DNA of 64,000 bases, from positions 4,216,001 through 4,280,000 of the forward strand of contig NZ_KB907307.1 of assembly GCF_000381925.1 (NCBI RefSeq), given 5' to 3'. Below are positions 1 to 64,000 of this stretch, piece after piece (the first letter of the stretch is position 1; the number at the start of each line of letters is the position of its first letter). A program made the position numbers and the translations under genes. The stretch is from Nocardia sp. BMG111209. Lineage in GTDB: Bacteria > Actinomycetota > Actinomycetes > Mycobacteriales > Mycobacteriaceae. A model generated the notes under the pieces. That model did no database searches and was not told where the DNA came from. It worked only from the letters and a program-made list of their open reading frames with translations.

Positions 1-1
1 C

Positions 2-253
2 GCTCGCGATCACACCATCGCCGCCGCCTATTCGGTGCGCGGTATCCCGCGCGCGACCGTGTCGACCCCGGTGCGCTGGGACGAGATTCCGGACGTGGAG
101 CCCGACGATTTCACCATCGCCACCGTGCCCGACCGGTATGCCCGGCTCGGCGATCTGCACGCCGGCATCGATGACACCGTCTTCGAACTCGATCCGCTGC
201 TGGAGTGGGCCGAGCGGGACAACGTCGAGGTCGATCTCGACGCCGACGAGTGA
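2..253 (+). CDS. LigD-type polymerase/primase domain protein, C-terminal end (5' truncated by window)
   Basis: The frame is open from base 2 and ends at a TGA at 251-253, so only about 83 C-terminal residues are visible. They read ARDHTIAAAYSVRGIPRATV, then a TPVRWDEI segment, FTIATVPDRYARLGDLHAG and an acidic tail. This is the usual end of the archaeo-eukaryotic-primase-like polymerase domain of actinobacterial LigD and its stand-alone paralogues, which add nucleotides during non-homologous end joining. Because the frame ends here without a ligase domain, it is either a stand-alone Pol protein or a domain order with Pol last. The internal GTG at 35 is not a start, since the family match continues upstream of it. 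Confidence 0.82.
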   Translation, partial: ARDHTIAAAYSVRGIPRATVSTPVRWDEIPDVEPDDFTIATVPDRYARLGDLHAGIDDTVFELDPLLEWAERDNVEVDLDADE

Positions 254-355
254 CCGCCGGGCAACCACCGTCGAGCGCCTGTCCCGGCCCGCCACTACGC
301 TGACCCGACGTACCCGGTCGCGCGCCGGGACGGCCGGAAGCGAAGGAGTATCACC

Positions 356-1291
356 ATGTCCACCACCGCCATCCCGATCGCGATCGGTCCCGCCGCGACC
401 CCGCTGCTGGCGCAGGCGGTCACCGACGGGGGCGCGACGGTGGCGGATCTCGGGCAGGCCCGCGCGCTGATCTGGAACAGCGGTCCGGCCGACTTCCCGC
501 AGGAGTTGCCCCCGGGCATCGAATGGGTGCAGTTGTTCTCCGCCGGTGTCGAGGACTGGTTCTCCCGCAACGTGTTCCAGCGCTTTCCCGGTGTCGTGTT
601 CACCTCGGCGGCGGGCGCCTACTCGCACAGCGTCGCCGAACACGCGCTCGCGATGCTGCTGGCCGGGGTGCGCCATCTGCCGCAGCAGTTGCAGGCGCGC
701 AGCTGGCGGCAGTCCGAATTCTTCCCGCACATCGGCACGCTGCGCGGCGCGACCATCGCGATCGTCGGCGCCGGTGGGATCGGCCGCGAGCTCATCGCGC
801 TGCTCGAACCGTTCGGCGCCCGCATCATCGCGGTAACCCGTTCCGGCACACCGATCGTCGCGCCGGGTGTGGTGGAAACCCTTCCCGCGGAACGTCTGCC
901 GGAGGTGTGGTCACGTGCGGACCACGTCGTCGTCGGCGCACCGGCCACCGCGCAGACCCGCCATCTGATCGGCAAAGAGGAACTGGCGCAACTGAAGCCG
1001 ACCTCCTGGGTGATCAACATCGCCCGCGGCAGCCTGATCGACACCGATGCCCTGGTCGCCGCCCTGCGCGACGGCACCATCGGCGGCGCGGGCCTGGACG
1101 TCACCGATCCGGAGCCGCTGCCCGAGGGGCATCCACTGTGGGAACTGCCGAATGCCGTTGTCACCCCGCACGATTCCAATCCCCCGCAGCTGCGCGCCGC
1201 CGCCTATGCCGCCCACGTCACGAACAATATCGCCCGTTTCGTGGCCGGGCAGGCACTCGAGGCGCGCATCGACGTCACCGCCGGATACTGA
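356..1291 (+). CDS. D-isomer-specific 2-hydroxyacid dehydrogenase
   Basis: A 311-residue NAD(P)-dependent dehydrogenase that should interconvert a 2-oxoacid and a D-2-hydroxyacid in the cytoplasm. The Rossmann glycine motif GAGGIG lies at residues 138-143. The catalytic trio is present: Arg224 in NIARGSLID, Glu253 in DPEPLPEG and His272 in VTPHDSN. Length and order of the split catalytic and nucleotide-binding domains are normal for the family. The ATG is preceded by GAAGGAG at 7-8 bases. The substrate cannot be read from sequence. It ends exactly where the DUF4254 gene ends on the other strand, so the two are convergent with no spacer. Confidence 0.9.
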   Translation: MSTTAIPIAIGPAATPLLAQAVTDGGATVADLGQARALIWNSGPADFPQELPPGIEWVQLFSAGVEDWFSRNVFQRFPGVVFTSAAGAYSHSVAEHALAMLLAGVRHLPQQLQARSWRQSEFFPHIGTLRGATIAIVGAGGIGRELIALLEPFGARIIAVTRSGTPIVAPGVVETLPAERLPEVWSRADHVVVGAPATAQTRHLIGKEELAQLKPTSWVINIARGSLIDTDALVAALRDGTIGGAGLDVTDPEPLPEGHPLWELPNAVVTPHDSNPPQLRAAAYAAHVTNNIARFVAGQALEARIDVTAGY

Positions 1292-1777
1292 TCACAGCGC
1301 GTCGTCGAGCAGGCTGCGCCCGCGCCACGCCCCGGCGTGCCCGAGGGTCACGGCCACCAGATCGGTCCACCCGTCGGCCAGGGAGGCCAGCAGGAACCAG
1401 GCGGTGTGCACCTCGTCGTCGGCGACATCGTCGGCATTGCGCAACAGCCAGGTGGCGCGCACCTGCGCGGCCGCCATACCGTCGATGGCCGTGCCCAGGG
1501 ACGTGGGCGCGGCCCGGTCGGTGCGGCCGGCCACCCAGTCGTCGATGCGGGTGACCAGTTCCTCACGGTCCCAGTCGAATTCGTCGTCGCGCAGCGGCTG
1601 CTCGCGGGCGGTGAGATGGACCAGGGCCAGCGCGTGCGCCCAGCGGGTCACCGGATGATCGTTCGGTTGATCGCCGATGTGCCCGCAGAAGGCGGCCAGT
1701 AACTCGTGCCAGTCCGGCAACGTGAGGGTACTGTCGCCGGGCCACAGGTCACCGGCGTCCGTATGCGGTACGTACAT
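1292..1777 (-). CDS. DUF4254 domain-containing protein
   Basis: 161 residues, soluble, Trp- and Asp-rich. The pattern is LPDWHELLAAF, then a DHPVTRWAHALALVHLTARE helix, a WDREELVTRIDDWV helix, and an STLGTAID-like helix pair. I recognise this as the actinobacterial DUF4254 pattern, in which conserved HP, LH and ID.W residues recur; no biochemical role is established for the family that I can cite. The ATG has GGAGG seven bases upstream, which fixes the start. Convergent with the 2-hydroxyacid dehydrogenase. Confidence 0.7.
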   Translation of the reverse strand: MYVPHTDAGDLWPGDSTLTLPDWHELLAAFCGHIGDQPNDHPVTRWAHALALVHLTAREQPLRDDEFDWDREELVTRIDDWVAGRTDRAAPTSLGTAIDGMAAAQVRATWLLRNADDVADDEVHTAWFLLASLADGWTDLVAVTLGHAGAWRGRSLLDDAL

Positions 1778-2101
1778 CGGTGTACCTCCAAGGCGGGCGA
1801 TCGGGACGCACCCGGCGTCGCGTACGGTCGCCGGACCGCGAGCCCGGCGCGGTAAGGGCGGACCGCGCCGGATCCAGCGCGCCGCTATCTGCGAAGGGGC
1901 ATATCTCCAGCGGCGCCGGGTGCAGTCTCAAGCATGCACGGTCTACGCGGCCCTACCACTGCCCTTTCCATGGCCTTACGGTGACCATCGGGGGCTGCCG
2001 GGGCAGTGCCCGACCGCCCTGCACGACGAGTCATGTACACAGTAAAGCGCACGAATGAGCAGGCAGCACAGGGTGTTCGAGATCACGGCGAACCGGCCCC
2101 G
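1778..2101. other. Intergenic, 324 bp, no gene seen
   Basis: Holds the 5' region of the DUF4254 gene and the 3' region of the acyl-carrier-like gene. I see short overlapping open frames on both strands, but none has a good ribosome site or recognisable protein pattern. No convincing hairpin was found. Confidence 0.5.
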
Positions 2102-2347
2102 TCACGGCCGCTCCCCGGTGATCGCGGCGATCACATCGGCGACGCGAAGCGATCCGGGCGCCTCCGCCGGACCGAACGGCCGCAGCCCGAACGCGTCCTC
2201 CAGTACCGAGGCCAGCTCCGTCAGGCGCAGGCAATCGAATCCGAGATCCGCCACCAAGCGGCTCTCGTCGGTGACCGGTCGGCGGGCGTCGGGCGCGAGC
2301 GCCGTGATCAGCGACCGGATCCGGGCCGCCGCGTCGTCGGCCGCCAT
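2102..2347 (-). CDS. Acyl-carrier-like protein with Cys in place of the phosphopantetheine Ser
   Basis: An 81-residue protein with the four-helix acyl carrier pattern: DAAARIRSLITAL, DESRLVADLGFDCLRLTEL, VLEDAFGL and VADVIAAI. In carrier proteins the prosthetic group is attached to Ser in a (L)G.DSL motif. Here the motif reads GFDCL and residue 39 is Cys (TGC, complement of 2231-2233). The open frame extends 37 codons further upstream, but I start at 2347 because GGAGGG lies about nine bases before that ATG. It is divergent from the espG operon. It may be a non-carrying structural paralogue, a thiol-modified carrier, or a decayed gene; no partner synthase is next to it. Confidence 0.75.
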   Translation of the reverse strand: MAADDAAARIRSLITALAPDARRPVTDESRLVADLGFDCLRLTELASVLEDAFGLRPFGPAEAPGSLRVADVIAAITGERP

Positions 2348-2607
2348 CAGGATCGGCCCTCCGGAGCGATGTCGAATTCCGTTGCCGTGCGCGCGAGTTC
2401 GTGATCGAATCGCCCGGCGGGCCGAGGCCGCCCGACCGTCCCCGCGACCCCGGCGCAATGTTCCGGTGGATACACCGTGTCCTCCCGTTCCCGCGCGCGG
2501 GTCACCGGCGATGCGGTCGCGCCACGGGGTCCGTAACGGTATACCCGATATGACCGGCTGCCCGGAATACCCCGAACCCGGGGTGAGCGATATCGCGTGA
2601 CCGTCGC

Positions 2608-2637
2608 TTGTCCGCCACTCGGAGCGGTCGTTAGGCT
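2608..2637 (+). promoter_or_regulatory. Candidate promoter of the espG operon
   Basis: TTGTCC at 2608-2613 as -35 and TAGGCT at 2632-2637 as -10 (TANNNT type) with an 18 bp spacer, about 57 bases before the espG start. It lies in the 346 bp region between the divergent acyl-carrier-like gene and espG, which otherwise holds only the palindrome GGTATACC near 2539. Found by eye. Confidence 0.4.
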
Positions 2638-2693
2638 GCGAGGACCGTCCGCCCCGGCCGGACCCGGGCGATCACTGAAGGGTGTTACCTGGC

Positions 2694-3398
2694 GTGAGTT
2701 GGTCTTTCACACCGGACGAGTTCGCGCACGTGTGGCGGGAGACCGACCTCGACCGGCATCCGTTCCCGCTGCGAATCCTGGAGAGTGCGCGCACCGAGTT
2801 CCAGGCGGCCGCACTGCGTCGCGAGATCGAAACCCGGCTGCCGCTGCGCGCGGATCCGGATCTGTCCGCCTGCCTGCGAATTCTCGCGCAGCCGCAGACC
2901 CGGGTGGTCGCCATCGGCGGCCGGCACGAGCCGGGCACCGAGATCCGCGTGCTCGGGGCCGTGGTCTACGACCATGCCGTACTCGCCGTCCAGCAGCCCG
3001 GTTTCTCCCCGGACTACGGTGGGCGCGTGCACCTTTCGATCGGGCACACCTCGAAGCTGGGCGCTCGCATCGCGGGTCTGCTGCCCGACACCCCGCCCGG
3101 CCACGAACCCGCGCGCTCGGCGGGCGCGGACACCGTCGGGGACGACGAGGCCGTGCACACCGCCGAGCCGCCCGTGCGCCGCATCCGAAAACTGCTCCTA
3201 CAGCCGCACACCGCCGAGGGTCACCTCCGCATCGAAACCGAGCTGGACCAGGACCCGCCGGCCGCCCCCGTCCACTACACCTGGATCGACGTCGCCGACG
3301 ACGGCCGCTATCTGATCCGCGCCGACGGCCAGGTGCACATCACGCCGGCCTCTCCTCAGCAGATCGCGGCCCACCTGCAGAAACGCATTCTGCGCTGA
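2694..3398 (+). CDS. espG: ESX-associated EspG family protein
   Basis: About 234 residues of an EspG-type type VII secretion chaperone: the FTPDEFAHVWRETDLDRHPFPLRI opening, a long alpha/beta middle and a C-terminal VHYTWIDVADDGRYLI ... QQIAAHLQKRI segment. EspG proteins are cytosolic and bind the tips of PE/PPE-type substrates to keep them soluble for the cognate ESX machine. The downstream EspC-like and PPE-like genes fit a chaperone-plus-clients operon. I use the GTG at 2694 because GAAGGG lies 11 bases before it; a GTG at 2682 overlaps that site. No ESX core gene (eccC, mycP, eccD) is in the window, so the cognate system cannot be named. Confidence 0.8.
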   Translation: MSWSFTPDEFAHVWRETDLDRHPFPLRILESARTEFQAAALRREIETRLPLRADPDLSACLRILAQPQTRVVAIGGRHEPGTEIRVLGAVVYDHAVLAVQQPGFSPDYGGRVHLSIGHTSKLGARIAGLLPDTPPGHEPARSAGADTVGDDEAVHTAEPPVRRIRKLLLQPHTAEGHLRIETELDQDPPAAPVHYTWIDVADDGRYLIRADGQVHITPASPQQIAAHLQKRILR

Positions 3399-3472
3399 GA
3401 ATTCCCGCGACCGGCCCGGATTCGTTACGCTGGTTCGGCGACTGTTCGACCTGATCGAGGAAGGGGGGTCCC

Positions 3473-3847
3473 ATGACACTCGAGGCCAGCCAGGCCGACA
3501 TCACCCGGTTCCTCCAGGCAGCACGAACCGGCACGGTCCGCTTCGACCCGGCCGCCGCCCGCCGGTGTGCGGATCTGTACGACCAGCAGGCCGGTCGCCT
3601 GCATCACCTGCAACAACGCCTCGACTCGGTCTCGACGCTCGACGGTTTCGGCGGATTCGATTCCGCCCAGCAGCTCCAGGCCGGCTTCGGCGCCAAGGCC
3701 GGCGACGCCGCCGCACTGCTCGACCGGTACATCGCGGCCGCCTACCTGATGAAGCAGGCCTTCCTGCTCTCCGCCGGGCTCTACGACGAGGCCGATGCCG
3801 CGAATGCCGCTGCCCTGCGCGCACTTTCACCGGGGACGCCACAATGA
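3473..3847 (+). CDS. Small EspC-like type VII secretion target
   Basis: 124 residues, predicted as a long helical hairpin around a Gly-rich turn (GFGGFDSAQQLQAGFG, residues 58-73). The C-terminal helix contains YDEAD at residues 104-108, matching the YxxxD/E export motif used by ESX substrates, and the surrounding AYLMKQAFLLSAGLYDEADAAN resembles the end of EspC-type proteins. A strong GGAAGGGGGG precedes the ATG. Its TGA overlaps the ATG of the PPE-like gene (ATGA at 3844-3847), so the two are probably made together and may form the heterodimer that EspG recognises. The assignment rests on motif and context. Confidence 0.65.
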   Translation: MTLEASQADITRFLQAARTGTVRFDPAAARRCADLYDQQAGRLHHLQQRLDSVSTLDGFGGFDSAQQLQAGFGAKAGDAAALLDRYIAAAYLMKQAFLLSAGLYDEADAANAAALRALSPGTPQ

Positions 3848-5421
3848 CCACGCCATCCCGCCACGGCCCGCCGGGTTCTCGTGCCAGCGATCCCGAATAC
3901 ATCAGTGCGATGGAGCATTTCGAGGGCATCCCGCACGAGCAGATCTACGCCGGCACCCAGCAGATCGACGCGGCCCGGATCGTGCAGGCGGCACAGGTCT
4001 GGGTGGAGGCGGCGGGCACCGTCACCACCTCGATGCCGCTGACCCGCAGCACCGCCGACGAGATGATCAACGCGGCCGGTTGGGAGGGCGCCACCGCCGA
4101 GGCGGCCTATGCCGGTACCCGCAGTTTCGCCGCCTCGGTCGACGAATTGGCCTCGGTCCTGGGCGAAGTGGGCGCTCGACTCGGTGCGGTGGCCGCCGCC
4201 GCGGAGGCGGTGAAACTCGCCGTCGCCCCGCCCGGCAACACCGGCCCGATCGGCGCGATCGCCCGCGCACTGGCGGCCGGCGGCGTCATCAATGCCCAGA
4301 TGGCGCAGGAGACCCTCCGCCAAGAGGCCGTCCTGGCCATGAACATGATCTACAAACCGGCCTACTCCGCCGCCGGCTCACGCGTCCCCGCCCTCCCCGA
4401 TCCTCCCCAATCCGGTTCCGCGGCACCGGGTTCCGGTCAGAACAACCGGCCACACACCCCGGCCCCCGCCGCCCCTTCGGGCCCCAGCGCACCCGAAACC
4501 CCGGTCACCCCACCGGATTCCACGCAGACCCCGGTACCCCCGGCCGACCCCCGGCAATCCCCGACCCCGGACACACCGCCCCCGGCGCAGCCCCCGACCT
4601 CGGACGCGCCACCACCGACGCACCCACCGACCTCGGACGCACCACCACCGGATCATCCACCCACGTCGGATACGCCGCCACCGACCTCGGACGCGCCACC
4701 ACCGCCCCAACCGCCGACCTCGGACACGCCGCCACCACCGGACCATCCGTCCACCTCGGGCGCACCGCCACCGGCACAGCCATCGACCTCCGACGCTCCG
4801 CCACCGGCGCACCCGCCCACGTCGGATACACCGCCACCGGCCCAACCGCCGACGCCGGACGCTCCGCCACCGGCACACCCGCCGACCGCGGACACACCGC
4901 CACCGGCACAGCCTCCGACCTCGGACACACCGCCGCCGGATCACTCGCCCATGGCGGACACACCACCCCCAGCGCAGCCGCCGACCTCGGACGCGCCGTC
5001 ACCGCCCCACTCGCCGACGCCGGACTCACCGCCACCAGCTCAACCGCCGACCGCGGATACCCCACCCCCGGATCAGCCGTCGACACCGGACAACCCGCCT
5101 CCGCCCCAGCAGACCACGCCGGACAACCCTCCCCCGGCGCAGCCTCCGCAAACACCCGATACCCAGCCGTCGCCGACCCCCGAACCGGCCCCCTCACAAC
5201 AACTTCCACCACCGACGCACGCGCCGGACCCGTCGACGCAACCACTTCCCCCAGCGCCCGTGCCGGTGCCGCCACCACCGGATCCCTCACCGGGCCAATC
5301 GATTCCGGCGGGTCCACCACTCAGCGATCAGGGCGGTCAACCGGGCATTACCGGCCCCGTCCCGGACGGCACCACCGCGCCGACCCCGGATCAGCCGGGC
5401 GTCATCCCGTCCGGCAGCTGA
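3844..5421 (+). CDS. PPE-like ESX substrate with long proline-rich repeat tail
   Basis: 525 residues in two parts. Residues 1-190 are helical with a WxG turn (Trp80-Glu-Gly82) and Ala-rich helices, resembling the PPE/EspB-type substrates of Nocardia and Rhodococcus. Residues 240-436 are about 18 imperfect copies of an 11-residue unit of the form PTSDAPPPAQP, followed by a Pro/Gln/Thr-rich end. The tail has no hydrophobic segment and should be extended. Translationally coupled to the EspC-like gene by a 4 bp overlap. Secretion by an ESX system is inferred from family and operon. The antisense and +1 frames are also open across the tail because of the biased composition. Confidence 0.75.
   Translation: MTTPSRHGPPGSRASDPEYISAMEHFEGIPHEQIYAGTQQIDAARIVQAAQVWVEAAGTVTTSMPLTRSTADEMINAAGWEGATAEAAYAGTRSFAASVDELASVLGEVGARLGAVAAAAEAVKLAVAPPGNTGPIGAIARALAAGGVINAQMAQETLRQEAVLAMNMIYKPAYSAAGSRVPALPDPPQSGSAAPGSGQNNRPHTPAPAAPSGPSAPETPVTPPDSTQTPVPPADPRQSPTPDTPPPAQPPTSDAPPPTHPPTSDAPPPDHPPTSDTPPPTSDAPPPPQPPTSDTPPPPDHPSTSGAPPPAQPSTSDAPPPAHPPTSDTPPPAQPPTPDAPPPAHPPTADTPPPAQPPTSDTPPPDHSPMADTPPPAQPPTSDAPSPPHSPTPDSPPPAQPPTADTPPPDQPSTPDNPPPPQQTTPDNPPPAQPPQTPDTQPSPTPEPAPSQQLPPPTHAPDPSTQPLPPAPVPVPPPPDPSPGQSIPAGPPLSDQGGQPGITGPVPDGTTAPTPDQPGVIPSGS
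4561..5150 (+). repeat. In-frame 33 bp tandem repeats coding an 11-residue Pro-rich unit
   Basis: About 18 degenerate units, mostly 33 bp with some 21 to 36 bp, inside the PPE-like gene. Units differ at third positions and at two variable residues (Ala/Thr/Asn after Asp; Ala/Asp/Thr before Gln/His). The unit length keeps the reading frame, so copy number can vary by slippage without breaking the protein. Confidence 0.85.
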
Positions 5422-5423
5422 TA

Positions 5424-5456
5424 GTGACTCTCGTCCACACCATGGACGAGAGTCAC
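5424..5456 (+). terminator. Perfect 14 bp hairpin after the PPE-like gene
   Basis: GTGACTCTCGTCCA and its exact complement, separated by a 5-base loop, start three bases after the stop codon. There is no T-run. It lies between the espG operon and the convergent proB gene and probably ends transcription from the left. Confidence 0.7.
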
Positions 5457-5481
5457 CGCCACACGCGAACCGGTACCGGAC

Positions 5482-5515
5482 ACCGCAAACCCTCGGCAGA
5501 CCGCAAACCCTCGGC
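5482..5515. repeat. Two direct copies of a 16 bp sequence
   Basis: ACCGCAAACCCTCGGC occurs at 5482-5497 and 5500-5515, an 18 bp period, in the spacer between the convergent PPE-like and proB genes. No function is apparent. Confidence 0.7.
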
Positions 5516-5556
5516 GAAGCCCTGTTCGACCACTACGACCGACCAACGGCCGGAAA

Positions 5557-6714
5557 TCAGACCTTCACCAGATCGTCCGCGTGAATCACCGGTCGCCGCA
5601 AGCCATCCGGGAGCTGGGACGTGGACCGCCCCACCATGGTCTCCAACTCGGAACTGTCGTATTCGACGACACCCCGCGCGACCACCCGCCCGTCCGGCGC
5701 GATCAGATCGATCACGTCTCCACCGGAGAAGCGTCCCCGCACACCGACGATCCCGGCCGCCAGCAGCGAGCGACGACTGTGCGTAACCGCCTGTACCGCA
5801 CCATCGTCCAGCAGCACCGCGCCACGGCTGTCGGCGGCGTGCCGCACCCAGAACTTCCGGGCGGACACCCGGGCGGATCGCGCGGCGAAGGCGGTACCGA
5901 CCGTCGCGCCGGACAGGGCGGCAGCGGAATCGGAGGCGGCGGCCAGCAGAACCGGCACCCCCGCATCGGCGGCCAGCAACGCCGCCGACAACTTCGACGC
6001 CATACCGCCGGTCCCCAGCGCACCACCGCTTCCGGCGATGACACCGTCGAGATCCCCGCTGTCGCGCACCTCCGGAATGAAATTCGCGGAACCCTTGCGC
6101 GGATCCCCGTCGTACAGCCCGTCGACATCCGACAGCAGTATCAGCGCGTCGGCCCCGACCAGATGCGCGACCAGAGCCGCGAGCCGGTCGTTGTCGCCGA
6201 AGCGGATCTCCTCGGTGGCGATCGTGTCGTTCTCGTTCACCACAGCGACCGCGTGCAGCGACCGCAGCCGGTCCAGGGTGCGCTGCGCATTGCGGTGATG
6301 CTCCCGGCGCGCGAAATCACCGGCGCTCAGCAGCACCTGCCCGACCACGCGGCCGTAGCGGCCGAACGAGGTACCCCACGCGTGCGCCAGCGCCAGTTGC
6401 CCGACACTGGCCGCGGCCTGTTTGGTCGCCAGATCCTTGGGGCGCGAAGACAATCCGAGCGGAGCGACGCCGGCCGCGATGGCGCCGGAGGACACCACCA
6501 CCACATCGGACCCGGCGCGCATCCGCGCCTCCACCGCATCGGCAAGCCGGTCCAGCCGATCGGTGTCCAGCCCGCCCGCCAGGCTGGTCAATGCCGACGA
6601 ACCGATCTTCACCACCACGCTGCGCGCGGTCGCAATGGCCCGCCGGGCCGGGCTCGGTTCATCCGCCGAGCTTCGAAGCGGACCCGAATCCTCTTGCACC
6701 GTATCGGAACTCAC
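5557..6714 (-). CDS. proB: Glutamate 5-kinase
   Basis: First enzyme of proline synthesis, phosphorylating the gamma-carboxyl of glutamate. The amino-acid kinase domain has [12 protein letters not shown] near its start, [11 protein letters not shown], the NENDTIA segment and [13 protein letters not shown]. The C-terminal third ([23 protein letters not shown]) is the PUA domain found in long ProB forms. The GTG at 6714 is preceded by GAGGG with nine bases between; the ATG at 6723 has that site only one base away, so I prefer the shorter form (385 residues). Last gene of the rplU-rpmA-obg-proB group. Confidence 0.93.
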
Positions 6715-6738
6715 TCGAACCATCCCTCACTCGCCGCG

Positions 6739-6757
6739 GGCCCCACACCGTGGGGCC
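6739..6757 (-). terminator. Small hairpin between obg and proB
   Basis: GGCCCCAC and GTGGGGCC with a 3-base loop, in the 47 bp gap between the two genes. It has no T-run, so it may attenuate or protect mRNA ends rather than terminate fully. Confidence 0.4.
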
Positions 6758-6761
6758 GTAC

Positions 6762-8219
6762 TCACAGCTCCTCGTCCTCCGGCACCAGACCTCGCCGTAC
6801 CCGCGAGGCGTGCTTGCGCTCGGCGGCACCGATCCGCTCGTTGCGCTCCAGGCGCGGATCCACGCCGCGGCGCGTCATCATGACCTCGACACCGGCGGAA
6901 ATCGTCGGCTCCCAGTCGAAACAGACATCCCCGATGGTGACCGGGGCGCCCGGTTCCGCACCCTGGCGGACGAGTTCGTCCTCGACTCCGAGCCGGGCCA
7001 GCCGGTCGGCCAGGTAACCCACGGCCTCGTCGTTGTCGAACTGGGTCTGGTGCACCCAGCGCTCCGGGCGCTCGCCGGCGACGATGAACCCGCCGGGCAC
7101 CTCCGGATCGGGGATGACGCTGAATCCGCTCTCGCCCTTGACGATCGGGCGGATGACCGGCCGCCGGGGCTCTGCCTTGGGATGCGCCTCGCGATATTCG
7201 TCGACCAGCCGGCCGAGCGCGAAGGTCAACGGGCGCAAGCCTTCCCGGCTCACCGTGGAGATCTCGAACACCGGCCAGCCGCGCGACGCGAATTCGGCGG
7301 CCACCATATCGGCCAGTTCGGCGGCGTCCGGGATATCGATCTTGTTGAGCACCACTACCCGCGGCCGATCCGCCAGATCGCCGAGGCTCGCGTCGCCCTG
7401 CAGCGCGGGCTGATAGGCGGCCAGTTCCGCCTCCAGCGCGTCCACATCGGAGATCGGGTCGCGGCCGGGTTCGCCGGTGGCGCAGTCCACCACATGGGCG
7501 AGGACCGCGCAGCGCTCGAGATGCCGCAGGAAGTCCAGGCCCAGCCCGCGGCCCTCGCTCGCGCCCGGGATCAGCCCCGGCACGTCGGCGATGGTGAAGG
7601 TGGTGTCACCGGACTGCACGACACCGAGATTCGGCACCAGCGTCGTGAACGGATAGTCCGCGATCTTCGGCTTGGCCGCCGACAGCACCGACACCAGCGA
7701 CGACTTACCGGCGGACGGGAATCCGACCAGGCCGACATCGGCGACCGATTTCAGCTCCAGGACGAGATCGCGCTCCTCGCCGTCCTCGCCGAGCAGGGCG
7801 AAACCGGGCGCCTTGCGGGCCTTCGACACCAGCGCGGCATTGCCGAGGCCGCCGCGACCGCCGAGCGCGGCCACGTATCGGGTTCCGGCGCCGACCAGAT
7901 CGGCCAGCACCCCGCCGTCGCCGTCGGTCACCACGGTACCGTCCGGCACCTTCAGCAGCAGGTCCTCGCCCTGTTTGCCGTTGCGGTTGCTGCCCTCGCC
8001 GGACTTGCCGCTGCCGGCGCGGGCATGCGGATGGAAGTGGAAGTCGAGCAGGGTGTGCACGTTCGGGTCGACCTCGAGGATCACATCCCCGCCGTTGCCG
8101 CCGTTGCCGCCGTCGGGCCCGCCGAGCGGCTTGTACTTCTCGCGATGCACCGAGGCGCAGCCGTGACCACCTTTACCGGCCCGGACGTGCAGCACGACGC
8201 GGTCGATGAATTTGGACAT
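6762..8219 (-). CDS. obg: Obg-family GTPase (CgtA)
   Basis: 485 residues. The Gly-rich Obg fold occupies about 1-158 ([21 protein letters not shown]). The G domain follows with the P-loop GFPSAGKS at 166-173, DVPGLI and NKID. A C-terminal OCT domain carries [24 protein letters not shown]. Obg binds the 50S subunit and couples ribosome assembly to growth and stress. The start at 8219 ([15 protein letters not shown]) has AAGGAGG upstream; the open frame continues a further 21 codons without support. It lies in the conserved L21/L27/Obg order. Confidence 0.96.
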
Positions 8220-8287
8220 GATGTGATGATCCTCCTTCAGGACATGTCGGCGACGCCCGGTCGGTGCGGGGACGGTCGGCAAACGAA

Positions 8288-8323
8288 AAGCGGGTCAGGG
8301 TGTTGTGTCACCCTGACCCGCTT
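8288..8323 (-). terminator. Strong terminator between rpmA and obg
   Basis: A perfect 15 bp stem (AAGCGGGTCAGGGTG and complement) with a 6-base loop. On the minus strand it is followed by TTCGTTTGCC. It sits 28 bases after the rpmA stop and 68 bases before the obg start codon, so it should end or strongly reduce read-through from the ribosomal-protein genes into obg. Confidence 0.85.
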
Positions 8324-8350
8324 CGAAGTGTGTGGAGGCTCCGGCGCGGC

Positions 8351-8617
8351 TCAGGCCTGCGCCGGCTCCGGAACCACGATGTTCACGGTCTTGCGGCCAC
8401 GCTTGCTGCCGAACTCGACCGCACCCGCCGCGAGGGCGAACAGCGTGTCGTCGCCGCCACGGCCGACGTTCACGCCCGGGTGGAAGTGGGTGCCGCGCTG
8501 CCGGACCAGGATCTCGCCGGCCTGGACGGACTGACCGCCGAAGCGCTTGACGCCGAGCCGCTGGGCGTTCGAATCGCGACCGTTGCGGGAGCTGGATGCA
8601 CCCTTCTTGTGTGCCAT
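8351..8617 (-). CDS. rpmA: 50S ribosomal protein L27
   Basis: 88 residues beginning [20 protein letters not shown], the diagnostic L27 N-terminus, followed by GVKRFGGQ and [21 protein letters not shown]27 reaches toward the peptidyl-transferase centre. There is no N-terminal extension needing cleavage, unlike in Firmicutes. It follows rplU by 74 bases and is probably co-transcribed with it. Confidence 0.97.
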
Positions 8618-8691
8618 GACTAGTACTCCTCGTGCCTGGGGCGGTCAGACCCCGGAAGTCTGTGGGGGGACGTCTCCGTGGAGAGTCCGGG

Positions 8692-9003
8692 TTACTGGAT
8701 GCCGGTGACCTTCAGGACCGTCAGCTTCTGACGGTGTCCCTGACGCTTGTGGTAGCCGGTCTTGTTCTTGAACTTGTGGATGCGGATCTTCGGGCCCTTG
8801 GTCTGATCGACCACCTCGGCGGACACCGAAACCTTCGCCAGCGCGTCCTTGTCGGAGGTCAGCGTGGCGCCGTCGACGACCAGCACCGGCACCAGCGACA
8901 CCGCAGTGCCCGGCTCACCCTCGATCTTCTCGACCTTCACCAGGTCACCGACCGCGACCTTGTACTGCTTTCCGCCGGTCTTGACGATCGCGTACGTTGC
9001 CAT
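8692..9003 (-). CDS. rplU: 50S ribosomal protein L21
   Basis: 103 residues from [20 protein letters not shown] to [10 protein letters not shown], with the conserved [20 protein letters not shown]-binding stretch near the end. The start at 9003 is preferred to the GTG/ATG codons nine residues upstream because L21 proteins begin at MxYAIVxTGGKQY. First gene of the rplU-rpmA unit; the 207 bases upstream form its leader, in which I recognise no specific riboregulator. Confidence 0.96.
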
Positions 9004-9210
9004 CGGTCGGCTGCCCTTCTTTCTGTACATGTGCTCGGCACTGTGCCGTGCGGCCCGGTCCGGTTCGCACCGGAGGACCGCCGCATCTCTGGTCTGGTAA
9101 TCACCGCCGCCTCAGTGCCCTGGTAGGCACGGAAACAAGGCCCGCCTTGCGGCACTCAGGTCGCACAGCACATTGCTGTCACCGGGCAGCGACTAACCGA
9201 GGTTACAGGA

Positions 9211-9248
9211 CGCCCGCCCGCGCGACCAAACCGGGTCCGGGGCGGGCG
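9211..9248 (-). terminator. Candidate terminator after rne
   Basis: CGCCCGCCC at 9211-9219 pairs with GGGCGGGCG at 9240-9248 across a 20-base loop, nine bases past the rne stop. There is no T-run. Confidence 0.45.
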
Positions 9249-9256
9249 TACCCGCT

Positions 9257-12200
9257 TCAGTCGTTGGACTCGGGAGCTCCCGCGGCCCGGCCTGCGCCGC
9301 GGCGTCGCGGCCGGCTGCGCGGGACGCTGACGGGCTCGATCGTGGTGAAGTCCACCGCGGGAGCCGCTTCCTCGTCCGCACTGGACAGCACGAACACCGC
9401 GCCCGCGCTGTCGGTCTTGGGCGCCGCGGCGGTCCGGGCGACACGTCGCCGCTCCCGCCGCACACCGGGCTCCGTGGCGGCCGCCGGCTCGGCGACCGGT
9501 TCCGGGATCGGCGTCGCCGCCACCGGCTCGGGCGCCGCCACCGGCTCGGCCGGCCGCGCCGGCACACCGTCGGTGTCCACGGACCGCTCGGCCCGTCGCC
9601 GCAGCCGCTCCCGCGACCGGCGCGGCGAACGCTCGGCGACCGGTTCCGCGATGGGCTCCGGCGCGCTCTCCTCCGTCTCGTCGTCGAGGTCGACCTCGAC
9701 GATGTCGTCCTCGAGCGGTTCGACGGCCTCGTCGTCGTCGGTCGTGTGCGCGGCCATCGCCAGCGCCACCGGATGCGCCCGCCTGACGGCCGCCTCCTCC
9801 TCGACGTGATGCGGTTCGGCGACCGGCGCGACGCCGTTGGTGGCCGGGGCCGCGACGATCGGCGGGGCCGGGGCCTTCTCCTTGTCCTTGCGGCGGCGAC
9901 GGCCCTCCCGGCGGCCGCCCACACCCTCTTCCGCGGGTGCGGACTCGACCGGGTAGTTGTGCACGATGATGCCGCGGCCGTGGCAGTGCTCACAGGTGGT
10001 GGAGAACGCCTCCACCAGCCCGGTGCCCAGCTTCTTGCGGGTCATCTGGACCAGGCCCAGCGAGGTGACCTCGGACACCTGGTGCCGGGTGCGGTCGCGG
10101 CCCAGCGCCTCGGTCAGCCGCCGCAGCACCAGATCGCGGTTCGACTCCAGCACCATATCGATGAAGTCGACGACGATCATGCCGCCGATGTCACGCAACC
10201 GCATCTGCCGCACGATCTCCTCGGCGGCCTCGAGGTTGTTGCGGGTGACGGTCTCTTCCAGGTTGCTGCCGCCGGCGCCGGTGAACTTGCCGGTGTTGAC
10301 GTCGATGACCGTCATGGCCTCGGTGCGATCGATGACCAGGGTGCCGCCCGAGGGCAACCACACCTTGCGGTCGAGCGCCTTGGCCAGCTGCTCGTCGATG
10401 CGGTAGCTGCCGAACACGTCCACATGGTCGTGGTCGTATCGCTCGACGCGGACCAGCAGATCCGGCGCGACCGTGCGGATGTAGTTCTCCACGGTCGTCC
10501 AGGCCCGGTCGCCCTCGATGACCAGCTTGGAGAAGTCCTCGTTGAACAGGTCACGGATGACCTTGACCAGCAGGTCCGGCTCCTCGTAGAGGGTCTTCGG
10601 CGCGGCCCCGCTGTGCCGGGAGTGGTCCTCGATGGTCCGCCAGGTGGCCTGCAGCCGCTCGACGTCGCGGGCCAGTTCGGCCTCGCTGACACCCTCGGAC
10701 GCGGTGCGGATGATCACGCCGGCGTCCTGCGGGACGATATCGCGCAGGATCTCCTTGAGCCGCTTGCGCTCGGTGTCGGGCAGTTTGCGGCTGATGCCGG
10801 TGGAGGTGCCGCCGGGCACGTACACCAGGAAGCGACCGGCCAGGCTGATCTGCGTGGTCAGCCGGGCGCCCTTGTGCCCGACCGGATCCTTGGAGACCTG
10901 CACGAGCACGGTGTCGCCGGGACGCAACGCCTGCTCGATCTTGCGTTCCTTACCGCCGAGCCCGGCGGCCTCCCAGTTCACCTCGCCCGCGTACAGCACG
11001 CCGTTGCGGCCGCGGCCGATGTCGACGAACGCCGCCTCCATGCTGGGCAGCACGTTCTGCACCTTGCCCAGATAGACGTTGCCGACCATGGACGCGCTGC
11101 CGGTGCTGGTCACGAAGTGCTCGACGAGGATGTTGTCCTCGAGCACCGCGACCTGGGTGATATCGGCGGGACCGTGGGCGTGTTCGCCGGTGTCGGCGGC
11201 GATGCGCTTCTCGCGGACCACCATGACCCGGTCGACCGACTCGCGGCGGGCCAGGAACTCCGACTCGGTCAGGATCGGCGGACGACGGCGACCGGCCTCC
11301 CGGCCGTCGCGCCGGCGCTGCCGCTTGGCCTCCAGGCGGGTCGAACCCGTGATGCCCTGCACCTCGTCGACGGCGCGCCGCTTGTTGCGCGGTTCCCGCT
11401 CGTGCACGACCGTATTCGGCGGATCGTCCTCGGAGGATTCGGTCTCGCCATCCTCGCCACCCTTGCGGCGGCGGCGACGCCGGCGCCGGCGGCTCGAGCC
11501 CTCGCCGGAATCGCCCTCGTCGGCGTTGTCCTCGGCCGACTCGTCGGCCTCCTCGGCACCGGGTTCGGTATCGCCGTCCTCGGCGGACTCCCCGGCCTCG
11601 GCGGAGGTCTCGTTCTCGTCCTGGTCCTGGTCGGCGTGCTGTTCGCCCCGGCCCCGGCCGCGGCCGCGACGGCCCCGGCGGCGCCGGCGGGAGCGGCCGC
11701 CGTCCTCGCCGTCGTCCTGCGACTCGTCGTCCCAGTCGGCGGATTCGGCGTCGGTCTCCTCGGCGACCGGCTCCTCCTCGGGGACCTCACGCTCGCGCAC
11801 ATCCCGCGCCTCGCGCTCGTCCCGCACCTCGCGCTCGCGCACGTCCCGCACCTCACGGTCGCGCACCTCCCGCTCGGACTCGCGGACCTCGCGCTCGGAC
11901 CGGCGCTTGCGGCGTTCCTGCTCGGCCGCGGCGGCGTCCGGCGACAGGAACAGCGGCGCGGTGAACACCGCGGCCGGCTCGAAGACCACCGGTTCGGCGG
12001 CTGCGACGGGTTCCGGCGCCCGGAACGGGCTGGTGAACAGCGACTGCCGCGGTGGGGTCGGGTCGGCGGCCGCGGGCGGCTCGCCGAAGGGGTCGGTCCC
12101 GGCGGGTAGCGGTTCCTCCGGGACGAGGGCCGCCGTGGCGACCTCGGATACGATGGCGGCCTCCGCCGCCGCTGACGTCTGGGCCGGGCCGGCCTCAGCA

Positions 12201-12532
12201 TTCGTAGCGTCCGTACCGGCCGATTCGGGCTGGGCCGCCGTGGCGGTCGCACCCTCGGCCGCAGTCGCCGTCTCGGCGGACTCCGCCGGGTTCAGTGCTT
12301 CACGCACCGACTCGGCGACCGTCCGGTCGAGGCTGGACTGCGGGCTGCGGGCTTCGGCGCCCAATTCGGTCAGATGGGCCAGAATGCGCTTGCTGGTGGT
12401 TCCCAGCAATTTGGCCAGCGCGTGCACCCGGATTCGATCGGGCAACTGCACTGCCTCCCCCGCGCCGTTCGCCTCCTGCGAAGCGCGTTCACCGTTGCTC
12501 TGCGATGTTCCCTGCGGCTCTTGATCGGCCAC
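9257..12532 (-). CDS. rne: Ribonuclease E/G with IF2_N-like N-terminus
   Basis: 1091-residue endoribonuclease for mRNA decay and rRNA/tRNA processing. Residues about 30-80 (RIRVHALAKLLGTTSKRILAH) look like the IF2_N module seen in actinobacterial RNase E. A long low-complexity region follows, including Arg/Glu repeats (VREREVRD type, DNA 11780-11920). The catalytic core starts near residue 457 with the S1 domain (GNVYLGKVQNVLPSMEAAFV), then the metal-site segments IDVNTGKF (about 744) and VVDFIDM (about 787), and the Zn-link CEHC (about 849). The C-terminal 240 residues are again acidic and disordered. The GTG start has GAGGAG upstream. The disordered arms probably scaffold a degradosome. Confidence 0.96.
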   Translation of the reverse strand: MADQEPQGTSQSNGERASQEANGAGEAVQLPDRIRVHALAKLLGTTSKRILAHLTELGAEARSPQSSLDRTVAESVREALNPAESAETATAAEGATATAAQPESAGTDATNAEAGPAQTSAAAEAAIVSEVATAALVPEEPLPAGTDPFGEPPAAADPTPPRQSLFTSPFRAPEPVAAAEPVVFEPAAVFTAPLFLSPDAAAAEQERRKRRSEREVRESEREVRDREVRDVREREVRDEREARDVREREVPEEEPVAEETDAESADWDDESQDDGEDGGRSRRRRRGRRGRGRGRGEQHADQDQDENETSAEAGESAEDGDTEPGAEEADESAEDNADEGDSGEGSSRRRRRRRRRKGGEDGETESSEDDPPNTVVHEREPRNKRRAVDEVQGITGSTRLEAKRQRRRDGREAGRRRPPILTESEFLARRESVDRVMVVREKRIAADTGEHAHGPADITQVAVLEDNILVEHFVTSTGSASMVGNVYLGKVQNVLPSMEAAFVDIGRGRNGVLYAGEVNWEAAGLGGKERKIEQALRPGDTVLVQVSKDPVGHKGARLTTQISLAGRFLVYVPGGTSTGISRKLPDTERKRLKEILRDIVPQDAGVIIRTASEGVSEAELARDVERLQATWRTIEDHSRHSGAAPKTLYEEPDLLVKVIRDLFNEDFSKLVIEGDRAWTTVENYIRTVAPDLLVRVERYDHDHVDVFGSYRIDEQLAKALDRKVWLPSGGTLVIDRTEAMTVIDVNTGKFTGAGGSNLEETVTRNNLEAAEEIVRQMRLRDIGGMIVVDFIDMVLESNRDLVLRRLTEALGRDRTRHQVSEVTSLGLVQMTRKKLGTGLVEAFSTTCEHCHGRGIIVHNYPVESAPAEEGVGGRREGRRRRKDKEKAPAPPIVAAPATNGVAPVAEPHHVEEEAAVRRAHPVALAMAAHTTDDDEAVEPLEDDIVEVDLDDETEESAPEPIAEPVAERSPRRSRERLRRRAERSVDTDGVPARPAEPVAAPEPVAATPIPEPVAEPAAATEPGVRRERRRVARTAAAPKTDSAGAVFVLSSADEEAAPAVDFTTIEPVSVPRSRPRRRGAGRAAGAPESND

Positions 12533-12941
12533 GAAATCTCCTCGGGCCCCCGGGCGCGTCCCTCCGTCAGGAGAGTGACGCGGCCGACGCGGGGGCGCTG
12601 TCCGTCTGCCTCACGCCCGTGCGGGCGCAAGGTCCTGTGGTCTTCGCCCCGCGTGCCCGGTTATCACCATTCATACGTCTTTCGGCGGGCTAACTGGTCA
12701 CGCGGCGCCTGGCTGTTGGCTTCCGACACCAGGGTCCGAGCAATCATCCAGCGCGCGCCGGACAGCCGAGTCTTGGTAACCGTCCGGGGCAGCGATGATC
12801 GGCGTCGAACCGCGGTGCCATTCGGTAGTGTTTGCCACCCGCTATGGCGGCGGGTATCCAACACTTCCGTTCCCAGTATCCCATATCCGATGGGACACCC
12901 TCGCCATCGACGCTGTGTTCGCTGGTCCGGGCCGCTGAGCG
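12533..12941. other. Long rne upstream region
   Basis: About 410 bases between the ndk terminator and the rne start contain no convincing gene. Its size suits the long 5' leader through which RNase E genes often regulate themselves, but I see no defined structure. Confidence 0.4.
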
Positions 12942-12970
12942 GGCCCCCGGGCAGGTCGCTCCCGGGGGCC
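12942..12970 (-). terminator. Terminator after ndk
   Basis: Perfect 10 bp stem GGCCCCCGGG / CCCGGGGGCC with a 9-base loop, 12 bases past the ndk stop on the minus strand. Confidence 0.7.
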
Positions 12971-12982
12971 GCGGGCCGTCGG

Positions 12983-13399
12983 TTACTGGGCGAACTCGGG
13001 GAACCAGAGCGCGATCTCGCGCTTGGCGGATTCGGGGGAATCGGAACCGTGGACGAGGTTGTACTGGGTCTCCAACGCGTAGTCGCCGCGGATGCTGCCC
13101 GGCACGGCCTTCTCGACCGGGTCGGTGCCGCCGGCGATCTGCCGGAACGCGGCGACGGCGCGGGGGCCCTCGAGGACGGCCGCGAGGACCGGGCCGGAGG
13201 TGATGAATTCGATCAGGGAGTCGTAGAACGGCTTGTCGGCATGCTCGGCGTAGTGGGAGCCGGCCAGGTCGCCACCGACCTGCTTCAGCTCCAGGGCGGC
13301 GATCCTCAGGCCCTTGCGCTCGATCCGGGTGATGATCTCGCCGATCAGTCCCCGGGCCACGCCGTCGGGCTTGATGAGTACCAACGTCTGCTCAGTCAC
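12983..13399 (-). CDS. ndk: Nucleoside diphosphate kinase
   Basis: 138 residues, transferring the gamma-phosphate between nucleoside triphosphates and diphosphates. It opens [14 protein letters not shown] and the phosphorylated histidine is His117 in NLVHGSDS. The GTG at 13399 gives the same N-terminus as the M. tuberculosis enzyme; a GTG two codons earlier is also open. It follows the DUF4233 gene in the conserved valS-folC-DUF4233-ndk order and ends at a good hairpin. Confidence 0.96.
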
Positions 13400-13460
13400 G
13401 GGCACAGCCTATAAGGCGCCGGACCCCCGCAGCGACGTCGGGACTCGGCGGCCCGCCGGA

Positions 13461-13880
13461 TCACGATCCGGACTGCGCCGCGGTCCGCTGACTCGGCAGC
13501 AACCCCTGTTCCATCCGGCGCTTGACGTCGTGGCGCAGCACCAGAATGAAAGCCCACACCGCGGCGAAGATCACGCCGATGACACCGATGGACACATGGA
13601 TCGCGGTGGCGGCCAGCACCAGCGCCTGCAGTCCCAGGTTGAACCCCAGCGCCCAGGACCGGCGCTGCAGTCCGGCGCCGGCGAACATCAGCACGGCCAG
13701 GCCGACCAGGCAGAGCACCGACCACCAGCTCAGCCCGCCGCCGACCGCGCCGACCACCGGCAGCGCCAGCAGTACGGTGATGGCCTCCAGCACCAAGGTG
13801 CCGGCCATCACACCGCGCAGGCCCTTCCACGGATCGGTGGCCGGCGGCGGCACGGCCGGCTGTCCTTCCTCACCACTCAT
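13461..13880 (-). CDS. DUF4233 membrane protein
   Basis: 139 residues with four predicted membrane helices (GVMAGTLVLEAITVLLALPVV, the WWSVLCLVGLAVLMFAGAG helix, GFNLGLQALVLAATAIHV and IGVIFAAVWAFILVL). The N- and C-termini are polar. The product corresponds to Rv2446c in the same position between folC and ndk. Its ATG overlaps the folC stop by 4 bases, so it is translated with folC. Function unknown. Confidence 0.85.
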   Translation of the reverse strand: MSGEEGQPAVPPPATDPWKGLRGVMAGTLVLEAITVLLALPVVGAVGGGLSWWSVLCLVGLAVLMFAGAGLQRRSWALGFNLGLQALVLAATAIHVSIGVIGVIFAAVWAFILVLRHDVKRRMEQGLLPSQRTAAQSGS

Positions 13881-15355
13881 TGCGGATCCTTTCCGAACAG
13901 CGACCGAGCCGTACCGGCGGTGACCACCGATCCGGTGATGACGATGCCCGCTCCCGAGATCGGCTCGCCGGTGTCACCGGCCTCCTCGGCGAGAGCGATG
14001 GCGGTCTCGACGGCGTCGGTCAGCGTGGCGGCCGGGACCACCCGTTCGTCACCGAATCGTTGTACCGCCCGGTCGGCCAGATCGTCGACCGGCAGCGCGC
14101 GCGGTGAGCCGTTGGTGGTGACCACGATCTCGTCGAACACCGGCTCCAACGCCGTCAGGATGCCGTCGACGTCCTTGTCGGCCGGCACCGCGACCACGCC
14201 GATCAGCCTACGGAAATCGAATTCGCCGCTCAGCGTGGCGGCCAGCGCGCGCGCACCGTCCGGATTGTGCGCGGCGTCGAGGAAGATGGTGGGCGCGCTG
14301 CGCATCCGTTCCATCCGGCCCGGACTGATCGCGTTCGCGAAACCGGCCCGCACCGCCTCGATGTCGAGTTGCCGCTCGGCCCCCGCGCCGAAGAACGCCT
14401 CCACCGCCGCCAGCGCCAGCACCGCGTTGGCGGCCTGATGCTCACCGTGCAGCGGCAGGAAGATGTCGTCGTACACCCCACCCAGGCCCTGGAGTTCCAG
14501 CACCTGCCCGCCGACGGCGATCCGCCGCGACAGCACCCGGAATTCCGATCCGGCCCGCGCGACGGCGGCGTCGGCGGCCACCGCGCGGCGCAGCAGCACC
14601 TCCATCGCCTCGGGCTGCTGCTCGGCGATGATCGCAACGGTGTCGCGCGGTACCAGCAGATCCTTCGGGGCGGCCTTGATGATCCCGGCCTTCTCTCCGG
14701 CGATCGAGGTCAGGTCCGGACCGAGGTAGTCGGTGTGGTCGAGCCCGATCGGGGTGATCACCGCGACCTGGCCGTCGACGACGTTGGTCGCGTCCCAGGT
14801 GCCGCCCATCCCGGTCTCGATCACGGCGACGTCGACCGGCGCCTCCGCGAAGGCGGCGTAGGCCATGGCGGTGAGCACCTCGAACTTGCTCATCCGCGGG
14901 CCGCCGGCCTTCTCCGACCGCTCGTCGATCATCTCGACGTACGGCAACAGTTCGCGATAGGTCTCGACGTAGCGCGCCGGGGTGATCGGCGCGTTGTCGA
15001 TCGCGATGCGCTCGGTCGCCAATTGCAGATGCGGACTGGTGAACCGGCCGGTGCGTCGGTGCAGCGCGGTCAGCAGCGAGTCGATGATCCGGGTCACCGA
15101 CGTCTTGCCGTTGGTACCGGCGACGTGGATGGCCGGATACGCCTGTTGCGGCGAGCCCAGCAGATCCATCAGGGTGGCGATGCGGGTGAGCGACGGCTCG
15201 ATGCGCTGCTCACCCCACCGCCGATCGAGTTCCGCCTCGACCAGGGCCATCTCGGCCAGGTCGACCGGGGACGGGCCCGAGTGCAGGCGCCCGGCGCCCC
15301 CGTGCTGATACTCCGGTTCCGCGTTCACGCCTGCCCAACTCCCGCCTGTCGTCAC
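13877..15355 (-). CDS. folC: Bifunctional folylpolyglutamate/dihydrofolate synthase
   Basis: 492 residues of the Mur-ligase-like family, adding glutamates to folates (and often to dihydropteroate). The ATP-binding GTNGKTS is at residues 80-86 in [16 protein letters not shown], followed by [12 protein letters not shown], the GGTWDATN metal/folate loop and [13 protein letters not shown]. The first about 35 residues are an unconserved extension. The GTG start overlaps the valS stop as GTGA, so folC is coupled to valS. Confidence 0.94.
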
Positions 15356-18066
15356 TTACCGGCCAGCTTCGCGATCTCGTCCAGCCGCGCCCCGATCCGG
15401 GCCACCTCCGCCTCGGCGATCTCCTGCCGGGTGCGGATCTTGGCGACCACCTCGTCGGGCGCCTTGGCGAGGAACGCCTCGTTACCCAATTTCGCTGTGG
15501 TGCCGGTCAATTCCTTCTGCGCGGCGGCCAGATCCTTCTCCAGGCGGCGGCGTTCGGCGTCGAGGTCGATCGTCCCGGAGGTGTCGATCTCGACGGTCAC
15601 CGTCGCCGCGGACAGCCGCACCTCGAGCGCGGCGGTGGCGGCGAATCCGTCACCGGCCGCGGTGAGCCGGGCCAGGGTGGTGATCTCGGCCAGTTGCCCG
15701 TCCAGATCCGCGGTATCGATGCCGACGATCCGCGCGGCCACCTTCTGACTGTCGGTGAGCCCCTGATCGCTGCGGAACCGGCGGATCTCCGTGATCAACC
15801 GCTGGGTGTCCGAAATGCGCTGCGCCGCAACCTCGTCGGCGGCAATGCCGGAATCCTGTGGCCAGGAGGCGATCACGATCGAGGCGCCGGCGGTACGCAC
15901 TCCACGCTCGTCGGTGGTCAGGGCCAGCCACAGCGATTCGGTGACGAACGGCATGGCCGGATGCAGCAGCCGCAGCACGGCGTCGAGCACCGTGCCGAGC
16001 ACCACGCGGGTGCCGGCGGCCCGCTCGGCCGATTCGGCGAACTGCACCTTGGCCAGTTCCAGGTACCAGGAACAGAATTCGTCCCAGGTGAAGTGGTAGA
16101 GCGCCTCGCAGGCCTTACCGAACTCGTACCGCTCGAACGACGAATCCACTTCGGCGCGAACCTCGTTCAGCCGATCGAGGATCCAGCGGTCGGCGTCGGT
16201 GAGCGCGGCGCGCGCGGGCAGTTCGCCCGGCACGGCGCCGTTCATCAGCGCGAACTTGGCGGCGTTGTACAGCTTGGTGACGAAGTTGCGCGACGCCTGC
16301 ACGTGCGGTTCGCCGACGGACAGGTCGCTGCCCGGCTGCGCACCCCGCGCGAGGGTGAAACGCGTTGCGTCGGCGCCGTATTCGTCGATCCACACCAGCG
16401 GGTCGACGCCGATGCCCTTGGACTTCGAGTACTTGCGGCCGAATTCGTCGCGGATCAGGCCGTGCAGGAACACGTCGTCGAACGGCACCTGGATGCGCTG
16501 CGGATCCTTGCCGGTGGTGATCGCCGCGTCCTCGGACACGAACATGCCGAACATCATCATCCGCGCCACCCAGAAGAACAGGATGTCGTAGCCGGTGACG
16601 AGCACGCTGGTCGGATAGAACTTCGCCAGTTCCGGTGAGGACTCCGGCCAGCCCATGGTCGAGAACGGCCACAGACCGGAGGAGAACCAGGTGTCGAGCA
16701 CGTCCGGGTCCTGCACATAGCCCTCGGGGGCCTGCTCACCGGGGCCGACGCACACGACGTCGCCCTCCGGGCCGTACCAGATCGGGATCCGGTGGCCCCA
16801 CCACAGCTGCCGGGAGATGCACCAGTCGTGCATGTTGTCGACCCACTCGAACCAGCGCGGCTCCTGGCTCGCCGGATAGATGGTCACCTGGCCGTTGCGG
16901 ACCGCGTCGCCCGCGGCCTTCGCGATCGACTCCACCTTCACCCACCACTGCATCGACAGCCGGGGTTCGATGGGCTCACCGGACCGCTCGGAATGCCCGA
17001 CACTGTGGACGTACGGCCGCTTCTCGGCGACCACGCGGCCCTCCGCGGCGAGCCGCTTGCGGATCTCGGCACGCGCCTCGAACCGGTCCATACCGTCGAA
17101 TTCGGTTCCGCTGTCGGCGATCTTGCCGGATTTGTCCATGATGGTGGGCATCGGCAGGTTGTGCCGCAGGCCGAGCTCGAAGTCGTTCGGATCGTGCGCG
17201 GGCGTGATCTTCACTGCGCCGGAACCGAATTCGGGATCGACGTAGTCGTCGGCGACGATCGGGATCTGCCGCCCGGTGATCGGGTGGTACACCGTCGAGC
17301 CGATCAAGTCGCGGTACCGCTCGTCGTCGGGGTGCACCGCCACCGCGGTGTCGCCGAGCATGGTCTCCACCCGGGTGGTGGCGACGATCACGTGCGGCTC
17401 GTCGTCGTTCAGCGAGCCGTAGCGCAGCGAGACGAGCTCGCCCTCCACGTCCTCGTACTTCACCTCGACGTCGGAGATGGCGGTCTGCAACACCGGCGAC
17501 CAGTTCACCAGGCGCTCGGCGCGGTAGATCAGGCCCGCGTTGTAGAGGCGCTCGAAGATGGTCTGCACGGCGCGCGACAGGCCGTCGTCCATGGTGAAGC
17601 GGTCGCGGGCCCAGTCGACGCCGTCGCCGAGGCGGCGCATCTGGCCCTGGATGGCGCCACCGGATTCGCGCTTCCAGTCCCAGACCTTGTCGATGAACAG
17701 CTCGCGGCCGAAGTCCTCTTTGGTCTTGCCGTCGACGGCGAGCTGCTTCTCCACCACGGACTGGGTGGCGATACCGGCGTGGTCCATACCCGGCAGCCAC
17801 AGCACCTCGTACCCCTGCATCCGCTTGCGACGGGTCAGCAGGTCCATGAGGGTGTGGTCGAAGGCGTGGCCCATGTGCAGATTGCCGGTGACGTTCGGCG
17901 GCGGCAGCACGATCGAGTAGGCGGGCCGGTCGCTATCGGCGTCGGCGTGGAAGTAACCGGCCGCTACCCAGCCCTCGTACAGGTCGGCCTCTACGTCGCC
18001 GGGGTTCCAGCTCTTGGGGAGGTCGTCGGCACGATTGCGTGAGTTCTCAGGGGCTGCGCTGGTCAC
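15352..18066 (-). CDS. valS: Valine--tRNA ligase
   Basis: 904-residue class I synthetase. The HIGH motif is HMGH (about residues 62-66 in [18 protein letters not shown]). The editing domain is intact ([18 protein letters not shown]). The second signature reads KYSKS at about 543-547 (GRKYSKSKG) instead of the common KMSKS; both lysines are kept. The C-terminal coiled coil has the expected [12 protein letters not shown]. First gene of valS-folC-DUF4233-ndk. I see no T-box or leader peptide upstream. Confidence 0.96.
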
Positions 18067-18124
18067 CGTGCGATTCTAAGGAGTGGAGGGGCTCACAACC
18101 TAAAAGGGTCGGCAGAAACCCGAA

Positions 18125-18167
18125 GGGCGGGGCTTTCGGCGGATGAGGGACACCGAAAACCCCGCCC
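18125..18167 (-). terminator. Hairpin upstream of valS
   Basis: GGGCGGGGCTTTCGG pairs with CCGAAAACCCCGCCC with one mismatch and a 13-base loop. It is 59 bases before the valS start, on the 3' side of the lipid-kinase gene, and probably separates those units. Confidence 0.65.
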
Positions 18168-18587
18168 ACGCCAACTAGATTACCGCCGTTTCCGGCCCGG
18201 AAACCGAATCCAAAGCCTTTTCTCAGGTTCTGCCCGAATCGTTTGCGTTGCCGCGAGTTTCCCGATCATCATGCCCGCGACCGGCCCGGGATCGGCCCCT
18301 GCGGACGGCGCGCCCGCGCGGTCGGCGGTCACCACGCCGGGGGCCGGATCCGCAGGTCGGCGAATTTCCGCATCGCGCCGGATCGGCGCTCGCGGCCTCC
18401 GCCGCACGCGAGCGCGACGGCGCGCGCGCAATCCGATCGCTCCGAACGGAGCGGGACACCGGCGGATTTCGGTACTCGAATCGGGCCGCAGCACGTTTCC
18501 GGCGAACGCGGATTTCGGCATACGGCTACCGCGGTGAATTCGATCACACCCGTCAATGGGGACATTTCGCCCCTTCGGCACGGCGTG
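18168..18587. other. Intergenic, 420 bp, no gene seen
   Basis: Unusually rich in CG-only words (GCGCGC, CGGCGG) around 18400-18440. Several frames are open on both strands but none has a ribosome site plus family pattern. It may hold the valS promoter or a degraded gene. Confidence 0.4.
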
Positions 18588-19613
18588 TCACGGAAACACG
18601 CGCGGCGAATTCACGCCGGGCACGAGCATCGGACGCGCCGCGGGCAGTGCGCGGAAGACCGCGGGCAACATCCCGATCGGTTCCCCGTCGGCGGTCACCG
18701 GCGCCGCCGCCGACACCCGCACCGACGGCGTCCGGTACTGCGTCACCGCCGGATGCTCGATGCGCCGGCCGGCCGCGAGCGCCGGCAGCAGGCGTGCCAT
18801 CTCGGGCCGGGTCATCCGGCCGACCACGGTCACGTCGAGCAGTCCGTCGTCGACCGCGGCGTCCGGGCAGATCAGCATGCCCCCGCCGTAACTGCGGGTG
18901 TTGCCGACGGCGACCATGACCGCCTCCGTGACCGGCCCGGTCGCGATCGGCCCGGTCGCACCGCTGTCGGTATCGACTGTCGTTGCGCTCGAGGGAAATT
19001 CGATGCGATACGGCACCGCGAGCCGCCCGGTGAGTTCGAACAGCGCCGCCAGGCTGTAGCGCAGCGAACCCTTCGGACGGCGCATCCGGTTGGCGCGCAG
19101 CGTGACTCGCGCATCGAAGCCGGTCGCCGCCACGGTCGCGAAGCGCAGGGCGCCGGGTACCGGATCGCCGAAATCCCGCTCCACCGAACCGGTTTCGGGC
19201 GCGGGCAGGTCGTGTTCGCCGGTCTCGACCACACCCAGATCGATGGCCCGGACCGTCCCGTCACAGACGATGTCGGCCGCCCGCTCCGGATCACCCTCCG
19301 GAATACCCAGCTCCCGCGCCAGATCGTTGCCGGTACCACCGGGCAGCAGTCCCAGCGGCACGTCGCTGCCGGTCAGGGCCTGCAGCACCACGCAGATCAG
19401 GCCGTCGCCACCCGCGCAGACGACGGCGGCGGGCACCGCCGGCGCGGCGACGGCCGCGGCGACCAGCCGCCGGGTCTCGTCCGCCGTCGCTCCGCACACC
19501 TCCCGCACCCGCACGCCGCGGGCGTCGAACCGGGCCCGCGCGGCCGCGGCCGCCGCCAGCCCCTTGCCGTGGCCGGACAGCGGGTTGGTCACCAGCAGGA
19601 TCTCACGCACCAC
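18588..19613 (-). CDS. Diacylglycerol/lipid kinase family protein
   Basis: 341 residues of the DAGK/YegS family, which phosphorylates a diacylglycerol-like lipid at the membrane. It opens with VREILLVTNPLSGHGKG, then CAGGDGLICVVLQAL (the GGDG nucleotide motif) and LLPGGTGNDLARELG, and ends with a beta-sandwich half (DGLLDVTVVGRM ... VTADGEPI). It stands beside the flavoprotein, TetR and glpD genes, matching the Rv2249c-Rv2252 block; Rv2252 is the diacylglycerol kinase there. The GTG start has GAGGTGA upstream. Confidence 0.88.
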   Translation of the reverse strand: MVREILLVTNPLSGHGKGLAAAAAARARFDARGVRVREVCGATADETRRLVAAAVAAPAVPAAVVCAGGDGLICVVLQALTGSDVPLGLLPGGTGNDLARELGIPEGDPERAADIVCDGTVRAIDLGVVETGEHDLPAPETGSVERDFGDPVPGALRFATVAATGFDARVTLRANRMRRPKGSLRYSLAALFELTGRLAVPYRIEFPSSATTVDTDSGATGPIATGPVTEAVMVAVGNTRSYGGGMLICPDAAVDDGLLDVTVVGRMTRPEMARLLPALAAGRRIEHPAVTQYRTPSVRVSAAAPVTADGEPIGMLPAVFRALPAARPMLVPGVNSPRVFP

Positions 19614-19643
19614 ATCACCTCACCGGGCCGAACCGTAGCGCAC

Positions 19644-21284
19644 TCACGGAATCAGCTTCCCGGGATTGAGGATTCCCGCCGGGTCGACCGCGTCCTTGAC
19701 CGCGCGCAGCACCCGCACCCCCAGTTCGCCGATCTCGGCGGTGAGCCACGGCCGGTGGTCGGCGCCGACGGCGTGGTGATGGGTGATGGTGCCCCCGTCC
19801 GCGACGATCGCGTCCCCGGCGGCCCGTTTGGCGCGCTGCCAGCCGGCGATGGGGTCGTCGGCCTGTTTCGCGACGACGGTGAAGTACAGCGACGCACCGG
19901 TGGGATAGGTGTGCGAGATGTGGCACATGATCAACGGGGGTGTGCCCTGCGCGGTCAGCTCCTCGGTCAGCGCCGAGGTCACCGCCGCCTTCAGCCGCGC
20001 CAGATCGGACCAGCCGGTCGCGGTTTCCAGTGTCTCGCAGAGGATTCCGACATCCAGCAGGGCGTCGCGCAGATAGGGGGCGGCGAACCGGCCGTGCTCC
20101 CAGTCGCGCGCGGGCTGCTCGCCGAGCGCGGTACCACCGGCGGCCGCGAGCAGGGCGTACGCCTCGGCGCTGCGTGCGGCGACATGGTCCGCGGTGCCCT
20201 CGAAGGTGGTCACGGCCAGGCAGCCGCCGACCGGATTGCCGCCGATGTCACCGGCGCGGGCCAGATTGAGGCCCGTCTCCGCCTCGTCGGACAGCCGCAG
20301 CACCGTCGGCGCCGCACCGGTCTGCACCACCCGTCGCAGCGCGGCGGCGCCGGCCGCGAAGTCCGGGAACGACCAGCCTTGATAGGTAACGGTTTCCGGC
20401 GCGGGATGGACCCGCAGCGTCACCGCCGTGACGATGCCGAGCGTGCCCTCGGAACCCGCGAACAACTCGCGCAGATCGGGCCCGGCGGCCGAGGCCGGCG
20501 CGCGCCCGAGATCCAGTGTGCCCGTGGGCGTCGCGACGATCAGCCGCTGGATCATGTCGTCGAACCGGCCGTATCCCGCCGACGCCTGTCCCGAGGACCG
20601 GGTCGCGGCGAAACCGCCGATACTGGCGAATTCGAAACTCTGCGGAAAGTGCCCGAGCGACAACCCGTGCCGGGCCAGCAACCGTTCCGCGCGCGGGCCG
20701 GTGAGGCCGGCGCCGAAGGTGGCGGTGCCGCTGACCGGATCCACCTCGGTGAGCGCGTCCAGCCGCCGGAGATCCACGGCCACAACGGATCCGAAGCGGC
20801 CCCGGATCGGATCGAGGCCGCCGACCACACTGGTCCCGCCGCCGAACGGCACCACCGCGATCCCCCGGTCCGCGCAGTACGCCAATACTTGCAGCACCTC
20901 GTCGTGATCGGCCGGGGTGACCACGGCATCGGGCGCGTCCTGCGGCCCGTCGGCGCGGCGCCGCAACAGATCCGGGGTGCTCTTACCCCCGGCGTGCCGC
21001 AACCGGGCCCGGTCGCCGGAGTCGACCCCGGCCGCGCCGACCACCGCCGCCAGCCCGGCCCGATCCTCCGCACCCAGTGCCGAAACCCGTACCGGCACCT
21101 CGTCTTCGGCGCGGCGCGCCACCGGCTCCCCCGAGACGCCGAACACCTGGGCCAGCAGGCGCCGGAGTCGTTCCGGCAGCGGAGTGTGCCCCGCCGGCAC
21201 GCCCCACGCGTCCCAGATCATCTCCGGGCGTGCCTCGATGTCGTCCTCGGAACTCGCCGTCCCGGTATGCATGGTCTCACCCAT
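19644..21284 (-). CDS. FAD-binding oxidase, alkyl-DHAP-synthase-like (Rv2251 type)
   Basis: 546 residues of the VAO/PCMH flavoprotein family. The FAD-binding domain has VVPFGGGTSVVGG, AGLTGPRAERLLARHGLSLGHF and SIGGFAATRSSGQASAGYGR. The C-terminal half ends THHHAVGADH ... ILNPGKLIP, as in alkyldihydroxyacetonephosphate synthases. Whether it makes ether lipid precursors is not established, but glycerol-phosphate dehydrogenase and lipid-kinase neighbours point to glycerolipid metabolism. A -10-like TACTGT ends only five bases before the ATG, so the transcript may be leaderless. Followed by the lipid kinase 30 bases downstream. Confidence 0.85.
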   Translation of the reverse strand: MGETMHTGTASSEDDIEARPEMIWDAWGVPAGHTPLPERLRRLLAQVFGVSGEPVARRAEDEVPVRVSALGAEDRAGLAAVVGAAGVDSGDRARLRHAGGKSTPDLLRRRADGPQDAPDAVVTPADHDEVLQVLAYCADRGIAVVPFGGGTSVVGGLDPIRGRFGSVVAVDLRRLDALTEVDPVSGTATFGAGLTGPRAERLLARHGLSLGHFPQSFEFASIGGFAATRSSGQASAGYGRFDDMIQRLIVATPTGTLDLGRAPASAAGPDLRELFAGSEGTLGIVTAVTLRVHPAPETVTYQGWSFPDFAAGAAALRRVVQTGAAPTVLRLSDEAETGLNLARAGDIGGNPVGGCLAVTTFEGTADHVAARSAEAYALLAAAGGTALGEQPARDWEHGRFAAPYLRDALLDVGILCETLETATGWSDLARLKAAVTSALTEELTAQGTPPLIMCHISHTYPTGASLYFTVVAKQADDPIAGWQRAKRAAGDAIVADGGTITHHHAVGADHRPWLTAEIGELGVRVLRAVKDAVDPAGILNPGKLIP

Positions 21285-21285
21285 G

Positions 21286-21320
21286 CGTTACAGTATGACA
21301 TAGAACGTAAACTGGTAACG
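21286..21320. promoter_or_regulatory. Candidate TetR operator in the divergent promoter
   Basis: CGTTACAGT at 21286-21294 and ACTGGTAACG at 21311-21320 form an inverted repeat with one bulged base. They flank an AT-rich core that includes the minus-strand -10 TACTGT. It sits between the flavoprotein and the divergent TetR gene, where a local repressor would bind both promoters. Confidence 0.45.
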
Positions 21321-21412
21321 AGGCCATCGGAGCGGCGGGAGTCCGCTCGGCGGGCCGCGTTCCACCCGACACGTCGCAGCCAGATCGCGAACCACCACAT
21401 CGCGGAGTCCAG

Positions 21413-22132
21413 ATGTCCCCGACCGAACCCACCCAGCACAACGGCAGCACCCACCCCGCGGCCGCCCACGAGGACGCCGCCGCGGCCCTCCTCGCCGACC
21501 TCGAGATACCCGCGGACACCTGGTCGAACGCGGAGGCCGCCGCCACCGATCCGTCCGCGGTCGACGTCGCCATCCTCGACGCGGCCCGCGCCTGCGTCGC
21601 CGAATTCGGGGTGCGCCGCACGACCCTGACCGAGGTGGCCCGCCGGGCCGGGGTCAGCCGGCCCACGGTGTACCGCCGCTGGCCCGATACCGGCGCCCTG
21701 ATCGCCGATCTCCTGGTCCGGGAGTTGCGCGATATCGTCGGGCACGCCATACCCACGGTCGGCTGCGCGCGGGGCCGGCTGCTGGACGGAATCGTCATCG
21801 GCGCCGACCGGATCCGCACCAACCCGCTGTTCATGAAGATCTTCCGCACCGACTCCGATCTCATGCTGACCTACGTGTTCGGCCGGCTCGGCCGCAATCA
21901 GCGCGAGTTGATCCTGCTGTTCGGCGCCGTGATCCGGGAGGGTCAGCGGGACGGTTCGATCCGGGACGGCGATCCGGAACAGCTGGCCACCATGCTGCTG
22001 CTCATCGCGCAGTCGGCGGTCCAGTCCGCCGATATGGTCCGCGACATCCTCGACGAACAGCATCTCGACGCCGAACTGGCCCGCGCGATCGACGGATACC
22101 TCATCCCCGACGGCGCCGAACGCCTGGCCTGA
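21413..22132 (+). CDS. TetR family transcriptional regulator
   Basis: 239 residues. The helix-turn-helix is TTLTEVARRAGVSRPTVYRRWPDTGALIADLL, preceded by a 45-residue polar extension. The ligand domain is helical and variable. It is 24 bases upstream of glpD, same strand, and divergent from the flavoprotein gene, as for Rv2250c. Probable repressor of both units, responding to a lipid-related ligand (inference). Confidence 0.9.
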   Translation: MSPTEPTQHNGSTHPAAAHEDAAAALLADLEIPADTWSNAEAAATDPSAVDVAILDAARACVAEFGVRRTTLTEVARRAGVSRPTVYRRWPDTGALIADLLVRELRDIVGHAIPTVGCARGRLLDGIVIGADRIRTNPLFMKIFRTDSDLMLTYVFGRLGRNQRELILLFGAVIREGQRDGSIRDGDPEQLATMLLLIAQSAVQSADMVRDILDEQHLDAELARAIDGYLIPDGAERLA

Positions 22133-22156
22133 TCCCTCGAACGACAGGAGCTGGAT

Positions 22157-23686
22157 ATGCGGATACCCACGAGTTCGGCCCTGAACGCCGACCGGCGGCA
22201 CCGGGAACTGCACGCGCTCGGCGATGCGGGCATCGTCGACGTCCTGGTCGTCGGCGGCGGCGTGACCGGCACCGGGGTCGCGCTGGACGCGGCCAGCCGG
22301 GGCCTGCGGACCGTCCTGGTGGAACGGCACGATCTGGCGTTCGGAACCAGCAGGTGGAGTTCGAAACTGGTGCACGGCGGGCTGCGCTACCTGGCGAGCG
22401 GCGGGGTGGCGATCGCGCACGAGAGCGCACTGGAACGGCATGTGCTGATGACCACCACCGCACCGCATCTGACCCGCGCCCTGCCCCAGCTGGTCCCGCT
22501 GCTCCCCCGGTTCGGCGCGACCCGCCGGACGGTCGTGCGCACCGGATTCCTGGCCGGAGATGTGTTGCGGCGCAGCGCCGGAACCTCCACCGCGGTCCTG
22601 CCGCGCTCCCGCCGGGTACCGGCCGCCGAGGCGCTGCGCCTGGCGCCGACGCTGCGCCGCGGCGGCCTGCGCGGCGGCCTGCTGGCCTGGGACGGTCAAC
22701 TGGTCGACGACGCCCGCCTGGTCGTGACCATCGCGCGCACCGCGGCGGCGCACGGCGCCGATATTCTCACCCGGGTCGAGGCGCGGGAGATCACCGGCGA
22801 TTCGGCGGTGCTGCGCGACACACTGTCCGGCGAAACCCTCACCGTCCGAGCACGTTCCGTGATCAATGCCACCGGGGTCTGGGCCGACCGGCTGGATCCG
22901 GCCATCGAACTGCGGCCCAGCCGCGGCACCCATCTGGTGTTCGACGCCGCGGCCTTCGGCGGCCTGTCCGCCGCGCTGACGGTGCCGATCCCGGGCAGTA
23001 CCAGCCGATTCGTCTTCGCGCTGCCGGCCGCGCACGGTCGCGTCTATCTGGGCCTCACCGACGAGGACGCCCCGGGCCCGGTCCCCGACGAGCCGCGGCC
23101 GTCCGACGCGGAGATCGACTTCCTGCTCGACACGGTCAATACGGTGCTCCGGGAACCGTTGTGCCGCAGCGATATCCGCGGCAGCTTCGCCGGCCTGCGG
23201 CCGCTGCTGCGCACGGCGGCCGACAGCACCGCCGACATCTCCCGCGAACACGCGGTGCTCCGGTCGCCGGGTGGCCCGATCACCGTCGTGGGCGGCAAAC
23301 TCACCACCTATCGGCGGATGGCCGAGGACGCCGTCGATGCCGCGGTCGCCGGCGCACAGCTGACCGCCGGACCCTGCCGCACCATGCGAATTCCGTTGGT
23401 GGGAGCCATCACCGGCACCGCCCGCGACCGCATCGCCGCACCGCCGGCCCTGGTGGAGCGGTACGGCAGCGAGGCGCGCGCGGTGGTCGAACTCGCCCGC
23501 CGGCACCCGGACCTGGCCGAGCCGGTCGCCCCCGGAACCGATGTACTGCGAGCCGAATTCGCGTACGCGGTCGGCCACGAGGGGGCCCTCGACGCCGCCG
23601 ACCTGCTCGACCGCCGCACCCGCCTCGGCCTGGTCGCGGCCGACCGCGAGGCCGCCCGCGCCGCCGCCGAATCCGCCGTGGCCTGA
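22157..23686 (+). CDS. glpD: FAD-dependent glycerol-3-phosphate dehydrogenase
   Basis: 509 residues, oxidising sn-glycerol 3-phosphate to dihydroxyacetone phosphate and feeding electrons to quinone at the membrane. The dinucleotide motif GGGVTGTG is at 33-40, then VERHDLAFGTSRWSSKLVHGG (the GlpD/GlpA signature), GGLRYL and the C-terminal GGKLTTYRRMAEDAVD. It lies directly downstream of the TetR gene and matches glpD1 in the Rv2249c context. Confidence 0.94.
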   Translation: MRIPTSSALNADRRHRELHALGDAGIVDVLVVGGGVTGTGVALDAASRGLRTVLVERHDLAFGTSRWSSKLVHGGLRYLASGGVAIAHESALERHVLMTTTAPHLTRALPQLVPLLPRFGATRRTVVRTGFLAGDVLRRSAGTSTAVLPRSRRVPAAEALRLAPTLRRGGLRGGLLAWDGQLVDDARLVVTIARTAAAHGADILTRVEAREITGDSAVLRDTLSGETLTVRARSVINATGVWADRLDPAIELRPSRGTHLVFDAAAFGGLSAALTVPIPGSTSRFVFALPAAHGRVYLGLTDEDAPGPVPDEPRPSDAEIDFLLDTVNTVLREPLCRSDIRGSFAGLRPLLRTAADSTADISREHAVLRSPGGPITVVGGKLTTYRRMAEDAVDAAVAGAQLTAGPCRTMRIPLVGAITGTARDRIAAPPALVERYGSEARAVVELARRHPDLAEPVAPGTDVLRAEFAYAVGHEGALDAADLLDRRTRLGLVAADREAARAAAESAVA

Positions 23687-23716
23687 CCACGCGGATCGGC
23701 GGCGCCGCCGCTGCGA

Positions 23717-24511
23717 TCAGATGTTGTTGCCGCCCAGGCTGAACGGGACGCCGCCGGGATCGACCACGGAGGCGAGCCGGCCGTACGGCGTGTTCTCGGG
23801 CTCACGCTCCACCGAACCACCCAGCGCCACCACGGTTTTCGCGGCCGCGTCGACATCCTCGACGCCGAAGTAGACCCGCCAGCCGCCGGGCACGCCCGCG
23901 GGCAGGAAGGCCGCCGAATCCATCACGCCGCCCAGCATCGGGGTGGTGGAATGGATGGTGGTGTACCGGAATTCGGGGGTGTCGGCGACCGTGAACGGAT
24001 CCTGCCAGCCGAAGGCCGTGCGGTAGAAGTCCAGGGCGGTGGCGTAGTCGCGAGTGTGCAGTTCGAACCAGGACGGGCGGCCGACATGGTCGCGCCAGAC
24101 ACCGTCGCCGACGACACCGAACGCACCGAAACCGCGATGCGTGCCCGGCTGCCAGATACCGACGCCGGAGCCCACCGGATCGCCGAGCACCGCCATCTGC
24201 CCGAGGTCGCCGACCGGCATCGGCGGCACCACGACCTGCGCGCCGTGCGCGACCGCGGCATCGGTGGTGGCCTGCGCGTCGGTGGCGGTCAGGTACACGG
24301 TCCACTGATCGGGGCCACCGGAGGTGCCGTCGTTGTGCATACCGCCGGCGACCAGCTCGCCGTCCTTGCTGAAGTTGATGTATCCGCCGAACTCCTCGGC
24401 CCGCTCGGCGGTCCAGCCGAGCAGTTCACCGTAGAAGGCGATGGCGCGATCGGAGTCGGAGGTGAACAGGTCCACCCAGCAGGGGTCGCCGGGTCGGAAG
24501 GTGTAGGTCAT
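23717..24511 (-). CDS. VOC family protein, two glyoxalase-like domains
   Basis: 264 residues made of two vicinal-oxygen-chelate repeats: CWVDLFTSDSDRAIAFYGELLGW at the start and SWFELHTRDYATALDFYRTAFGW at about 147. Each repeat closes with a GD/DP segment (AVLGDPVGSGVGIWQPG; SVVDPGGVPFSLG). It resembles Rv0577/CFP30B. Family members bind metals and act on diverse small molecules; the substrate is unknown. Divergent from the SDR gene, convergent with glpD. Confidence 0.85.
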   Translation of the reverse strand: MTYTFRPGDPCWVDLFTSDSDRAIAFYGELLGWTAERAEEFGGYINFSKDGELVAGGMHNDGTSGGPDQWTVYLTATDAQATTDAAVAHGAQVVVPPMPVGDLGQMAVLGDPVGSGVGIWQPGTHRGFGAFGVVGDGVWRDHVGRPSWFELHTRDYATALDFYRTAFGWQDPFTVADTPEFRYTTIHSTTPMLGGVMDSAAFLPAGVPGGWRVYFGVEDVDAAAKTVVALGGSVEREPENTPYGRLASVVDPGGVPFSLGGNNI

Positions 24512-24590
24512 GGTGTCTCCTCGGCAGTGGGTCGTTCGCAGGTTTGACGGCGGCGGCGGGGAGAATTCATCGGCCCGCGGGCCGCGAGCC

Positions 24591-24621
24591 TTGACCTGAA
24601 GGATAGTTCAGGTTCCACCAT
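24591..24621 (+). promoter_or_regulatory. MerR-type promoter/operator of the SDR gene
   Basis: A -35 TTGACC (24591-24596) and CACCAT (24616-24621) are separated by 19 bp. A perfect dyad ACCTGAA-N6-TTCAGGT (24594-24613) lies in the spacer. Overlong spacers with a central dyad are the hallmark of MerR-family activator sites. The ATG at 24628 follows the -10 by six bases, so the mRNA is probably leaderless. No MerR gene is in the window. Confidence 0.55.
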
Positions 24622-24627
24622 GGGGAC

Positions 24628-25317
24628 ATGCCCGAAACGACAACAGCACTCATCACCGGCGCGTCGGCCGGATTCGGCCGGGCGCTGGCCCTCGCCCTGG
24701 CCGAGCGCGGCTGGGATCTGATCCTCACCGCGCGCCACCTCGAACCCCTGATCCGCGTGCGGGACGCGACCGGCGCCATCGCGGTGGCCGGCGACGTGGC
24801 CGATCCGCAACACCGCGACCGTCTGGCCCGGGTGGTCGGGGAACTCGACCGGCTGGATCTGGTGGTCAACAACGCCAGTGCCCTGGGCCCGAGCCCGATG
24901 CCGGCCCTCGCCGACCTGGCACCGGCCGAACTCGGCGACCTGCTGACCACCAATGTGGTGGCGGCACTGGCGATCCTGCAACTGACCCGATCGGCGCTGC
25001 TGGCCGCGCACGGTATCGCGGTGAACATCAGTTCCGACGCGGCGCTCGGCGCGTATCCGGGCTGGGGCGGCTACGGCTGTTCCAAGGCGGCGCTGGACCA
25101 GCTGACCGCGATCTTCGGCGTCGAGAATCCGGACCTGCGCGTCTACAGCTTCGATCCCGGCGATATGCGGACCGCGATGCATCAGGCGGCCTTCCCCGGC
25201 GAGGACATCTCGGATCGGCCGGAACCCGAGACGGTCGTCCCGGCATTCCGGCATCTGATCGACAGCCGTCCGCCGAGCGGGCGCTATCTCGCCGCCGATC
25301 TCACCCCGGCGCGCTGA
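24628..25317 (+). CDS. Short-chain dehydrogenase/reductase
   Basis: 229 residues. The NAD(P)-binding TGASAGFG is at 10-17, the structural NNAS at 81-84, the Ser of INISSD next, and the catalytic Tyr149-x3-Lys153 (YGCSK) is present. The substrate is not evident. The upstream MerR-like promoter suggests induction by a small molecule or stress. Divergent from the VOC gene. Confidence 0.88.
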   Translation: MPETTTALITGASAGFGRALALALAERGWDLILTARHLEPLIRVRDATGAIAVAGDVADPQHRDRLARVVGELDRLDLVVNNASALGPSPMPALADLAPAELGDLLTTNVVAALAILQLTRSALLAAHGIAVNISSDAALGAYPGWGGYGCSKAALDQLTAIFGVENPDLRVYSFDPGDMRTAMHQAAFPGEDISDRPEPETVVPAFRHLIDSRPPSGRYLAADLTPAR

Positions 25318-25400
25318 ATCCGCTGCCCGAGTGCGGAATTCGCTCCCACCGGGCCATCGAGCAACGGCCGGCAGCCGGCCGGAGGAAAGGATGTGCCCCG

Positions 25401-26438
25401 ATGACCGTGGCACTGCACGAATTCACCGTACCCGCCGATCGCGCGGCGACCGCACCGCCGGAGGCCCGCGGCCTGGCCCGCGACGAGGTGCGAATGCTGG
25501 TGTCGGACAAGGGCTCACTGACCCATGCCCGATTCCGCGAGTTGCCCCGGTTCCTGCGGCCCGGCGATCTGCTGGTGGTGAACAACTCCGCGACCACGAA
25601 CGCGGCGGTGGACGCCCGGTATCGCGGACTACCGGTGGTCGCGCACTTCGCCACCGCGCTGGACGACGGCGCCTGGGTCCTGGAACTGCGCGATCCGGCG
25701 GGCGTGCCGCTGACCGCGGCCACCCCGGAACCCGGTGCGCGCGTGGAACTCCCGGGTGCGGTGGTGACCCTGCGCCGACCCTGGCTGCCCCCGGCGCGGC
25801 GACTGTGGGTGGCCGAGACCGGCGCCGACGTGCCCGCCCTGTTGGCCCGGCACGGCCGGCCCATCAGCTACGCCTACGTCACCGAGCGCTGGTCGCCGCA
25901 CTTCTATCACACGGTATTCGGCCGCATTCCCGGCAGCGCCGAAATGCCCAGCGCCGCAAGGCCGTTCACCGACAGGCTGGTGACCGATCTGGTGGCCGCC
26001 GGAATCTCGATGGCGCCGATCACCCTGCACACCGGGGTTTCCTCCCCCGAAACCGGCGAACCGCCGAGCCCCGAGCGTTTCGAGGTGCCGGCCGCCACCG
26101 CGCGCTGGGTGAACGCGACGCATGCGGCCGGCGGCCGGGTGGTCGCCGTCGGCACGACGGTCACCCGCGCGCTCGAATCCGCGGCCGATCCGGCCGGGCA
26201 GGTGCATCCGGCGTCCGGCTGGACCGAACTGGTCCTCGGCGAGGATCGTCCCGCGTGCGCGGTGGACGGCCTGATCACCGGCTGGCACGAGGCCGGCGCC
26301 TCCCATCTGCACCTGCTGGACGCCGTGGCGGGCCCGGAGCAGGTTCGCGACGCCTACCGGGCCGCCCTCACCGCCGGATATCTCTGGCACGAGTTCGGCG
26401 ATTCGGCGCTGCTGTTCGCGCCGGGGAGCGCGGCCTAG
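25401..26438 (+). CDS. QueA-like S-adenosylmethionine:tRNA ribosyltransferase-isomerase family protein
   Basis: 345 residues with the QueA pattern throughout: RDEVRMLVSDKGSLTHARFRELPRFL, GDLLVVNNSATTNAA (QueA: GDLLVxNDTRVxPAR), the APITLHTGVSS...ERFEVP segment, GGRVVAVGTTVTRALES, and HLHLLDAVAGPEQVRDAYRAAL...EFGDSALLF. QueA transfers a ribosyl group from SAM to 7-deazaguanine in tRNA during queuosine synthesis. No tgt, queC-F or folE-like gene is nearby, so it may be a repurposed paralogue. The GGAAAGG before the ATG supports the start. Its 3' end overlaps the convergent MarR gene by 4 bases. Confidence 0.82.
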   Translation: MTVALHEFTVPADRAATAPPEARGLARDEVRMLVSDKGSLTHARFRELPRFLRPGDLLVVNNSATTNAAVDARYRGLPVVAHFATALDDGAWVLELRDPAGVPLTAATPEPGARVELPGAVVTLRRPWLPPARRLWVAETGADVPALLARHGRPISYAYVTERWSPHFYHTVFGRIPGSAEMPSAARPFTDRLVTDLVAAGISMAPITLHTGVSSPETGEPPSPERFEVPAATARWVNATHAAGGRVVAVGTTVTRALESAADPAGQVHPASGWTELVLGEDRPACAVDGLITGWHEAGASHLHLLDAVAGPEQVRDAYRAALTAGYLWHEFGDSALLFAPGSAA

Positions 26439-26875
26439 TCCTCGCGGGCCTCCAGCTTGCCGACCAGACGCTCCAGGATGCTCTCGAGGTGCCGCTCCTC
26501 GGCGGACGTCAGCTCGGCCAGCGCCCGCAGCGAACGCGCCTGACCGGCGCGGATACGGTCGGCCAGCGCGCGACCGGCGGTGGTGGCGACCAGGTACTTC
26601 ACCCGCCGGTCCGCCGGATTCACCGTGCGTCGCACCAGCCCGCGCGCCTCCATCCGGTCCGCCACCCCGGTGAGATTCGAGGGGTCGCAGGTCAGCCGGC
26701 TGGCCAGCACCCGCATCGGCAGTTCGGACGGGGGTTCGTTCAGCGCGAGCAGCATCTTCGCCTGGGTCAGGGTCAGGCCGTGCCCCTCGGCGGACGCCAG
26801 GAATTCCTCCAGATAGGCCGACACGAAGCGCGCGACCAGCAACGCCAGCGGGCTCGGCGATGTGTCGGGGCTCAT
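26435..26875 (-). CDS. MarR family transcriptional regulator
   Basis: 146 residues; the winged helix is SELPMRVLASRLTCDPSNLTGVADRMEARGLVRRTVNPADRRVKYLVAT. Divergent from the MFS exporter, which it probably represses. An ATG at 26914 would extend it by 13 codons, but that stretch contains the -35 of the exporter promoter, so I use 26875. Confidence 0.85.
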   Translation of the reverse strand: MSPDTSPSPLALLVARFVSAYLEEFLASAEGHGLTLTQAKMLLALNEPPSELPMRVLASRLTCDPSNLTGVADRMEARGLVRRTVNPADRRVKYLVATTAGRALADRIRAGQARSLRALAELTSAEERHLESILERLVGKLEARED

Positions 26876-26897
26876 AGGCCCGATGGTACCGCCACGT

Positions 26898-26927
26898 TTG
26901 ACAACCCTGATCATGGAACCCTTAGAT
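26898..26927 (+). promoter_or_regulatory. Candidate promoter of the MFS exporter
   Basis: TTGACA at 26898-26903 and TTAGAT at 26922-26927 with an 18 bp spacer containing TGATCA. It is 48 bases before the MFS start and adjacent to the divergent MarR start, a natural site for MarR binding. Confidence 0.55.
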
Positions 26928-26975
26928 GATTGAGGTCTTCAAGTAATTCGATGCGAGCTTTCCGGAGGTGACCGG

Positions 26976-28415
26976 GTGGAACGAAAAGGGTTGTCACTGA
27001 CCGCCGCGCTGGCGTTCGCGGCGATGATCGTGACGCTGATGCAGACCCAGGCCGTGCCGATCCTGGGCCTGATCGCGACCGATCTGCACGAATCGACCAC
27101 ATCGGTGAGCTGGGTGACCACCTCGACGCTGCTGGCCGCGGCCGTGTTCACGCCGCTACTGGGCCGCATGGGCGATCTGTACGGCAAGAAACCGACCCTG
27201 CTGGCGGTGCTGGCCGTGGCCGTGGCCGGTTCGGTGGTCTCCGCGCTGGCCGGCTCGCTGCCCGTCCTGCTCGTGGGCCGCGCGTTGCAGGGCGTCGCGA
27301 CCGCGATCTTCCCGCTGGCGCTGGCGGTGCTGCGCGAACATGTTCCGGCGCGACGGCTGCACGCCGCGATGGCGATCGTCAGCGGCACCCTGGGCTTCGG
27401 CGGCGGTATCGGCCTGGTGTCCACGGGCCTGTTGACCAAGGGGCACGACGCCGACTACCACGTCGTGTTCTGGTTCACCGCCGTCCTCGCGATCCTGGCG
27501 CTGATCGCGACGGCGATCGCGGTACCGGCCGCCTCCCGGCGGCATCCGGGCAGCGTCGACGTACCCGGCGCGCTGACCCTCGGCGGTTTCCTGGTGCTGC
27601 TGTTGCTACCGATCTCGCAGGGCCACACCTGGGGCTGGACCGCACCCGGCACGCTGGGCTGTTTCGCCGCCGCGCTCGTGTTCGCGGTGCTGTGGGTGGT
27701 CATCGAGCGCACGGTGCCGGTGCCGCTGGTCGATCTGGACATGTTCGTCCACCGTCCGGTGCTGTTCACCAACCTGTCCGGCCTGCTGATCGGGTTCGCA
27801 ATGTTCCTGCAGTTCACCGGGGTGTCGTATCTGTCGCAGATCCCGGCCCGCGCCGCCGGTTACGGTTTCGGCGCCTCGATCCTGCGCGCCTCGGTGGAGT
27901 ACCTGCTGCCCGGCACGCTGGCGATGATGGTGGCCGCCCCGATCGGCGGACTGCTGGTCGGCAGGCTCGGCGGCCGCTGGGTTCTGGCACTGTCGGGCCT
28001 GGTCGGAATGATCGGATTCGGCTGGCTGGCACTGGCACACGACTCCACCGCCCCGGTGATCCTCTCCGGCGTGGTGGTCGGTGTGGCGATCAGCCTCGCC
28101 TACGCCGCCATGCCCGCACTGATCGCCGCCGGTGTCCCGCATCATCAGAGCGGTGTCGCCAACGGCATCAACTCCATCTCCCGCACGGTCGGCAGTTCCC
28201 TGGGCAGCGCGATCATCACCACCCTGCTGACCGGCAAACTGCTCCCGCATCTCGCGCTCCCGCAGGAGGGTCAGTTCACGCTGGCCTTCTGGGTCGGCGC
28301 GGGCGCCTGCGCGGCGACGATCGCGGCCGCGGTACTGGGCCTGCGCCCGGCGCGGCCCGGTGCGACCGCCGAGGTCGCGTCGTCGGCCGAGACGGAACCG
28401 GCCGTCGTCGGCTGA
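26976..28415 (+). CDS. MFS drug-resistance-type transporter (14 helices)
   Basis: 479 residues with about 14 hydrophobic helices, the DHA2/EmrB layout. Motif A is LLGRMGDLYGKKPTLL after helix 2, and GRALQGVATAIFPLALAVLREHVP matches motif B/C. It is likely a proton-driven exporter of an organic compound. The GTG start (VERKGLSL) has GGAGGTGACCGG upstream. Paired with the divergent MarR gene. Confidence 0.9.
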   Translation: MERKGLSLTAALAFAAMIVTLMQTQAVPILGLIATDLHESTTSVSWVTTSTLLAAAVFTPLLGRMGDLYGKKPTLLAVLAVAVAGSVVSALAGSLPVLLVGRALQGVATAIFPLALAVLREHVPARRLHAAMAIVSGTLGFGGGIGLVSTGLLTKGHDADYHVVFWFTAVLAILALIATAIAVPAASRRHPGSVDVPGALTLGGFLVLLLLPISQGHTWGWTAPGTLGCFAAALVFAVLWVVIERTVPVPLVDLDMFVHRPVLFTNLSGLLIGFAMFLQFTGVSYLSQIPARAAGYGFGASILRASVEYLLPGTLAMMVAAPIGGLLVGRLGGRWVLALSGLVGMIGFGWLALAHDSTAPVILSGVVVGVAISLAYAAMPALIAAGVPHHQSGVANGINSISRTVGSSLGSAIITTLLTGKLLPHLALPQEGQFTLAFWVGAGACAATIAAAVLGLRPARPGATAEVASSAETEPAVVG

Positions 28416-28437
28416 GCCGTCGTCCACCGATCGGCCC

Positions 28438-28465
28438 CGGCCCGGATCCGCGACGATCCGGGCCG
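28438..28465. terminator. Bidirectional terminator between MFS and YggT genes
   Basis: CGGCCCGGATC and GATCCGGGCCG, a perfect 11 bp stem with a 6-base loop, between two convergent genes. Confidence 0.7.
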
Positions 28466-28474
28466 CGGTCGTAC

Positions 28475-28750
28475 TCAGAGCGCGAAGGCGACCGAGCGGA
28501 GGACCAGCGCCAGCAGGAAAACCACGGTGAAGGCCAGGTCGATCGACATTCCACCGGCGCGCAGCGGGGGCAGTACCCGCCGCACCGGCGCGATCACCGG
28601 TTCGGTGGAGGCATGGGTGATCCGCCGGCCGCGGCGCGCCCACTCCGAACGGCCGCCGAGCACCTCGACCCAGTCCAGCACCATCCGGGCGATCAGCAGC
28701 ACGATGAACACCGTCAGGACAATTCCGAGCAGCGTGCCGATGAGGCTCAT
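28475..28750 (-). CDS. YggT family membrane protein
   Basis: 91 residues with two membrane helices (IGTLLGIVLTVFIVLLIARMVLDW and IDLAFTVVFLLALVLRSVAFAL) around a basic loop containing THASTEPVIAPVRRVLPP, the YggT signature. Actinobacteria keep another copy near ftsZ; this one stands alone. I start at the ATG at 28750 (MSLIGT) with AGGAGAGT upstream; the open frame goes 19 codons further. Role unproven. Confidence 0.85.
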   Translation of the reverse strand: MSLIGTLLGIVLTVFIVLLIARMVLDWVEVLGGRSEWARRGRRITHASTEPVIAPVRRVLPPLRAGGMSIDLAFTVVFLLALVLRSVAFAL

Positions 28751-28958
28751 GACGCACTCTCCTTCGTGATGAGCCGGATCCCGAGACTCGGCTCGATACC
28801 TGGTCAACGTGCGACGACGCCCCGGAGTGTCGCCGAGCGCCGGTTCTCAGCAAGTTGTCAGACGGGTGCGGCGGTCCGGTCGCCACCTCCGCCTATTCGA
28901 TCTGCACGTACGGACGATAAGCCTGGACATATGATGTGCATGAGCTTACTATTTGGCT

Positions 28959-29549
28959 ATGGCTGATATCCGAGCACTGAATCGCCGCGCCGTCGACTAC
29001 AGCGTCGTCCTCGTCTCCCGGATCACCGCCGGCGATCTCGGGCGGAGCACCCCGTGCGCCGCCTGGAATCTGGCGGATCTGTTGTCCCACATGACCGTTC
29101 AGCATCGCGGCTTCGCCGCGGCGGCCCGGGGAGCCGGCGCCGATCCGGAGCTGTGGGTGCCCCGGCCGCTCGCCGCCGACCCGGTGACCGACTACGCCGC
29201 GGCCGCGGCCGGCGTGACCGCCGCCTATACCGAACCCGGTGTGCTGGAACGGGATTTCGATCTGCCGGAGATCGGTCCCGGCGTCCGGATTCCGGGAAGT
29301 ATCGCCGTCGGCTTCCACCTCATCGACTATGTGGTGCACGGCTGGGACGTCGCCCGCACGCTGGGCCTGGAATACCGGCTCGACGATGCCCTCGCCGAAC
29401 CCGCGCTGCGGATCGCCGAGGCGGTCCCCAACGGCGACGAACGGCTGCGTCCCGGTGCGGCATTCGCTCCCGCGCTGCCCGATAACGACGCCACACCACT
29501 CGACCGCATCCTCACCCTGCTCGGGCGCTCACCCGCCTGGCCGCACTGA
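28959..29549 (+). CDS. TIGR03086-type DinB-like metal-binding protein
   Basis: 196 residues of the DinB/maleylpyruvate-isomerase-N helical bundle: TPCAAWNLADLLSHMTVQHRGFAAAARG and, later, GFHLIDYVVHGWDVARTLGL. The three spaced histidines (SHMTVQH, FHLIDYVVHGWD) are the expected metal ligands. These proteins include thiol-dependent (mycothiol or bacillithiol) transferases; the exact role is unknown. ATG at 28959; the upstream 50 bases are AT-rich with no clear ribosome site, so it may be leaderless. Followed 46 bases later by a MarR gene. Confidence 0.78.
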   Translation: MADIRALNRRAVDYSVVLVSRITAGDLGRSTPCAAWNLADLLSHMTVQHRGFAAAARGAGADPELWVPRPLAADPVTDYAAAAAGVTAAYTEPGVLERDFDLPEIGPGVRIPGSIAVGFHLIDYVVHGWDVARTLGLEYRLDDALAEPALRIAEAVPNGDERLRPGAAFAPALPDNDATPLDRILTLLGRSPAWPH

Positions 29550-29595
29550 CGCCACCACGGCTTCGCCGCCGATCGGGAACGTAAAGTATGTCCGC

Positions 29596-30054
29596 ATGGC
29601 GAAGAAGGAACGCCCGGATCTGGCGGCGATGATCGTGCCGCTGGCCCGCGCCCTGGTGGCGGCGGAACAGCCGGTCCTGGATTCGCACGGGCTCACCATG
29701 TGGGCCTATTCGGTCCTGCTCGCCCTCGGCCGTTCCCCGACTCGCGGTCAGGGGTTGCTCGCCGAGGAGATCGGCGCCGACAAGACCAGGATCATCGCCG
29801 TCCTCGACGACCTGCAGGAACGCGGACTGATCGAACGCCGCCCCGATCCGGCCGACCGCCGCGCGCGGCTGCTCGCCCTGACCCCGGCCGGCCGGCGGCT
29901 GCGCGACGCCACGCAGGCCGCGATCCAGGCCAAGGAGGAACTGCTGCTCGGCCGCCTCGATCCCGCGGACCGCCGGGGTTTCCTCAACACACTGGCCGCA
30001 TTGACCACTCTCCCTCGCGCGGAGATCATCGGTGACAGCGCCACCGGCGAGTGA
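29596..30054 (+). CDS. MarR family transcriptional regulator
   Basis: 152 residues. The winged helix is GQGLLAEEIGADKTRIIAVLDDLQERGLIERRPDPADRRARLLALTPAGRRL. It lies downstream of the DinB-like gene on the same strand and probably regulates it. The frame is open upstream through the DinB-like gene, but the match begins at MAKKERPDLAAMIVPLARAL. Confidence 0.87.
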   Translation: MAKKERPDLAAMIVPLARALVAAEQPVLDSHGLTMWAYSVLLALGRSPTRGQGLLAEEIGADKTRIIAVLDDLQERGLIERRPDPADRRARLLALTPAGRRLRDATQAAIQAKEELLLGRLDPADRRGFLNTLAALTTLPRAEIIGDSATGE

Positions 30055-30236
30055 CGCTGTCAGCGAGCCCTTTCCATCCGCACCCCCCGGATCGCCTCCC
30101 GGCATTCGCGGTATGCCCGTACGTCGGACCGGTGACGACCGGTCGGCCCGGCCGCGCCCGTGGCGGAGATCCTCGTCGATCTCCCGTGGTTCGTCGTTGA
30201 ACCTTGTCCGATACCAATCAGATCGAGTCGCCGGGA

Positions 30237-30764
30237 TCACCCGTTACGACGCCCCGGCAGCCGAATGTTCATCGGCGCCGGATCACGCAGCGGCACCCGG
30301 CCGCGCGGTGCGGCGATCACCGCCACCGCCGCGATCGCGACCATGAGCGCCGCCGCGATCAGCATCAGCGTGAATCCGGCCGCGGACATATCCGCGCGAT
30401 GCGCGGCGTGATAGATCAGATGCGGCACCCCGAACACCAGCCACACCACCCCCGTCACCCGGGACAGCAGACTGTCGGCCAGCGCGAACGCGGCCGCGGC
30501 GAGCACCCCCAGCGCGAGGAAGAACGCGCCCGCGTCCACCGCGAGATGCTGGTTGTACGGGCCGCCCATCGGCACCCAGTTCAGCCCGAACGGGAAACTC
30601 CTAAACCAGGCCGCGGGCGCGAGCAGCGCCCACACCCCGGTCACCACACCGATCACCGCCAACAGTGCCGTGGCGATCCGCGTGATCAGCCACCGCCGCC
30701 GGTCCACATCCAAACGCATGCGTACCCGCAGCCCGTCACCCCACCGCTCCACCGAAATACGCAT
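30237..30764 (-). CDS. Four-helix integral membrane protein, function unknown
   Basis: 175 residues with four hydrophobic segments: ITRIATALLAVIGVVTGVWALL, the DAGAFFLALGVLAAAAFALA segment, VTGVVWLVFGVPHLIYHAAH and FTLMLIAAALMVAIAAVAVIAA. His residues (YNQHLAVDAGA, PHLIYHAAH) sit at helix edges, a pattern common in small actinobacterial membrane proteins. GGGAGGG lies just before the ATG. No functional call is possible. Confidence 0.75.
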   Translation of the reverse strand: MRISVERWGDGLRVRMRLDVDRRRWLITRIATALLAVIGVVTGVWALLAPAAWFRSFPFGLNWVPMGGPYNQHLAVDAGAFFLALGVLAAAAFALADSLLSRVTGVVWLVFGVPHLIYHAAHRADMSAAGFTLMLIAAALMVAIAAVAVIAAPRGRVPLRDPAPMNIRLPGRRNG

Positions 30765-30831
30765 CGGGCCCTCCCGCCGATCGCCGGTTGTACAGCTACC
30801 GTAGCGCGGGGGTCCGACACGAACCGGTCGC

Positions 30832-31206
30832 TCAGCCGATCGGTTCGAACTGCAATTCGGCGGGATCCCAGTAGGCCCGCATGCTCGTGATCCGGCCCTC
30901 GTCGTCGAATTCCATGACGTCGATCGCCGACAGGGTCATGCGGTGGCCGTTCGCCTCGGTGATCAGCGTGAACCAGAACGCCGCATGCGAACCGTTGATG
31001 CGCGCGGTGTGCAGTTCCGCCTTGCGCTGTTCCATCACGTCCAGGGCGGCGTACAACTGCTCGATCGCGGCGCCGCGGCGCGGTTCGCTGCCGATCGGAT
31101 CCACGACCACCGCGTCCGGCGCGTACAGCGCGGCGAGTTCCGGCGCCGGGCCGGTCGTCATCAACTGCACGTACCGCTCGATCGTCTCGCGAATCGCCTG
31201 CGCCAT
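30832..31206 (-). CDS. Ketosteroid (delta5-3-)isomerase-like SnoaL/NTF2 protein
   Basis: 124 residues of the NTF2 cone fold with all three ketosteroid-isomerase active-site residues: Tyr12 in ERYVQL, Asp36 in VVVDPIGSEP and Asp96 in LSAIDVMEF, equivalent to Tyr14, Asp38 and Asp99 of the Comamonas enzyme. The stretch ALYAPDAVVVDPIGSEP is nearly the family consensus. It should shift the double bond in 3-oxo-delta5 steroids. A KstR-type operator lies 17 bases upstream, so it probably belongs to the cholesterol-degradation regulon. ATG at 31206 with GGGAG five bases before it. Confidence 0.85.
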   Translation of the reverse strand: MAQAIRETIERYVQLMTTGPAPELAALYAPDAVVVDPIGSEPRRGAAIEQLYAALDVMEQRKAELHTARINGSHAAFWFTLITEANGHRMTLSAIDVMEFDDEGRITSMRAYWDPAELQFEPIG

Positions 31207-31223
31207 CTCGACTCCCACAGAAT

Positions 31224-31237
31224 TGGAACGTGTTCTA
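31224..31237. promoter_or_regulatory. KstR-type operator
   Basis: TGGAACGTGTTCTA fits TnnAACnnGTTnnA, the published consensus for KstR, the cholesterol-catabolism repressor of mycobacteria and rhodococci. It is 17 bases upstream of the ketosteroid-isomerase start, just before its ribosome site, and overlaps the fdhD stop codon. Confidence 0.7.
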
Positions 31238-32068
31238 GATAGCGAGGGTAGCACTCCGGCGGGCGACGCGATGGGCTCCGGTGTAGATGTTCATGGTCTC
31301 GCCGCGGACGAATCCGGCGAGGGTGAGCCCGCTGTCCGCAGCCAGGTCGACGGCCAGCGAACTGGGCGCCGAGACCGCCGCCAGCATCGGAATCCCGGCC
31401 ATGACGGCCTTCTGCACCAGCTCGAAGGAGGCGCGGCCGGAGACCACCAGCACCAGATCGCCGGCGGGAATCCGGTTCTCGCGCATCGCCCAGCCGATCA
31501 CCTTGTCGACGGCGTTGTGCCGCCCGACATCCTCGCGGACCGCCAGCGCGACGCCGTCGGCGGTGAACAGGCCCGCCGCGTGCAGGCCCCCGGTCGCGTC
31601 GAAAACGGCTTGACGGGAACGCAATTCACCGGGCAGGGCGGACAGCACCGCGGCGTCCACCACCGGCCCTTCGGCGGGCAGCGGATACCGGCTGCGGGCG
31701 TGCACCTCGTCCAGCGCGGTCTTGCCGCACAGGCCGCAGGCGCTCGTGGTCGGGAAGCCGCGAGCGAGAATCGGTGTGGCCGTGCGCAATCCGATGTCGA
31801 GGACGTTGTAGGTGTTGCGGCCGTCCTGGTCGGTACCGGCGCAGTAGCGGGCCGAGACGATATCGTCGGCGACGCCGATGATGTTCTCGCTCAACAGGAA
31901 TCCGTGTGCCAGATCGACGTCGTTGCCCGGCGTGCGCATCGTCACCGTCAGCGACTGCCCGTCGATCCGCAGTTCCAGGGGTTCCTCCACGGCCAGCGAA
32001 TCCGGCCGCCGGATCTCCCCCGCCGGGGTGATCCGCACCATCCGACGGCGGGCGGTGACCCGGCTCAT
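31235..32068 (-). CDS. fdhD: Formate dehydrogenase accessory sulfurtransferase
   Basis: 277 residues. FdhD carries sulfur to the molybdenum cofactor of formate dehydrogenases; its conserved cysteine pair is Cys111-x2-Cys114 (CGLCGK). Other family markers are RTPGNDVDLAHGFLLSE, REDVGRHNAVDKVIG and VSGRASFELVQKA. The ATG overlaps the fdhF stop (ATGA), so the two are coupled. The frame stays open far upstream inside fdhF, which is an artefact. Confidence 0.93.
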   Translation of the reverse strand: MSRVTARRRMVRITPAGEIRRPDSLAVEEPLELRIDGQSLTVTMRTPGNDVDLAHGFLLSENIIGVADDIVSARYCAGTDQDGRNTYNVLDIGLRTATPILARGFPTTSACGLCGKTALDEVHARSRYPLPAEGPVVDAAVLSALPGELRSRQAVFDATGGLHAAGLFTADGVALAVREDVGRHNAVDKVIGWAMRENRIPAGDLVLVVSGRASFELVQKAVMAGIPMLAAVSAPSSLAVDLAADSGLTLAGFVRGETMNIYTGAHRVARRSATLAI

Positions 32069-34377
32069 GACGCCGCGGCCGGCATGTGGACGTGCGGTTC
32101 GAGCCGGACGGTGACCGCCTTCGAGACCGGCGTATTGGACCGCTCGGCCACATGATCCAGCGGGACCAGCGGATTGGTCTCCGGATAGTAGGCCGCAGCG
32201 TTGCCGCGCGGCGTGGAGTAGCCGACGATCCGGAACCCGGTGACCCGGCGATCGCCGTCGGCCCATTCGGAGATCACGTCGACGAGATCGCCGTCGGCGA
32301 ATCCGAGTGCGGTGATGTCCGCCGCATTGACCAGAATCACCTTGCGCCCGTTGTGAATTCCACGGTAGCGATCGTCCAGGCCGTAGATCGTGGTGTTGTA
32401 CTGGTCGTGGCTGCGCAGCGACTGCAGGATCAGCCGGCCCTCGGGCACCGGTAGCCAGTGCAGCTCGTTCACCGCGAAATTCGCCTTCCCGGTGGCGGTC
32501 CGGAACTCGCGGGCGTCGCGGGGCGGATGGGGTAGCTGGAAACCGTTGTGCCGCCGCACCTTCGTGTTGTAGTCGGCGCATCCGGGCACCACCCGGCCGA
32601 TCGCGTCGCGGATCAGGTCGTAGTCGGCCCGCAGTCGCGCCCACGGCACCGGATGTTCCGGACCGAACAGTTCCGCCGCGAGCTCGCAGACGATCGCCAC
32701 CTCGCTGCGCAGATCGTCGCTCACCGGGGTCAGCCGGCCGGTGGACAGATGCACCATGGACATCGAATCCTCCACCGACACCTGCTGTTTGCGGCCGTCG
32801 GGGCCCAGGTCGGCGTCGGTACGGCCGAGGGTGGGCAGGATCAGCGCGGTGTGCCCGTGCACCACGTGGCTGCGGTTGAGTTTGGTCGAAACCTGCACCG
32901 TCAGTGCGCAACTGCGCAGCCCGGCCTCGGTGACCTCGGTATCGGGCGTGGCGGAGACGAAGTTGCCGCCCATCCCGACGAACACCTTCGCCCGGCCGTC
33001 GCGCATCGCGCGGATCGCGTCCACGGTGTCGTATCCGTGCCTGCGCGGGCTGGTGATGCCGAATTCGGAGTCGAGCGCGGCCAGGAACGGCTCGGGCATC
33101 TGCTCCCAGATACCCATCGTCCGGTCGCCCTGGACGTTGGAATGTCCGCGCACCGGGCATACGCCCGCACCCGGCTTGCCGATCATGCCGCGCAGCAACA
33201 GCAGGTTGGTGATCTCCTCGATGGTCGCGACGCCGTGCCGCTGCTGGGTCAGCCCCATCGCCCAGCAGACGATGGTCGACCTCGACTCCGCCAGCATTCC
33301 GGCGGTCCGCGCCAACTGCTCCCGCGACAGTCCCGTCGCCTCCTCGACGATCGCGAGATCGACGGCGCGGCACTGCTTCTCGTATTCGGCGAATCCGGCG
33401 GTGTGAGCGTCGACGAAGGCGTGGTCGACCACCGTACCCGGCGCGCGGTCCTCCGCCTCGAACAGCAGTTTCGCCAGCCCCTGGAACAGGGCCATATCGC
33501 CGCCGAGCCGGATCTGCAGGAAATCGTCGGCGATGGCGACGCCGGTGGTGAAACCCTTGACGGTCTGCGGATCGCGGAATCCGAGCAGCCCGGTCTCGGG
33601 CAGCGGATTCACCGCGATCACCCGCGCGCCGGCCGCCTTGGCCTTCTGCAGCGCCGACAGCATCCGGGGATGGTTGGTGCCCGGATTCTGTCCCGCCACC
33701 ACGATCAGATCGGCCCGCTCGAAATCGTCGATGGAGACCGAACCCTTGCCGATTCCGATCGAGCCGGTCAGCGCCGTGCCGGACGACTCGTGACACATGT
33801 TGGAACAGTCCGGCAGGTTGTTGGTGCCGAAGCTGCGGACCAGCAGCTGATACAGGAAGGCGGTCTCGTTGGCGGTGCGTCCGGAGGTGTAGAACAGGGC
33901 CTCGTCCGGTGAGTCCAGCCCACGCAGGGTTTCGGCGATGAGTCGATAGGCGTCGTCCCAGGAGATCGGCGCGTAGTGGGTATCGCCGGGCCGCAGCACC
34001 ATCGGATGCGTCAAGCGGCCTTGCTGGCCCAGCCAGTATCCGGACTTCCCGGACAGGTCCGCGATCGAGTGCGCCGCGAAGAATTCGGGGGTGACGGTGC
34101 GCAGCGTCGCCTCCTCGGCGACCGCCTTCGCGCCGTTCTCGCAGAATTCCGCCGGTCGCCGATGTCCGGTGGGTTCCGGCCAGGCGCAACCCGGGCAGTC
34201 GAAGCCGTGCTGCTGATTGACCCGCGCCAGCGTGCGCGCGGTCCGCACCACACCCATCTCCTCGACGGCGCGCTCGAGCGCGACCGTCACCGCCGTGACA
34301 CCGGCGGCCTGCTGTTTGGGCGGGGTGACCGTGAGCCTGGCCTCGTCGATATCGCGAGTGGGGGCGTTACGGTGCAT
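32065..34377 (-). CDS. FdhF/YdeP-type molybdopterin oxidoreductase
   Basis: 770-residue relative of formate dehydrogenase alpha chains (YdeP, Rv2900c). Near the N-terminus, FDCPGCAWPEP (Cys61, Cys64) and CENGAK supply cluster-type cysteines. NMCHESSG marks the molybdenum-site loop, and AGQNPGTNHPRM and GHSNVQGDRTMGIWE are molybdopterin contacts. It probably oxidises formate or a related small molecule in the cytoplasm, with sulfuration by the downstream FdhD. No NAD-binding or membrane partner gene is adjacent. Confidence 0.88.
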   Translation of the reverse strand: MHRNAPTRDIDEARLTVTPPKQQAAGVTAVTVALERAVEEMGVVRTARTLARVNQQHGFDCPGCAWPEPTGHRRPAEFCENGAKAVAEEATLRTVTPEFFAAHSIADLSGKSGYWLGQQGRLTHPMVLRPGDTHYAPISWDDAYRLIAETLRGLDSPDEALFYTSGRTANETAFLYQLLVRSFGTNNLPDCSNMCHESSGTALTGSIGIGKGSVSIDDFERADLIVVAGQNPGTNHPRMLSALQKAKAAGARVIAVNPLPETGLLGFRDPQTVKGFTTGVAIADDFLQIRLGGDMALFQGLAKLLFEAEDRAPGTVVDHAFVDAHTAGFAEYEKQCRAVDLAIVEEATGLSREQLARTAGMLAESRSTIVCWAMGLTQQRHGVATIEEITNLLLLRGMIGKPGAGVCPVRGHSNVQGDRTMGIWEQMPEPFLAALDSEFGITSPRRHGYDTVDAIRAMRDGRAKVFVGMGGNFVSATPDTEVTEAGLRSCALTVQVSTKLNRSHVVHGHTALILPTLGRTDADLGPDGRKQQVSVEDSMSMVHLSTGRLTPVSDDLRSEVAIVCELAAELFGPEHPVPWARLRADYDLIRDAIGRVVPGCADYNTKVRRHNGFQLPHPPRDAREFRTATGKANFAVNELHWLPVPEGRLILQSLRSHDQYNTTIYGLDDRYRGIHNGRKVILVNAADITALGFADGDLVDVISEWADGDRRVTGFRIVGYSTPRGNAAAYYPETNPLVPLDHVAERSNTPVSKAVTVRLEPHVHMPAAAS

Positions 34378-34515
34378 GGCTCTATCGTCCTCCTACCGGA
34401 GCAGGCCCGAACAGTCGGCGTCCGCCGATATCCGAAGCCTACGCCCAGGGGTCCGATTCGTCCCATGACCAGGGGCGCGGACTCGGCACACTGAGATTGC
34501 CCCCCATACACGACT

Positions 34516-34540
34516 CCGCCCCCGGGTGTGCCGGGGGCGG
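34516..34540 (-). terminator. Terminator after clpX
   Basis: Perfect 10 bp stem CCGCCCCCGG / CCGGGGGCGG, 5-base loop, six bases past the clpX stop. Confidence 0.7.
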
Positions 34541-34546
34541 TATCGA

Positions 34547-35827
<1,281 letters not shown>

Positions 35828-36159
35828 CTCGTGGGTCCCTACTTCCTTGTCCGCGTGCAACCGTCTGTCCCGGCTGCCGACAAGCCATCTGCGAACAACG
35901 CTACCCGTCGCACAACCATCAGTATCTCGCGCCGGCCACATTTCGGCGCGGCCAGATGGGGGTGGGCACAGGTTCGCCTTCGACTCCATTCGGCAACCAT
36001 GAGCAAAGGTCCCTAGTGTGACCGTACCCGGAACGCGCGATCGAGGTCGACAACTTGAGCACGTTTCTCGTCACGGGAGTGTCCCGGTACGTCACGCCTG
36101 CCACTTCTGCTCCGGAAAACCCCTCGCCGAACGGCGCCGACGAGGGATTCGCCACATAT
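35828..36159. other. Intergenic between clpP2 and clpX
   Basis: 332 bases without a gene. Near clpP2, CCCTCG (36121) and CGAGGG (36141) enclose an imperfect hairpin that may end clpP1-clpP2. Near 35930, CGCGCCG and CGGCGCG flank nine bases. The rest is presumably the clpX promoter. Confidence 0.4.
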
Positions 36160-36828
36160 TCACTTCTTCTGAGCGCTGAGCTTCCGGTAGTCGAACACCG
36201 TGTCGATGATCCCGTACTCCTTGGCCTCGTCGGCCGTGAGGATCTTGTCCCGATCGGTGTCCTTGCGGATCGTGTCGGCGTCCTTACCGGTGTGCCGGGC
36301 CAGGGTGGTCTCCATGAGCCGGCGCATGCGCTCGATCTCGGCGGCCTGGATCTCCAGGTCGGACACCTGGCCCTGGATGCCACCCTCCAGCGACGGCTGG
36401 TGGATCAGCACCCGGGCATTGGGCAGGCAGGCCCGCTTGCCCGGAGTGCCGGCCGCCAGCAGCACGGCGGCGGCCGAGGCGGCCTGACCCAGGCAGACGG
36501 TGGCCACGTCGGCCCGCACGTACTGCATGGTGTCGTAGATCGCCATCAGCGAGGTGAACGAGCCACCCGGCGAGTTGATGTACATCGTGATGTCACGGTC
36601 GGGATCCAGCGACTCCAGCACCAGCAGCTGCGCCATCACGTCGTTGGCCGAGGCGTCGTCCACCTGCACGCCGAGGAAGATGATGCGCTCCTCGAACAGC
36701 TTGTTGTAGGGGTTGGACTCCTTGACGCCGAAACTCGAGTGCTCGATGAAGGAGGGCAGGATGTACCGCGCCTGCGGGCTCGCCGGCGCGATCCCGGACA
36801 GGCCGGCGCGGGGATCGATGAGGGTCAT
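36160..36828 (-). CDS. clpP2: ATP-dependent Clp protease proteolytic subunit ClpP2
   Basis: 222-residue serine peptidase subunit; catalytic Ser118 in GQAASAA and His143 in LIHQPS. The Q-rich loop after [18 protein letters not shown] distinguishes the P2 type. Actinobacterial ClpP works as a ClpP1-ClpP2 double ring docked with ClpX or ClpC1. The ATG at 36828 has GGAG upstream; the TTG at 36840 is a weaker option. Confidence 0.95.
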
Positions 36829-36879
36829 CTTCGTCTCCAAAGTCGGTGGGGTTGAGCTCGTTTCGCTGTGCGGCGCAGG

Positions 36880-37470
36880 TCAGTTCGCACTGCCGTTGGA
36901 GGCCTGCCGGGCGTGCGTGATCACCTTGTCGATGAACCCGTACTCCAGCGCGTCCTTGGCGGTGAACCAGCGGTCGCGGTCGGCGTCCGCGGTGACCTGC
37001 TCCACCGACTTGCCGGTGTGCAGCGCCTGCAACTCGTTGAGCTCGCGCTTGGTGTGCGCGAACTGCTCGGCCATGATCGCGATGTCCGCGGCCGAACCAC
37101 CGATACCGGCCGACGGCTGGTGCATCATGATCCGGGTGTGCGGCAACGCGTATCGCTTACCCGTGGTGCCGGCGGTGAGCAGGAACTGCCCCATCGACGC
37201 GGCCAGGCCGATCGCGATCGTCGAGATGTCGCACTCGGCGAACTGCATGGTGTCGTAGATCGCCATACCCGCCGTGACCGACCCACCCGGCGAGTTGATG
37301 TACAGCGAGATCTCGCGGCTCGGATCCTCCGCGGCCAGCAGCAGGATCTGCGCGCAGAGCTTGTTGGCGATGTCGTCGTCGACCTGGGTGCCCAGGAAGA
37401 TGATGCGGTCCCGCAGCAGGCGTTCGTACACCGAATCACTGAGGTTGAGACCAGCGGTCGCGGATGTCAT
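36880..37470 (-). CDS. clpP1: ATP-dependent Clp protease proteolytic subunit ClpP1
   Basis: 196 residues; catalytic Ser92 in GLAASMGQ and His117 in IMMHQPS. It precedes clpP2 by 51 bases and the two are surely one operon. The start is uncertain: ATG at 37470 matches the length of other ClpP1 proteins, while a GTG nine codons upstream (MTINQAGPV) has a better purine-rich site. The propeptide is normally removed. Confidence 0.94.
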   Translation of the reverse strand: MTSATAGLNLSDSVYERLLRDRIIFLGTQVDDDIANKLCAQILLLAAEDPSREISLYINSPGGSVTAGMAIYDTMQFAECDISTIAIGLAASMGQFLLTAGTTGKRYALPHTRIMMHQPSAGIGGSAADIAIMAEQFAHTKRELNELQALHTGKSVEQVTADADRDRWFTAKDALEYGFIDKVITHARQASNGSAN

Positions 37471-37646
37471 GACCGGCCCTGCCTGATTGATTGTCACGGA
37501 TACCTGCCCTCTCTCACCGGCTCGGTGCTCGCAAGCACTGCCTTGATCCCATTTACGGTCTCCCAGAGGCGTGTCGTGGTGACGCAAGCCGTCTCCTCGG
37601 TGCCCATCGCTCGACCCTGTCCTTGTTCGCTGACACAAACCCTAAC

Positions 37647-37686
37647 GAAGCAGGGCGGCACCGAACTCCCGGTACCGCCCCGCTTC
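37647..37686 (-). terminator. Terminator after tig
   Basis: Two 17-base arms, 37647-37663 and 37670-37686 (GAAGC...CACCG with CGGTA...GCTTC), pair with two mismatches around a 6-base loop. On the minus strand TTAGGGTTTGTGT follows. It separates tig from clpP1, which is transcribed in the same direction from its own promoter in the next 180 bases. Confidence 0.65.
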
Positions 37687-37760
37687 GCTAACGGCGAACC
37701 TCGCCGACGCGCGGCACGCCGCTCATCATCCCGTGACAATAGCGCCGCGAACGCAACTCG

Positions 37761-39161
37761 TTACTCCGCACTCGCCTCGGTGGACTCGCCGGCCGTCTCG
37801 TCGTCGACGATCTCGACGGCCTCGTCGTCGGCCTCCAGCGTGCCGAACATCTCCTCGGTGTCCACGGTGTTGCCCTCGGAGTCGGTGACCGTCGCCTGGC
37901 CGACCACGCCGGCCAGGGCCTTGCCGCGACGGACGTCGGCGAAGATCGCGCCGAGCTGACCGGCCTGCTGGACCTGCTGCAGGAACTGCTCCGGCGACAG
38001 GCCGTAACGCTGTGCCTGGAACAGGATCCGCTCGGTGAGTTCCTGCTGCCCGACCTGAGTCTGCTCCGCTTCGGCGATCGCGTCCAGCAGCAGCTGGGTT
38101 TTCACCGACTTCTCGGCGGCTTCCTTGGCATCCTTGTCGAACTCCTCGCGGGAGGAGCCCTCGGCGGCCAGGGCGGCGGCGAACGCGTCCTCGTCGTGGT
38201 CGAAACCGTGCACCGCGTCATGGGTGACGGCGTCGATCTCGCCCTGCACGGCGCCCTCCGGCAGCGGCACCTCGGTCTGCTCCAGCAGCGCCTCGAGCAC
38301 CTTGTCGCGGATCTCGCCGGCCTGCTCGACCTTCTTGACCTGCTCGACGCGGCCGCGCAGATCGGTCTTCAGCTCGTCGATGGTGTCGAATTCGCTTGCC
38401 AGCTGAGCGAATTCGTCGTCGGCCTCGGGCAGCTCGCGCTCCTTGACCGTCTGCACGGTGACGGTGATGACCGCATCCTTGCCGCCGTGCTCACCGGCGA
38501 CCAGAGTGGAGGTGAACTCCTTCGACTCGCCGGCGGACAGGCCGGTCACGGCCTCGTCCAGGCCCGCGATCAGCTGACCGGAGCCGACCTCGTGGGACAG
38601 GCCGGTGGTGGCGGCCTCCTCGACATCCTGCCCGTCGACGGTGGCCGAGAGGTCGATGGAGATGAAATCGCCCTCGGCGACCGGGCGCTCGACGTTCTTC
38701 AGGGTGCCGAAGCGCTGCCGCAGCGACTGCAGCTGCTGCTCGATGTCCTCGTCGCCGACCGTGATCGGGTCGACGGTGACGGCGATGCTGCTGTAGTCGG
38801 GCAGGGTGATCTCCGGGCGGACGTCGACCTCGGCGGTGAAGGCCAGCTCCGCGCCGTCCTCGATCTTGGTGATCTCGATCTCCGGGCGGCCGATGACCTT
38901 CACGTCGGCGGTGGAGACGGCCTCGCTGTAGCGGGCCGGCAACGCGTCGTTGACGACCTGCTCGAGGATGGCGCCGCGGCCCAGTCGCGCCTCCAGCAGT
39001 CGCGCGGGCGCCTTACCCGGGCGGAAGCCGGGGATGCGCACCTGGTTCGCCAGCGCCTTGTAGGCCCGATCGAAGTCCGGCTTCAGCTCCTCGAAGGGCA
39101 CCTCGACGTTGATGCGGACCCGGGTCGGGCTCAGCTGCTCGACGGTGCTCTTCACGGACAT
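37761..39161 (-). CDS. tig: Trigger factor
   Basis: 466-residue ribosome-associated chaperone and prolyl isomerase. The ribosome-binding signature is [17 protein letters not shown] in the N-terminal domain. The FKBP-like domain follows ([16 protein letters not shown] ... [15 protein letters not shown]), then the helical C-terminal arms and a very acidic tail ([16 protein letters not shown]). AAGGAGC precedes the ATG. Its place before clpP1-clpP2 is conserved from M. tuberculosis to E. coli and links folding with proteolysis. Confidence 0.97.
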
Positions 39162-39305
39162 GCTCCTTGTTCGTTGTACTTTTCCGTTTGACGTTCTGTG
39201 GGTCGGCCGACATCGTCCGGTCGGCGTCAGGGTCCCCCCGATCGCATCCGGACCAGATTAGTCGACCGACCCCGGTACTCCCGGCCGGGGGCCGCACGGC
39301 ATCGG

Positions 39306-39866
39306 TCAGCTGCCGACCTGGACCGCGTCGGTCACGAAAACGAGCGTCTCGTTGGGCTTGACACCGTTGCCGCCCTGGCCGTAGCCCAGCTGCGGCGGCA
39401 CGATCAACAGGCGGCGGGTGCCCTTCTGGATGCCGGCCAATCCCTGATCCCAGCCCTGGATGACCATGCCCGCGCCGAGGGTCAGCGGGAACGGCTGGCC
39501 GCGGTCGAACGAGCTGTCGAGCTTCTGCTTGTCCGACCAGGTGACCAGGGAGTAGTTCATGAGCAGTTGCTGACCCGCCTCGGCTCCCGGGCCGCTGCCG
39601 GCGACGAGGTCCTTGGTGACCAGACCGGTCGGCGGATCGCAGCTGTCGGGCAGCGTGATCTTCGGCGTCGCGCCGAAGCCGCCGTCGACCTTGACGTCGT
39701 CGGCGGTGCAGGCGCGGCCGTGGCCGCCGCCCTGCGATTGCGCGGCGGTTGCGCCGGCGCTCGTCGCCGCCGACGACGACGAATCGCCACTGCTGCCACA
39801 CCCGGCCAGTACCGCCGTCGCGACCACCGCGGCCGCGACCGATCCGATCCTGCCCACTCCGCGCAT
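39306..39866 (-). CDS. FKBP-type peptidyl-prolyl isomerase, lipoprotein
   Basis: 186 residues. A signal peptide ends in the lipobox LAGC (MRGVGRIGSVAAAVVATAVLAGC), followed by a Ser/Ala linker and an FKBP domain: GQQLLMNYSLVTWSD, DSSFDRGQPFPLTLGAGMVIQGWDQGL, KGTRRLLIVPPQLGYG and TLVFVTDAVQV. It should be anchored outside the membrane and help fold exported proteins. GAGGAGG lies seven bases before the ATG at 39866; the larger upstream frame is not coding. Confidence 0.9.
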   Translation of the reverse strand: MRGVGRIGSVAAAVVATAVLAGCGSSGDSSSSAATSAGATAAQSQGGGHGRACTADDVKVDGGFGATPKITLPDSCDPPTGLVTKDLVAGSGPGAEAGQQLLMNYSLVTWSDKQKLDSSFDRGQPFPLTLGAGMVIQGWDQGLAGIQKGTRRLLIVPPQLGYGQGGNGVKPNETLVFVTDAVQVGS

Positions 39867-40167
39867 TCGCGCACCTCCTCGATGTCGTTGCACATCCGTT
39901 CGGCGACCCCGCCGGGCCGCCGGGGCGAACCTACACGGCCCGGCCGACAACAGCGATGTCAACACGGCCGATCCGGATGGCCGCAATCCGCCAGTGGCAC
40001 AAAGTGAAACACTAGCTACCGCACAGCTGACGAAGGGTCTGACCTGGCGATTCGTGAGTCCACTCAATAAGAATGAAACACATCCGCTTAACCCACTTCG
40101 GAGGTATAGGCTCCGCATCACTCCCGACGACGAAACCGGTTGGGACGCCGATGAGGATTGGACGAAC
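39867..40167. other. Lower-GC intergenic region before the RNA-repair group
   Basis: 301 bases with several A/T-rich words between 40000 and 40110 (CACTCAATAAGAATGAAACAC, TATAGG at 40105). It probably holds the promoter of the condensation-like gene. A frame open from a GTG at 39993 into that gene looks unconserved and compositionally odd. Confidence 0.4.
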
Positions 40168-40734
40168 ATGGAGCTCCGCAGCACCACCGCGGTGGCCCCC
40201 GCCCCGCGGCCGGCCGCACCGTCACACGGCATCACCACCTCCTTCGCCCTGCGCTTCACCGGTTACCTCTACGCCGTGGGGCTGCGGGACGCGCTCGCCG
40301 ACCTGATCGCCCGGCACGAACCGCTGCGCGCCGGTCGGCACGGCGCTGCGAATCCGGTCCCCGACCTGGTCCCGCGGCTGATCGCCACCGCCGAATCATC
40401 AGCCGCGATAACCGAATTCCTCGGCCGCGACACCGACGGCCCGATCGGGGCCCGCTCGTTCCGGTTGCTCGGCGACCCGGCCGACCTGGACGCGCTACCG
40501 GAACACGTACTGGTGCTGAACCTGCACCGGCGCGCCGCGTACCGCGTGCCACCGCCCCAGCTCGCCCGCGACCTGATGACCGCGTACGCCGCCCGCCGCC
40601 GCAACCGGCCGCCGAACTGGGCGGTCCGACGCCTCGACGGCCACCTGCACGTGCACGAATTGCGTTCGGTCCAGCTGTATCAGCCCGCGACCGCCGTCTT
40701 CGACCGGCTGGCCCCGCTCGGCACGGCGGTCTGA
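40168..40734 (+). CDS. Truncated condensation-domain-like protein with degenerate active site
   Basis: 188 residues resembling the N-terminal lobe of an NRPS condensation domain. FALRFTGYLYAVGLRDALADLIARHEPLR matches the substrate-side helix and RHExLR motif. HVLVLNLHRRAAYRVPPPQLARDLMTAYAAR aligns with the core LLLxxHHIAxDGxS...LARDLxxAYAAR. The active-site HHxxxDG is HRRAAYR at residues 120-126, so the catalytic His, Asp and Gly are all lost. It stops where the second lobe would begin. AGGA lies ten bases before the ATG. No carrier or adenylation domain is near. It lies 98 bases upstream of hen1, same strand. Confidence 0.68.
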   Translation: MELRSTTAVAPAPRPAAPSHGITTSFALRFTGYLYAVGLRDALADLIARHEPLRAGRHGAANPVPDLVPRLIATAESSAAITEFLGRDTDGPIGARSFRLLGDPADLDALPEHVLVLNLHRRAAYRVPPPQLARDLMTAYAARRRNRPPNWAVRRLDGHLHVHELRSVQLYQPATAVFDRLAPLGTAV

Positions 40735-40832
40735 TCGGTTCGCCGTGTCCTGATCCGGCGAGTCCTCGGCAGCGGGGTGCGAGAACCGGAAACAGCTTGC
40801 CACACCCGTCGCTCCCGGGTGACGATCTCGAC

Positions 40833-42365
40833 ATGCTGTTGACCATCACCTGCACGCGACCCGACGATGCCGCTTGGGCGGCAACGGATCTCGGCTACCT
40901 GCTGCACAAGCACCCGGACCGCGCGCAGGTGTTCGATCAGTCCTACGGCACCGCCCACGTGCTCTACCCCGAGGCCACCGAGCAGCGGTGCACCGCGGCG
41001 CTGCTGCTGGAGATCGACCCGGTCCGGCTGGTACGCGGAAAGACCCGTGGCACACCGGAATTCAGCCTGGCCCAGTACGTCAACGACCGCCCCTACGCGG
41101 CGACGTCGCTACTGGCGGTGGCCATCTCCACGGTGTTCTCCAGCGCCCTGCACGGCCGCTGCGCGCGTCGCCCGGAGCTACCGGATACCATCCTGCCCCT
41201 GCGCATCGAACTACCGGCCGTTCCGTGCAAGGGCGGCCCCGACCGCGCCGAGCGGATGTTCGCACCCCTGGGCTGGTCGGTCACGGCCACACCCGTCGTT
41301 CTGGACCCCGCATTTCCCGAGTGGGGCGATTCCCATTACGTACGACTGGAATTGGCGGGCACCCTGCGCCTCGCCGACGCCCTGACCCATCTGTACGTCC
41401 TGCTGCCGGTCCTCGACGGCGGCAAGCACTACTGGCTTGCCGACGACGAGATCGACAAACTGCTGCGCGCCGGCGCGAACTGGCTACCGGCCCATCCCGA
41501 ACGCGACTGGATCACCCGCCGTTACCTGGCCCGCCGCCAGTCACTCGTCCGCACGGCGCTGGCCCGGCTCGCCGAAATCGACGACGCCGCACCCGAGGAA
41601 TTGGATGCGGTCGACGAGGTGGAGGTGGCCGATGACGCGGGCTCGGACTCGACCGGGCCGGTGACCGATGTCCATCCGGCACCCCGCCACGACGGCACGC
41701 GGTCGCCTCTGCCGGAACCACAACCGGCCCCGGTGTCGCTGGCGGTGCTGCGGCGGCGAGCGGTGATGAGCGCGTTGCGGGCCACCGGGGCGCGGCGGGT
41801 GCTCGATCTCGGGTGCGGTGAAGGAGTGCTGCTGCGAGACCTGCTGGCAGACAAGATGTTCGAGGAGATCGTGGGAGTGGATGTGTCGACGCGAGCACTA
41901 CAGATCGCGCGACGGCGGCTCGACCGGATGCCGGGTGCGATGGCACACCGGATCCAGCTGCGCCAGGGTGCGCTGACCTACACCGACGCCGCACTGCGCG
42001 GCTACGACGCCGCCGTGCTCATGGAGGTGATCGAGCACATCGATCCGCCACGGCTGCCGGCCCTCGCACACTCGGTGTTCGGTGCGGCCCGGCCCGCGAC
42101 CGTGGTGGTCACCACACCCAACGGCGAGTACAACTCGCTCTACGAAAACCTGTCCGCGGGCGGATTCCGGCACACGGATCACCGATTCGAGTGGAGCCGG
42201 GCCGAATTCGCGAGCTGGGCCGCGAGCATCGGCCGGAACTACGGCTATTCGGTGCGCATCGAGTCGGTAGGTCCCGAGGATCCGGCGCTCGGATCGCCGA
42301 CCCAGCTGGCGGTGTTCGGCACATCCGAGCGTGCCACGACCATGGCAGAGGAGGCCCGGCGATGA
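40833..42365 (+). CDS. hen1: 3'-terminal RNA ribose 2'-O-methyltransferase Hen1
   Basis: 510 residues. The N-terminal half (MLLTITCTRPDDAAWAATDL onward) is the Hen1-N domain that binds and activates Pnkp. An acidic linker (residues 255-300) leads to a SAM methyltransferase with LDLGCGEG (about 324-331). Its metal site is Glu398/Glu401/His402 in MEVIEHID with His447 or His450 in HTDHRFEW, typical of Hen1 and absent from ordinary methyltransferases. It methylates the 2'-OH of a broken RNA 3' end before sealing so the repaired RNA resists re-cleavage. It overlaps pnkp by ATGA. Confidence 0.94.
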   Translation: MLLTITCTRPDDAAWAATDLGYLLHKHPDRAQVFDQSYGTAHVLYPEATEQRCTAALLLEIDPVRLVRGKTRGTPEFSLAQYVNDRPYAATSLLAVAISTVFSSALHGRCARRPELPDTILPLRIELPAVPCKGGPDRAERMFAPLGWSVTATPVVLDPAFPEWGDSHYVRLELAGTLRLADALTHLYVLLPVLDGGKHYWLADDEIDKLLRAGANWLPAHPERDWITRRYLARRQSLVRTALARLAEIDDAAPEELDAVDEVEVADDAGSDSTGPVTDVHPAPRHDGTRSPLPEPQPAPVSLAVLRRRAVMSALRATGARRVLDLGCGEGVLLRDLLADKMFEEIVGVDVSTRALQIARRRLDRMPGAMAHRIQLRQGALTYTDAALRGYDAAVLMEVIEHIDPPRLPALAHSVFGAARPATVVVTTPNGEYNSLYENLSAGGFRHTDHRFEWSRAEFASWAASIGRNYGYSVRIESVGPEDPALGSPTQLAVFGTSERATTMAEEARR

Positions 42366-44932
42366 CCGAACTGTCCATTCCCGAACTGTGCCTGGTGGCC
42401 CTGGTGGGCAGTACCGGTTCGGGCAAATCCACGTTCGCGCGCAAGCACTTCCGGCCGACGGCGATCCTGTCGTCGGATACCTGCCGCGGCATCGTCAGCG
42501 ACGACGAGAACGACCAGTCGGCCACCGACGAGGCCTTCGCGCTGCTGCACCACATCGCCGGGGTGCGGCTGCGCCGCGGCCTGCGCACCGTCGTCGACGC
42601 CACCAATGTCCAGGCGAGTGCCCGCCAGGAGTTGGTCCGGGTCGCCCGCGCCCACGATGTGCTGCCGGTGGCGATCGTGCTCGACGTCCCGGAACAGGTG
42701 TGCCTGCAACGCAATACGCTGCGCCCCGAACGCAGCCACCTCACCGCCCATGTCGTCGCAAGGCACCAGCGCGATCTGCGGCGCAGCCTGCGGGGCCTGG
42801 AGCGAGAGGGCTTCCGCCGCGTCTACGTACTGCGCGGAGTCGACGAGATCGATGCCGCCACCGTCGTCGACGAGAAGGCCTGGACCGACAAGCGTGAGCT
42901 GACCGGCCCCTTCGACGTCATCGGCGATGTGCACGGCTGCCGGGCCGAACTGGAGGACCTCCTCGGCACACTCGGCTACCGACTGCACCGCGACGACCAC
43001 GGCCGGGCAATCGACGCGCGCCACCCCGACGGCCGCACCGCCGTGTTCGTCGGCGATCTGGTCGACCGCGGCCCCGACACACCAGGTGTCCTACGCCTGG
43101 TCATGGGCATGGTCGGGGCCGGAAACGCGCTGTGCGTCACCGGCAATCACGAGAACAAGCTGGTGCGGGCCCTGGGCGGCCGCAAGGTCACCGTGGCGCA
43201 CGGCCTGGCCGAGTCGCTGAGCCAGCTGGACGGGGAGTCCGACGAGTTCCGGTCCACCGTGCGCGATTTCTGCCACGGCCTGCTCAGCCACTACGTGCTC
43301 GACGGCGGCAACCTGGTGGTCGCCCACGCCGGCCTGAAGCAGGAGTACCACGGCCGTGCTTCCGGCCGGGTGCGCTCGTTCGCGATGTACGGCGAAACCA
43401 CCGGCGAGACAGACGAATACGGTCTGCCGGTACGCCATCCGTGGGCCGAGGAATACCGCGGCCGCGCCACCGTCCTGTACGGCCACACCCCCGTCGCCGA
43501 CCTGCACTGGGTGAACAACACCCTCTGCCTGGACACCGGCGTGGTGTTCGGCGGCCGCTTGACCGCACTGCGATACCCGGAGCGCGAGCCGATATCCGTT
43601 CCGGCACAACAGGTCTGGTATGAGCCGGTGCGCCCGCTGGCATCGACCGGAGTGGACGGTGTCCGCCACGGCGACCCCGGTGTCCTCGATCTGGACGACG
43701 TGATCGGCCGCCGCGTGGTGGAGACCGGGTATCTGGGCCGGGTGAGTGTCCAGGAGGAGAACGCCGGCGCCGCACTGGAAGTCATGAGCCGGTTCGCCGT
43801 CGACCCGCGCTGGCTGGTCCATCTGCCGCCGACCATGTCGCCGTGCGCCACCACGAACTCCGGCGACCTGCTGGAACATCCCGCCCAGGCCTTCGACTAC
43901 TTCCGCTCGGAAGGCGTGACGACGGTCGTGTGCGAGGAGAAGCACATGGGCTCGCGCGCGATCGTGGTACTCGCACGCACCGCCGAGGCCGCCCGCGACC
44001 GCTTCGGCGTCGACGACGGCACCACCGGCGCCCTGTACACCCGCACCGGCCGCCCGTTCTTCGACGACCCGGCACTGACCGAGACGCTCCTGTCCCGCAC
44101 GCGCGCCGCCGCCGAAAGCGCCGGCCTGTTCGACACATTGGACACGTCCTGGCTGGTCCTGGACACCGAGTTGCTCCCCTGGTCGGCAAAGGCGATGGGT
44201 CTGCTGCGCGAGCAGTACGCCGCCGTCGGCGCCGCCGCCCGCACCGCCCTGACCGCGGCGGAGGCGGTACTCGCCGCCACCGCCACCCGAGGCGTGGACG
44301 TCGCCGAACTAGCCACCCGCACCACGACCAGACGAGCAGACGCAGACGCCTTCACCGCCGCCTACGGCCACTACTGCTGGACCGTCGACGGCCCGGAGGG
44401 CGTCCGCCTGGCACCGTTCCAGATCCTGGCCGGAGAAGGCGTCAACTACGCCGTCCGCGACCACCCCTGGCACCTGTCCCAGCTGGACACCCTGGTCACG
44501 GCCGACCCGGCCCTGTTCACACCCACCGCGAGAATCCTGGTGGACCTGACCGATCCGGACAGCGAGGCAGCCGCCACCGCCTGGTGGTCCACCCTGACCA
44601 CCGCCGGAGGTGAGGGCATGGTCGTCAAGCCGACCGATGCCCTGGTCCACGGAACCGCCACGCGCAGCAACCGTCTCGTCCAACCGGGCGTGAAATGCCG
44701 TGGCCCGGAATACCTCCGGATCATCTACGGCCCCGAGTACCGCCACCCCGACAACCTGACCCGCCTACGCAGCCGCGGCCTGGGCCGCAAACGCTCCCTG
44801 GCCCTACGCGAATACGCCCTGGGCCTCGAAGCCCTGGACCGCCTGGTCGCAGGCGAACCACTCTGGCGCATCCACGAAGCGGTCTTCGCAATCCTCGCCC
44901 TGGAGTCCGAACCGGTAGACCCCCGCCTCTGA
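42362..44932 (+). CDS. pnkp: Polynucleotide kinase-phosphatase-ligase Pnkp
   Basis: 856 residues in three modules. The 5'-kinase has P-loop GSTGSGKST at 16-24 and a lid with RPERSHLTAHVVARHQRDLRR. The metallophosphatase has DVHG (189-192), GDLVDRG (231-237), GNHE (261-264) and GHTP. The C-terminal nucleotidyltransferase has motif I Lys527 in EKHMGSRA and MVVKPT as motif V. It heals 5'-OH and 2',3'-phosphate RNA ends and, with Hen1, seals them. All catalytic motifs look intact. Typical substrates are tRNAs cut by ribotoxins. Confidence 0.95.
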   Translation: MTELSIPELCLVALVGSTGSGKSTFARKHFRPTAILSSDTCRGIVSDDENDQSATDEAFALLHHIAGVRLRRGLRTVVDATNVQASARQELVRVARAHDVLPVAIVLDVPEQVCLQRNTLRPERSHLTAHVVARHQRDLRRSLRGLEREGFRRVYVLRGVDEIDAATVVDEKAWTDKRELTGPFDVIGDVHGCRAELEDLLGTLGYRLHRDDHGRAIDARHPDGRTAVFVGDLVDRGPDTPGVLRLVMGMVGAGNALCVTGNHENKLVRALGGRKVTVAHGLAESLSQLDGESDEFRSTVRDFCHGLLSHYVLDGGNLVVAHAGLKQEYHGRASGRVRSFAMYGETTGETDEYGLPVRHPWAEEYRGRATVLYGHTPVADLHWVNNTLCLDTGVVFGGRLTALRYPEREPISVPAQQVWYEPVRPLASTGVDGVRHGDPGVLDLDDVIGRRVVETGYLGRVSVQEENAGAALEVMSRFAVDPRWLVHLPPTMSPCATTNSGDLLEHPAQAFDYFRSEGVTTVVCEEKHMGSRAIVVLARTAEAARDRFGVDDGTTGALYTRTGRPFFDDPALTETLLSRTRAAAESAGLFDTLDTSWLVLDTELLPWSAKAMGLLREQYAAVGAAARTALTAAEAVLAATATRGVDVAELATRTTTRRADADAFTAAYGHYCWTVDGPEGVRLAPFQILAGEGVNYAVRDHPWHLSQLDTLVTADPALFTPTARILVDLTDPDSEAAATAWWSTLTTAGGEGMVVKPTDALVHGTATRSNRLVQPGVKCRGPEYLRIIYGPEYRHPDNLTRLRSRGLGRKRSLALREYALGLEALDRLVAGEPLWRIHEAVFAILALESEPVDPRL

Positions 44933-44958
44933 AGTATCCGCGTCCCAGCCGCAGCCGG

Positions 44959-45184
44959 GCCATCGACCACACACCGGCCCGATGGCCCGGCACAACCGGC
45001 CAGGTTCGCCGAACACACCGGCCCGACCGCCGGACACACGACGCCCGACGGGTTGTACACGCACCGCTTTACCGTCGGACACACGCCACCCGACCGCCGG
45101 GCTACGGCTGGCGTGACCGTCAGGGACATGCCGGACCGACCGTCGGGGATGATGCCGACCCGATCGCCGGACACCGGTGCGCCG
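44959..45184. repeat. About ten degenerate 20-24 bp tandem repeats
   Basis: Units begin at about 44959, 44981, 45004, 45025, 45047, 45070, 45092, 45115, 45138 and 45162. The approximate consensus is GACCGCCGGACACACCGGCC. The best copies are GACCGCCGGACACACG (45025), TACCGTCGGACACACG (45070) and GATCGCCGGACACCGG (45162). The 22-23 bp period is not a multiple of three, so it is not a simple coding repeat. It fills the gap between pnkp and the convergent glycosyltransferase gene. Unit edges are by eye. Confidence 0.6.
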
Positions 45185-45210
45185 TGTGTTCCCGGGTTCG
45201 GGCGCACGCG

Positions 45211-45240
45211 GCGAAACCCTTTGGGCCCGGCGGGTTTCGC
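45211..45240 (-). terminator. Candidate terminator after the GT39 gene
   Basis: GCGAAACCC and GGGTTTCGC, a perfect 9 bp stem with a 12-base loop, eight bases past the stop on the minus strand. Confidence 0.55.
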
Positions 45241-45247
45241 GCTCGGG

Positions 45248-47296
45248 TTACGAGATTCGGGGAGCTGTGAGGTCGTAGACCGTGCTGTCTCCCACTACGG
45301 TCCCGGTGTAGTGGTCCTTGGTCCACTGGCTGATCTTCGCCGCCGCCGAATCCTTGTTGCGGCCCGGACCACCACCGCCCGGTCCGCCGTTACCGGTCAC
45401 GAAGTAATGGATCCGGTGCGCAGCCACGTACTGCTGGAATTGTTCGAGGGTCGGCGACGGATCGCCACCACCGAAGCCGCCGATCGGCATGACCGCCTGC
45501 CCACTGTCCAACTGCAGATCCGCCTGGCTCATCGAGCCGATCGTGGCGGCGGCCCAGGTATATCCGGAGCCACCCGCACGCAGCAGCGCCACCACTTGAT
45601 CGTCGGGTCCGTCGAACCCGCGCCGCCCACCGGAACCACCCGGGCCACCGGGGCCGTTGCCGGGTATCCCATTGCCGGCCGGCGCCGGTTGCTGTGCTGC
45701 GCCTCCCGCGCCGGGAAGACCACCAGGCCCACCCGGACCCGCTTGACCATTCGGTCCACCGGGCCCACCAGGCCCCGGCCCCCACGGAAAGCCGTTGCCC
45801 GTGCGGGGACCCGCGAGGACGATGCCGCCGTTGTGCGGAAGGGCAATTGTCTGAATCGAATACGCGACCGGGGCGGCGAGCCCGGCTACGGTTGCCAGTA
45901 CCGCGGAGCCGAGGGCCAGGCGCCGGGGGTTCGGGATCAGCAGTGCGATCGTGGCGAGCACGCCTGCCACGAGAACGATCCAGCGCAACCAGGGCACGAA
46001 CGACGGTGTCCGCCAGAGGAATACGACTGCGGTGGCAGTGGTCAGAGCCATCGCCGAAGCGAGAGCCGCACGCACCCAGAGCTTTTCGCGTTCACGCCAG
46101 GTCAGCACGACACCGAGGCCGAGTGTCCCGGCGACGGCCGGGGCCAGTGCGACCGTGTAGTACTGGTGGAAGATGCCGCGCATGAAGCTGAACACCAGTC
46201 CGGTCACCAGGGCCCAGCCACCCCACAGCAGCAGGGCGGACCGCTGGGGGTCGGTGCGGGGTGCCCTGCCGCGCAGGACGATCGCGACGGCGAACAGCAG
46301 TAACGCCGCCGGGATCAGCCAGGCGACCTGACCGCCGACCGTCTCGCTGAACAGGCGCGGCAATCCCGGCTCGGAGCCGAAGAAGTTGAAGCGCGGGCGA
46401 CCGGAACCACCCCCGGGTGGCGGTCCGGGGAATCCGCTGTTGTCGCCGACTCCCAGCCGATCCAGTCCGTTGTAGCCGAACGCCAGCTCCATCGTCGAAT
46501 TGTGTTCCGACCCACCGAAATACGGACGGGACCGGGCCGGCCACAACTGCGCCGCCAGCACCCACCAGCCCGCACCCGCCACCAACGCCGCACCCGCGGC
46601 CAGCAGTTGCAGCAAGCGCGTTCCCCACCGCGGCGGACCCGCCACCAGATATGTGAGGGCCAATGCCGGGAGCACCAGCATCACCTGCAACTGTTTCGCC
46701 AGGAACCCCAGTCCCACGAACAACCCGCACAGCATCAGCCAGCGCCACCGGCCGTCGGCCAGCGCACGGGTCATCGCCCACACGGCCGCCAGCATCAGGA
46801 ACACCAGCGCCGCATCCGGGTTGTCGAACCGGAACATCAACGCCGCCACCGGCGTCACCGCCAGCCCGAGACCACCGAGCAGGCCCGCGGCCGGTCCCAC
46901 GGTCCGCCGCAGCGTCACCCAGATCAGCGCCACCGACCCGACACCCAGCAGCACCTGTGGCAACAGCAGGCTCCACGAATGCAGGCCGAACGCCCGCACC
47001 GAGATCTCCATCGGCCACAACGAGGCCGGGGTCTTGTCGACCGTGATCGAGTTACCCCAATCCGAGGACCCGAAGAAGAACGCCTTCCACGATTTCGCCC
47101 CGGCCTGTACGGCCGCCGCGTAGAACGAATTCGCCCACCCGTTGCTGCTCAGATTCCAGAAATACGCGACAGCCGTCCCCACCAGCAACAACGCCAATGC
47201 GGCGTAATCGCGGATCGAGGTTGTCCGGTCGGCGGGTCGATCCGGCTCCGGGGGTCCGGATGCAGCGCGGCTAGGCGCGATCGCGGTATCGGTCAT
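45248..47296 (-). CDS. Integral membrane glycosyltransferase, ArnT/PMT (GT39-like) family
   Basis: 682 residues with about a dozen membrane helices. NSFYAAAVQAGAKSWKAFFFGSSDWGNSITVDKTPASLWPMEIS is the first extracellular loop with the family's acidic residues, and MFRFDNPDAALVFLML is a second marker. After the helices comes a Gly/Pro-rich linker (GPGPGGPGGPNGQ...) and an external C-terminal domain ending YDLTAPRIS. Such proteins use polyprenyl-phosphate sugars outside the membrane. The GT2-GtrA gene just upstream could supply the lipid-linked sugar. The ATG at 47296 is preferred over a 36-codon upstream extension. Confidence 0.88.
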   Translation of the reverse strand: MTDTAIAPSRAASGPPEPDRPADRTTSIRDYAALALLLVGTAVAYFWNLSSNGWANSFYAAAVQAGAKSWKAFFFGSSDWGNSITVDKTPASLWPMEISVRAFGLHSWSLLLPQVLLGVGSVALIWVTLRRTVGPAAGLLGGLGLAVTPVAALMFRFDNPDAALVFLMLAAVWAMTRALADGRWRWLMLCGLFVGLGFLAKQLQVMLVLPALALTYLVAGPPRWGTRLLQLLAAGAALVAGAGWWVLAAQLWPARSRPYFGGSEHNSTMELAFGYNGLDRLGVGDNSGFPGPPPGGGSGRPRFNFFGSEPGLPRLFSETVGGQVAWLIPAALLLFAVAIVLRGRAPRTDPQRSALLLWGGWALVTGLVFSFMRGIFHQYYTVALAPAVAGTLGLGVVLTWREREKLWVRAALASAMALTTATAVVFLWRTPSFVPWLRWIVLVAGVLATIALLIPNPRRLALGSAVLATVAGLAAPVAYSIQTIALPHNGGIVLAGPRTGNGFPWGPGPGGPGGPNGQAGPGGPGGLPGAGGAAQQPAPAGNGIPGNGPGGPGGSGGRRGFDGPDDQVVALLRAGGSGYTWAAATIGSMSQADLQLDSGQAVMPIGGFGGGDPSPTLEQFQQYVAAHRIHYFVTGNGGPGGGGPGRNKDSAAAKISQWTKDHYTGTVVGDSTVYDLTAPRIS

Positions 47297-47400
47297 GGCG
47301 CCCAGCCTCGCAGACGTACTCCGTCCGCCGCTGCGACGAAGCTGGGAGAACACTGGGAGCCCGGCTCGCAGGCGAGCCGGACTCCAGGTCGGGGGCGGAT

Positions 47401-48687
47401 TCACACGTCGGCGTAGACGCGGTCCAGTCGGTCGGCGGCGGCCTGTTCGCTGCGCACCGCGTCGGCGGGCACTTCGTTGCGGAACACGAACCGCAGCCCG
47501 ACGAAGCGGGTGACGGTCGCCACCAGGTTCGCCACCACGAGCACGACCAGTTCCAGGTGTACCGCCGCGTCCGGCGCCCAGCGATGCAGTGCGAACAGCG
47601 AACCACTGGTCACCACCCAGGCGAACACGAACAGCAGCAGACCCTGCACATGCTGCGACACCAGTCGCGAGGATCCCCGCACCCCGAACGTGAACGCCCG
47701 GTTGGCGGCGGTATTGCCGACCGCGGTGATCAGCAACGACAGGAAGTTGGCCGCCTGGGCCCCCGCCAGCGGCTGCAGGAGCACATAAAGCAGCATGTAG
47801 GCCAGCGTCGACGCGACGCCGATGATGCCGAAGCGCACCAACTGCCCGACCATACCCAGCGGCACCCCGTCGACCAGCGGCTCCCGCCCGATCGCGGCGC
47901 GCAACTCGTCCACCGGGAGTGCTCCGGTGGCCAGACCCTTCGACACCCGCCAGACGCCCAGCAGGTCCTTGCGAGCGGTATCGACGATGTCCACCCGCGA
48001 ATCCGGATCATCGATCCAATCCACCGGGACCTCGTGGATCCGCAGCCCGGACCGCTCGGCCAGCACCAGCAACTCGGTGTCGAAGAACCACTCCCCGTCC
48101 TCGACCAACGGCAACAACTTCCGCGCCACCTCGGTCCGCATCGCCTTGAACCCGCACTGCGCATCCGAGAACCGCGCCTGCAACGACGCCTTCAGAATCA
48201 GGTTGTAGCACCGGGAAATGAACTCCCGCTTCGGCCCCCGCACCACCCGCGACGACCGCGACAACCGGGTACCGATCGCCAGATCCGAATGCCCGGACAC
48301 CAGCGGCGCCACCAACGGCAGCAACGCGTTCAGATCCGTCGACAGATCCACATCCATATACGCGACCACCTCCGCATCGGAGGCCTCCCAGACGGCGCGC
48401 AGCGCCCGGCCCCGGCCCTTGCGATCCAGATGAACCACCCGGACCCCGTCGAGCTCCGCCGCCATCAACCGCGCCACCTCCAGGGTGGCATCGGTCGACG
48501 CATTGTCGGCGATCGTGATCCGGGCCGTGAACGGGAAACCGCCGCGGAGGAATTCGTGCAGCCGGCGCACGCAGACGCCGAGATCACGCTCCTCGTTGTA
48601 GACGGGAATCACCACGTCCACCACAGGTGCGGTAACCGCCGCACCGCGGCGATCGAAAGCGGGAACAACGGTTGAAATCTCGGTCAT
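47401..48687 (-). CDS. Glycosyltransferase family 2 fused to GtrA membrane domain
   Basis: 428 residues. The N-terminal DPM1-like GT2 domain has VVIPVYNEERDLGVCV, AYMDVDLSTDL (metal/sugar DxD) and AQCGFKAMR. The C-terminal about 150 residues form four GtrA-type helices (LVRFGIIGVASTLAYMLLYVLL, AANFLSLLITAVGNTAANRAFTFGV and two more). It should make polyprenyl-phosphate hexose and help flip it. It lies 104 bases before the membrane glycosyltransferase, same strand. Probably a cell-envelope glycan or protein-mannosylation pathway (inference). Confidence 0.9.
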   Translation of the reverse strand: MTEISTVVPAFDRRGAAVTAPVVDVVIPVYNEERDLGVCVRRLHEFLRGGFPFTARITIADNASTDATLEVARLMAAELDGVRVVHLDRKGRGRALRAVWEASDAEVVAYMDVDLSTDLNALLPLVAPLVSGHSDLAIGTRLSRSSRVVRGPKREFISRCYNLILKASLQARFSDAQCGFKAMRTEVARKLLPLVEDGEWFFDTELLVLAERSGLRIHEVPVDWIDDPDSRVDIVDTARKDLLGVWRVSKGLATGALPVDELRAAIGREPLVDGVPLGMVGQLVRFGIIGVASTLAYMLLYVLLQPLAGAQAANFLSLLITAVGNTAANRAFTFGVRGSSRLVSQHVQGLLLFVFAWVVTSGSLFALHRWAPDAAVHLELVVLVVANLVATVTRFVGLRFVFRNEVPADAVRSEQAAADRLDRVYADV

Positions 48688-48762
48688 GACTCAAGCATCG
48701 GGCCCGATGCTGCAGCGTCACTGGATAAACTCTGGGAGATCGCTGTGCCGTATGTGCCGAGG

Positions 48763-50244
48763 TCAGCGGGGCAGCACGACGCTGAAGGTCGCGCCGGCGC
48801 CCGGCTCGCTGGATACGCTCACCTCGCCGTCGTGCGCGGTCACCAGTGCCCGCACGATCGACAGCCCCAGCCCGCTCCCGCCACTGGATCGGGTCCGCGA
48901 GGCGTCGGTGCGATAGAACCGCTCGAACACCCGCGCCACGGCCTCCTCGGACAGCCCGGGGCCCTTGTCGGCGACGTCGATGCGCACCCGCTCCACCTCC
49001 GGGGTCAGCCGCACCGTCACCGGCGTACCGGGCGGGGTGTGGGCCAAGGCGTTGCCGAGCAGGTTCGCGAGCACCTGCCGCAGCCGGGGCTCGTCGCCGC
49101 GAACCTCCAGAGTGCCGGTGCCGGAAGCGATTTCGAGGGAGATCGGGCGGGGTGGACTGTCCGGGCCGGCCTGCTGCGCGGCCATCGCCTGGGCATTGTG
49201 CACCGCGTCGCCGGCGAGGGTCAGCAGGTCGACCGGCCTGCGTTCCAGCGGCCGTTGCGCGTCCAGCCGGGCCAGCATCAGCAGATCCTCCACGAGCAGG
49301 CTCATCCGGCCGGCCTCGCCCTCGATGCGTTCCAGCACCAGTCGCGGATCCTGGCTGGCGCCTTGCCGATACAGCTCCGCGAAACCACGGATCGTGGTCA
49401 GCGGGGTGCGCAACTCATGGCTGGCGTCGGCGACGAACTGCCGCATCTTCGCCTCGGACCGCCGGGCCGCCTCCTCCGACGCCTCGGTCGCGGTGACACC
49501 GTGCTGGATCTGACTGAGCATGGCGTTCAGCGACTGGGCGAGGTGATCGACCTCGGTCTCCACGTTGCGGACCGGCACCCGCCGGTTCAGATCGCCACCC
49601 GCGATGGCCGCGGCGGTCTCCTCGACCTGCCGCAACGGGCGCAGGCTGCGCCGCACCACCAGATATCCGGCGGCGCCGAGCAGGGCCAGCCCGGCCAGTC
49701 CGGTGCCGAGTTCGAAGGCGATCAGCCGCGAGACGGTGTCGCGATTGTCGGTCAGCGGCAGGCCCACGGTGTTCGAGCCGTACTGGTTGCTCATCGTGAC
49801 GATCCGCCAGGTGGTGGTCCCGTCCACCGAGGGGACGGTGACCGGTCCCGGCACCGGCTTCTCCGGCAGCTTCGGCGCGGAGACCCGCGGTCCCTCCTGC
49901 TGATAGATGTCCCCGCTGGGTGACAACCGCAGTTCGAAGAACCGCCGCGGCTGCTCCGCGTTCGACGACGGCTGCGGCGGCGGTGGTCCCTGCAGATCGG
50001 CCGGCACCCAGCGCGTCCCGTTCACGGTGTCCACCTGCTTCATCGGCCGCGGCCGCGCCCAACTCTGCACCGCATCGGTGATCTGATCGTCGGTGCGAGC
50101 GGTCAGCGATTTCGACAGCGACGAGGTGACCGCGAATCCACACGCCAGGAGAACCAGCCCGGTGAGGGTGACCATCGCGACCACCAGACCGATGCGCAGC
50201 GGGATCGAGGACACCCGGCGCCGCAGCGTGCGGTGCAGGTTCAT
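48763..50244 (-). CDS. Membrane sensor histidine kinase
   Basis: 493 residues. Two helices (LRIGLVVAMVTLTGLVLLACGFAV and ELGTGLAGLALLGAAGYLVV) flank a Pro-rich external sensor of about 150 residues. HAMP follows, then the H-box DASHELRTPLTTIRG with His276, the N-box LGNALAHT, and GxG boxes DKGPGLSEE and SGGSGLGLSIV. No response regulator gene is adjacent on either side, unusual for this class. It is 75 bases upstream of the GT2-GtrA gene and may belong to the same operon. Confidence 0.92.
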   Translation of the reverse strand: MNLHRTLRRRVSSIPLRIGLVVAMVTLTGLVLLACGFAVTSSLSKSLTARTDDQITDAVQSWARPRPMKQVDTVNGTRWVPADLQGPPPPQPSSNAEQPRRFFELRLSPSGDIYQQEGPRVSAPKLPEKPVPGPVTVPSVDGTTTWRIVTMSNQYGSNTVGLPLTDNRDTVSRLIAFELGTGLAGLALLGAAGYLVVRRSLRPLRQVEETAAAIAGGDLNRRVPVRNVETEVDHLAQSLNAMLSQIQHGVTATEASEEAARRSEAKMRQFVADASHELRTPLTTIRGFAELYRQGASQDPRLVLERIEGEAGRMSLLVEDLLMLARLDAQRPLERRPVDLLTLAGDAVHNAQAMAAQQAGPDSPPRPISLEIASGTGTLEVRGDEPRLRQVLANLLGNALAHTPPGTPVTVRLTPEVERVRIDVADKGPGLSEEAVARVFERFYRTDASRTRSSGGSGLGLSIVRALVTAHDGEVSVSSEPGAGATFSVVLPR

Positions 50245-50377
50245 CGGCGCCTCGTCCTCGGCAGCCCATCGGTGGCGAGCCGGGGATTCTCGGCGGCGGG
50301 CGTGTCGGCATGCGACGTCGGGCTGTTCACGTACCCCATTGTTCCGCACTCAACCTGGGAGAAAGCTGGACGCGCGG

Positions 50378-50860
50378 TCAGCGCGGCAGCGTGCCGTCGG
50401 CATGGGCGGCGATCCGGTCGAGAAACGGCCGCTGCCCGACCCCGAGCTTCTCCCGGGCCGCCGCCAGCCCGAGCCAGGCCGCCCGGTCGATCTCGGGAAA
50501 GGACTGGATACGACCCGATCGGGGCGGCCACTGCATCTCGAAGGTCCCCGGCACCACCAGTGCCGGATCGAGATCACCCTCGACGGCCCAGACCGTCACC
50601 TGTTTGGCGCGGCTCCCGGCGCCGTACCGCACGTCGCCCAGCGGCACCCACTCCCCCGCCGGCACCGGCAGGCCGAGTTCCTCCTCGAACTCGCGCGCGG
50701 CGGCCGCGGCCGCGGTCTCCTCCTCGGGCAGATATTCGCCCTTCGGGATCGACCAGGCGGCGGCGTCCTTCCGTTCCCAGAGCGGACCGCCCATATGCCC
50801 GAGCAGGACCTCGAGTTCGGCATGCCGCCGGAACAACAGGACTCCCGCGCTGAACCTCAT
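50378..50860 (-). CDS. NUDIX hydrolase
   Basis: 160 residues. The full Nudix box G-x5-E-x7-REUxEExGU is at residues 41-63 (GEYLPEEETAAAAAAREFEEEL). MRFSAGVLLFRR opens the fold and GPLWERKDAAAWSIPKGEY is the Gly-Pro-Leu/Trp subgroup pattern. It hydrolyses a nucleoside-diphosphate-linked compound; the substrate is unknown. The start at 50860 (or GTG at 50866) agrees with the family; upstream codons are unconserved. Confidence 0.87.
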   Translation of the reverse strand: MRFSAGVLLFRRHAELEVLLGHMGGPLWERKDAAAWSIPKGEYLPEEETAAAAAAREFEEELGLPVPAGEWVPLGDVRYGAGSRAKQVTVWAVEGDLDPALVVPGTFEMQWPPRSGRIQSFPEIDRAAWLGLAAAREKLGVGQRPFLDRIAAHADGTLPR

Positions 50861-50945
50861 ACTCACCCCGGCAGTCTGCCCCACTCCGGCGCGGCGCGGT
50901 ACCGACCCTCCGGCGCGCCTCGAATCCCCTTGTCCGCCAATCGTT

Positions 50946-51995
50946 TCACTGCGGACGATACGGCGGAACCTCCCCGTACGGACCACCCGGCGGCGGATAG
51001 CCCGGCGGTGCGCCCGTGAACCGTACGGGCGCAGGCGCGCTGGGGCGCAGGAACAACTTGCCGTGGCGGCTGCGATCGCGCAGTGCCCACATGCGCCAGG
51101 TCAGCACCGGATGCGAGGCCATCGCATTGACGACCCAGATGAAGAATCCCTTCTCCCGGGGTGCGCGGTCGGCCATCTCGTCGAACTGCACGAGGCTGTT
51201 CAGGTATTTGCCGGCGGCCAGCGTCCGCATCGCGCCGGGGGCGCCGACGTGCCGGTTGCAGTACCCGTGATTGTCGGCGGTGTACTCCTGCGCGCGGATC
51301 AATGAGGAGCCGAGCAGCGGCAGGAACGGCCCGACGAACATGCCCAGTTGCCGCCAGTACGAGACGTGCCCGGCGGCGATGTGACCGACCTCGTGGCCGA
51401 TGATGAACGCCAGCGCATCGGGATCGCGCGCCGCGCCGCCCACCTCGAACAGATCGCTGTAGACACAGACGTACCGGCGGAAACCGTGACCGGAGGCGAA
51501 GGCGTTGATCTGCCCGTTGCCCAGCACCACATAGGCATCGGGCACCTTCGCCATCCCGAACCGCCCGGCCGCCTCCACCACCAGCCGATAGCCCTCCGGG
51601 AACTGGGTCGGCGACATCTGCACGGCGTTCAGGCGCTGCTGCGAATAGTTCATGCCACGACCCGCCCACAACAGCACCGGCGCGAACAACAGCAGCAGAC
51701 CGTACTGATCGATGTGGCCGTAGAACGCCAGCAGGATCACGACCAGATACGCCAGGATCGTCACCACGATCACCACCACCAGCAGCGGGATCTCCCAGCT
51801 GTGCCGGGCCGGCATCCCGAACGGCGACAACCCGCGTTCCCGCTGGTGCGGCGGGATCTGCGGTGGCGCGTAGGGCTGTTGCGGCGCCCAGCCCGGCGGT
51901 CCCAGCCGAGGATCCCAGCCGGTCATCCCGGTGACGGGATTCCAGCCCGGTGGTGGCGGCGGTACGGCCGGTGGACGCCAGTGCTCGTCGGACAT
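50946..51995 (-). CDS. M48 family membrane zinc metalloprotease
   Basis: 349 residues. A Pro/Gly/Trp-rich cytosolic N-terminus (about 60 residues) is followed by two membrane helices (IPLLVVVIVVTILAYLVVILLAF and a LLLLFAPVLLWAG segment) and the peptidase domain. The zinc motif HEVGH is at about 199-203 with the third ligand in the EYTADNHGY region (Glu). Family members degrade membrane proteins (HtpX) or process envelope proteins. The C-terminal Pro-rich end is low complexity. ATG at 51995. Confidence 0.87.
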   Translation of the reverse strand: MSDEHWRPPAVPPPPPGWNPVTGMTGWDPRLGPPGWAPQQPYAPPQIPPHQRERGLSPFGMPARHSWEIPLLVVVIVVTILAYLVVILLAFYGHIDQYGLLLLFAPVLLWAGRGMNYSQQRLNAVQMSPTQFPEGYRLVVEAAGRFGMAKVPDAYVVLGNGQINAFASGHGFRRYVCVYSDLFEVGGAARDPDALAFIIGHEVGHIAAGHVSYWRQLGMFVGPFLPLLGSSLIRAQEYTADNHGYCNRHVGAPGAMRTLAAGKYLNSLVQFDEMADRAPREKGFFIWVVNAMASHPVLTWRMWALRDRSRHGKLFLRPSAPAPVRFTGAPPGYPPPGGPYGEVPPYRPQ

Positions 51996-52074
51996 GATCT
52001 CGACTCTATCGAGGGTCGCGAAGCCGTGATCCCGCGGCGAATGTCGTGTCGGACGCCTGACACAATCGGTACCC

Positions 52075-52545
52075 ATGCGCGTATACCTGGGTGCCGACCA
52101 TGCCGGCTTCGAGCTGAAGAACAACGTCAAGGATCATCTGCAGCGCGCGGGCCACGACGTATTCGATTGCGGTGCACACGAATACGACGCCCTGGACGAT
52201 TATCCGGCCTTCTGCATCGATGCCGCGCGGCGCGTGGTCGCGGACGAGGGCAGCCTCGGCATCGTGATCGGCGGCAGCGGCAACGGCGAGCAGATCGCCG
52301 CCAACAAGGTCCCCGGCGCCCGCTGCGCGCTGGCCTGGAGCGTCGAGACCGCGCGACTGGCCCGCCAGCACAACAACGCCCAACTGATGGGCATCGGCGG
52401 CCGGATGCACAGCACCGAGGACGCGCTGCAGATCGTCGACGCCTTCCTGGCCACCCCGTGGTCGGGCGAGGAGCGGCACCAGCGGCGCATCGATATCCTC
52501 GCCGACTACGAGAAGACGGGCGTGGCACCGGTCGTCCCGAGCTGA
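52075..52545 (+). CDS. rpiB: Ribose-5-phosphate isomerase B
   Basis: 156 residues of the RpiB/LacAB fold: MRVYLGADHAGFELK, then GIVIGGSGNGEQIAANKVPGARCAL, the actinobacterial phosphate-binding and catalytic segment with Glu in place of the Cys of E. coli RpiB. It interconverts ribulose 5-phosphate and ribose 5-phosphate in the pentose phosphate pathway. Followed five bases later by the Nei gene, as in Rv2465c-Rv2464c. Confidence 0.94.
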   Translation: MRVYLGADHAGFELKNNVKDHLQRAGHDVFDCGAHEYDALDDYPAFCIDAARRVVADEGSLGIVIGGSGNGEQIAANKVPGARCALAWSVETARLARQHNNAQLMGIGGRMHSTEDALQIVDAFLATPWSGEERHQRRIDILADYEKTGVAPVVPS

Positions 52546-52550
52546 TCCGC

Positions 52551-53372
52551 ATGCCGGAAGGGCATACGCTGCATCGCCTGGCACGGCTGCATCACAAGCG
52601 GTTCGCGGGTGGGGTCGTGCGGGTCTCCAGCCCGCAGGGCCGCTTCGCCGACGGCGCGGCGCTGGTGGACGGTCACGTCCTGGTGCGCGCCGAGGCGTGG
52701 GGCAAACATCTGCTGCACCGGTACGAGTCGGGCCTGTTCGTGCACGTCCATCTGGGTCTGTACGGCACCTTCACGGAAACAGCCGGGCCCCTGGGTGATC
52801 CGGTGGGTCAGGTGCGGATGCGGATGATCGGCACCGGCCGCACGGCGGGTCCGCTGTGGGGTACCGATCTGCGCGGCCCCTCCGCCTGCGAGGTCCTGTA
52901 CGGGCCGGAGGTGACCGCGCTCACCGGGCGGCTCGGCCCGGATCCGCTGCGCGCCGACGCCGAGCCGGACCGCGCCTGGCACCGCATCCATCGCTCGGCG
53001 CGTTCGATCGCGGCGCTGCTGATGGATCAGTCGGTCGTCGCCGGCGTCGGGAACGTCTATCGCGCGGAACTGCTGTTCCGCCACCACATCTCACCCCATC
53101 GTCCCGGCCGCGACCTGCACCGCGACGAATGGGACGCGATGTGGACCGACCTCGTCGAGCTCATGCGACTGGGTGTCCGCCGCGGCAAGATCGTCGTCGT
53201 CCGGCCCGAACACGACCGCGGCGCACCCGCTTACGCCGAGGGCAAACCCCGCACCTACGTCTATCGCCGCACCGGCGAACCCTGCCGGATCTGCGGCACC
53301 CCTGTCCGCCACGCTGTACTCGAGGCTCGAAACCTGTTCTGGTGCCCCACTTGTCAACCCGACGGCACGTAG
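52551..53372 (+). CDS. nei: Fpg/Nei family DNA glycosylase/AP lyase (Nei1 type)
   Basis: 273 residues. The mature N-terminus is PEGHTLHR: the Pro2 nucleophile and Glu3 of the family. The helix-two-turn-helix VVAGVGNVYRAELLFRHHISPHR and the zinc finger Cys245-x2-Cys248 ... Cys265-x2-Cys268 are complete. It removes oxidised pyrimidines and nicks the strand. Directly downstream of rpiB, probably co-transcribed. Confidence 0.92.
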   Translation: MPEGHTLHRLARLHHKRFAGGVVRVSSPQGRFADGAALVDGHVLVRAEAWGKHLLHRYESGLFVHVHLGLYGTFTETAGPLGDPVGQVRMRMIGTGRTAGPLWGTDLRGPSACEVLYGPEVTALTGRLGPDPLRADAEPDRAWHRIHRSARSIAALLMDQSVVAGVGNVYRAELLFRHHISPHRPGRDLHRDEWDAMWTDLVELMRLGVRRGKIVVVRPEHDRGAPAYAEGKPRTYVYRRTGEPCRICGTPVRHAVLEARNLFWCPTCQPDGT

Positions 53373-53393
53373 CGGACGGCGTCCGGTGACGGG

Positions 53394-54242
53394 TCAGAAG
53401 CCGCCGTCGAAACCGCCACCGCCGCCGTCGAAACCACCGAAATCGCCACCGCCGCCGAAGCCGCCCGAATCGTATCCGCCGGAGTCGTAACCACCGCCGT
53501 CGTAGCCGCCACCGAAGTCACCGCTGTAGTCGCCGCCGCCGTAGTCTCCCTGGCCCGCGTCGAAGCCGTCCTGATACCCGGTGTCGTAGCCGCCGTCGCC
53601 GTAACCACCCTCGAAACCGGTGGCGCCGTAGGCCACTCCGGACATACCGCTGAACAGGGCGTCGAACAGCAGCACCGAGCCGACGCCCCAGGCGCCAGCG
53701 ACCAGCGCGGTCTTCCACCACGGTTCGGAGTACCAACCGGCCGGGACGGGGCGGCCCGAGACCATACCGCCCGGATAGTAGTTGGGCGTCTGCTGAGTGG
53801 GATTGGGGGACGCTTCGACGCGCCGCCCCTCGAAGTCGATGCTGCGGTCCTCGGTGACCGAGCCGGCCGACCGCTGGCCGTCCAGTTCCGGGATCGCCGG
53901 GCCCGGATCCATGCCCATGGCGGTCCGGGCGGCGCGTACGTAGTAGAGGCCCTCCAGCGCCGACTCCTTCGCGAGTCGAACCTGTGCGACGGTGGTCGCC
54001 TGGTCGATCTGCGATCCGGCGGCGTTCAACCGCTCACCGGCATCGGCGAGGGCCTGCTTGGAGGCCTCGTCGGTCCCGGTCAGGTTGTACACCTGACCGC
54101 CGAGCCGCTCGGTGAGCCGCCGCGCCTCCGCCTTCGCGTCGGCCAGCGCGGTGGCCGCCCGCGTGCGGTTGCCCCGGCTGACGAAGGTCGTCGCGAGGAA
54201 TACCAGCAGGACGAGAACCAGAAGTATCAGCAGTAGCGCCAC
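53394..54242 (-). CDS. Membrane-anchored coiled-coil protein with Gly/Tyr/Asp/Phe-rich tail
   Basis: 282 residues. A hydrophobic N-terminal anchor (ALLLILLVLVLLVFLATTFV) precedes a helical coiled-coil region (ALADAKAEARRLTERLGG ... IDQATTVAQVRLAKESALEGL). PWWKTALVAGAWGVGSVLLFDALF may be a second membrane segment. The last about 70 residues are almost only Gly, Tyr, Asp, Phe and Ser in GGYDSGG-like units. Similar Streptomyces and Nocardia proteins are labelled DUF1542, but I know no function. GTG start. Confidence 0.7.
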   Translation of the reverse strand: MALLLILLVLVLLVFLATTFVSRGNRTRAATALADAKAEARRLTERLGGQVYNLTGTDEASKQALADAGERLNAAGSQIDQATTVAQVRLAKESALEGLYYVRAARTAMGMDPGPAIPELDGQRSAGSVTEDRSIDFEGRRVEASPNPTQQTPNYYPGGMVSGRPVPAGWYSEPWWKTALVAGAWGVGSVLLFDALFSGMSGVAYGATGFEGGYGDGGYDTGYQDGFDAGQGDYGGGDYSGDFGGGYDGGGYDSGGYDSGGFGGGGDFGGFDGGGGGFDGGF

Positions 54243-54299
54243 GCCGTCCAGAGTACTGCGAGTCCGAATTTCGCCCGGAAATTGCTGAATACCGCCCGC

Positions 54300-55298
54300 T
54301 CATCCCGCCACGGCGGCTCCGTAGCGCAATGCGACGGTCGGCAGGCCGCCGGTCTCGATGTCCTCCTCGTCGTCCTCCACCGGCGCCAGGGCGAACCGGC
54401 GTTTGCCCGCCGTCTTCGCCGAATACATGGCCCGATCGGCGCTGCGCAGCAGGTCGGCGAAGTCACACGCGCGGTTCGCCGGACAGAACGAGGTGCCGAC
54501 GCTGGCCGAGGCCGGGACCGGCCCCACGGCGGTCCGGATCGGCTCGTGCAACGAGGACAGCACCCGCATCGCGGTCTCCCGCAACGTGTTCCGCCAGGCC
54601 GGGAGCGCGACCACGAACTCGTCACCGCCGTACCGGCTGACCACCGCGTCGGCCGGCGCGGCCGAGAGCAGCCGGTGTGAGATCTCCACCAGCACCTCGT
54701 CGCCGACGGCATGGCCGTAGCAGTCGTTGACCTGCTTGAAATCGTCCAGGTCGATCAGCAACAGCCCGACCCCGCGGGACCGGTCGGCCGCCATCGACAA
54801 CACCCGCTCCTGCAACAGCGAGCGATTGGCCAGATCCGTGAGCGCGTCGTGCGTGGCCTCGTGCCGCCACCGGTGCTGCAGGGCGGCGATCTCCTGAACC
54901 CGCACCGACACGGCGGCGTTCAGGTTGCGCTCCTGCAGCGCCAGCGCGCGTTGTTGCAGCGCCTCGGCATAGCTGTCGATGGCGTGGCTGGCCACGAACG
55001 GCCACCGGGTCGCCACCAGCGAACCCGGTTCGCCCGGAGCGAAACCCAGCAACGCACGCGACGCCGGGGCCAGCATCCGGGTCCGTTCGAACGGCTCCTC
55101 CGCCAGCCGCCGCCCGATCGCCCGGGCAGCGGCCACCGGAAACGGTTCCGAACCCGCCAAGGTCAGTAATTCGCCGATCAAGGAGCCGAATCTGCGTTCC
55201 AGCTCCTCGGCCGACGCGGCGATGCCACTACCCGGACGCACGGCACGGGCCCAGTCGCGAGTGGTGGCGGCGATCTGCGTATCGAGCTCGGTACGCAT
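54300..55298 (-). CDS. GGDEF domain protein, probable diguanylate cyclase
   Basis: 332 residues. The N-terminal 130 residues are a helical sensory region with no membrane segment, then HDALTDLANRSLLQERV opens the GGDEF domain. DLDDFKQVNDCYGHAVGDEVL is the metal/nucleotide segment and RYGGDEF the active loop at about residue 224. All catalytic residues are kept. It should make cyclic di-GMP. Its regulatory input is unknown. Confidence 0.9.
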   Translation of the reverse strand: MRTELDTQIAATTRDWARAVRPGSGIAASAEELERRFGSLIGELLTLAGSEPFPVAAARAIGRRLAEEPFERTRMLAPASRALLGFAPGEPGSLVATRWPFVASHAIDSYAEALQQRALALQERNLNAAVSVRVQEIAALQHRWRHEATHDALTDLANRSLLQERVLSMAADRSRGVGLLLIDLDDFKQVNDCYGHAVGDEVLVEISHRLLSAAPADAVVSRYGGDEFVVALPAWRNTLRETAMRVLSSLHEPIRTAVGPVPASASVGTSFCPANRACDFADLLRSADRAMYSAKTAGKRRFALAPVEDDEEDIETGGLPTVALRYGAAVAG

Positions 55299-55738
55299 GG
55301 CCCCTCACCCCGCGCAGACGATGCCGGTGCCGGCCCTCCGGCCGGTCACGCCCTCCCGGTCGTGCTCACTGTCATGCGGTACGGCACACCTTGTTCGGCG
55401 CACGCTCACCGCCCCCTTTCCAGATACCCCCGTCCGGCAAAAAGGATCCTAGCAAGCCACCCGGTGTCGAAAAATGCTGTTTCACAGCCTGTTCGGCACC
55501 TCGCGAATGGCGATTCGCCGATGAGATCGTGACAGCCGACCTGGCGTTACAGGGTTCTTGAGCGTGTCGCAGCGCGCCACGCCGGAAAACAATCGAACCG
55601 GACACAACCCCCGCCACAATTGCCCGCTTCACCCGTTCCCACCCGTCACGGCCAGGTCGATTGGCGTTCGGTGAGTGACGTTCGGTACAGTCTCAGGCGC
55701 AGACGACATCGTGGCGATCCCATCGGTGTCGGATGCGC
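55299..55738. other. Intergenic, 440 bp, before the tRNA pair
   Basis: No gene seen. It holds the GGDEF 5' region, a small dyad GCGAAT-GGCG-ATTCGC at 55502-55517, and, before the tRNAs, a weak promoter-like TTGGCG (55661) / TACAGT (55686). Confidence 0.4.
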
Positions 55739-55809
<71 letters not shown>

Positions 55810-55855
55810 CTGGTGGGACCGTCAGTCGTCCCCCGGGACGCTCCGGCCCACCCCC

Positions 55856-55929
55856 CGGGATGTAGCGCAGCTTGGTAGCGCATCCGCTTTGGGAGCGGAG
55901 GGTCGCAGGTTCAAATCCTGTCATCCCGA
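55856..55929 (+). tRNA. tRNA-Pro(UGG)
   Basis: 74 bases. The acceptor stem CGGGATG/CATCCCG is perfect, the anticodon stem TCCGC/GCGGA carries loop TTTGGGA with anticodon TGG at 55890-55892, and the T-arm has GGTTCAAATCC. CCA is not encoded. It lies 70 bases before the end of the caspase-NTPase gene. Confidence 0.95.
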
Positions 55930-55998
55930 CTCGGCCGGGCCACCGGAGTTCACCCGGATGGCTGTCCGGCCTCGTCGATGATCCATTGTCCGTGCGGT

Positions 55999-58788
55999 TC
56001 ACTGCCCGGCTCCGGTCAGTTTTATGACGCTCACCGGATTCCCGTTGTTGTCGGCATAGATCAGCAGTGCGTCGTATTCGGAGCCGGCTTGTACCGGGGT
56101 GAAGCCGATGCTGATCGTGCAGGGCGTGTCGTAATGACCCGCTGCGCAGGTCGAGTCCTCCGGGACGACCTTGTAGGCCGCGGAAGTTATCGTCTTGCTG
56201 AAAATGCACTGCCGCCAGGTGATGGTGAAGGATTTCTCCGACCTGGTGTGAATCGGGACCGGGCCGAAAGCGAGCGCGGACGGATGCGGGTCGGGTACGC
56301 AGGGACCCGGTGGTGGCGTCGTAGTCGTAGTCGTCGTGGTGGTCGTCGTGGTCTCGGTGACGGTTCTCGTCGATGTCATGAAGATCGGATGTGTGGTGGT
56401 GGTCGTCGATGAGATGATCGGAACCTGTTGCGCCGCATTCCGCGTCGTAGAGATCTCGCTCGAGGCGGTGGGCGGATCCGGTTCCGTCGTTGTGGTCACC
56501 GGTACGACGCGTCCCAGGCCCAATGCCTCGTCCGGTGGTGACGCCGCGATCCATACGGCGATCAGCGCGACCATCAGCAATGTCGCGGCCACGATGGCAA
56601 TACGGCTCACCGCCCGGCTGCCACTCGTTCCGCGGCGGACCTGCAGCCGCTCGATGGTGGCCTCGACCTCGCGGGTGACCGGATGCTCGGAACCCAGGGC
56701 AGCGCCGAATGCCGGCAGCCATGACTGCCACAGTGCGAGCTTGTCACCGGCACTCGCGGTGCCGATGCCCGCGAGGAAGGTCAGTGCGCCGTTGGGATCG
56801 CCGGCCCCGAGATAGTGGTGAATGGCAGCCACCTGCCGGTAGGCCTCGGCATGGGCGGTTCCGGATTGTTGTGCGGCCACCAGGATTGCCAGATGCACGC
56901 GCGATGAGGGCACGCGATGCTGCCCCGTCGCCGTTTCGAGGGACGGTCGGAGCGTGGTGTGCGCGATGCCGAGATGTTCTGCGGGTGAGCCGGGGGCGCG
57001 CCGGCTGATCAGGACGCCGAGGAACACCGCGAGATCTCTGGCCAACGGCGCGTGGAATTCTCGCTCGATCTTCCTCTCTCGCACGAGAAGTAGTGCCGCA
57101 CGGCAGAGGACATCGATCGGCAGGACGGGGCCCGGTGCGGGAGTGTCGAGCAGAACGCTCAGGAAGATGTCGAGCGCCTCGACCGTGGCGGAATTCTCCG
57201 ACAGGTCCAGAGCGCCGCGAGCGATATCGATCCGGTGCCGGACCAGAGCGTCGAGGCTCAGCCGACCCGCGAGCGCGGATTCATCGAGGCGAGGCGCCAC
57301 CTCGACGATCAGCCGGGCCAGCAACCACCCTCCGGGTACCGGCCATGGACGATCGCCGCCGGCCGCGGTCGGATTACCGTCGGCGGGGGTGACAGCGTTC
57401 CACAATGCGGTGAATTCGCGTTCCGGCCAGGGCGCCGACCGTTCGTCGACGACGTGCGCGCTCAGATACTGCCGCACATCGGCTTCCGACGGCATCGGCA
57501 CCGCGAAGATTCGCATCCCGGGCACCTGCGGCAGCAGCGGGGCGTCGGTATCGGTGCACGCAGTGGCGACGATCCTGATCTGCTCGTATTCGAGCAGCGC
57601 GGTGAGGGTTTCGATGATCTGCTCGCGCCTGCCCTCCTGAGGATGGTCGAGCCCGTCGACGAGGATTGTGAGCGATGTCCTCGTCACGTCGCGTCGATTC
57701 AGCGCGGTGCGCAGCGGCAGCGGCAGCGGCATGCCGTCGTCGGCCGTGCCCGGACCGTCGGCCGTGGCGTCGTGGGCGCCTGTGAGTTGACGGGCCAGTT
57801 CCGACGTGAAGGTCTCGCGCGTACTGGTTCCGGTCAGGAACACCGCGGCATGCACGGCCTTGGCGCCGGTGTCCGCCAGATACGGTCGCAACAGCAACGC
57901 CAGCAACGTCGACTTGCCACTGCCGCTCGGCCCGATGATGAGTCGCAGGCGCGCACGCGGATGATCGGTGATGTCGTCGAGGAGATCGCGCATCGTGTCG
58001 GTGACGACCAGACGCCGGGTCAGGGCATTGACCGTGTCGGAGTCCGGCCTTCTCGACAAGACGTCGACCATCGGCGTGACATTGCGAGCCAGCCACAGAC
58101 CGGGGTCACCGGCGTCGTCCGCGGAACGCTGCCCCAATCCCAATGTCAGGTAGCGGGGCACCTGGTCGCGGCACTGTTCGGCGATCGGTCCCGCCAGGTT
58201 CGACACCGAGATGTCGACACCCTTGCCCGGGAGACCGGTGCGGATAGTACCGATCAGTTCTCGGGTGAAGCACCCTCGGTACGCGGCGTCCGCACCCGTG
58301 GCAACGAGAAGTTCGGCCCTTCCGACCGCGGGGGCCAGGATTCCTGTCCAGTCACGGCCGGCGCGCTTCACGACCGTCTCCGTGTGGCAGGTGTCGAGTA
58401 TCAGGATCAGCCCGTCCAGCCCGTTCGAGCCGCCGACCAGTTTCCGGATCGTATCCGGCAGATCCACTCCCGACAGCGGCCGATCGGCATCGGAATCCGC
58501 GCAGAGAAAGAAATAGTCGCCGTCGGCGGTGGTTTCTCCGTGCCCGATGAACGCGAGCAACAGGGTCGCTTGCTCCGCGGATGCGATCCGGACAGCGTCG
58601 GTCAGCCGGCTCTCCAGGTCCTTCGCGGACGGATCGGTGACAACGGTTCTGTCCGGGAGCACCGGATTCCAGTCCCCATATTCCGCGAGCATCGATGCCA
58701 GTTCGGCCGCCAATGGCGCCGGAAATCCCAGACGCTTGCCGGGATCACTACATTCCGATGCGACGACGAGAGCCAGCCGTTTCCCCAC
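55999..58788 (-). CDS. Caspase-like/P-loop NTPase membrane protein with external ASH-like domain
   Basis: 929 residues. Residues 1-230: caspase-type (C14) domain with the dyad His83 in AFIGHGE and Cys134 in ILDTCHTE. Residues 255-640: STAND/NACHT-like NTPase, Walker A GPSGSGKST at 286-294 and Walker B LTILVDGLDH at 373-382, then helical repeats. One membrane span at about 729-750, a Thr-rich stalk with a run of about 12 Thr, and a C-terminal ASH/choice-of-anchor-like beta domain (CTISIGFTPVQAGSEYDALLIYADNNG...LTGAG) with four Cys. Predicted layout: protease and NTPase inside, sensor outside. Next to tRNAs and divergent from a hydrolase. Likely a conflict or programmed-death protein; the trigger is unknown. 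Confidence 0.85.
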   Translation of the reverse strand: MGKRLALVVASECSDPGKRLGFPAPLAAELASMLAEYGDWNPVLPDRTVVTDPSAKDLESRLTDAVRIASAEQATLLLAFIGHGETTADGDYFFLCADSDADRPLSGVDLPDTIRKLVGGSNGLDGLILILDTCHTETVVKRAGRDWTGILAPAVGRAELLVATGADAAYRGCFTRELIGTIRTGLPGKGVDISVSNLAGPIAEQCRDQVPRYLTLGLGQRSADDAGDPGLWLARNVTPMVDVLSRRPDSDTVNALTRRLVVTDTMRDLLDDITDHPRARLRLIIGPSGSGKSTLLALLLRPYLADTGAKAVHAAVFLTGTSTRETFTSELARQLTGAHDATADGPGTADDGMPLPLPLRTALNRRDVTRTSLTILVDGLDHPQEGRREQIIETLTALLEYEQIRIVATACTDTDAPLLPQVPGMRIFAVPMPSEADVRQYLSAHVVDERSAPWPEREFTALWNAVTPADGNPTAAGGDRPWPVPGGWLLARLIVEVAPRLDESALAGRLSLDALVRHRIDIARGALDLSENSATVEALDIFLSVLLDTPAPGPVLPIDVLCRAALLLVRERKIEREFHAPLARDLAVFLGVLISRRAPGSPAEHLGIAHTTLRPSLETATGQHRVPSSRVHLAILVAAQQSGTAHAEAYRQVAAIHHYLGAGDPNGALTFLAGIGTASAGDKLALWQSWLPAFGAALGSEHPVTREVEATIERLQVRRGTSGSRAVSRIAIVAATLLMVALIAVWIAASPPDEALGLGRVVPVTTTTEPDPPTASSEISTTRNAAQQVPIISSTTTTTHPIFMTSTRTVTETTTTTTTTTTTTPPPGPCVPDPHPSALAFGPVPIHTRSEKSFTITWRQCIFSKTITSAAYKVVPEDSTCAAGHYDTPCTISIGFTPVQAGSEYDALLIYADNNGNPVSVIKLTGAGQ

Positions 58789-59214
58789 TCCGTAATCCTA
58801 CGGTCGCACAGCCTCCCCGTCCTGTCGAATATCACCGTAATCCGGCCGGAGTACAGATGGTCCCATTCGAGTTCATACGAGTCCTTACAGGATGATTTAC
58901 TTGCCTTTCAGATACGAAAACGTTCCTCATCGGACGAACTCACAACCGGTATGTCCGGTGCCTGCGGACAACCTATACGAAGCGGCCGTTCGTTAGTATT
59001 TCACGGTAACAACCGACCGGTGTGTATTCATAACCACTCCGGTGAACATGTGCGGATCGAAGCATCGACCGAGGCGATTTCCGATTGCGGTTCGAATTGC
59101 GCGTCCTGTGAACAGAATGCAAACGTACCCGCGAATCGAGACAGGGCAGTGTGCATCGTGCGAGAATGTTCGCCGGATGTTGTCAGACGAATCCGATCAG
59201 CACGGGGGTGGGTC
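58789..59214. other. Lower-GC divergent promoter region of the caspase/hydrolase pair
   Basis: 426 bases, visibly poorer in GC than neighbours, with AT-rich patches (GATGATTTACTTGCC at 58892, TTAGTATTTCACGG near 58994, TGTATTCATAACC near 59022). It must hold both promoters. In the frame of the hydrolase a GTG at 59158 could extend that protein by 19 residues. Confidence 0.5.
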
Positions 59215-60147
59215 TTGGCCACGATCGTTCTGGTACACGGCATCGCACAGTCCCAGAAAAGCGCAGATGCGCTCGAAAAGGATTGGATCCCGGATCTGGC
59301 AGGCGGCGTTCGCAATGCCGGAGCACCCGAACTCGCCGACCGGATCTGGCGGCAGAGCAGGCCCGGCGATCTCGAAACCAGAATGGCCTTCTACGGTGAT
59401 ATCTATCTCGATCCAGGCGCGCAAGGAGACAGCGGTTCGACCGGCCTCGGCGACGGCGGGATCGACCTCACCGAAAAACTCGCACTGGCCTGGCTGACCG
59501 AGGCGGCGAGGCGCGCCGGCGACCGACGAGATCGCCAGGATGCCGAACGCGAGTTGAACCTCCTCAGCGCGCCTCCCACAGGCGCCCAGGGGCGTGGCGC
59601 AGTCCTGCGGCCGGCGGCCCGAGCACTGTCCCGGCTACGGTGGTTCGCACCGTTCGGTATCGCCACCGCCGAGAAATTCGTATTCAAGGCCCTGGGTGAG
59701 GTCACCGGATACCTCACCGACGACAAGATCCGCGAGTACGCCCAGCAGCGGGTCCTGGGCCTGATCAGCTCCGAAACCCGCCTGGTGATCGCCCATTCCC
59801 TCGGCTCGGTCGTGGCCTACGAAGCGCTGCACCGCACCGACCGGCCGGTCACCTTCGTCACCCTGGGCTCGCCGCTCGGGTTGCGAAGCATCGTGTACCC
59901 GAAGCTGCGGCCACAGCCTCCGACCGTCCCCTCGTCGATGACCCGCTGGTACAACATTGCCGACCGGGACGACCTCGTCGCCACGGAACTCGATCTCGAC
60001 TTCGAACCCGTCGCGGGCCACACCACCAAGCCCGAAACCATCGACACGATCGACAACGGCTCCAGCCCGCACGACGCCGCCCGGTACCTGACGAAGCGGA
60101 CCCTCGGCGCGATCGTCGTCCGAGCGCTGGAGGGCACCGGCCACTAG
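59215..60147 (+). CDS. Serine alpha/beta-hydrolase paired with the caspase protein
   Basis: 310 residues from a TTG preceded by GGGGGTGGG. ATIVLVHGIAQSQKSADALEKDW is the first strand and oxyanion HG (His8-Gly9). The nucleophile elbow is AHSLGS with Ser195, and His286 in SSPHDAARY is the likely catalytic His. An acidic residue in NIADRDDLVATELD may complete the triad. There is no signal peptide, so it is cytosolic. A lipase or esterase role is possible. The long open frame upstream runs antisense through the caspase gene and is not coding. Divergent from the caspase gene; its stop is one base from the convergent RNA ligase. Confidence 0.8.
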   Translation: MATIVLVHGIAQSQKSADALEKDWIPDLAGGVRNAGAPELADRIWRQSRPGDLETRMAFYGDIYLDPGAQGDSGSTGLGDGGIDLTEKLALAWLTEAARRAGDRRDRQDAERELNLLSAPPTGAQGRGAVLRPAARALSRLRWFAPFGIATAEKFVFKALGEVTGYLTDDKIREYAQQRVLGLISSETRLVIAHSLGSVVAYEALHRTDRPVTFVTLGSPLGLRSIVYPKLRPQPPTVPSSMTRWYNIADRDDLVATELDLDFEPVAGHTTKPETIDTIDNGSSPHDAARYLTKRTLGAIVVRALEGTGH

Positions 60148-60148
60148 C

Positions 60149-60919
60149 TCAGGCCGTGCGGCGGCGGAGGGTGCGGTCGTAGTCCTCGAAACGGGCCTTG
60201 GCGATCGTGGCGCGGTCGGGGGTGCGCAGGACGATGCCCTCCGGGTGGCCGCCGCCGGCGGCGTCGAGCCGGCAGCGGGTCTCCGGCAACCGCTCGCCCA
60301 GGAATTCGCGCATCGCGCCGATGTCGGTCGGCAGTTCGGCGGCGTCCAGCGTGAACAGGCGGGGCGTGAGTTGCAGGCCGAAATCGGTTGCGGTGGTGGT
60401 CAATTCCGGCTCGGCGGCGAAGGGTTGACCGCCCGACTCGCGCCAGGCGGAGATCTCCGCGAGCGGGCGGGTGAACAGGTTCGCCCATTCGCGCAGTACC
60501 ACCATGTCGAACAGGCGGAATCCGACCGCGCGTTCGCCGGTGTACTGCTTGCTCGCGGCGGTGACCTTGCCGCCGAACAACTCCAGGTACAGCACGCGCA
60601 CCACGCCGTCGGCCGGGGGCATGGCGTCGGCCAGGTCGCGTAGGGCCGACACGATGCCCTGGGCCGGGTTGCCGATGAGATCGCCTCGGGCACAGAGCAG
60701 TTCCTCGCGGCTGCCGAGCAGCCAGGAGCCGTCGGGCAGGGCGATGATCCGGGAGTTGGTGCCGTCGACCTTCTCCGTGCCCAGTACCGGGCCGCGGAAC
60801 TCGACGACGGCGCCGGTCAGCGATCCGCGTTCGCCGAGTCCGTGGTAGGTCGGGATCGAGGGGTACTTGGTGGCGCTGTTGATCGCGTCGAGGTCGGCGG
60901 TGCGCAGGTCGAAATCCAC
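60149..60919 (-). CDS. RNA ligase family protein
   Basis: 256 residues of the nucleotidyltransferase (RNA ligase) fold. Motif I is Lys50 in TEKVDGTNSR; motif III-type segments are RLFDMVVL and VLYLELFGG; motif IV is PEGIVLRT; motif V is AKARFEDYDRTLRR. All residues needed for the lysyl-AMP step look present. It has no added kinase or phosphatase domain, so it would need 5'-phosphate/3'-OH ends, for instance after Pnkp. Convergent with the hydrolase. The GTG start has only a weak ribosome site. Confidence 0.82.
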   Translation of the reverse strand: MDFDLRTADLDAINSATKYPSIPTYHGLGERGSLTGAVVEFRGPVLGTEKVDGTNSRIIALPDGSWLLGSREELLCARGDLIGNPAQGIVSALRDLADAMPPADGVVRVLYLELFGGKVTAASKQYTGERAVGFRLFDMVVLREWANLFTRPLAEISAWRESGGQPFAAEPELTTTATDFGLQLTPRLFTLDAAELPTDIGAMREFLGERLPETRCRLDAAGGGHPEGIVLRTPDRATIAKARFEDYDRTLRRRTA

Positions 60920-61024
60920 TCGCTCATGGTCGCGGGCGACGAGCCGGGCCGTCCATCGAATTTCGCTGGGGCCCAGCGCCGTCCGGCTCGCATCCGGCGT
61001 GGATGCGAGCCACCGCGGTGCGGG

Positions 61025-61672
61025 TCAGTCGAACTGCGGGCCCTCGGTGCGGGTGCGCTTCAGTTCGTAGAAGTGCGGGTAGGCGGCCAGGATCACGGAT
61101 GCGTCCCAGAGCTTGCCGGCCTGCTCGCCGCGCGGGATGCGGGACAGCACCGGTCCGAAGAACGCCACGTCGTTGATGTGGATGGTCGGCGTGCCCACAT
61201 CGGGGCCCACCTTGTCCATGCCGGCGTGGTGGCTGACGCGGAGTTCCTCGTCGTAGTCGGTACTGCCGGCCGCCTGCGCGAGTTCGGCGGGGAGGCCGAC
61301 CTCGGCGAGGGCGTCGGCCACGACCGCGGCGAACGTCTCGGCGCGGTCCTCGCGCTCGTACTCCTCCTTGCGGTTGTGGATGCGGGTGCCCATCGCGGTG
61401 TACAGCGGGGACAGCACCTTCTCGCCGTGCTCCTGGGCGGCGGCGATCGCCACGCGCACCGGGCCCCACGCCGACTTCATCATTTCCTGATACTGCTCGG
61501 GCAGGTCACGGCCCTCGTTGAGCACCGCGAGGCTCATCACGTGGAAGCGGGTCTCGATGTCGCGAACCTTCTCGACCTCGAGGATCCAGCGGGAGGTGAT
61601 CCAGCACCACGGGCACAGTGGGTCGAACCAGAAGTCGACACGGTCCTTGGCACCGGTCTGTGCGGTCGTCAC
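61025..61672 (-). CDS. DsbA-like thioredoxin-fold oxidoreductase (mycothiol-dependent nitroreductase type)
   Basis: 215 residues. Cys20-Pro-Trp-Cys23 lies in [27 protein letters not shown], which with [31 protein letters not shown] and the final [12 protein letters not shown] matches Rv2466c almost throughout. Rv2466c uses mycothiol and oxidises or reduces small thiols and nitro compounds. The GTG at 61672 has GGAGAGGA eight bases before it. In M. tuberculosis this gene adjoins rpiB and nei; here about 8 kb intervenes. Confidence 0.9.
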
Positions 61673-61896
61673 GTCGGTAGTCCTCTCCGGAGGTTGATGT
61701 CTGTGTGGCGGCACACTACGGCCGTCGACCGACATCAACGCCGGAAACTTCCCTTTATTTCCGGGGTTGTCGGTGCCGCCCAGTAGTGTCGATCGGGCAG
61801 GGTCGGGTAGTCCCCGACAGATCACCGACGACAGAGGTTCGACCACACCGAGTACGTACGATGCCCGCGGCACGGCCGGCGCAGGAAGGTCCGCAC

Positions 61897-63117
61897 ATGA
61901 CCGAGGATTCCAGGTTCGTCATTGTCGGCGGCGGGCTCGCCGCGGCGAAGCTCGCCGAGCAGTTGCGAGCCCAGGAGTACACCGGAGCGCTCACGCTCAT
62001 CGGCGCGGAGTCGCATCCGCCGTACGAACGGCCGCCACTGTCGAAGGACCATCTGCTCGGCAAGAAGGCGCTGGTGGACTTCACCGTGCATCCGGCCGAG
62101 TGGTATCGCGAGCACGATGTCGATCTGCGCCTCGGCGCCACCGTCACCGCCATCGATCGCGCCACGAAAACCGTTGTGCTGCACGATGGTTCGACCGTCC
62201 CCTACGATCGCCTGGCACTGGCGACCGGCTCGCGGCCACGACGACTGCCGATTCCGGGCACCGATGCCGCCGGCGTGTACGAGCTGCGCACCATCGAACA
62301 ATCCGATGCGCTGCTCACCCTGTTCGGCGCGGCGCATCGGCTCGTCGTCATCGGCGGCGGGTGGATCGGCCTGGAGGTCACGGCGGCGGCGCGGGAGGCC
62401 GGTCTCGAGGTCACGGTGCTGGAGGCCGAGGATGTCCCGCTGCAGGCCGCGCTCGGGAAGCAGATCGGTGAGGTGTTCGCCGACCTGCATCGCGAGCACG
62501 GGGTCGACCTGCGCTGCGGCGCCCGGGTCGCCGAGATCGTCACCACCGACGGGCGCGCCACCGGCGTCCGGCTCACCGACGACACCGTGATCGAGGCCGA
62601 CGCGGTGCTGCTGGCGGTCGGCGCCCGGCCCAATGTCGAACTGGCCGTCGACGCCGACCTGCCGACCGGTGAGGGCGTCCTGGTGGACGAGAGCCTCGCC
62701 ACCTCCGACCCGGCGATCGTGGCCGTCGGCGATATCGCCGATCAGCAGCATCCGCTGCTCGGCCGCCGAATCCGGGTGGAGCACTGGGCGAATGCCCTCA
62801 ATCAGCCCGAGGTCGCCGCGGCGACCATGCTGGGCCGTCCCGCAGTCTACGACCGGTTGCCGTATTTCTTCACCGACCAGTACGACCTGGGTATGGAGTA
62901 CAGCGGTTACGTCGCCCCCGGACAGGACGCCTCGATCGTGATCCGGGGCGACGCGGGCCGCCGCGAATTCGTCGCATTCTGGCTGGATTCGGGTAACCGG
63001 ATCCTCGCCGGGATGAATGTGAACATCTGGGACGTCACCGATCGCATCCGGGAGTTGATCGTCACGGGCCGACCGGCCGATCCGCAGCGGCTGGCCGACC
63101 CGGACGTCGAGCTGTAG
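61897..63117 (+). CDS. FAD-dependent ferredoxin/rubredoxin-reductase-like oxidoreductase
   Basis: 406 residues. FAD-binding [18 protein letters not shown] starts at residue 7, and the NAD-binding motif is [21 protein letters not shown] at about 146. AVGDIAD is the second FAD contact and the C-terminal domain has [10 protein letters not shown]. This is the BphA4/Rv0688 type, passing electrons from NAD(P)H to a ferredoxin-like protein for a P450 or oxygenase. No ferredoxin gene is adjacent. GCAGGAAGG precedes the ATG. Confidence 0.9.
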
Positions 63118-63120
63118 CGG

Positions 63121-64000
63121 TCAGCCGGCCGCCGGCTCGGCGGCGAGTGCCCCGACGCGGAGCAGCTGTTTGCGGACCCTGCCGATGACGGTGCGCGGCA
63201 GGGTGCCGACGACCTCGATCCGGTCCGGAACCTTCGCTCGCGGCAGCCATTCGATGCAGTGCGCGAGCAGCTCCGAGACGTGCGGGACCGGTTGATGGCA
63301 GACCACGTAGGCGACGATCGACTCCTCCCCGTTCGGAACGGGCACACCGATCACGGCACAGTCGGTCACGGTCGGATGATCGGCCAGAACTCGCTCGACC
63401 TCGGCGGCGGAGATGTACTCGCCGAGGCGCCGGATCACATCGTCGGCACGGTCGTGGAAGGCGATGAAGCCGTCCGGTCGCAACCGGACCAGGTCGCCCG
63501 TGCGCAGCCAGCCGTCCGTCAGCACGGCCGCGGTCGCCTCGGGGTCGTCGTGGTAGCCGGCCATCAGCGTGTACCCGGGCAGGCCGCCGACCAGCAGCTC
63601 GCCCACCTCACCGGGGACCACGTCGACCCCGTCCGGATCCACCACCCGCACCCGGCCGGATGCGGTGGGCAGGCCGAGCGTGGCGTTGTCGTGCGGGCCG
63701 AACAACGGGTTGAGCAGCGGCGGCGCAACCGTCTCGGTCATGCCGTACAACTGCCGCAGCGGGCATTCGAAGCGGGTGCGGAAACGGACGAGCTGGGCCT
63801 CGGAGATGTTCTGCGCGAACAGCGCCGCGCGCAACCGGTTCTGGGCGTCGTACGGCGTTTCCGGCGCGGCCAGGATCATCCGCAGCGACGAGGCGAACAG
63901 ACTCGTCAGCGTGGCGCCGTGGATACACGCCTGGGCGGCCCAGCGGGTCGCCGAGAAGCGCGCCGTCACCGCGATCGACGCGCCCGACACCAGCGCGGAC
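63121..64000 (-). CDS. Acyl-CoA synthetase (AMP-forming), C-terminal part
   Basis: The 5' end lies beyond the window; about 293 residues are visible. ACIHGATLTSLFASSLRMIL, LYGMTET (adenylation core), DGWLRTGDLVRLRPDGF, DRADDVIRRLGEYISAAEVE and the C-terminal PRTVIGRVRKQLL follow ANL-family order. The usual catalytic Lys of the final PxxxxGK motif is Arg here (GRVRK). It resembles CaiC/FadD-type enzymes. Convergent with the FAD oxidoreductase, 3 bases between the stops. Confidence 0.87.
   Translation of the reverse strand, partial: SALVSGASIAVTARFSATRWAAQACIHGATLTSLFASSLRMILAAPETPYDAQNRLRAALFAQNISEAQLVRFRTRFECPLRQLYGMTETVAPPLLNPLFGPHDNATLGLPTASGRVRVVDPDGVDVVPGEVGELLVGGLPGYTLMAGYHDDPEATAAVLTDGWLRTGDLVRLRPDGFIAFHDRADDVIRRLGEYISAAEVERVLADHPTVTDCAVIGVPVPNGEESIVAYVVCHQPVPHVSELLAHCIEWLPRAKVPDRIEVVGTLPRTVIGRVRKQLLRVGALAAEPAAG

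Follow-up and report, generated by a model that had tools for sequence, protein, structure and literature searches.

The caspase-NTPase membrane receptor of Nocardia sp. BMG111209 and the alpha/beta hydrolase encoded divergently from it are, as judged from sequence comparison, a conserved two-gene unit. As shown by homology and structure prediction, the receptor joins a caspase to an NTPase arm of the Apaf-1 type and to a C-terminal sensor that can be exchanged; in nearly every case it is inherited together with one alpha/beta hydrolase. These features point to a candidate bacterial receptor-and-executioner pair resembling the animal cell-death machinery, the two proteins of which are almost certainly functionally paired. 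If this holds true, the locus would represent, with only two genes, a minimal bacterial equivalent of an apoptosome plus executioner, in which the partner of the caspase is a lipid or ester hydrolase rather than a nuclease or a pore.

Organization of the locus

The stretch analysed, termed the window in the following, comprises 64,000 nt (GCF_000381925.1, contig NZ_KB907307.1). The three open reading frames described in the initial annotation of this DNA, together with their motifs and coordinates, proved to be real when re-read from the window (Table 1). The ends of the hydrolase and RNA ligase genes are separated by one base.

Table 1. Features of the caspase-hydrolase locus in the window
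Feature	Position	Strand	Characteristics
tRNA-Gly	55739-55810		
tRNA-Pro	55856-55930		
Segment of approx 5.1 kb	55931..61013	.	synteny breaks compared to relatives
Caspase-NTPase membrane receptor, 929 aa	55999..58788	-	GTG start, aligned with homologue starts
C-terminal beta domain, weakly ASH / choice-of-anchor-D-like	56002..56241	-	profile matches below cut-off, AF2 model
Thr-rich stalk, residues 753-849, predicted disordered	56242..56532	-	pLDDT <50
Membrane helix, residues about 730-748	56545..56601	-	hydropathy 2.79; basic residues more numerous on the N-terminal side
NTPase of the STAND type with helical arm, residues about 250-720	56629..58041	-	Walker A 286-294, Asp378
Caspase domain, residues 1-240	58069..58788	-	His83 codon 58542-58540; Cys134 codon 58389-58387; Asp132 conserved
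Divergent intergenic region, AT-richer	58789..59214	.	base composition, GC 0.538
Esterase/lipase-type alpha/beta hydrolase, 310 aa	59215..60147	+	TTG start, aligned with homologue starts; Ser195, Asp253 (inferred acid), His286; helical lid 61-181
RNA ligase-family gene, passenger outside the conserved pair	60149..60919	-	PF09414, 5e-12; without conservation

All three genes had been regarded as one set, located next to two tRNAs. Conservation as a unit is limited to caspase and hydrolase. The RNA ligase, which was rejected as a third component, has a single, fragmentary match in 322 loci, and matches to it were found in 4 of 60 genomes including its own, the other matches being short or weak. 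The tRNAs are not part of the locus either, with a tRNA located at most 6 kb away in two of the 56 loci in which caspase and hydrolase are linked. A tRNA-linked integration was rejected: no integrase was found in the 13 genes scanned with Pfam, and no att-like repeat in common with tRNA-Pro was reported. The one supported element of this proposal is that relatives lack the segment at this position; in those mapped, the approx 5.1 kb were not found between the end of tRNA-Pro and the Rv2466c-like gene.

Domain structure of the receptor and the hydrolase

The catalytic residues of the receptor are found in the motifs IGHG (His83) and DTCHT (Cys134), at the positions given initially, and its Walker A motif reads GPSGSGKST. 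Fold prediction yields a caspase followed by a STAND/Apaf-1-type NTPase with a helical arm (residues about 244-718). The features of the caspase (C14) superfamily (predicted caspase fold and His/Cys dyad) and of STAND NTPases (P-loop NTPase with an Apaf-1/STAND arm in the predicted fold) are both present, and the dyad, the P-loop and the predicted folds agree with the initial description as a caspase plus STAND-like NTPase receptor; the single membrane helix and the Thr-rich stalk were recovered as well. Cys134, Asp132 and Lys292 are retained in all 82 Nocardia caspases examined, His83 in 81 of them. These 82 derive from 88 near-full-length sequences, after omission of five and of a sixth that contains an internal stop; the set does not include shorter fragments. 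PF00656 (C14) is not listed by Pfam for the window receptor and scores above the cut-off in three relatives (L208, L200 and L236). The best caspase model for the window receptor is NCBIfam NF047832 (46.6 bits, cut-off 140). Asp132 precedes the catalytic cysteine, as in metacaspases, and suggests Arg or Lys as the residue after which the caspase would cleave.

The sensor part is variable. Among the 82 Nocardia relatives, 65 carry TPRs, as assigned by motif count, and 11 a membrane helix with an outer domain, while six fit neither class by this rule. In all 11 members of the membrane type, more basic residues are located before the helix than after it, which makes an outward-facing C-terminus plausible. 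The membrane form described initially is a minority among the relatives. For the outer domain, which had been described as ASH-like, matches below the cut-off were obtained both in the window (Cep192_D4, 9e-4) and in relatives (choice_anch_D in two of five other members scanned), but these are weak and the AF2 model is of low confidence in this part.

The second protein was confirmed as a Ser195 alpha/beta hydrolase divergent from the receptor. Its nucleophile is placed by the motif HSLGS, and the predicted fold is of the esterase/lipase type with an intact Ser-His-Asp triad, as required for an alpha/beta hydrolase. Ser195, Asp253, presumably the triad acid, and His286 are conserved in 64 of 64 hydrolases. 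The protein should be cytosolic, since its N-terminus forms the first strand of the predicted fold and no signal peptide was recognized by eye. When the hydrolase profile was run against the sequences of solved structures, no match was obtained at 0.1. The best Foldseek match was the DDHD domain of Nir2 (7e-3), too weak to name a substrate. A search for a gating loop revealed no clear candidate, the model being confident almost throughout. The caspase cleavage site envisaged in the hydrolase was not recovered as a strictly conserved basic site; the best position (132) is Lys or Arg in 41 of 64 sequences.

Co-occurrence of caspase and hydrolase

According to the initial annotation, the link would be refuted if caspase and hydrolase were rarely neighbours in other actinobacteria. 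They proved to be frequent companions. Of the 79 hydrolase loci, which stem from several phyla, 56 encode a caspase in the examined flanks; none was seen in those of the other 23 (17 from Nocardia and six others). Among 80 Amycolatopsis genomes, counted plainly regardless of kinship or completeness, both genes are present in the same 25, and are divergent and adjacent in all of these. In Nocardia, 41 of 150 genomes encode a caspase (E <= 1e-20). Close hydrolases (E < 1e-80) are present in 40 genomes, each of which belongs to these 41. Nine Nocardia genomes harbor distant hydrolases only and are devoid of a caspase of the receptor family. The class-wide caspase search gave at least 2 of 394, a lower bound since only two candidates were scored per genome. 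The co-occurrence in two genera and the loci in several phyla bear out the proposal that the hydrolase is a functional partner. In Nocardia, the co-occurrence is partly due to shared descent, as indicated by the conserved gene neighbourhood of the caspase (eight of nine caspase-bearing relatives mapped) and by seven relocated hydrolases, which form one clade in the tree.

The 56 linked loci comprise 31 divergent, 7 convergent and 13 plus 5 tandem arrangements in two orders, and 11 changes of arrangement were counted on the tree of 64 hydrolases, with "no caspase seen" treated as one state. A chance neighbourhood on a small island, to which the segment missing at the same site in relatives and the passenger-like RNA ligase might hint, is refuted by the two genus-wide tests and the four arrangements and retains hardly any probability. 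The loci span Actinomycetota, Pseudomonadota, Acidobacteriota and a cyanobacterial MAG. Several of those outside the Actinomycetota stem from MAGs, for which a binning error is possible; the record of Duganella sacchari is that of a strain. Acidobacterial and actinobacterial sequences are intermixed on the hydrolase tree. This spread, the patchy presence in Nocardia (41/150) and Amycolatopsis (25/80) and the exchange of sensors among relatives argue against a housekeeping or envelope-sensing function outside immunity in filamentous actinobacteria, e.g. in development or cell-wall stress. Such a role is improbable, even though the conserved caspase neighbourhood, the outer domain of the window receptor, which should face the envelope, and the lack of a convincing match to PADLOC models at the locus would be in line with it.

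The copy numbers differ between the two genes. In Nocardia, 88 near-full-length caspases in 41 genomes (up to six per genome) compare to 42 close hydrolases in 40 genomes, a ratio that would suit several receptors sharing a single executor. The hydrolase is often unlinked and single. The only caspase-bearing Nocardia genome without a close hydrolase, G546, encodes the only caspase of the 82 examined in which His83 is lost (replaced by Tyr). The same exchange is found in P0004, which is 91% identical to the G546 caspase. The coincidence of histidine loss and missing hydrolase, noticed post hoc, is probably a single evolutionary event. It fits equally well to a hydrolase restraining a toxic caspase as antidote or regulator, e.g. 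through removal of an ester or acyl group, and would be expected if an unrestrained caspase does harm; a close hydrolase without caspase was found in none of the 40 Nocardia genomes. A linked antidote, however, would not be expected to be single and unlinked next to up to six caspases, the strict conservation of the triad exceeds the needs of a mere inhibitor, and fusions of the hydrolase to trypsin exist. We consider an antidote unlikely.

Fusion to a trypsin-like protease was detected with Pfam in all four long proteins of the hydrolase family that were scanned. Furthermore, one frame of 1355 aa combines matches to the hydrolase and caspase profiles, both parts apparently degenerate. This frame reads as a scaffold and, together with the co-occurrence of the pair in any orientation, would suit two parallel effectors held in one complex by the same receptor, without mutual cleavage. 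Against such an arrangement, for which we see only a small chance, stand the recurrent joining of the hydrolase to two unrelated protease types, which suggests a proteolytic step, and the dyad, which is intact in each of the 81 caspases examined from Nocardia genomes with a hydrolase.

Signal direction and comparison with known systems

We tentatively favour a stand-alone receptor-executor pair with the signal running from the caspase to the hydrolase, and give this direction slightly less than an even chance. A trigger at the C-terminal part would free the NTPase, and the receptor would oligomerise at the inner membrane and gather its caspase domains. The active caspase might then cleave or dock on the cytosolic hydrolase, whose helical lid would open and switch on an esterase/lipase-like activity; damage to membrane lipids or another ester would lead to cell arrest or death. 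Co-occurrence, arrangements, the His loss in G546, copy numbers, folds, fusions and the precedent of the Canu system (see below) favour this direction. The lack of a clear gating loop and the only partly conserved basic residues in hydrolase loops speak against it, as do the shared descent in Nocardia, the 23 caspase-less loci and the nine genomes with distant hydrolases only. A more far-reaching and rather doubtful version is an NLR-like network in Nocardia, in which several single-chain Apaf-1-like caspase receptors, cytosolic with TPRs or reading the outside via a membrane helix and outer domain, converge on one shared pro-esterase that kills the cell by acting on lipids. In this version, the trypsin fusions would represent an executor repeatedly placed under different proteases. 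The pair occurs in several phyla and should be simple to reconstitute, and the question of which protein acts on the other is directly testable with two proteins.

Several known systems share single traits with the pair. In the Canu antiphage system, as far as described in the accessible part of PMC12799240, a caspase is likewise linked to a second hydrolytic enzyme, a pro-nuclease that it activates. The Canu partner is a nuclease of the metallo-beta-lactamase fold, which is absent here, where the partner is a Ser-His-Asp alpha/beta hydrolase with a GxSxG-type nucleophile motif, and the overall architectures are unlike. EACC1-caspases, which form a two-gene system in the portions of Kaur et al. 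2020 available, also combine an N-terminal caspase with variable C-terminal parts, some with a membrane helix. Their partner is a single-TM EACC1 protein instead of a hydrolase, and the window caspase scores far below the NF047832 cut-off. No EACC1 gene is located 5' of the caspase, where the divergent hydrolase is found, and the family is listed neither by Pfam for the pair and ten flanking genes nor by NCBIfam for the hydrolase. In contrast to the Apaf-1/CED-4 apoptosome and NLRs, receptor and caspase of Nocardia form one chain without a Pfam-listed CARD, and the sensor consists of TPRs or of a membrane helix with an outer domain.

A further likeness is to the VMAP/MoxR-vWA ternary conflict systems, for which a pairing of caspase and alpha/beta hydrolase is in print in the accessible text of Kaur et al. 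2020 (PMC7159879), comparable to the neighbouring genes of the Nocardia locus. In one locus (L103), a hydrolase of the same family adjoins a caspase that extends into Pfam VMAP-M2 and TPR. No Pfam match to MoxR, vWA or VMAP was obtained in the pair or in its ten flanking genes, one of which has no Pfam match at all. The Nocardia-type pair differs in that it stands alone, is often divergent and has its caspase built into an Apaf-1-like NTPase whose sensor consists of TPRs or of a membrane helix plus outer domain. The earlier view that the set belongs to no named system thus has to be restricted: the pairing as such is published, while a description of the stand-alone pair was not found in the literature accessible, mostly outside subscription journals (including the available parts of PMC7159879, PMC8195603, PMC12799240 and PMC10907252). 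A caspase-hydrolase pairing already known from VMAP-type systems is found here, free of the VMAP setting, as a stand-alone pair with the caspase inside a predicted NLR-like receptor with a variable sensor.

Co-occurrence of caspase and hydrolase

The pairing of the caspase-NTPase membrane receptor with the esterase/lipase-type alpha/beta hydrolase was shown computationally. Strong matches to the caspase (E < 1e-75) and to the hydrolase (E < 1e-90) were found in the identical 10 genomes among 60 relatives. In 150 Nocardia genomes, the caspase is encoded in 41 and a close hydrolase (E < 1e-80) in 40, all 40 lying within the 41; nine more contain distant hydrolases only. Adjacent pairs in Nocardia number only 14, in 12 genomes (13 divergent, one convergent), and in the other pairs the hydrolase is located apart from the caspase, in six relatives at one common locus. 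Amycolatopsis, an independent genus (80 genomes), harbors the caspase in 25 genomes and a close hydrolase in the same 25, with all 25 pairs adjacent and divergent. In the class sample (394 genomes), the sole other caspase match, a lower bound because two candidates were scored per genome, was detected in tandem in the genome with the second-best hydrolase (Frankia sp. QA3). A protein matching the caspase profile, which had been iterated on the proteins of these loci among others, is present in 16 of 20 loci around hydrolases of the class sample and the relatives.

The only hydrolase-less genome among the 41 caspase-bearing Nocardia (E cut-off 1e-15), G546, encodes a single caspase in which the catalytic histidine is changed to tyrosine, the only such case in 82 examined. 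The same change is found in a Nocardia terpenica protein (P0004, 91% identical) and is probably one event. The coincidence, noticed post hoc and with a chance probability of roughly 1 in 41 (one such genome in 41), ties the hydrolase to caspase catalysis. The direction is not indicated, and the hydrolase might be read as an antidote, which is considered unlikely.

The locus in the window and its site

All features listed in the initial annotation, which had proposed a three-gene set (caspase, hydrolase, RNA ligase) beside two tRNAs, are present in the window. The TTG at 59215 is the preferred hydrolase start, since most homologues start about there. The GC content is 0.66–0.67 for caspase and hydrolase, 0.706 for the RNA ligase and 0.538 for the caspase-hydrolase intergenic region, compared to 0.694 for the window. 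The RNA ligase is a stand-alone orphan, almost without relatives in the 60 genomes searched.

Coordinates of the features (window positions unless a locus is named)
Feature	Locus	Position (strand)	Remark
Caspase-NTPase	window	58788-55999 (-)	929 aa
Hydrolase	window	59215-60147 (+)	310 aa
RNA ligase	window	60149-60919 (-)	
tRNA-Gly, tRNA-Pro	window	55739-55810, 55856-55930	
Inverted block, M48 to tRNA-Pro	window	50946-55930	
Trypsin-like-hydrolase fusions	L033, L034, L036, L115		roughly 650-770 aa; Pfam
Hydrolase/caspase frame	L345	878-4942 (-)	1355 aa
Frame with C-terminal hydrolase	L346	101-5170 (+)	1690 aa
Polyglutamine stalk of a caspase	L060	7749-8198 (-)	

Both flanks, the left one up to 55930 (tRNA-Pro 3' end) and the right one from ~61013 (Rv2466c-like gene), are found in relatives without the three genes, and DNA matches to relatives end near these two positions. 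None of the three genes was found at this site in the gene maps of six relatives, five of which cover both flanks. The order ferredoxin reductase (counted only where the mapped stretch extends to it), Rv2466c-like, M48, rpiB, fpg, GGDEF, tRNA-Gly, tRNA-Pro is kept in four of these five and partly rearranged in the fifth (G001). In the window, the block from M48 through rpiB, fpg, GGDEF and tRNA-Gly to tRNA-Pro is inverted compared to most mapped relatives, and the caspase-hydrolase-ligase segment is located at the junction.

Arrangements, fusions and a possible mechanism

Among 79 loci obtained with hydrolase patterns in named genomes, 56 hold a caspase within the examined flanks; 31 of these pairs are divergent and 7 convergent, and the tandem ones have the hydrolase first in 13 loci and the caspase first in 5. 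On a tree of 64 hydrolases, parsimony gave 11 arrangement changes, 'no caspase seen' being counted as one state. Acidobacterial and actinobacterial hydrolases fall within one well-supported group, with those of Pseudomonadota among them at weaker support. The seven relocated Nocardia hydrolases in the tree form one clade, and that of Rhodococcus rhodnii is placed among Kibdelosporangium and Actinosynnema, as might be expected after horizontal transfer. From tree and arrangements, shared descent accounts for part of the co-occurrence, not for repeated re-arrangement with the partnership kept.

In all four long proteins scanned, a distant member of the hydrolase family follows a trypsin-like domain (Pfam Trypsin_2) in one chain, and five more frames (L338-L342), probably also fusions, resemble these by length and motif only. 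No mention of this fusion was found in the accessible portions of the related literature. In an Amycolatopsis-genus genome, the L345 open frame matches the hydrolase and then the caspase profile; key residues are apparently lost in both parts (by eye). Behind them lie a stretch that by eye resembles TIR/SEFIR and repeats of TPR-like type. Since the hydrolase is joined with two unrelated kinds of protease, a proteolytic step between them is favoured.

The tentatively preferred reading, held at somewhat below even confidence, is that receptor activation would switch on the caspase, which would activate the hydrolase, and that the resulting lipid or ester damage would lead to arrest or death; its oligomerisation and cleavage steps, like its substrate and its outcome, are inferred. 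That caspase and hydrolase are instead parallel effectors within one complex is considered as unlikely as the antidote reading.

The Nocardia frame in L346 ends in a full-length hydrolase match; the region before it looks, by eye, ATPase-like and repetitive. The stalk of a membrane-type caspase of Nocardia arizonensis consists of roughly 50 glutamines, compared to threonines in the window protein. Three distant loci (L106, L108, L109) carry an extra gene of 1600–1680 aa after the hydrolase and caspase-NTPase genes, with AAA matches that are weak at most.

Comparison with known systems

No description of a stand-alone caspase-NTPase/hydrolase pair was found in the literature searched, although one may be in print. 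According to the accessible part of Kaur et al. 2020 (PMC7159879), an alpha/beta-hydrolase gene always neighbours caspase-bearing VMAP proteins. As locus L103 holds a hydrolase of the same family beside a caspase that includes a VMAP-M2 region, the VMAP setting and that of the window are related. Caspase and alpha/beta-hydrolase are common to both, whereas MoxR, vWA and VMAP were not found in the ten scanned genes flanking the window pair. The strongest experimental precedent is Canu, where, as far as the accessible part of the source describes it, a caspase activates a pro-nuclease (PMC12799240).
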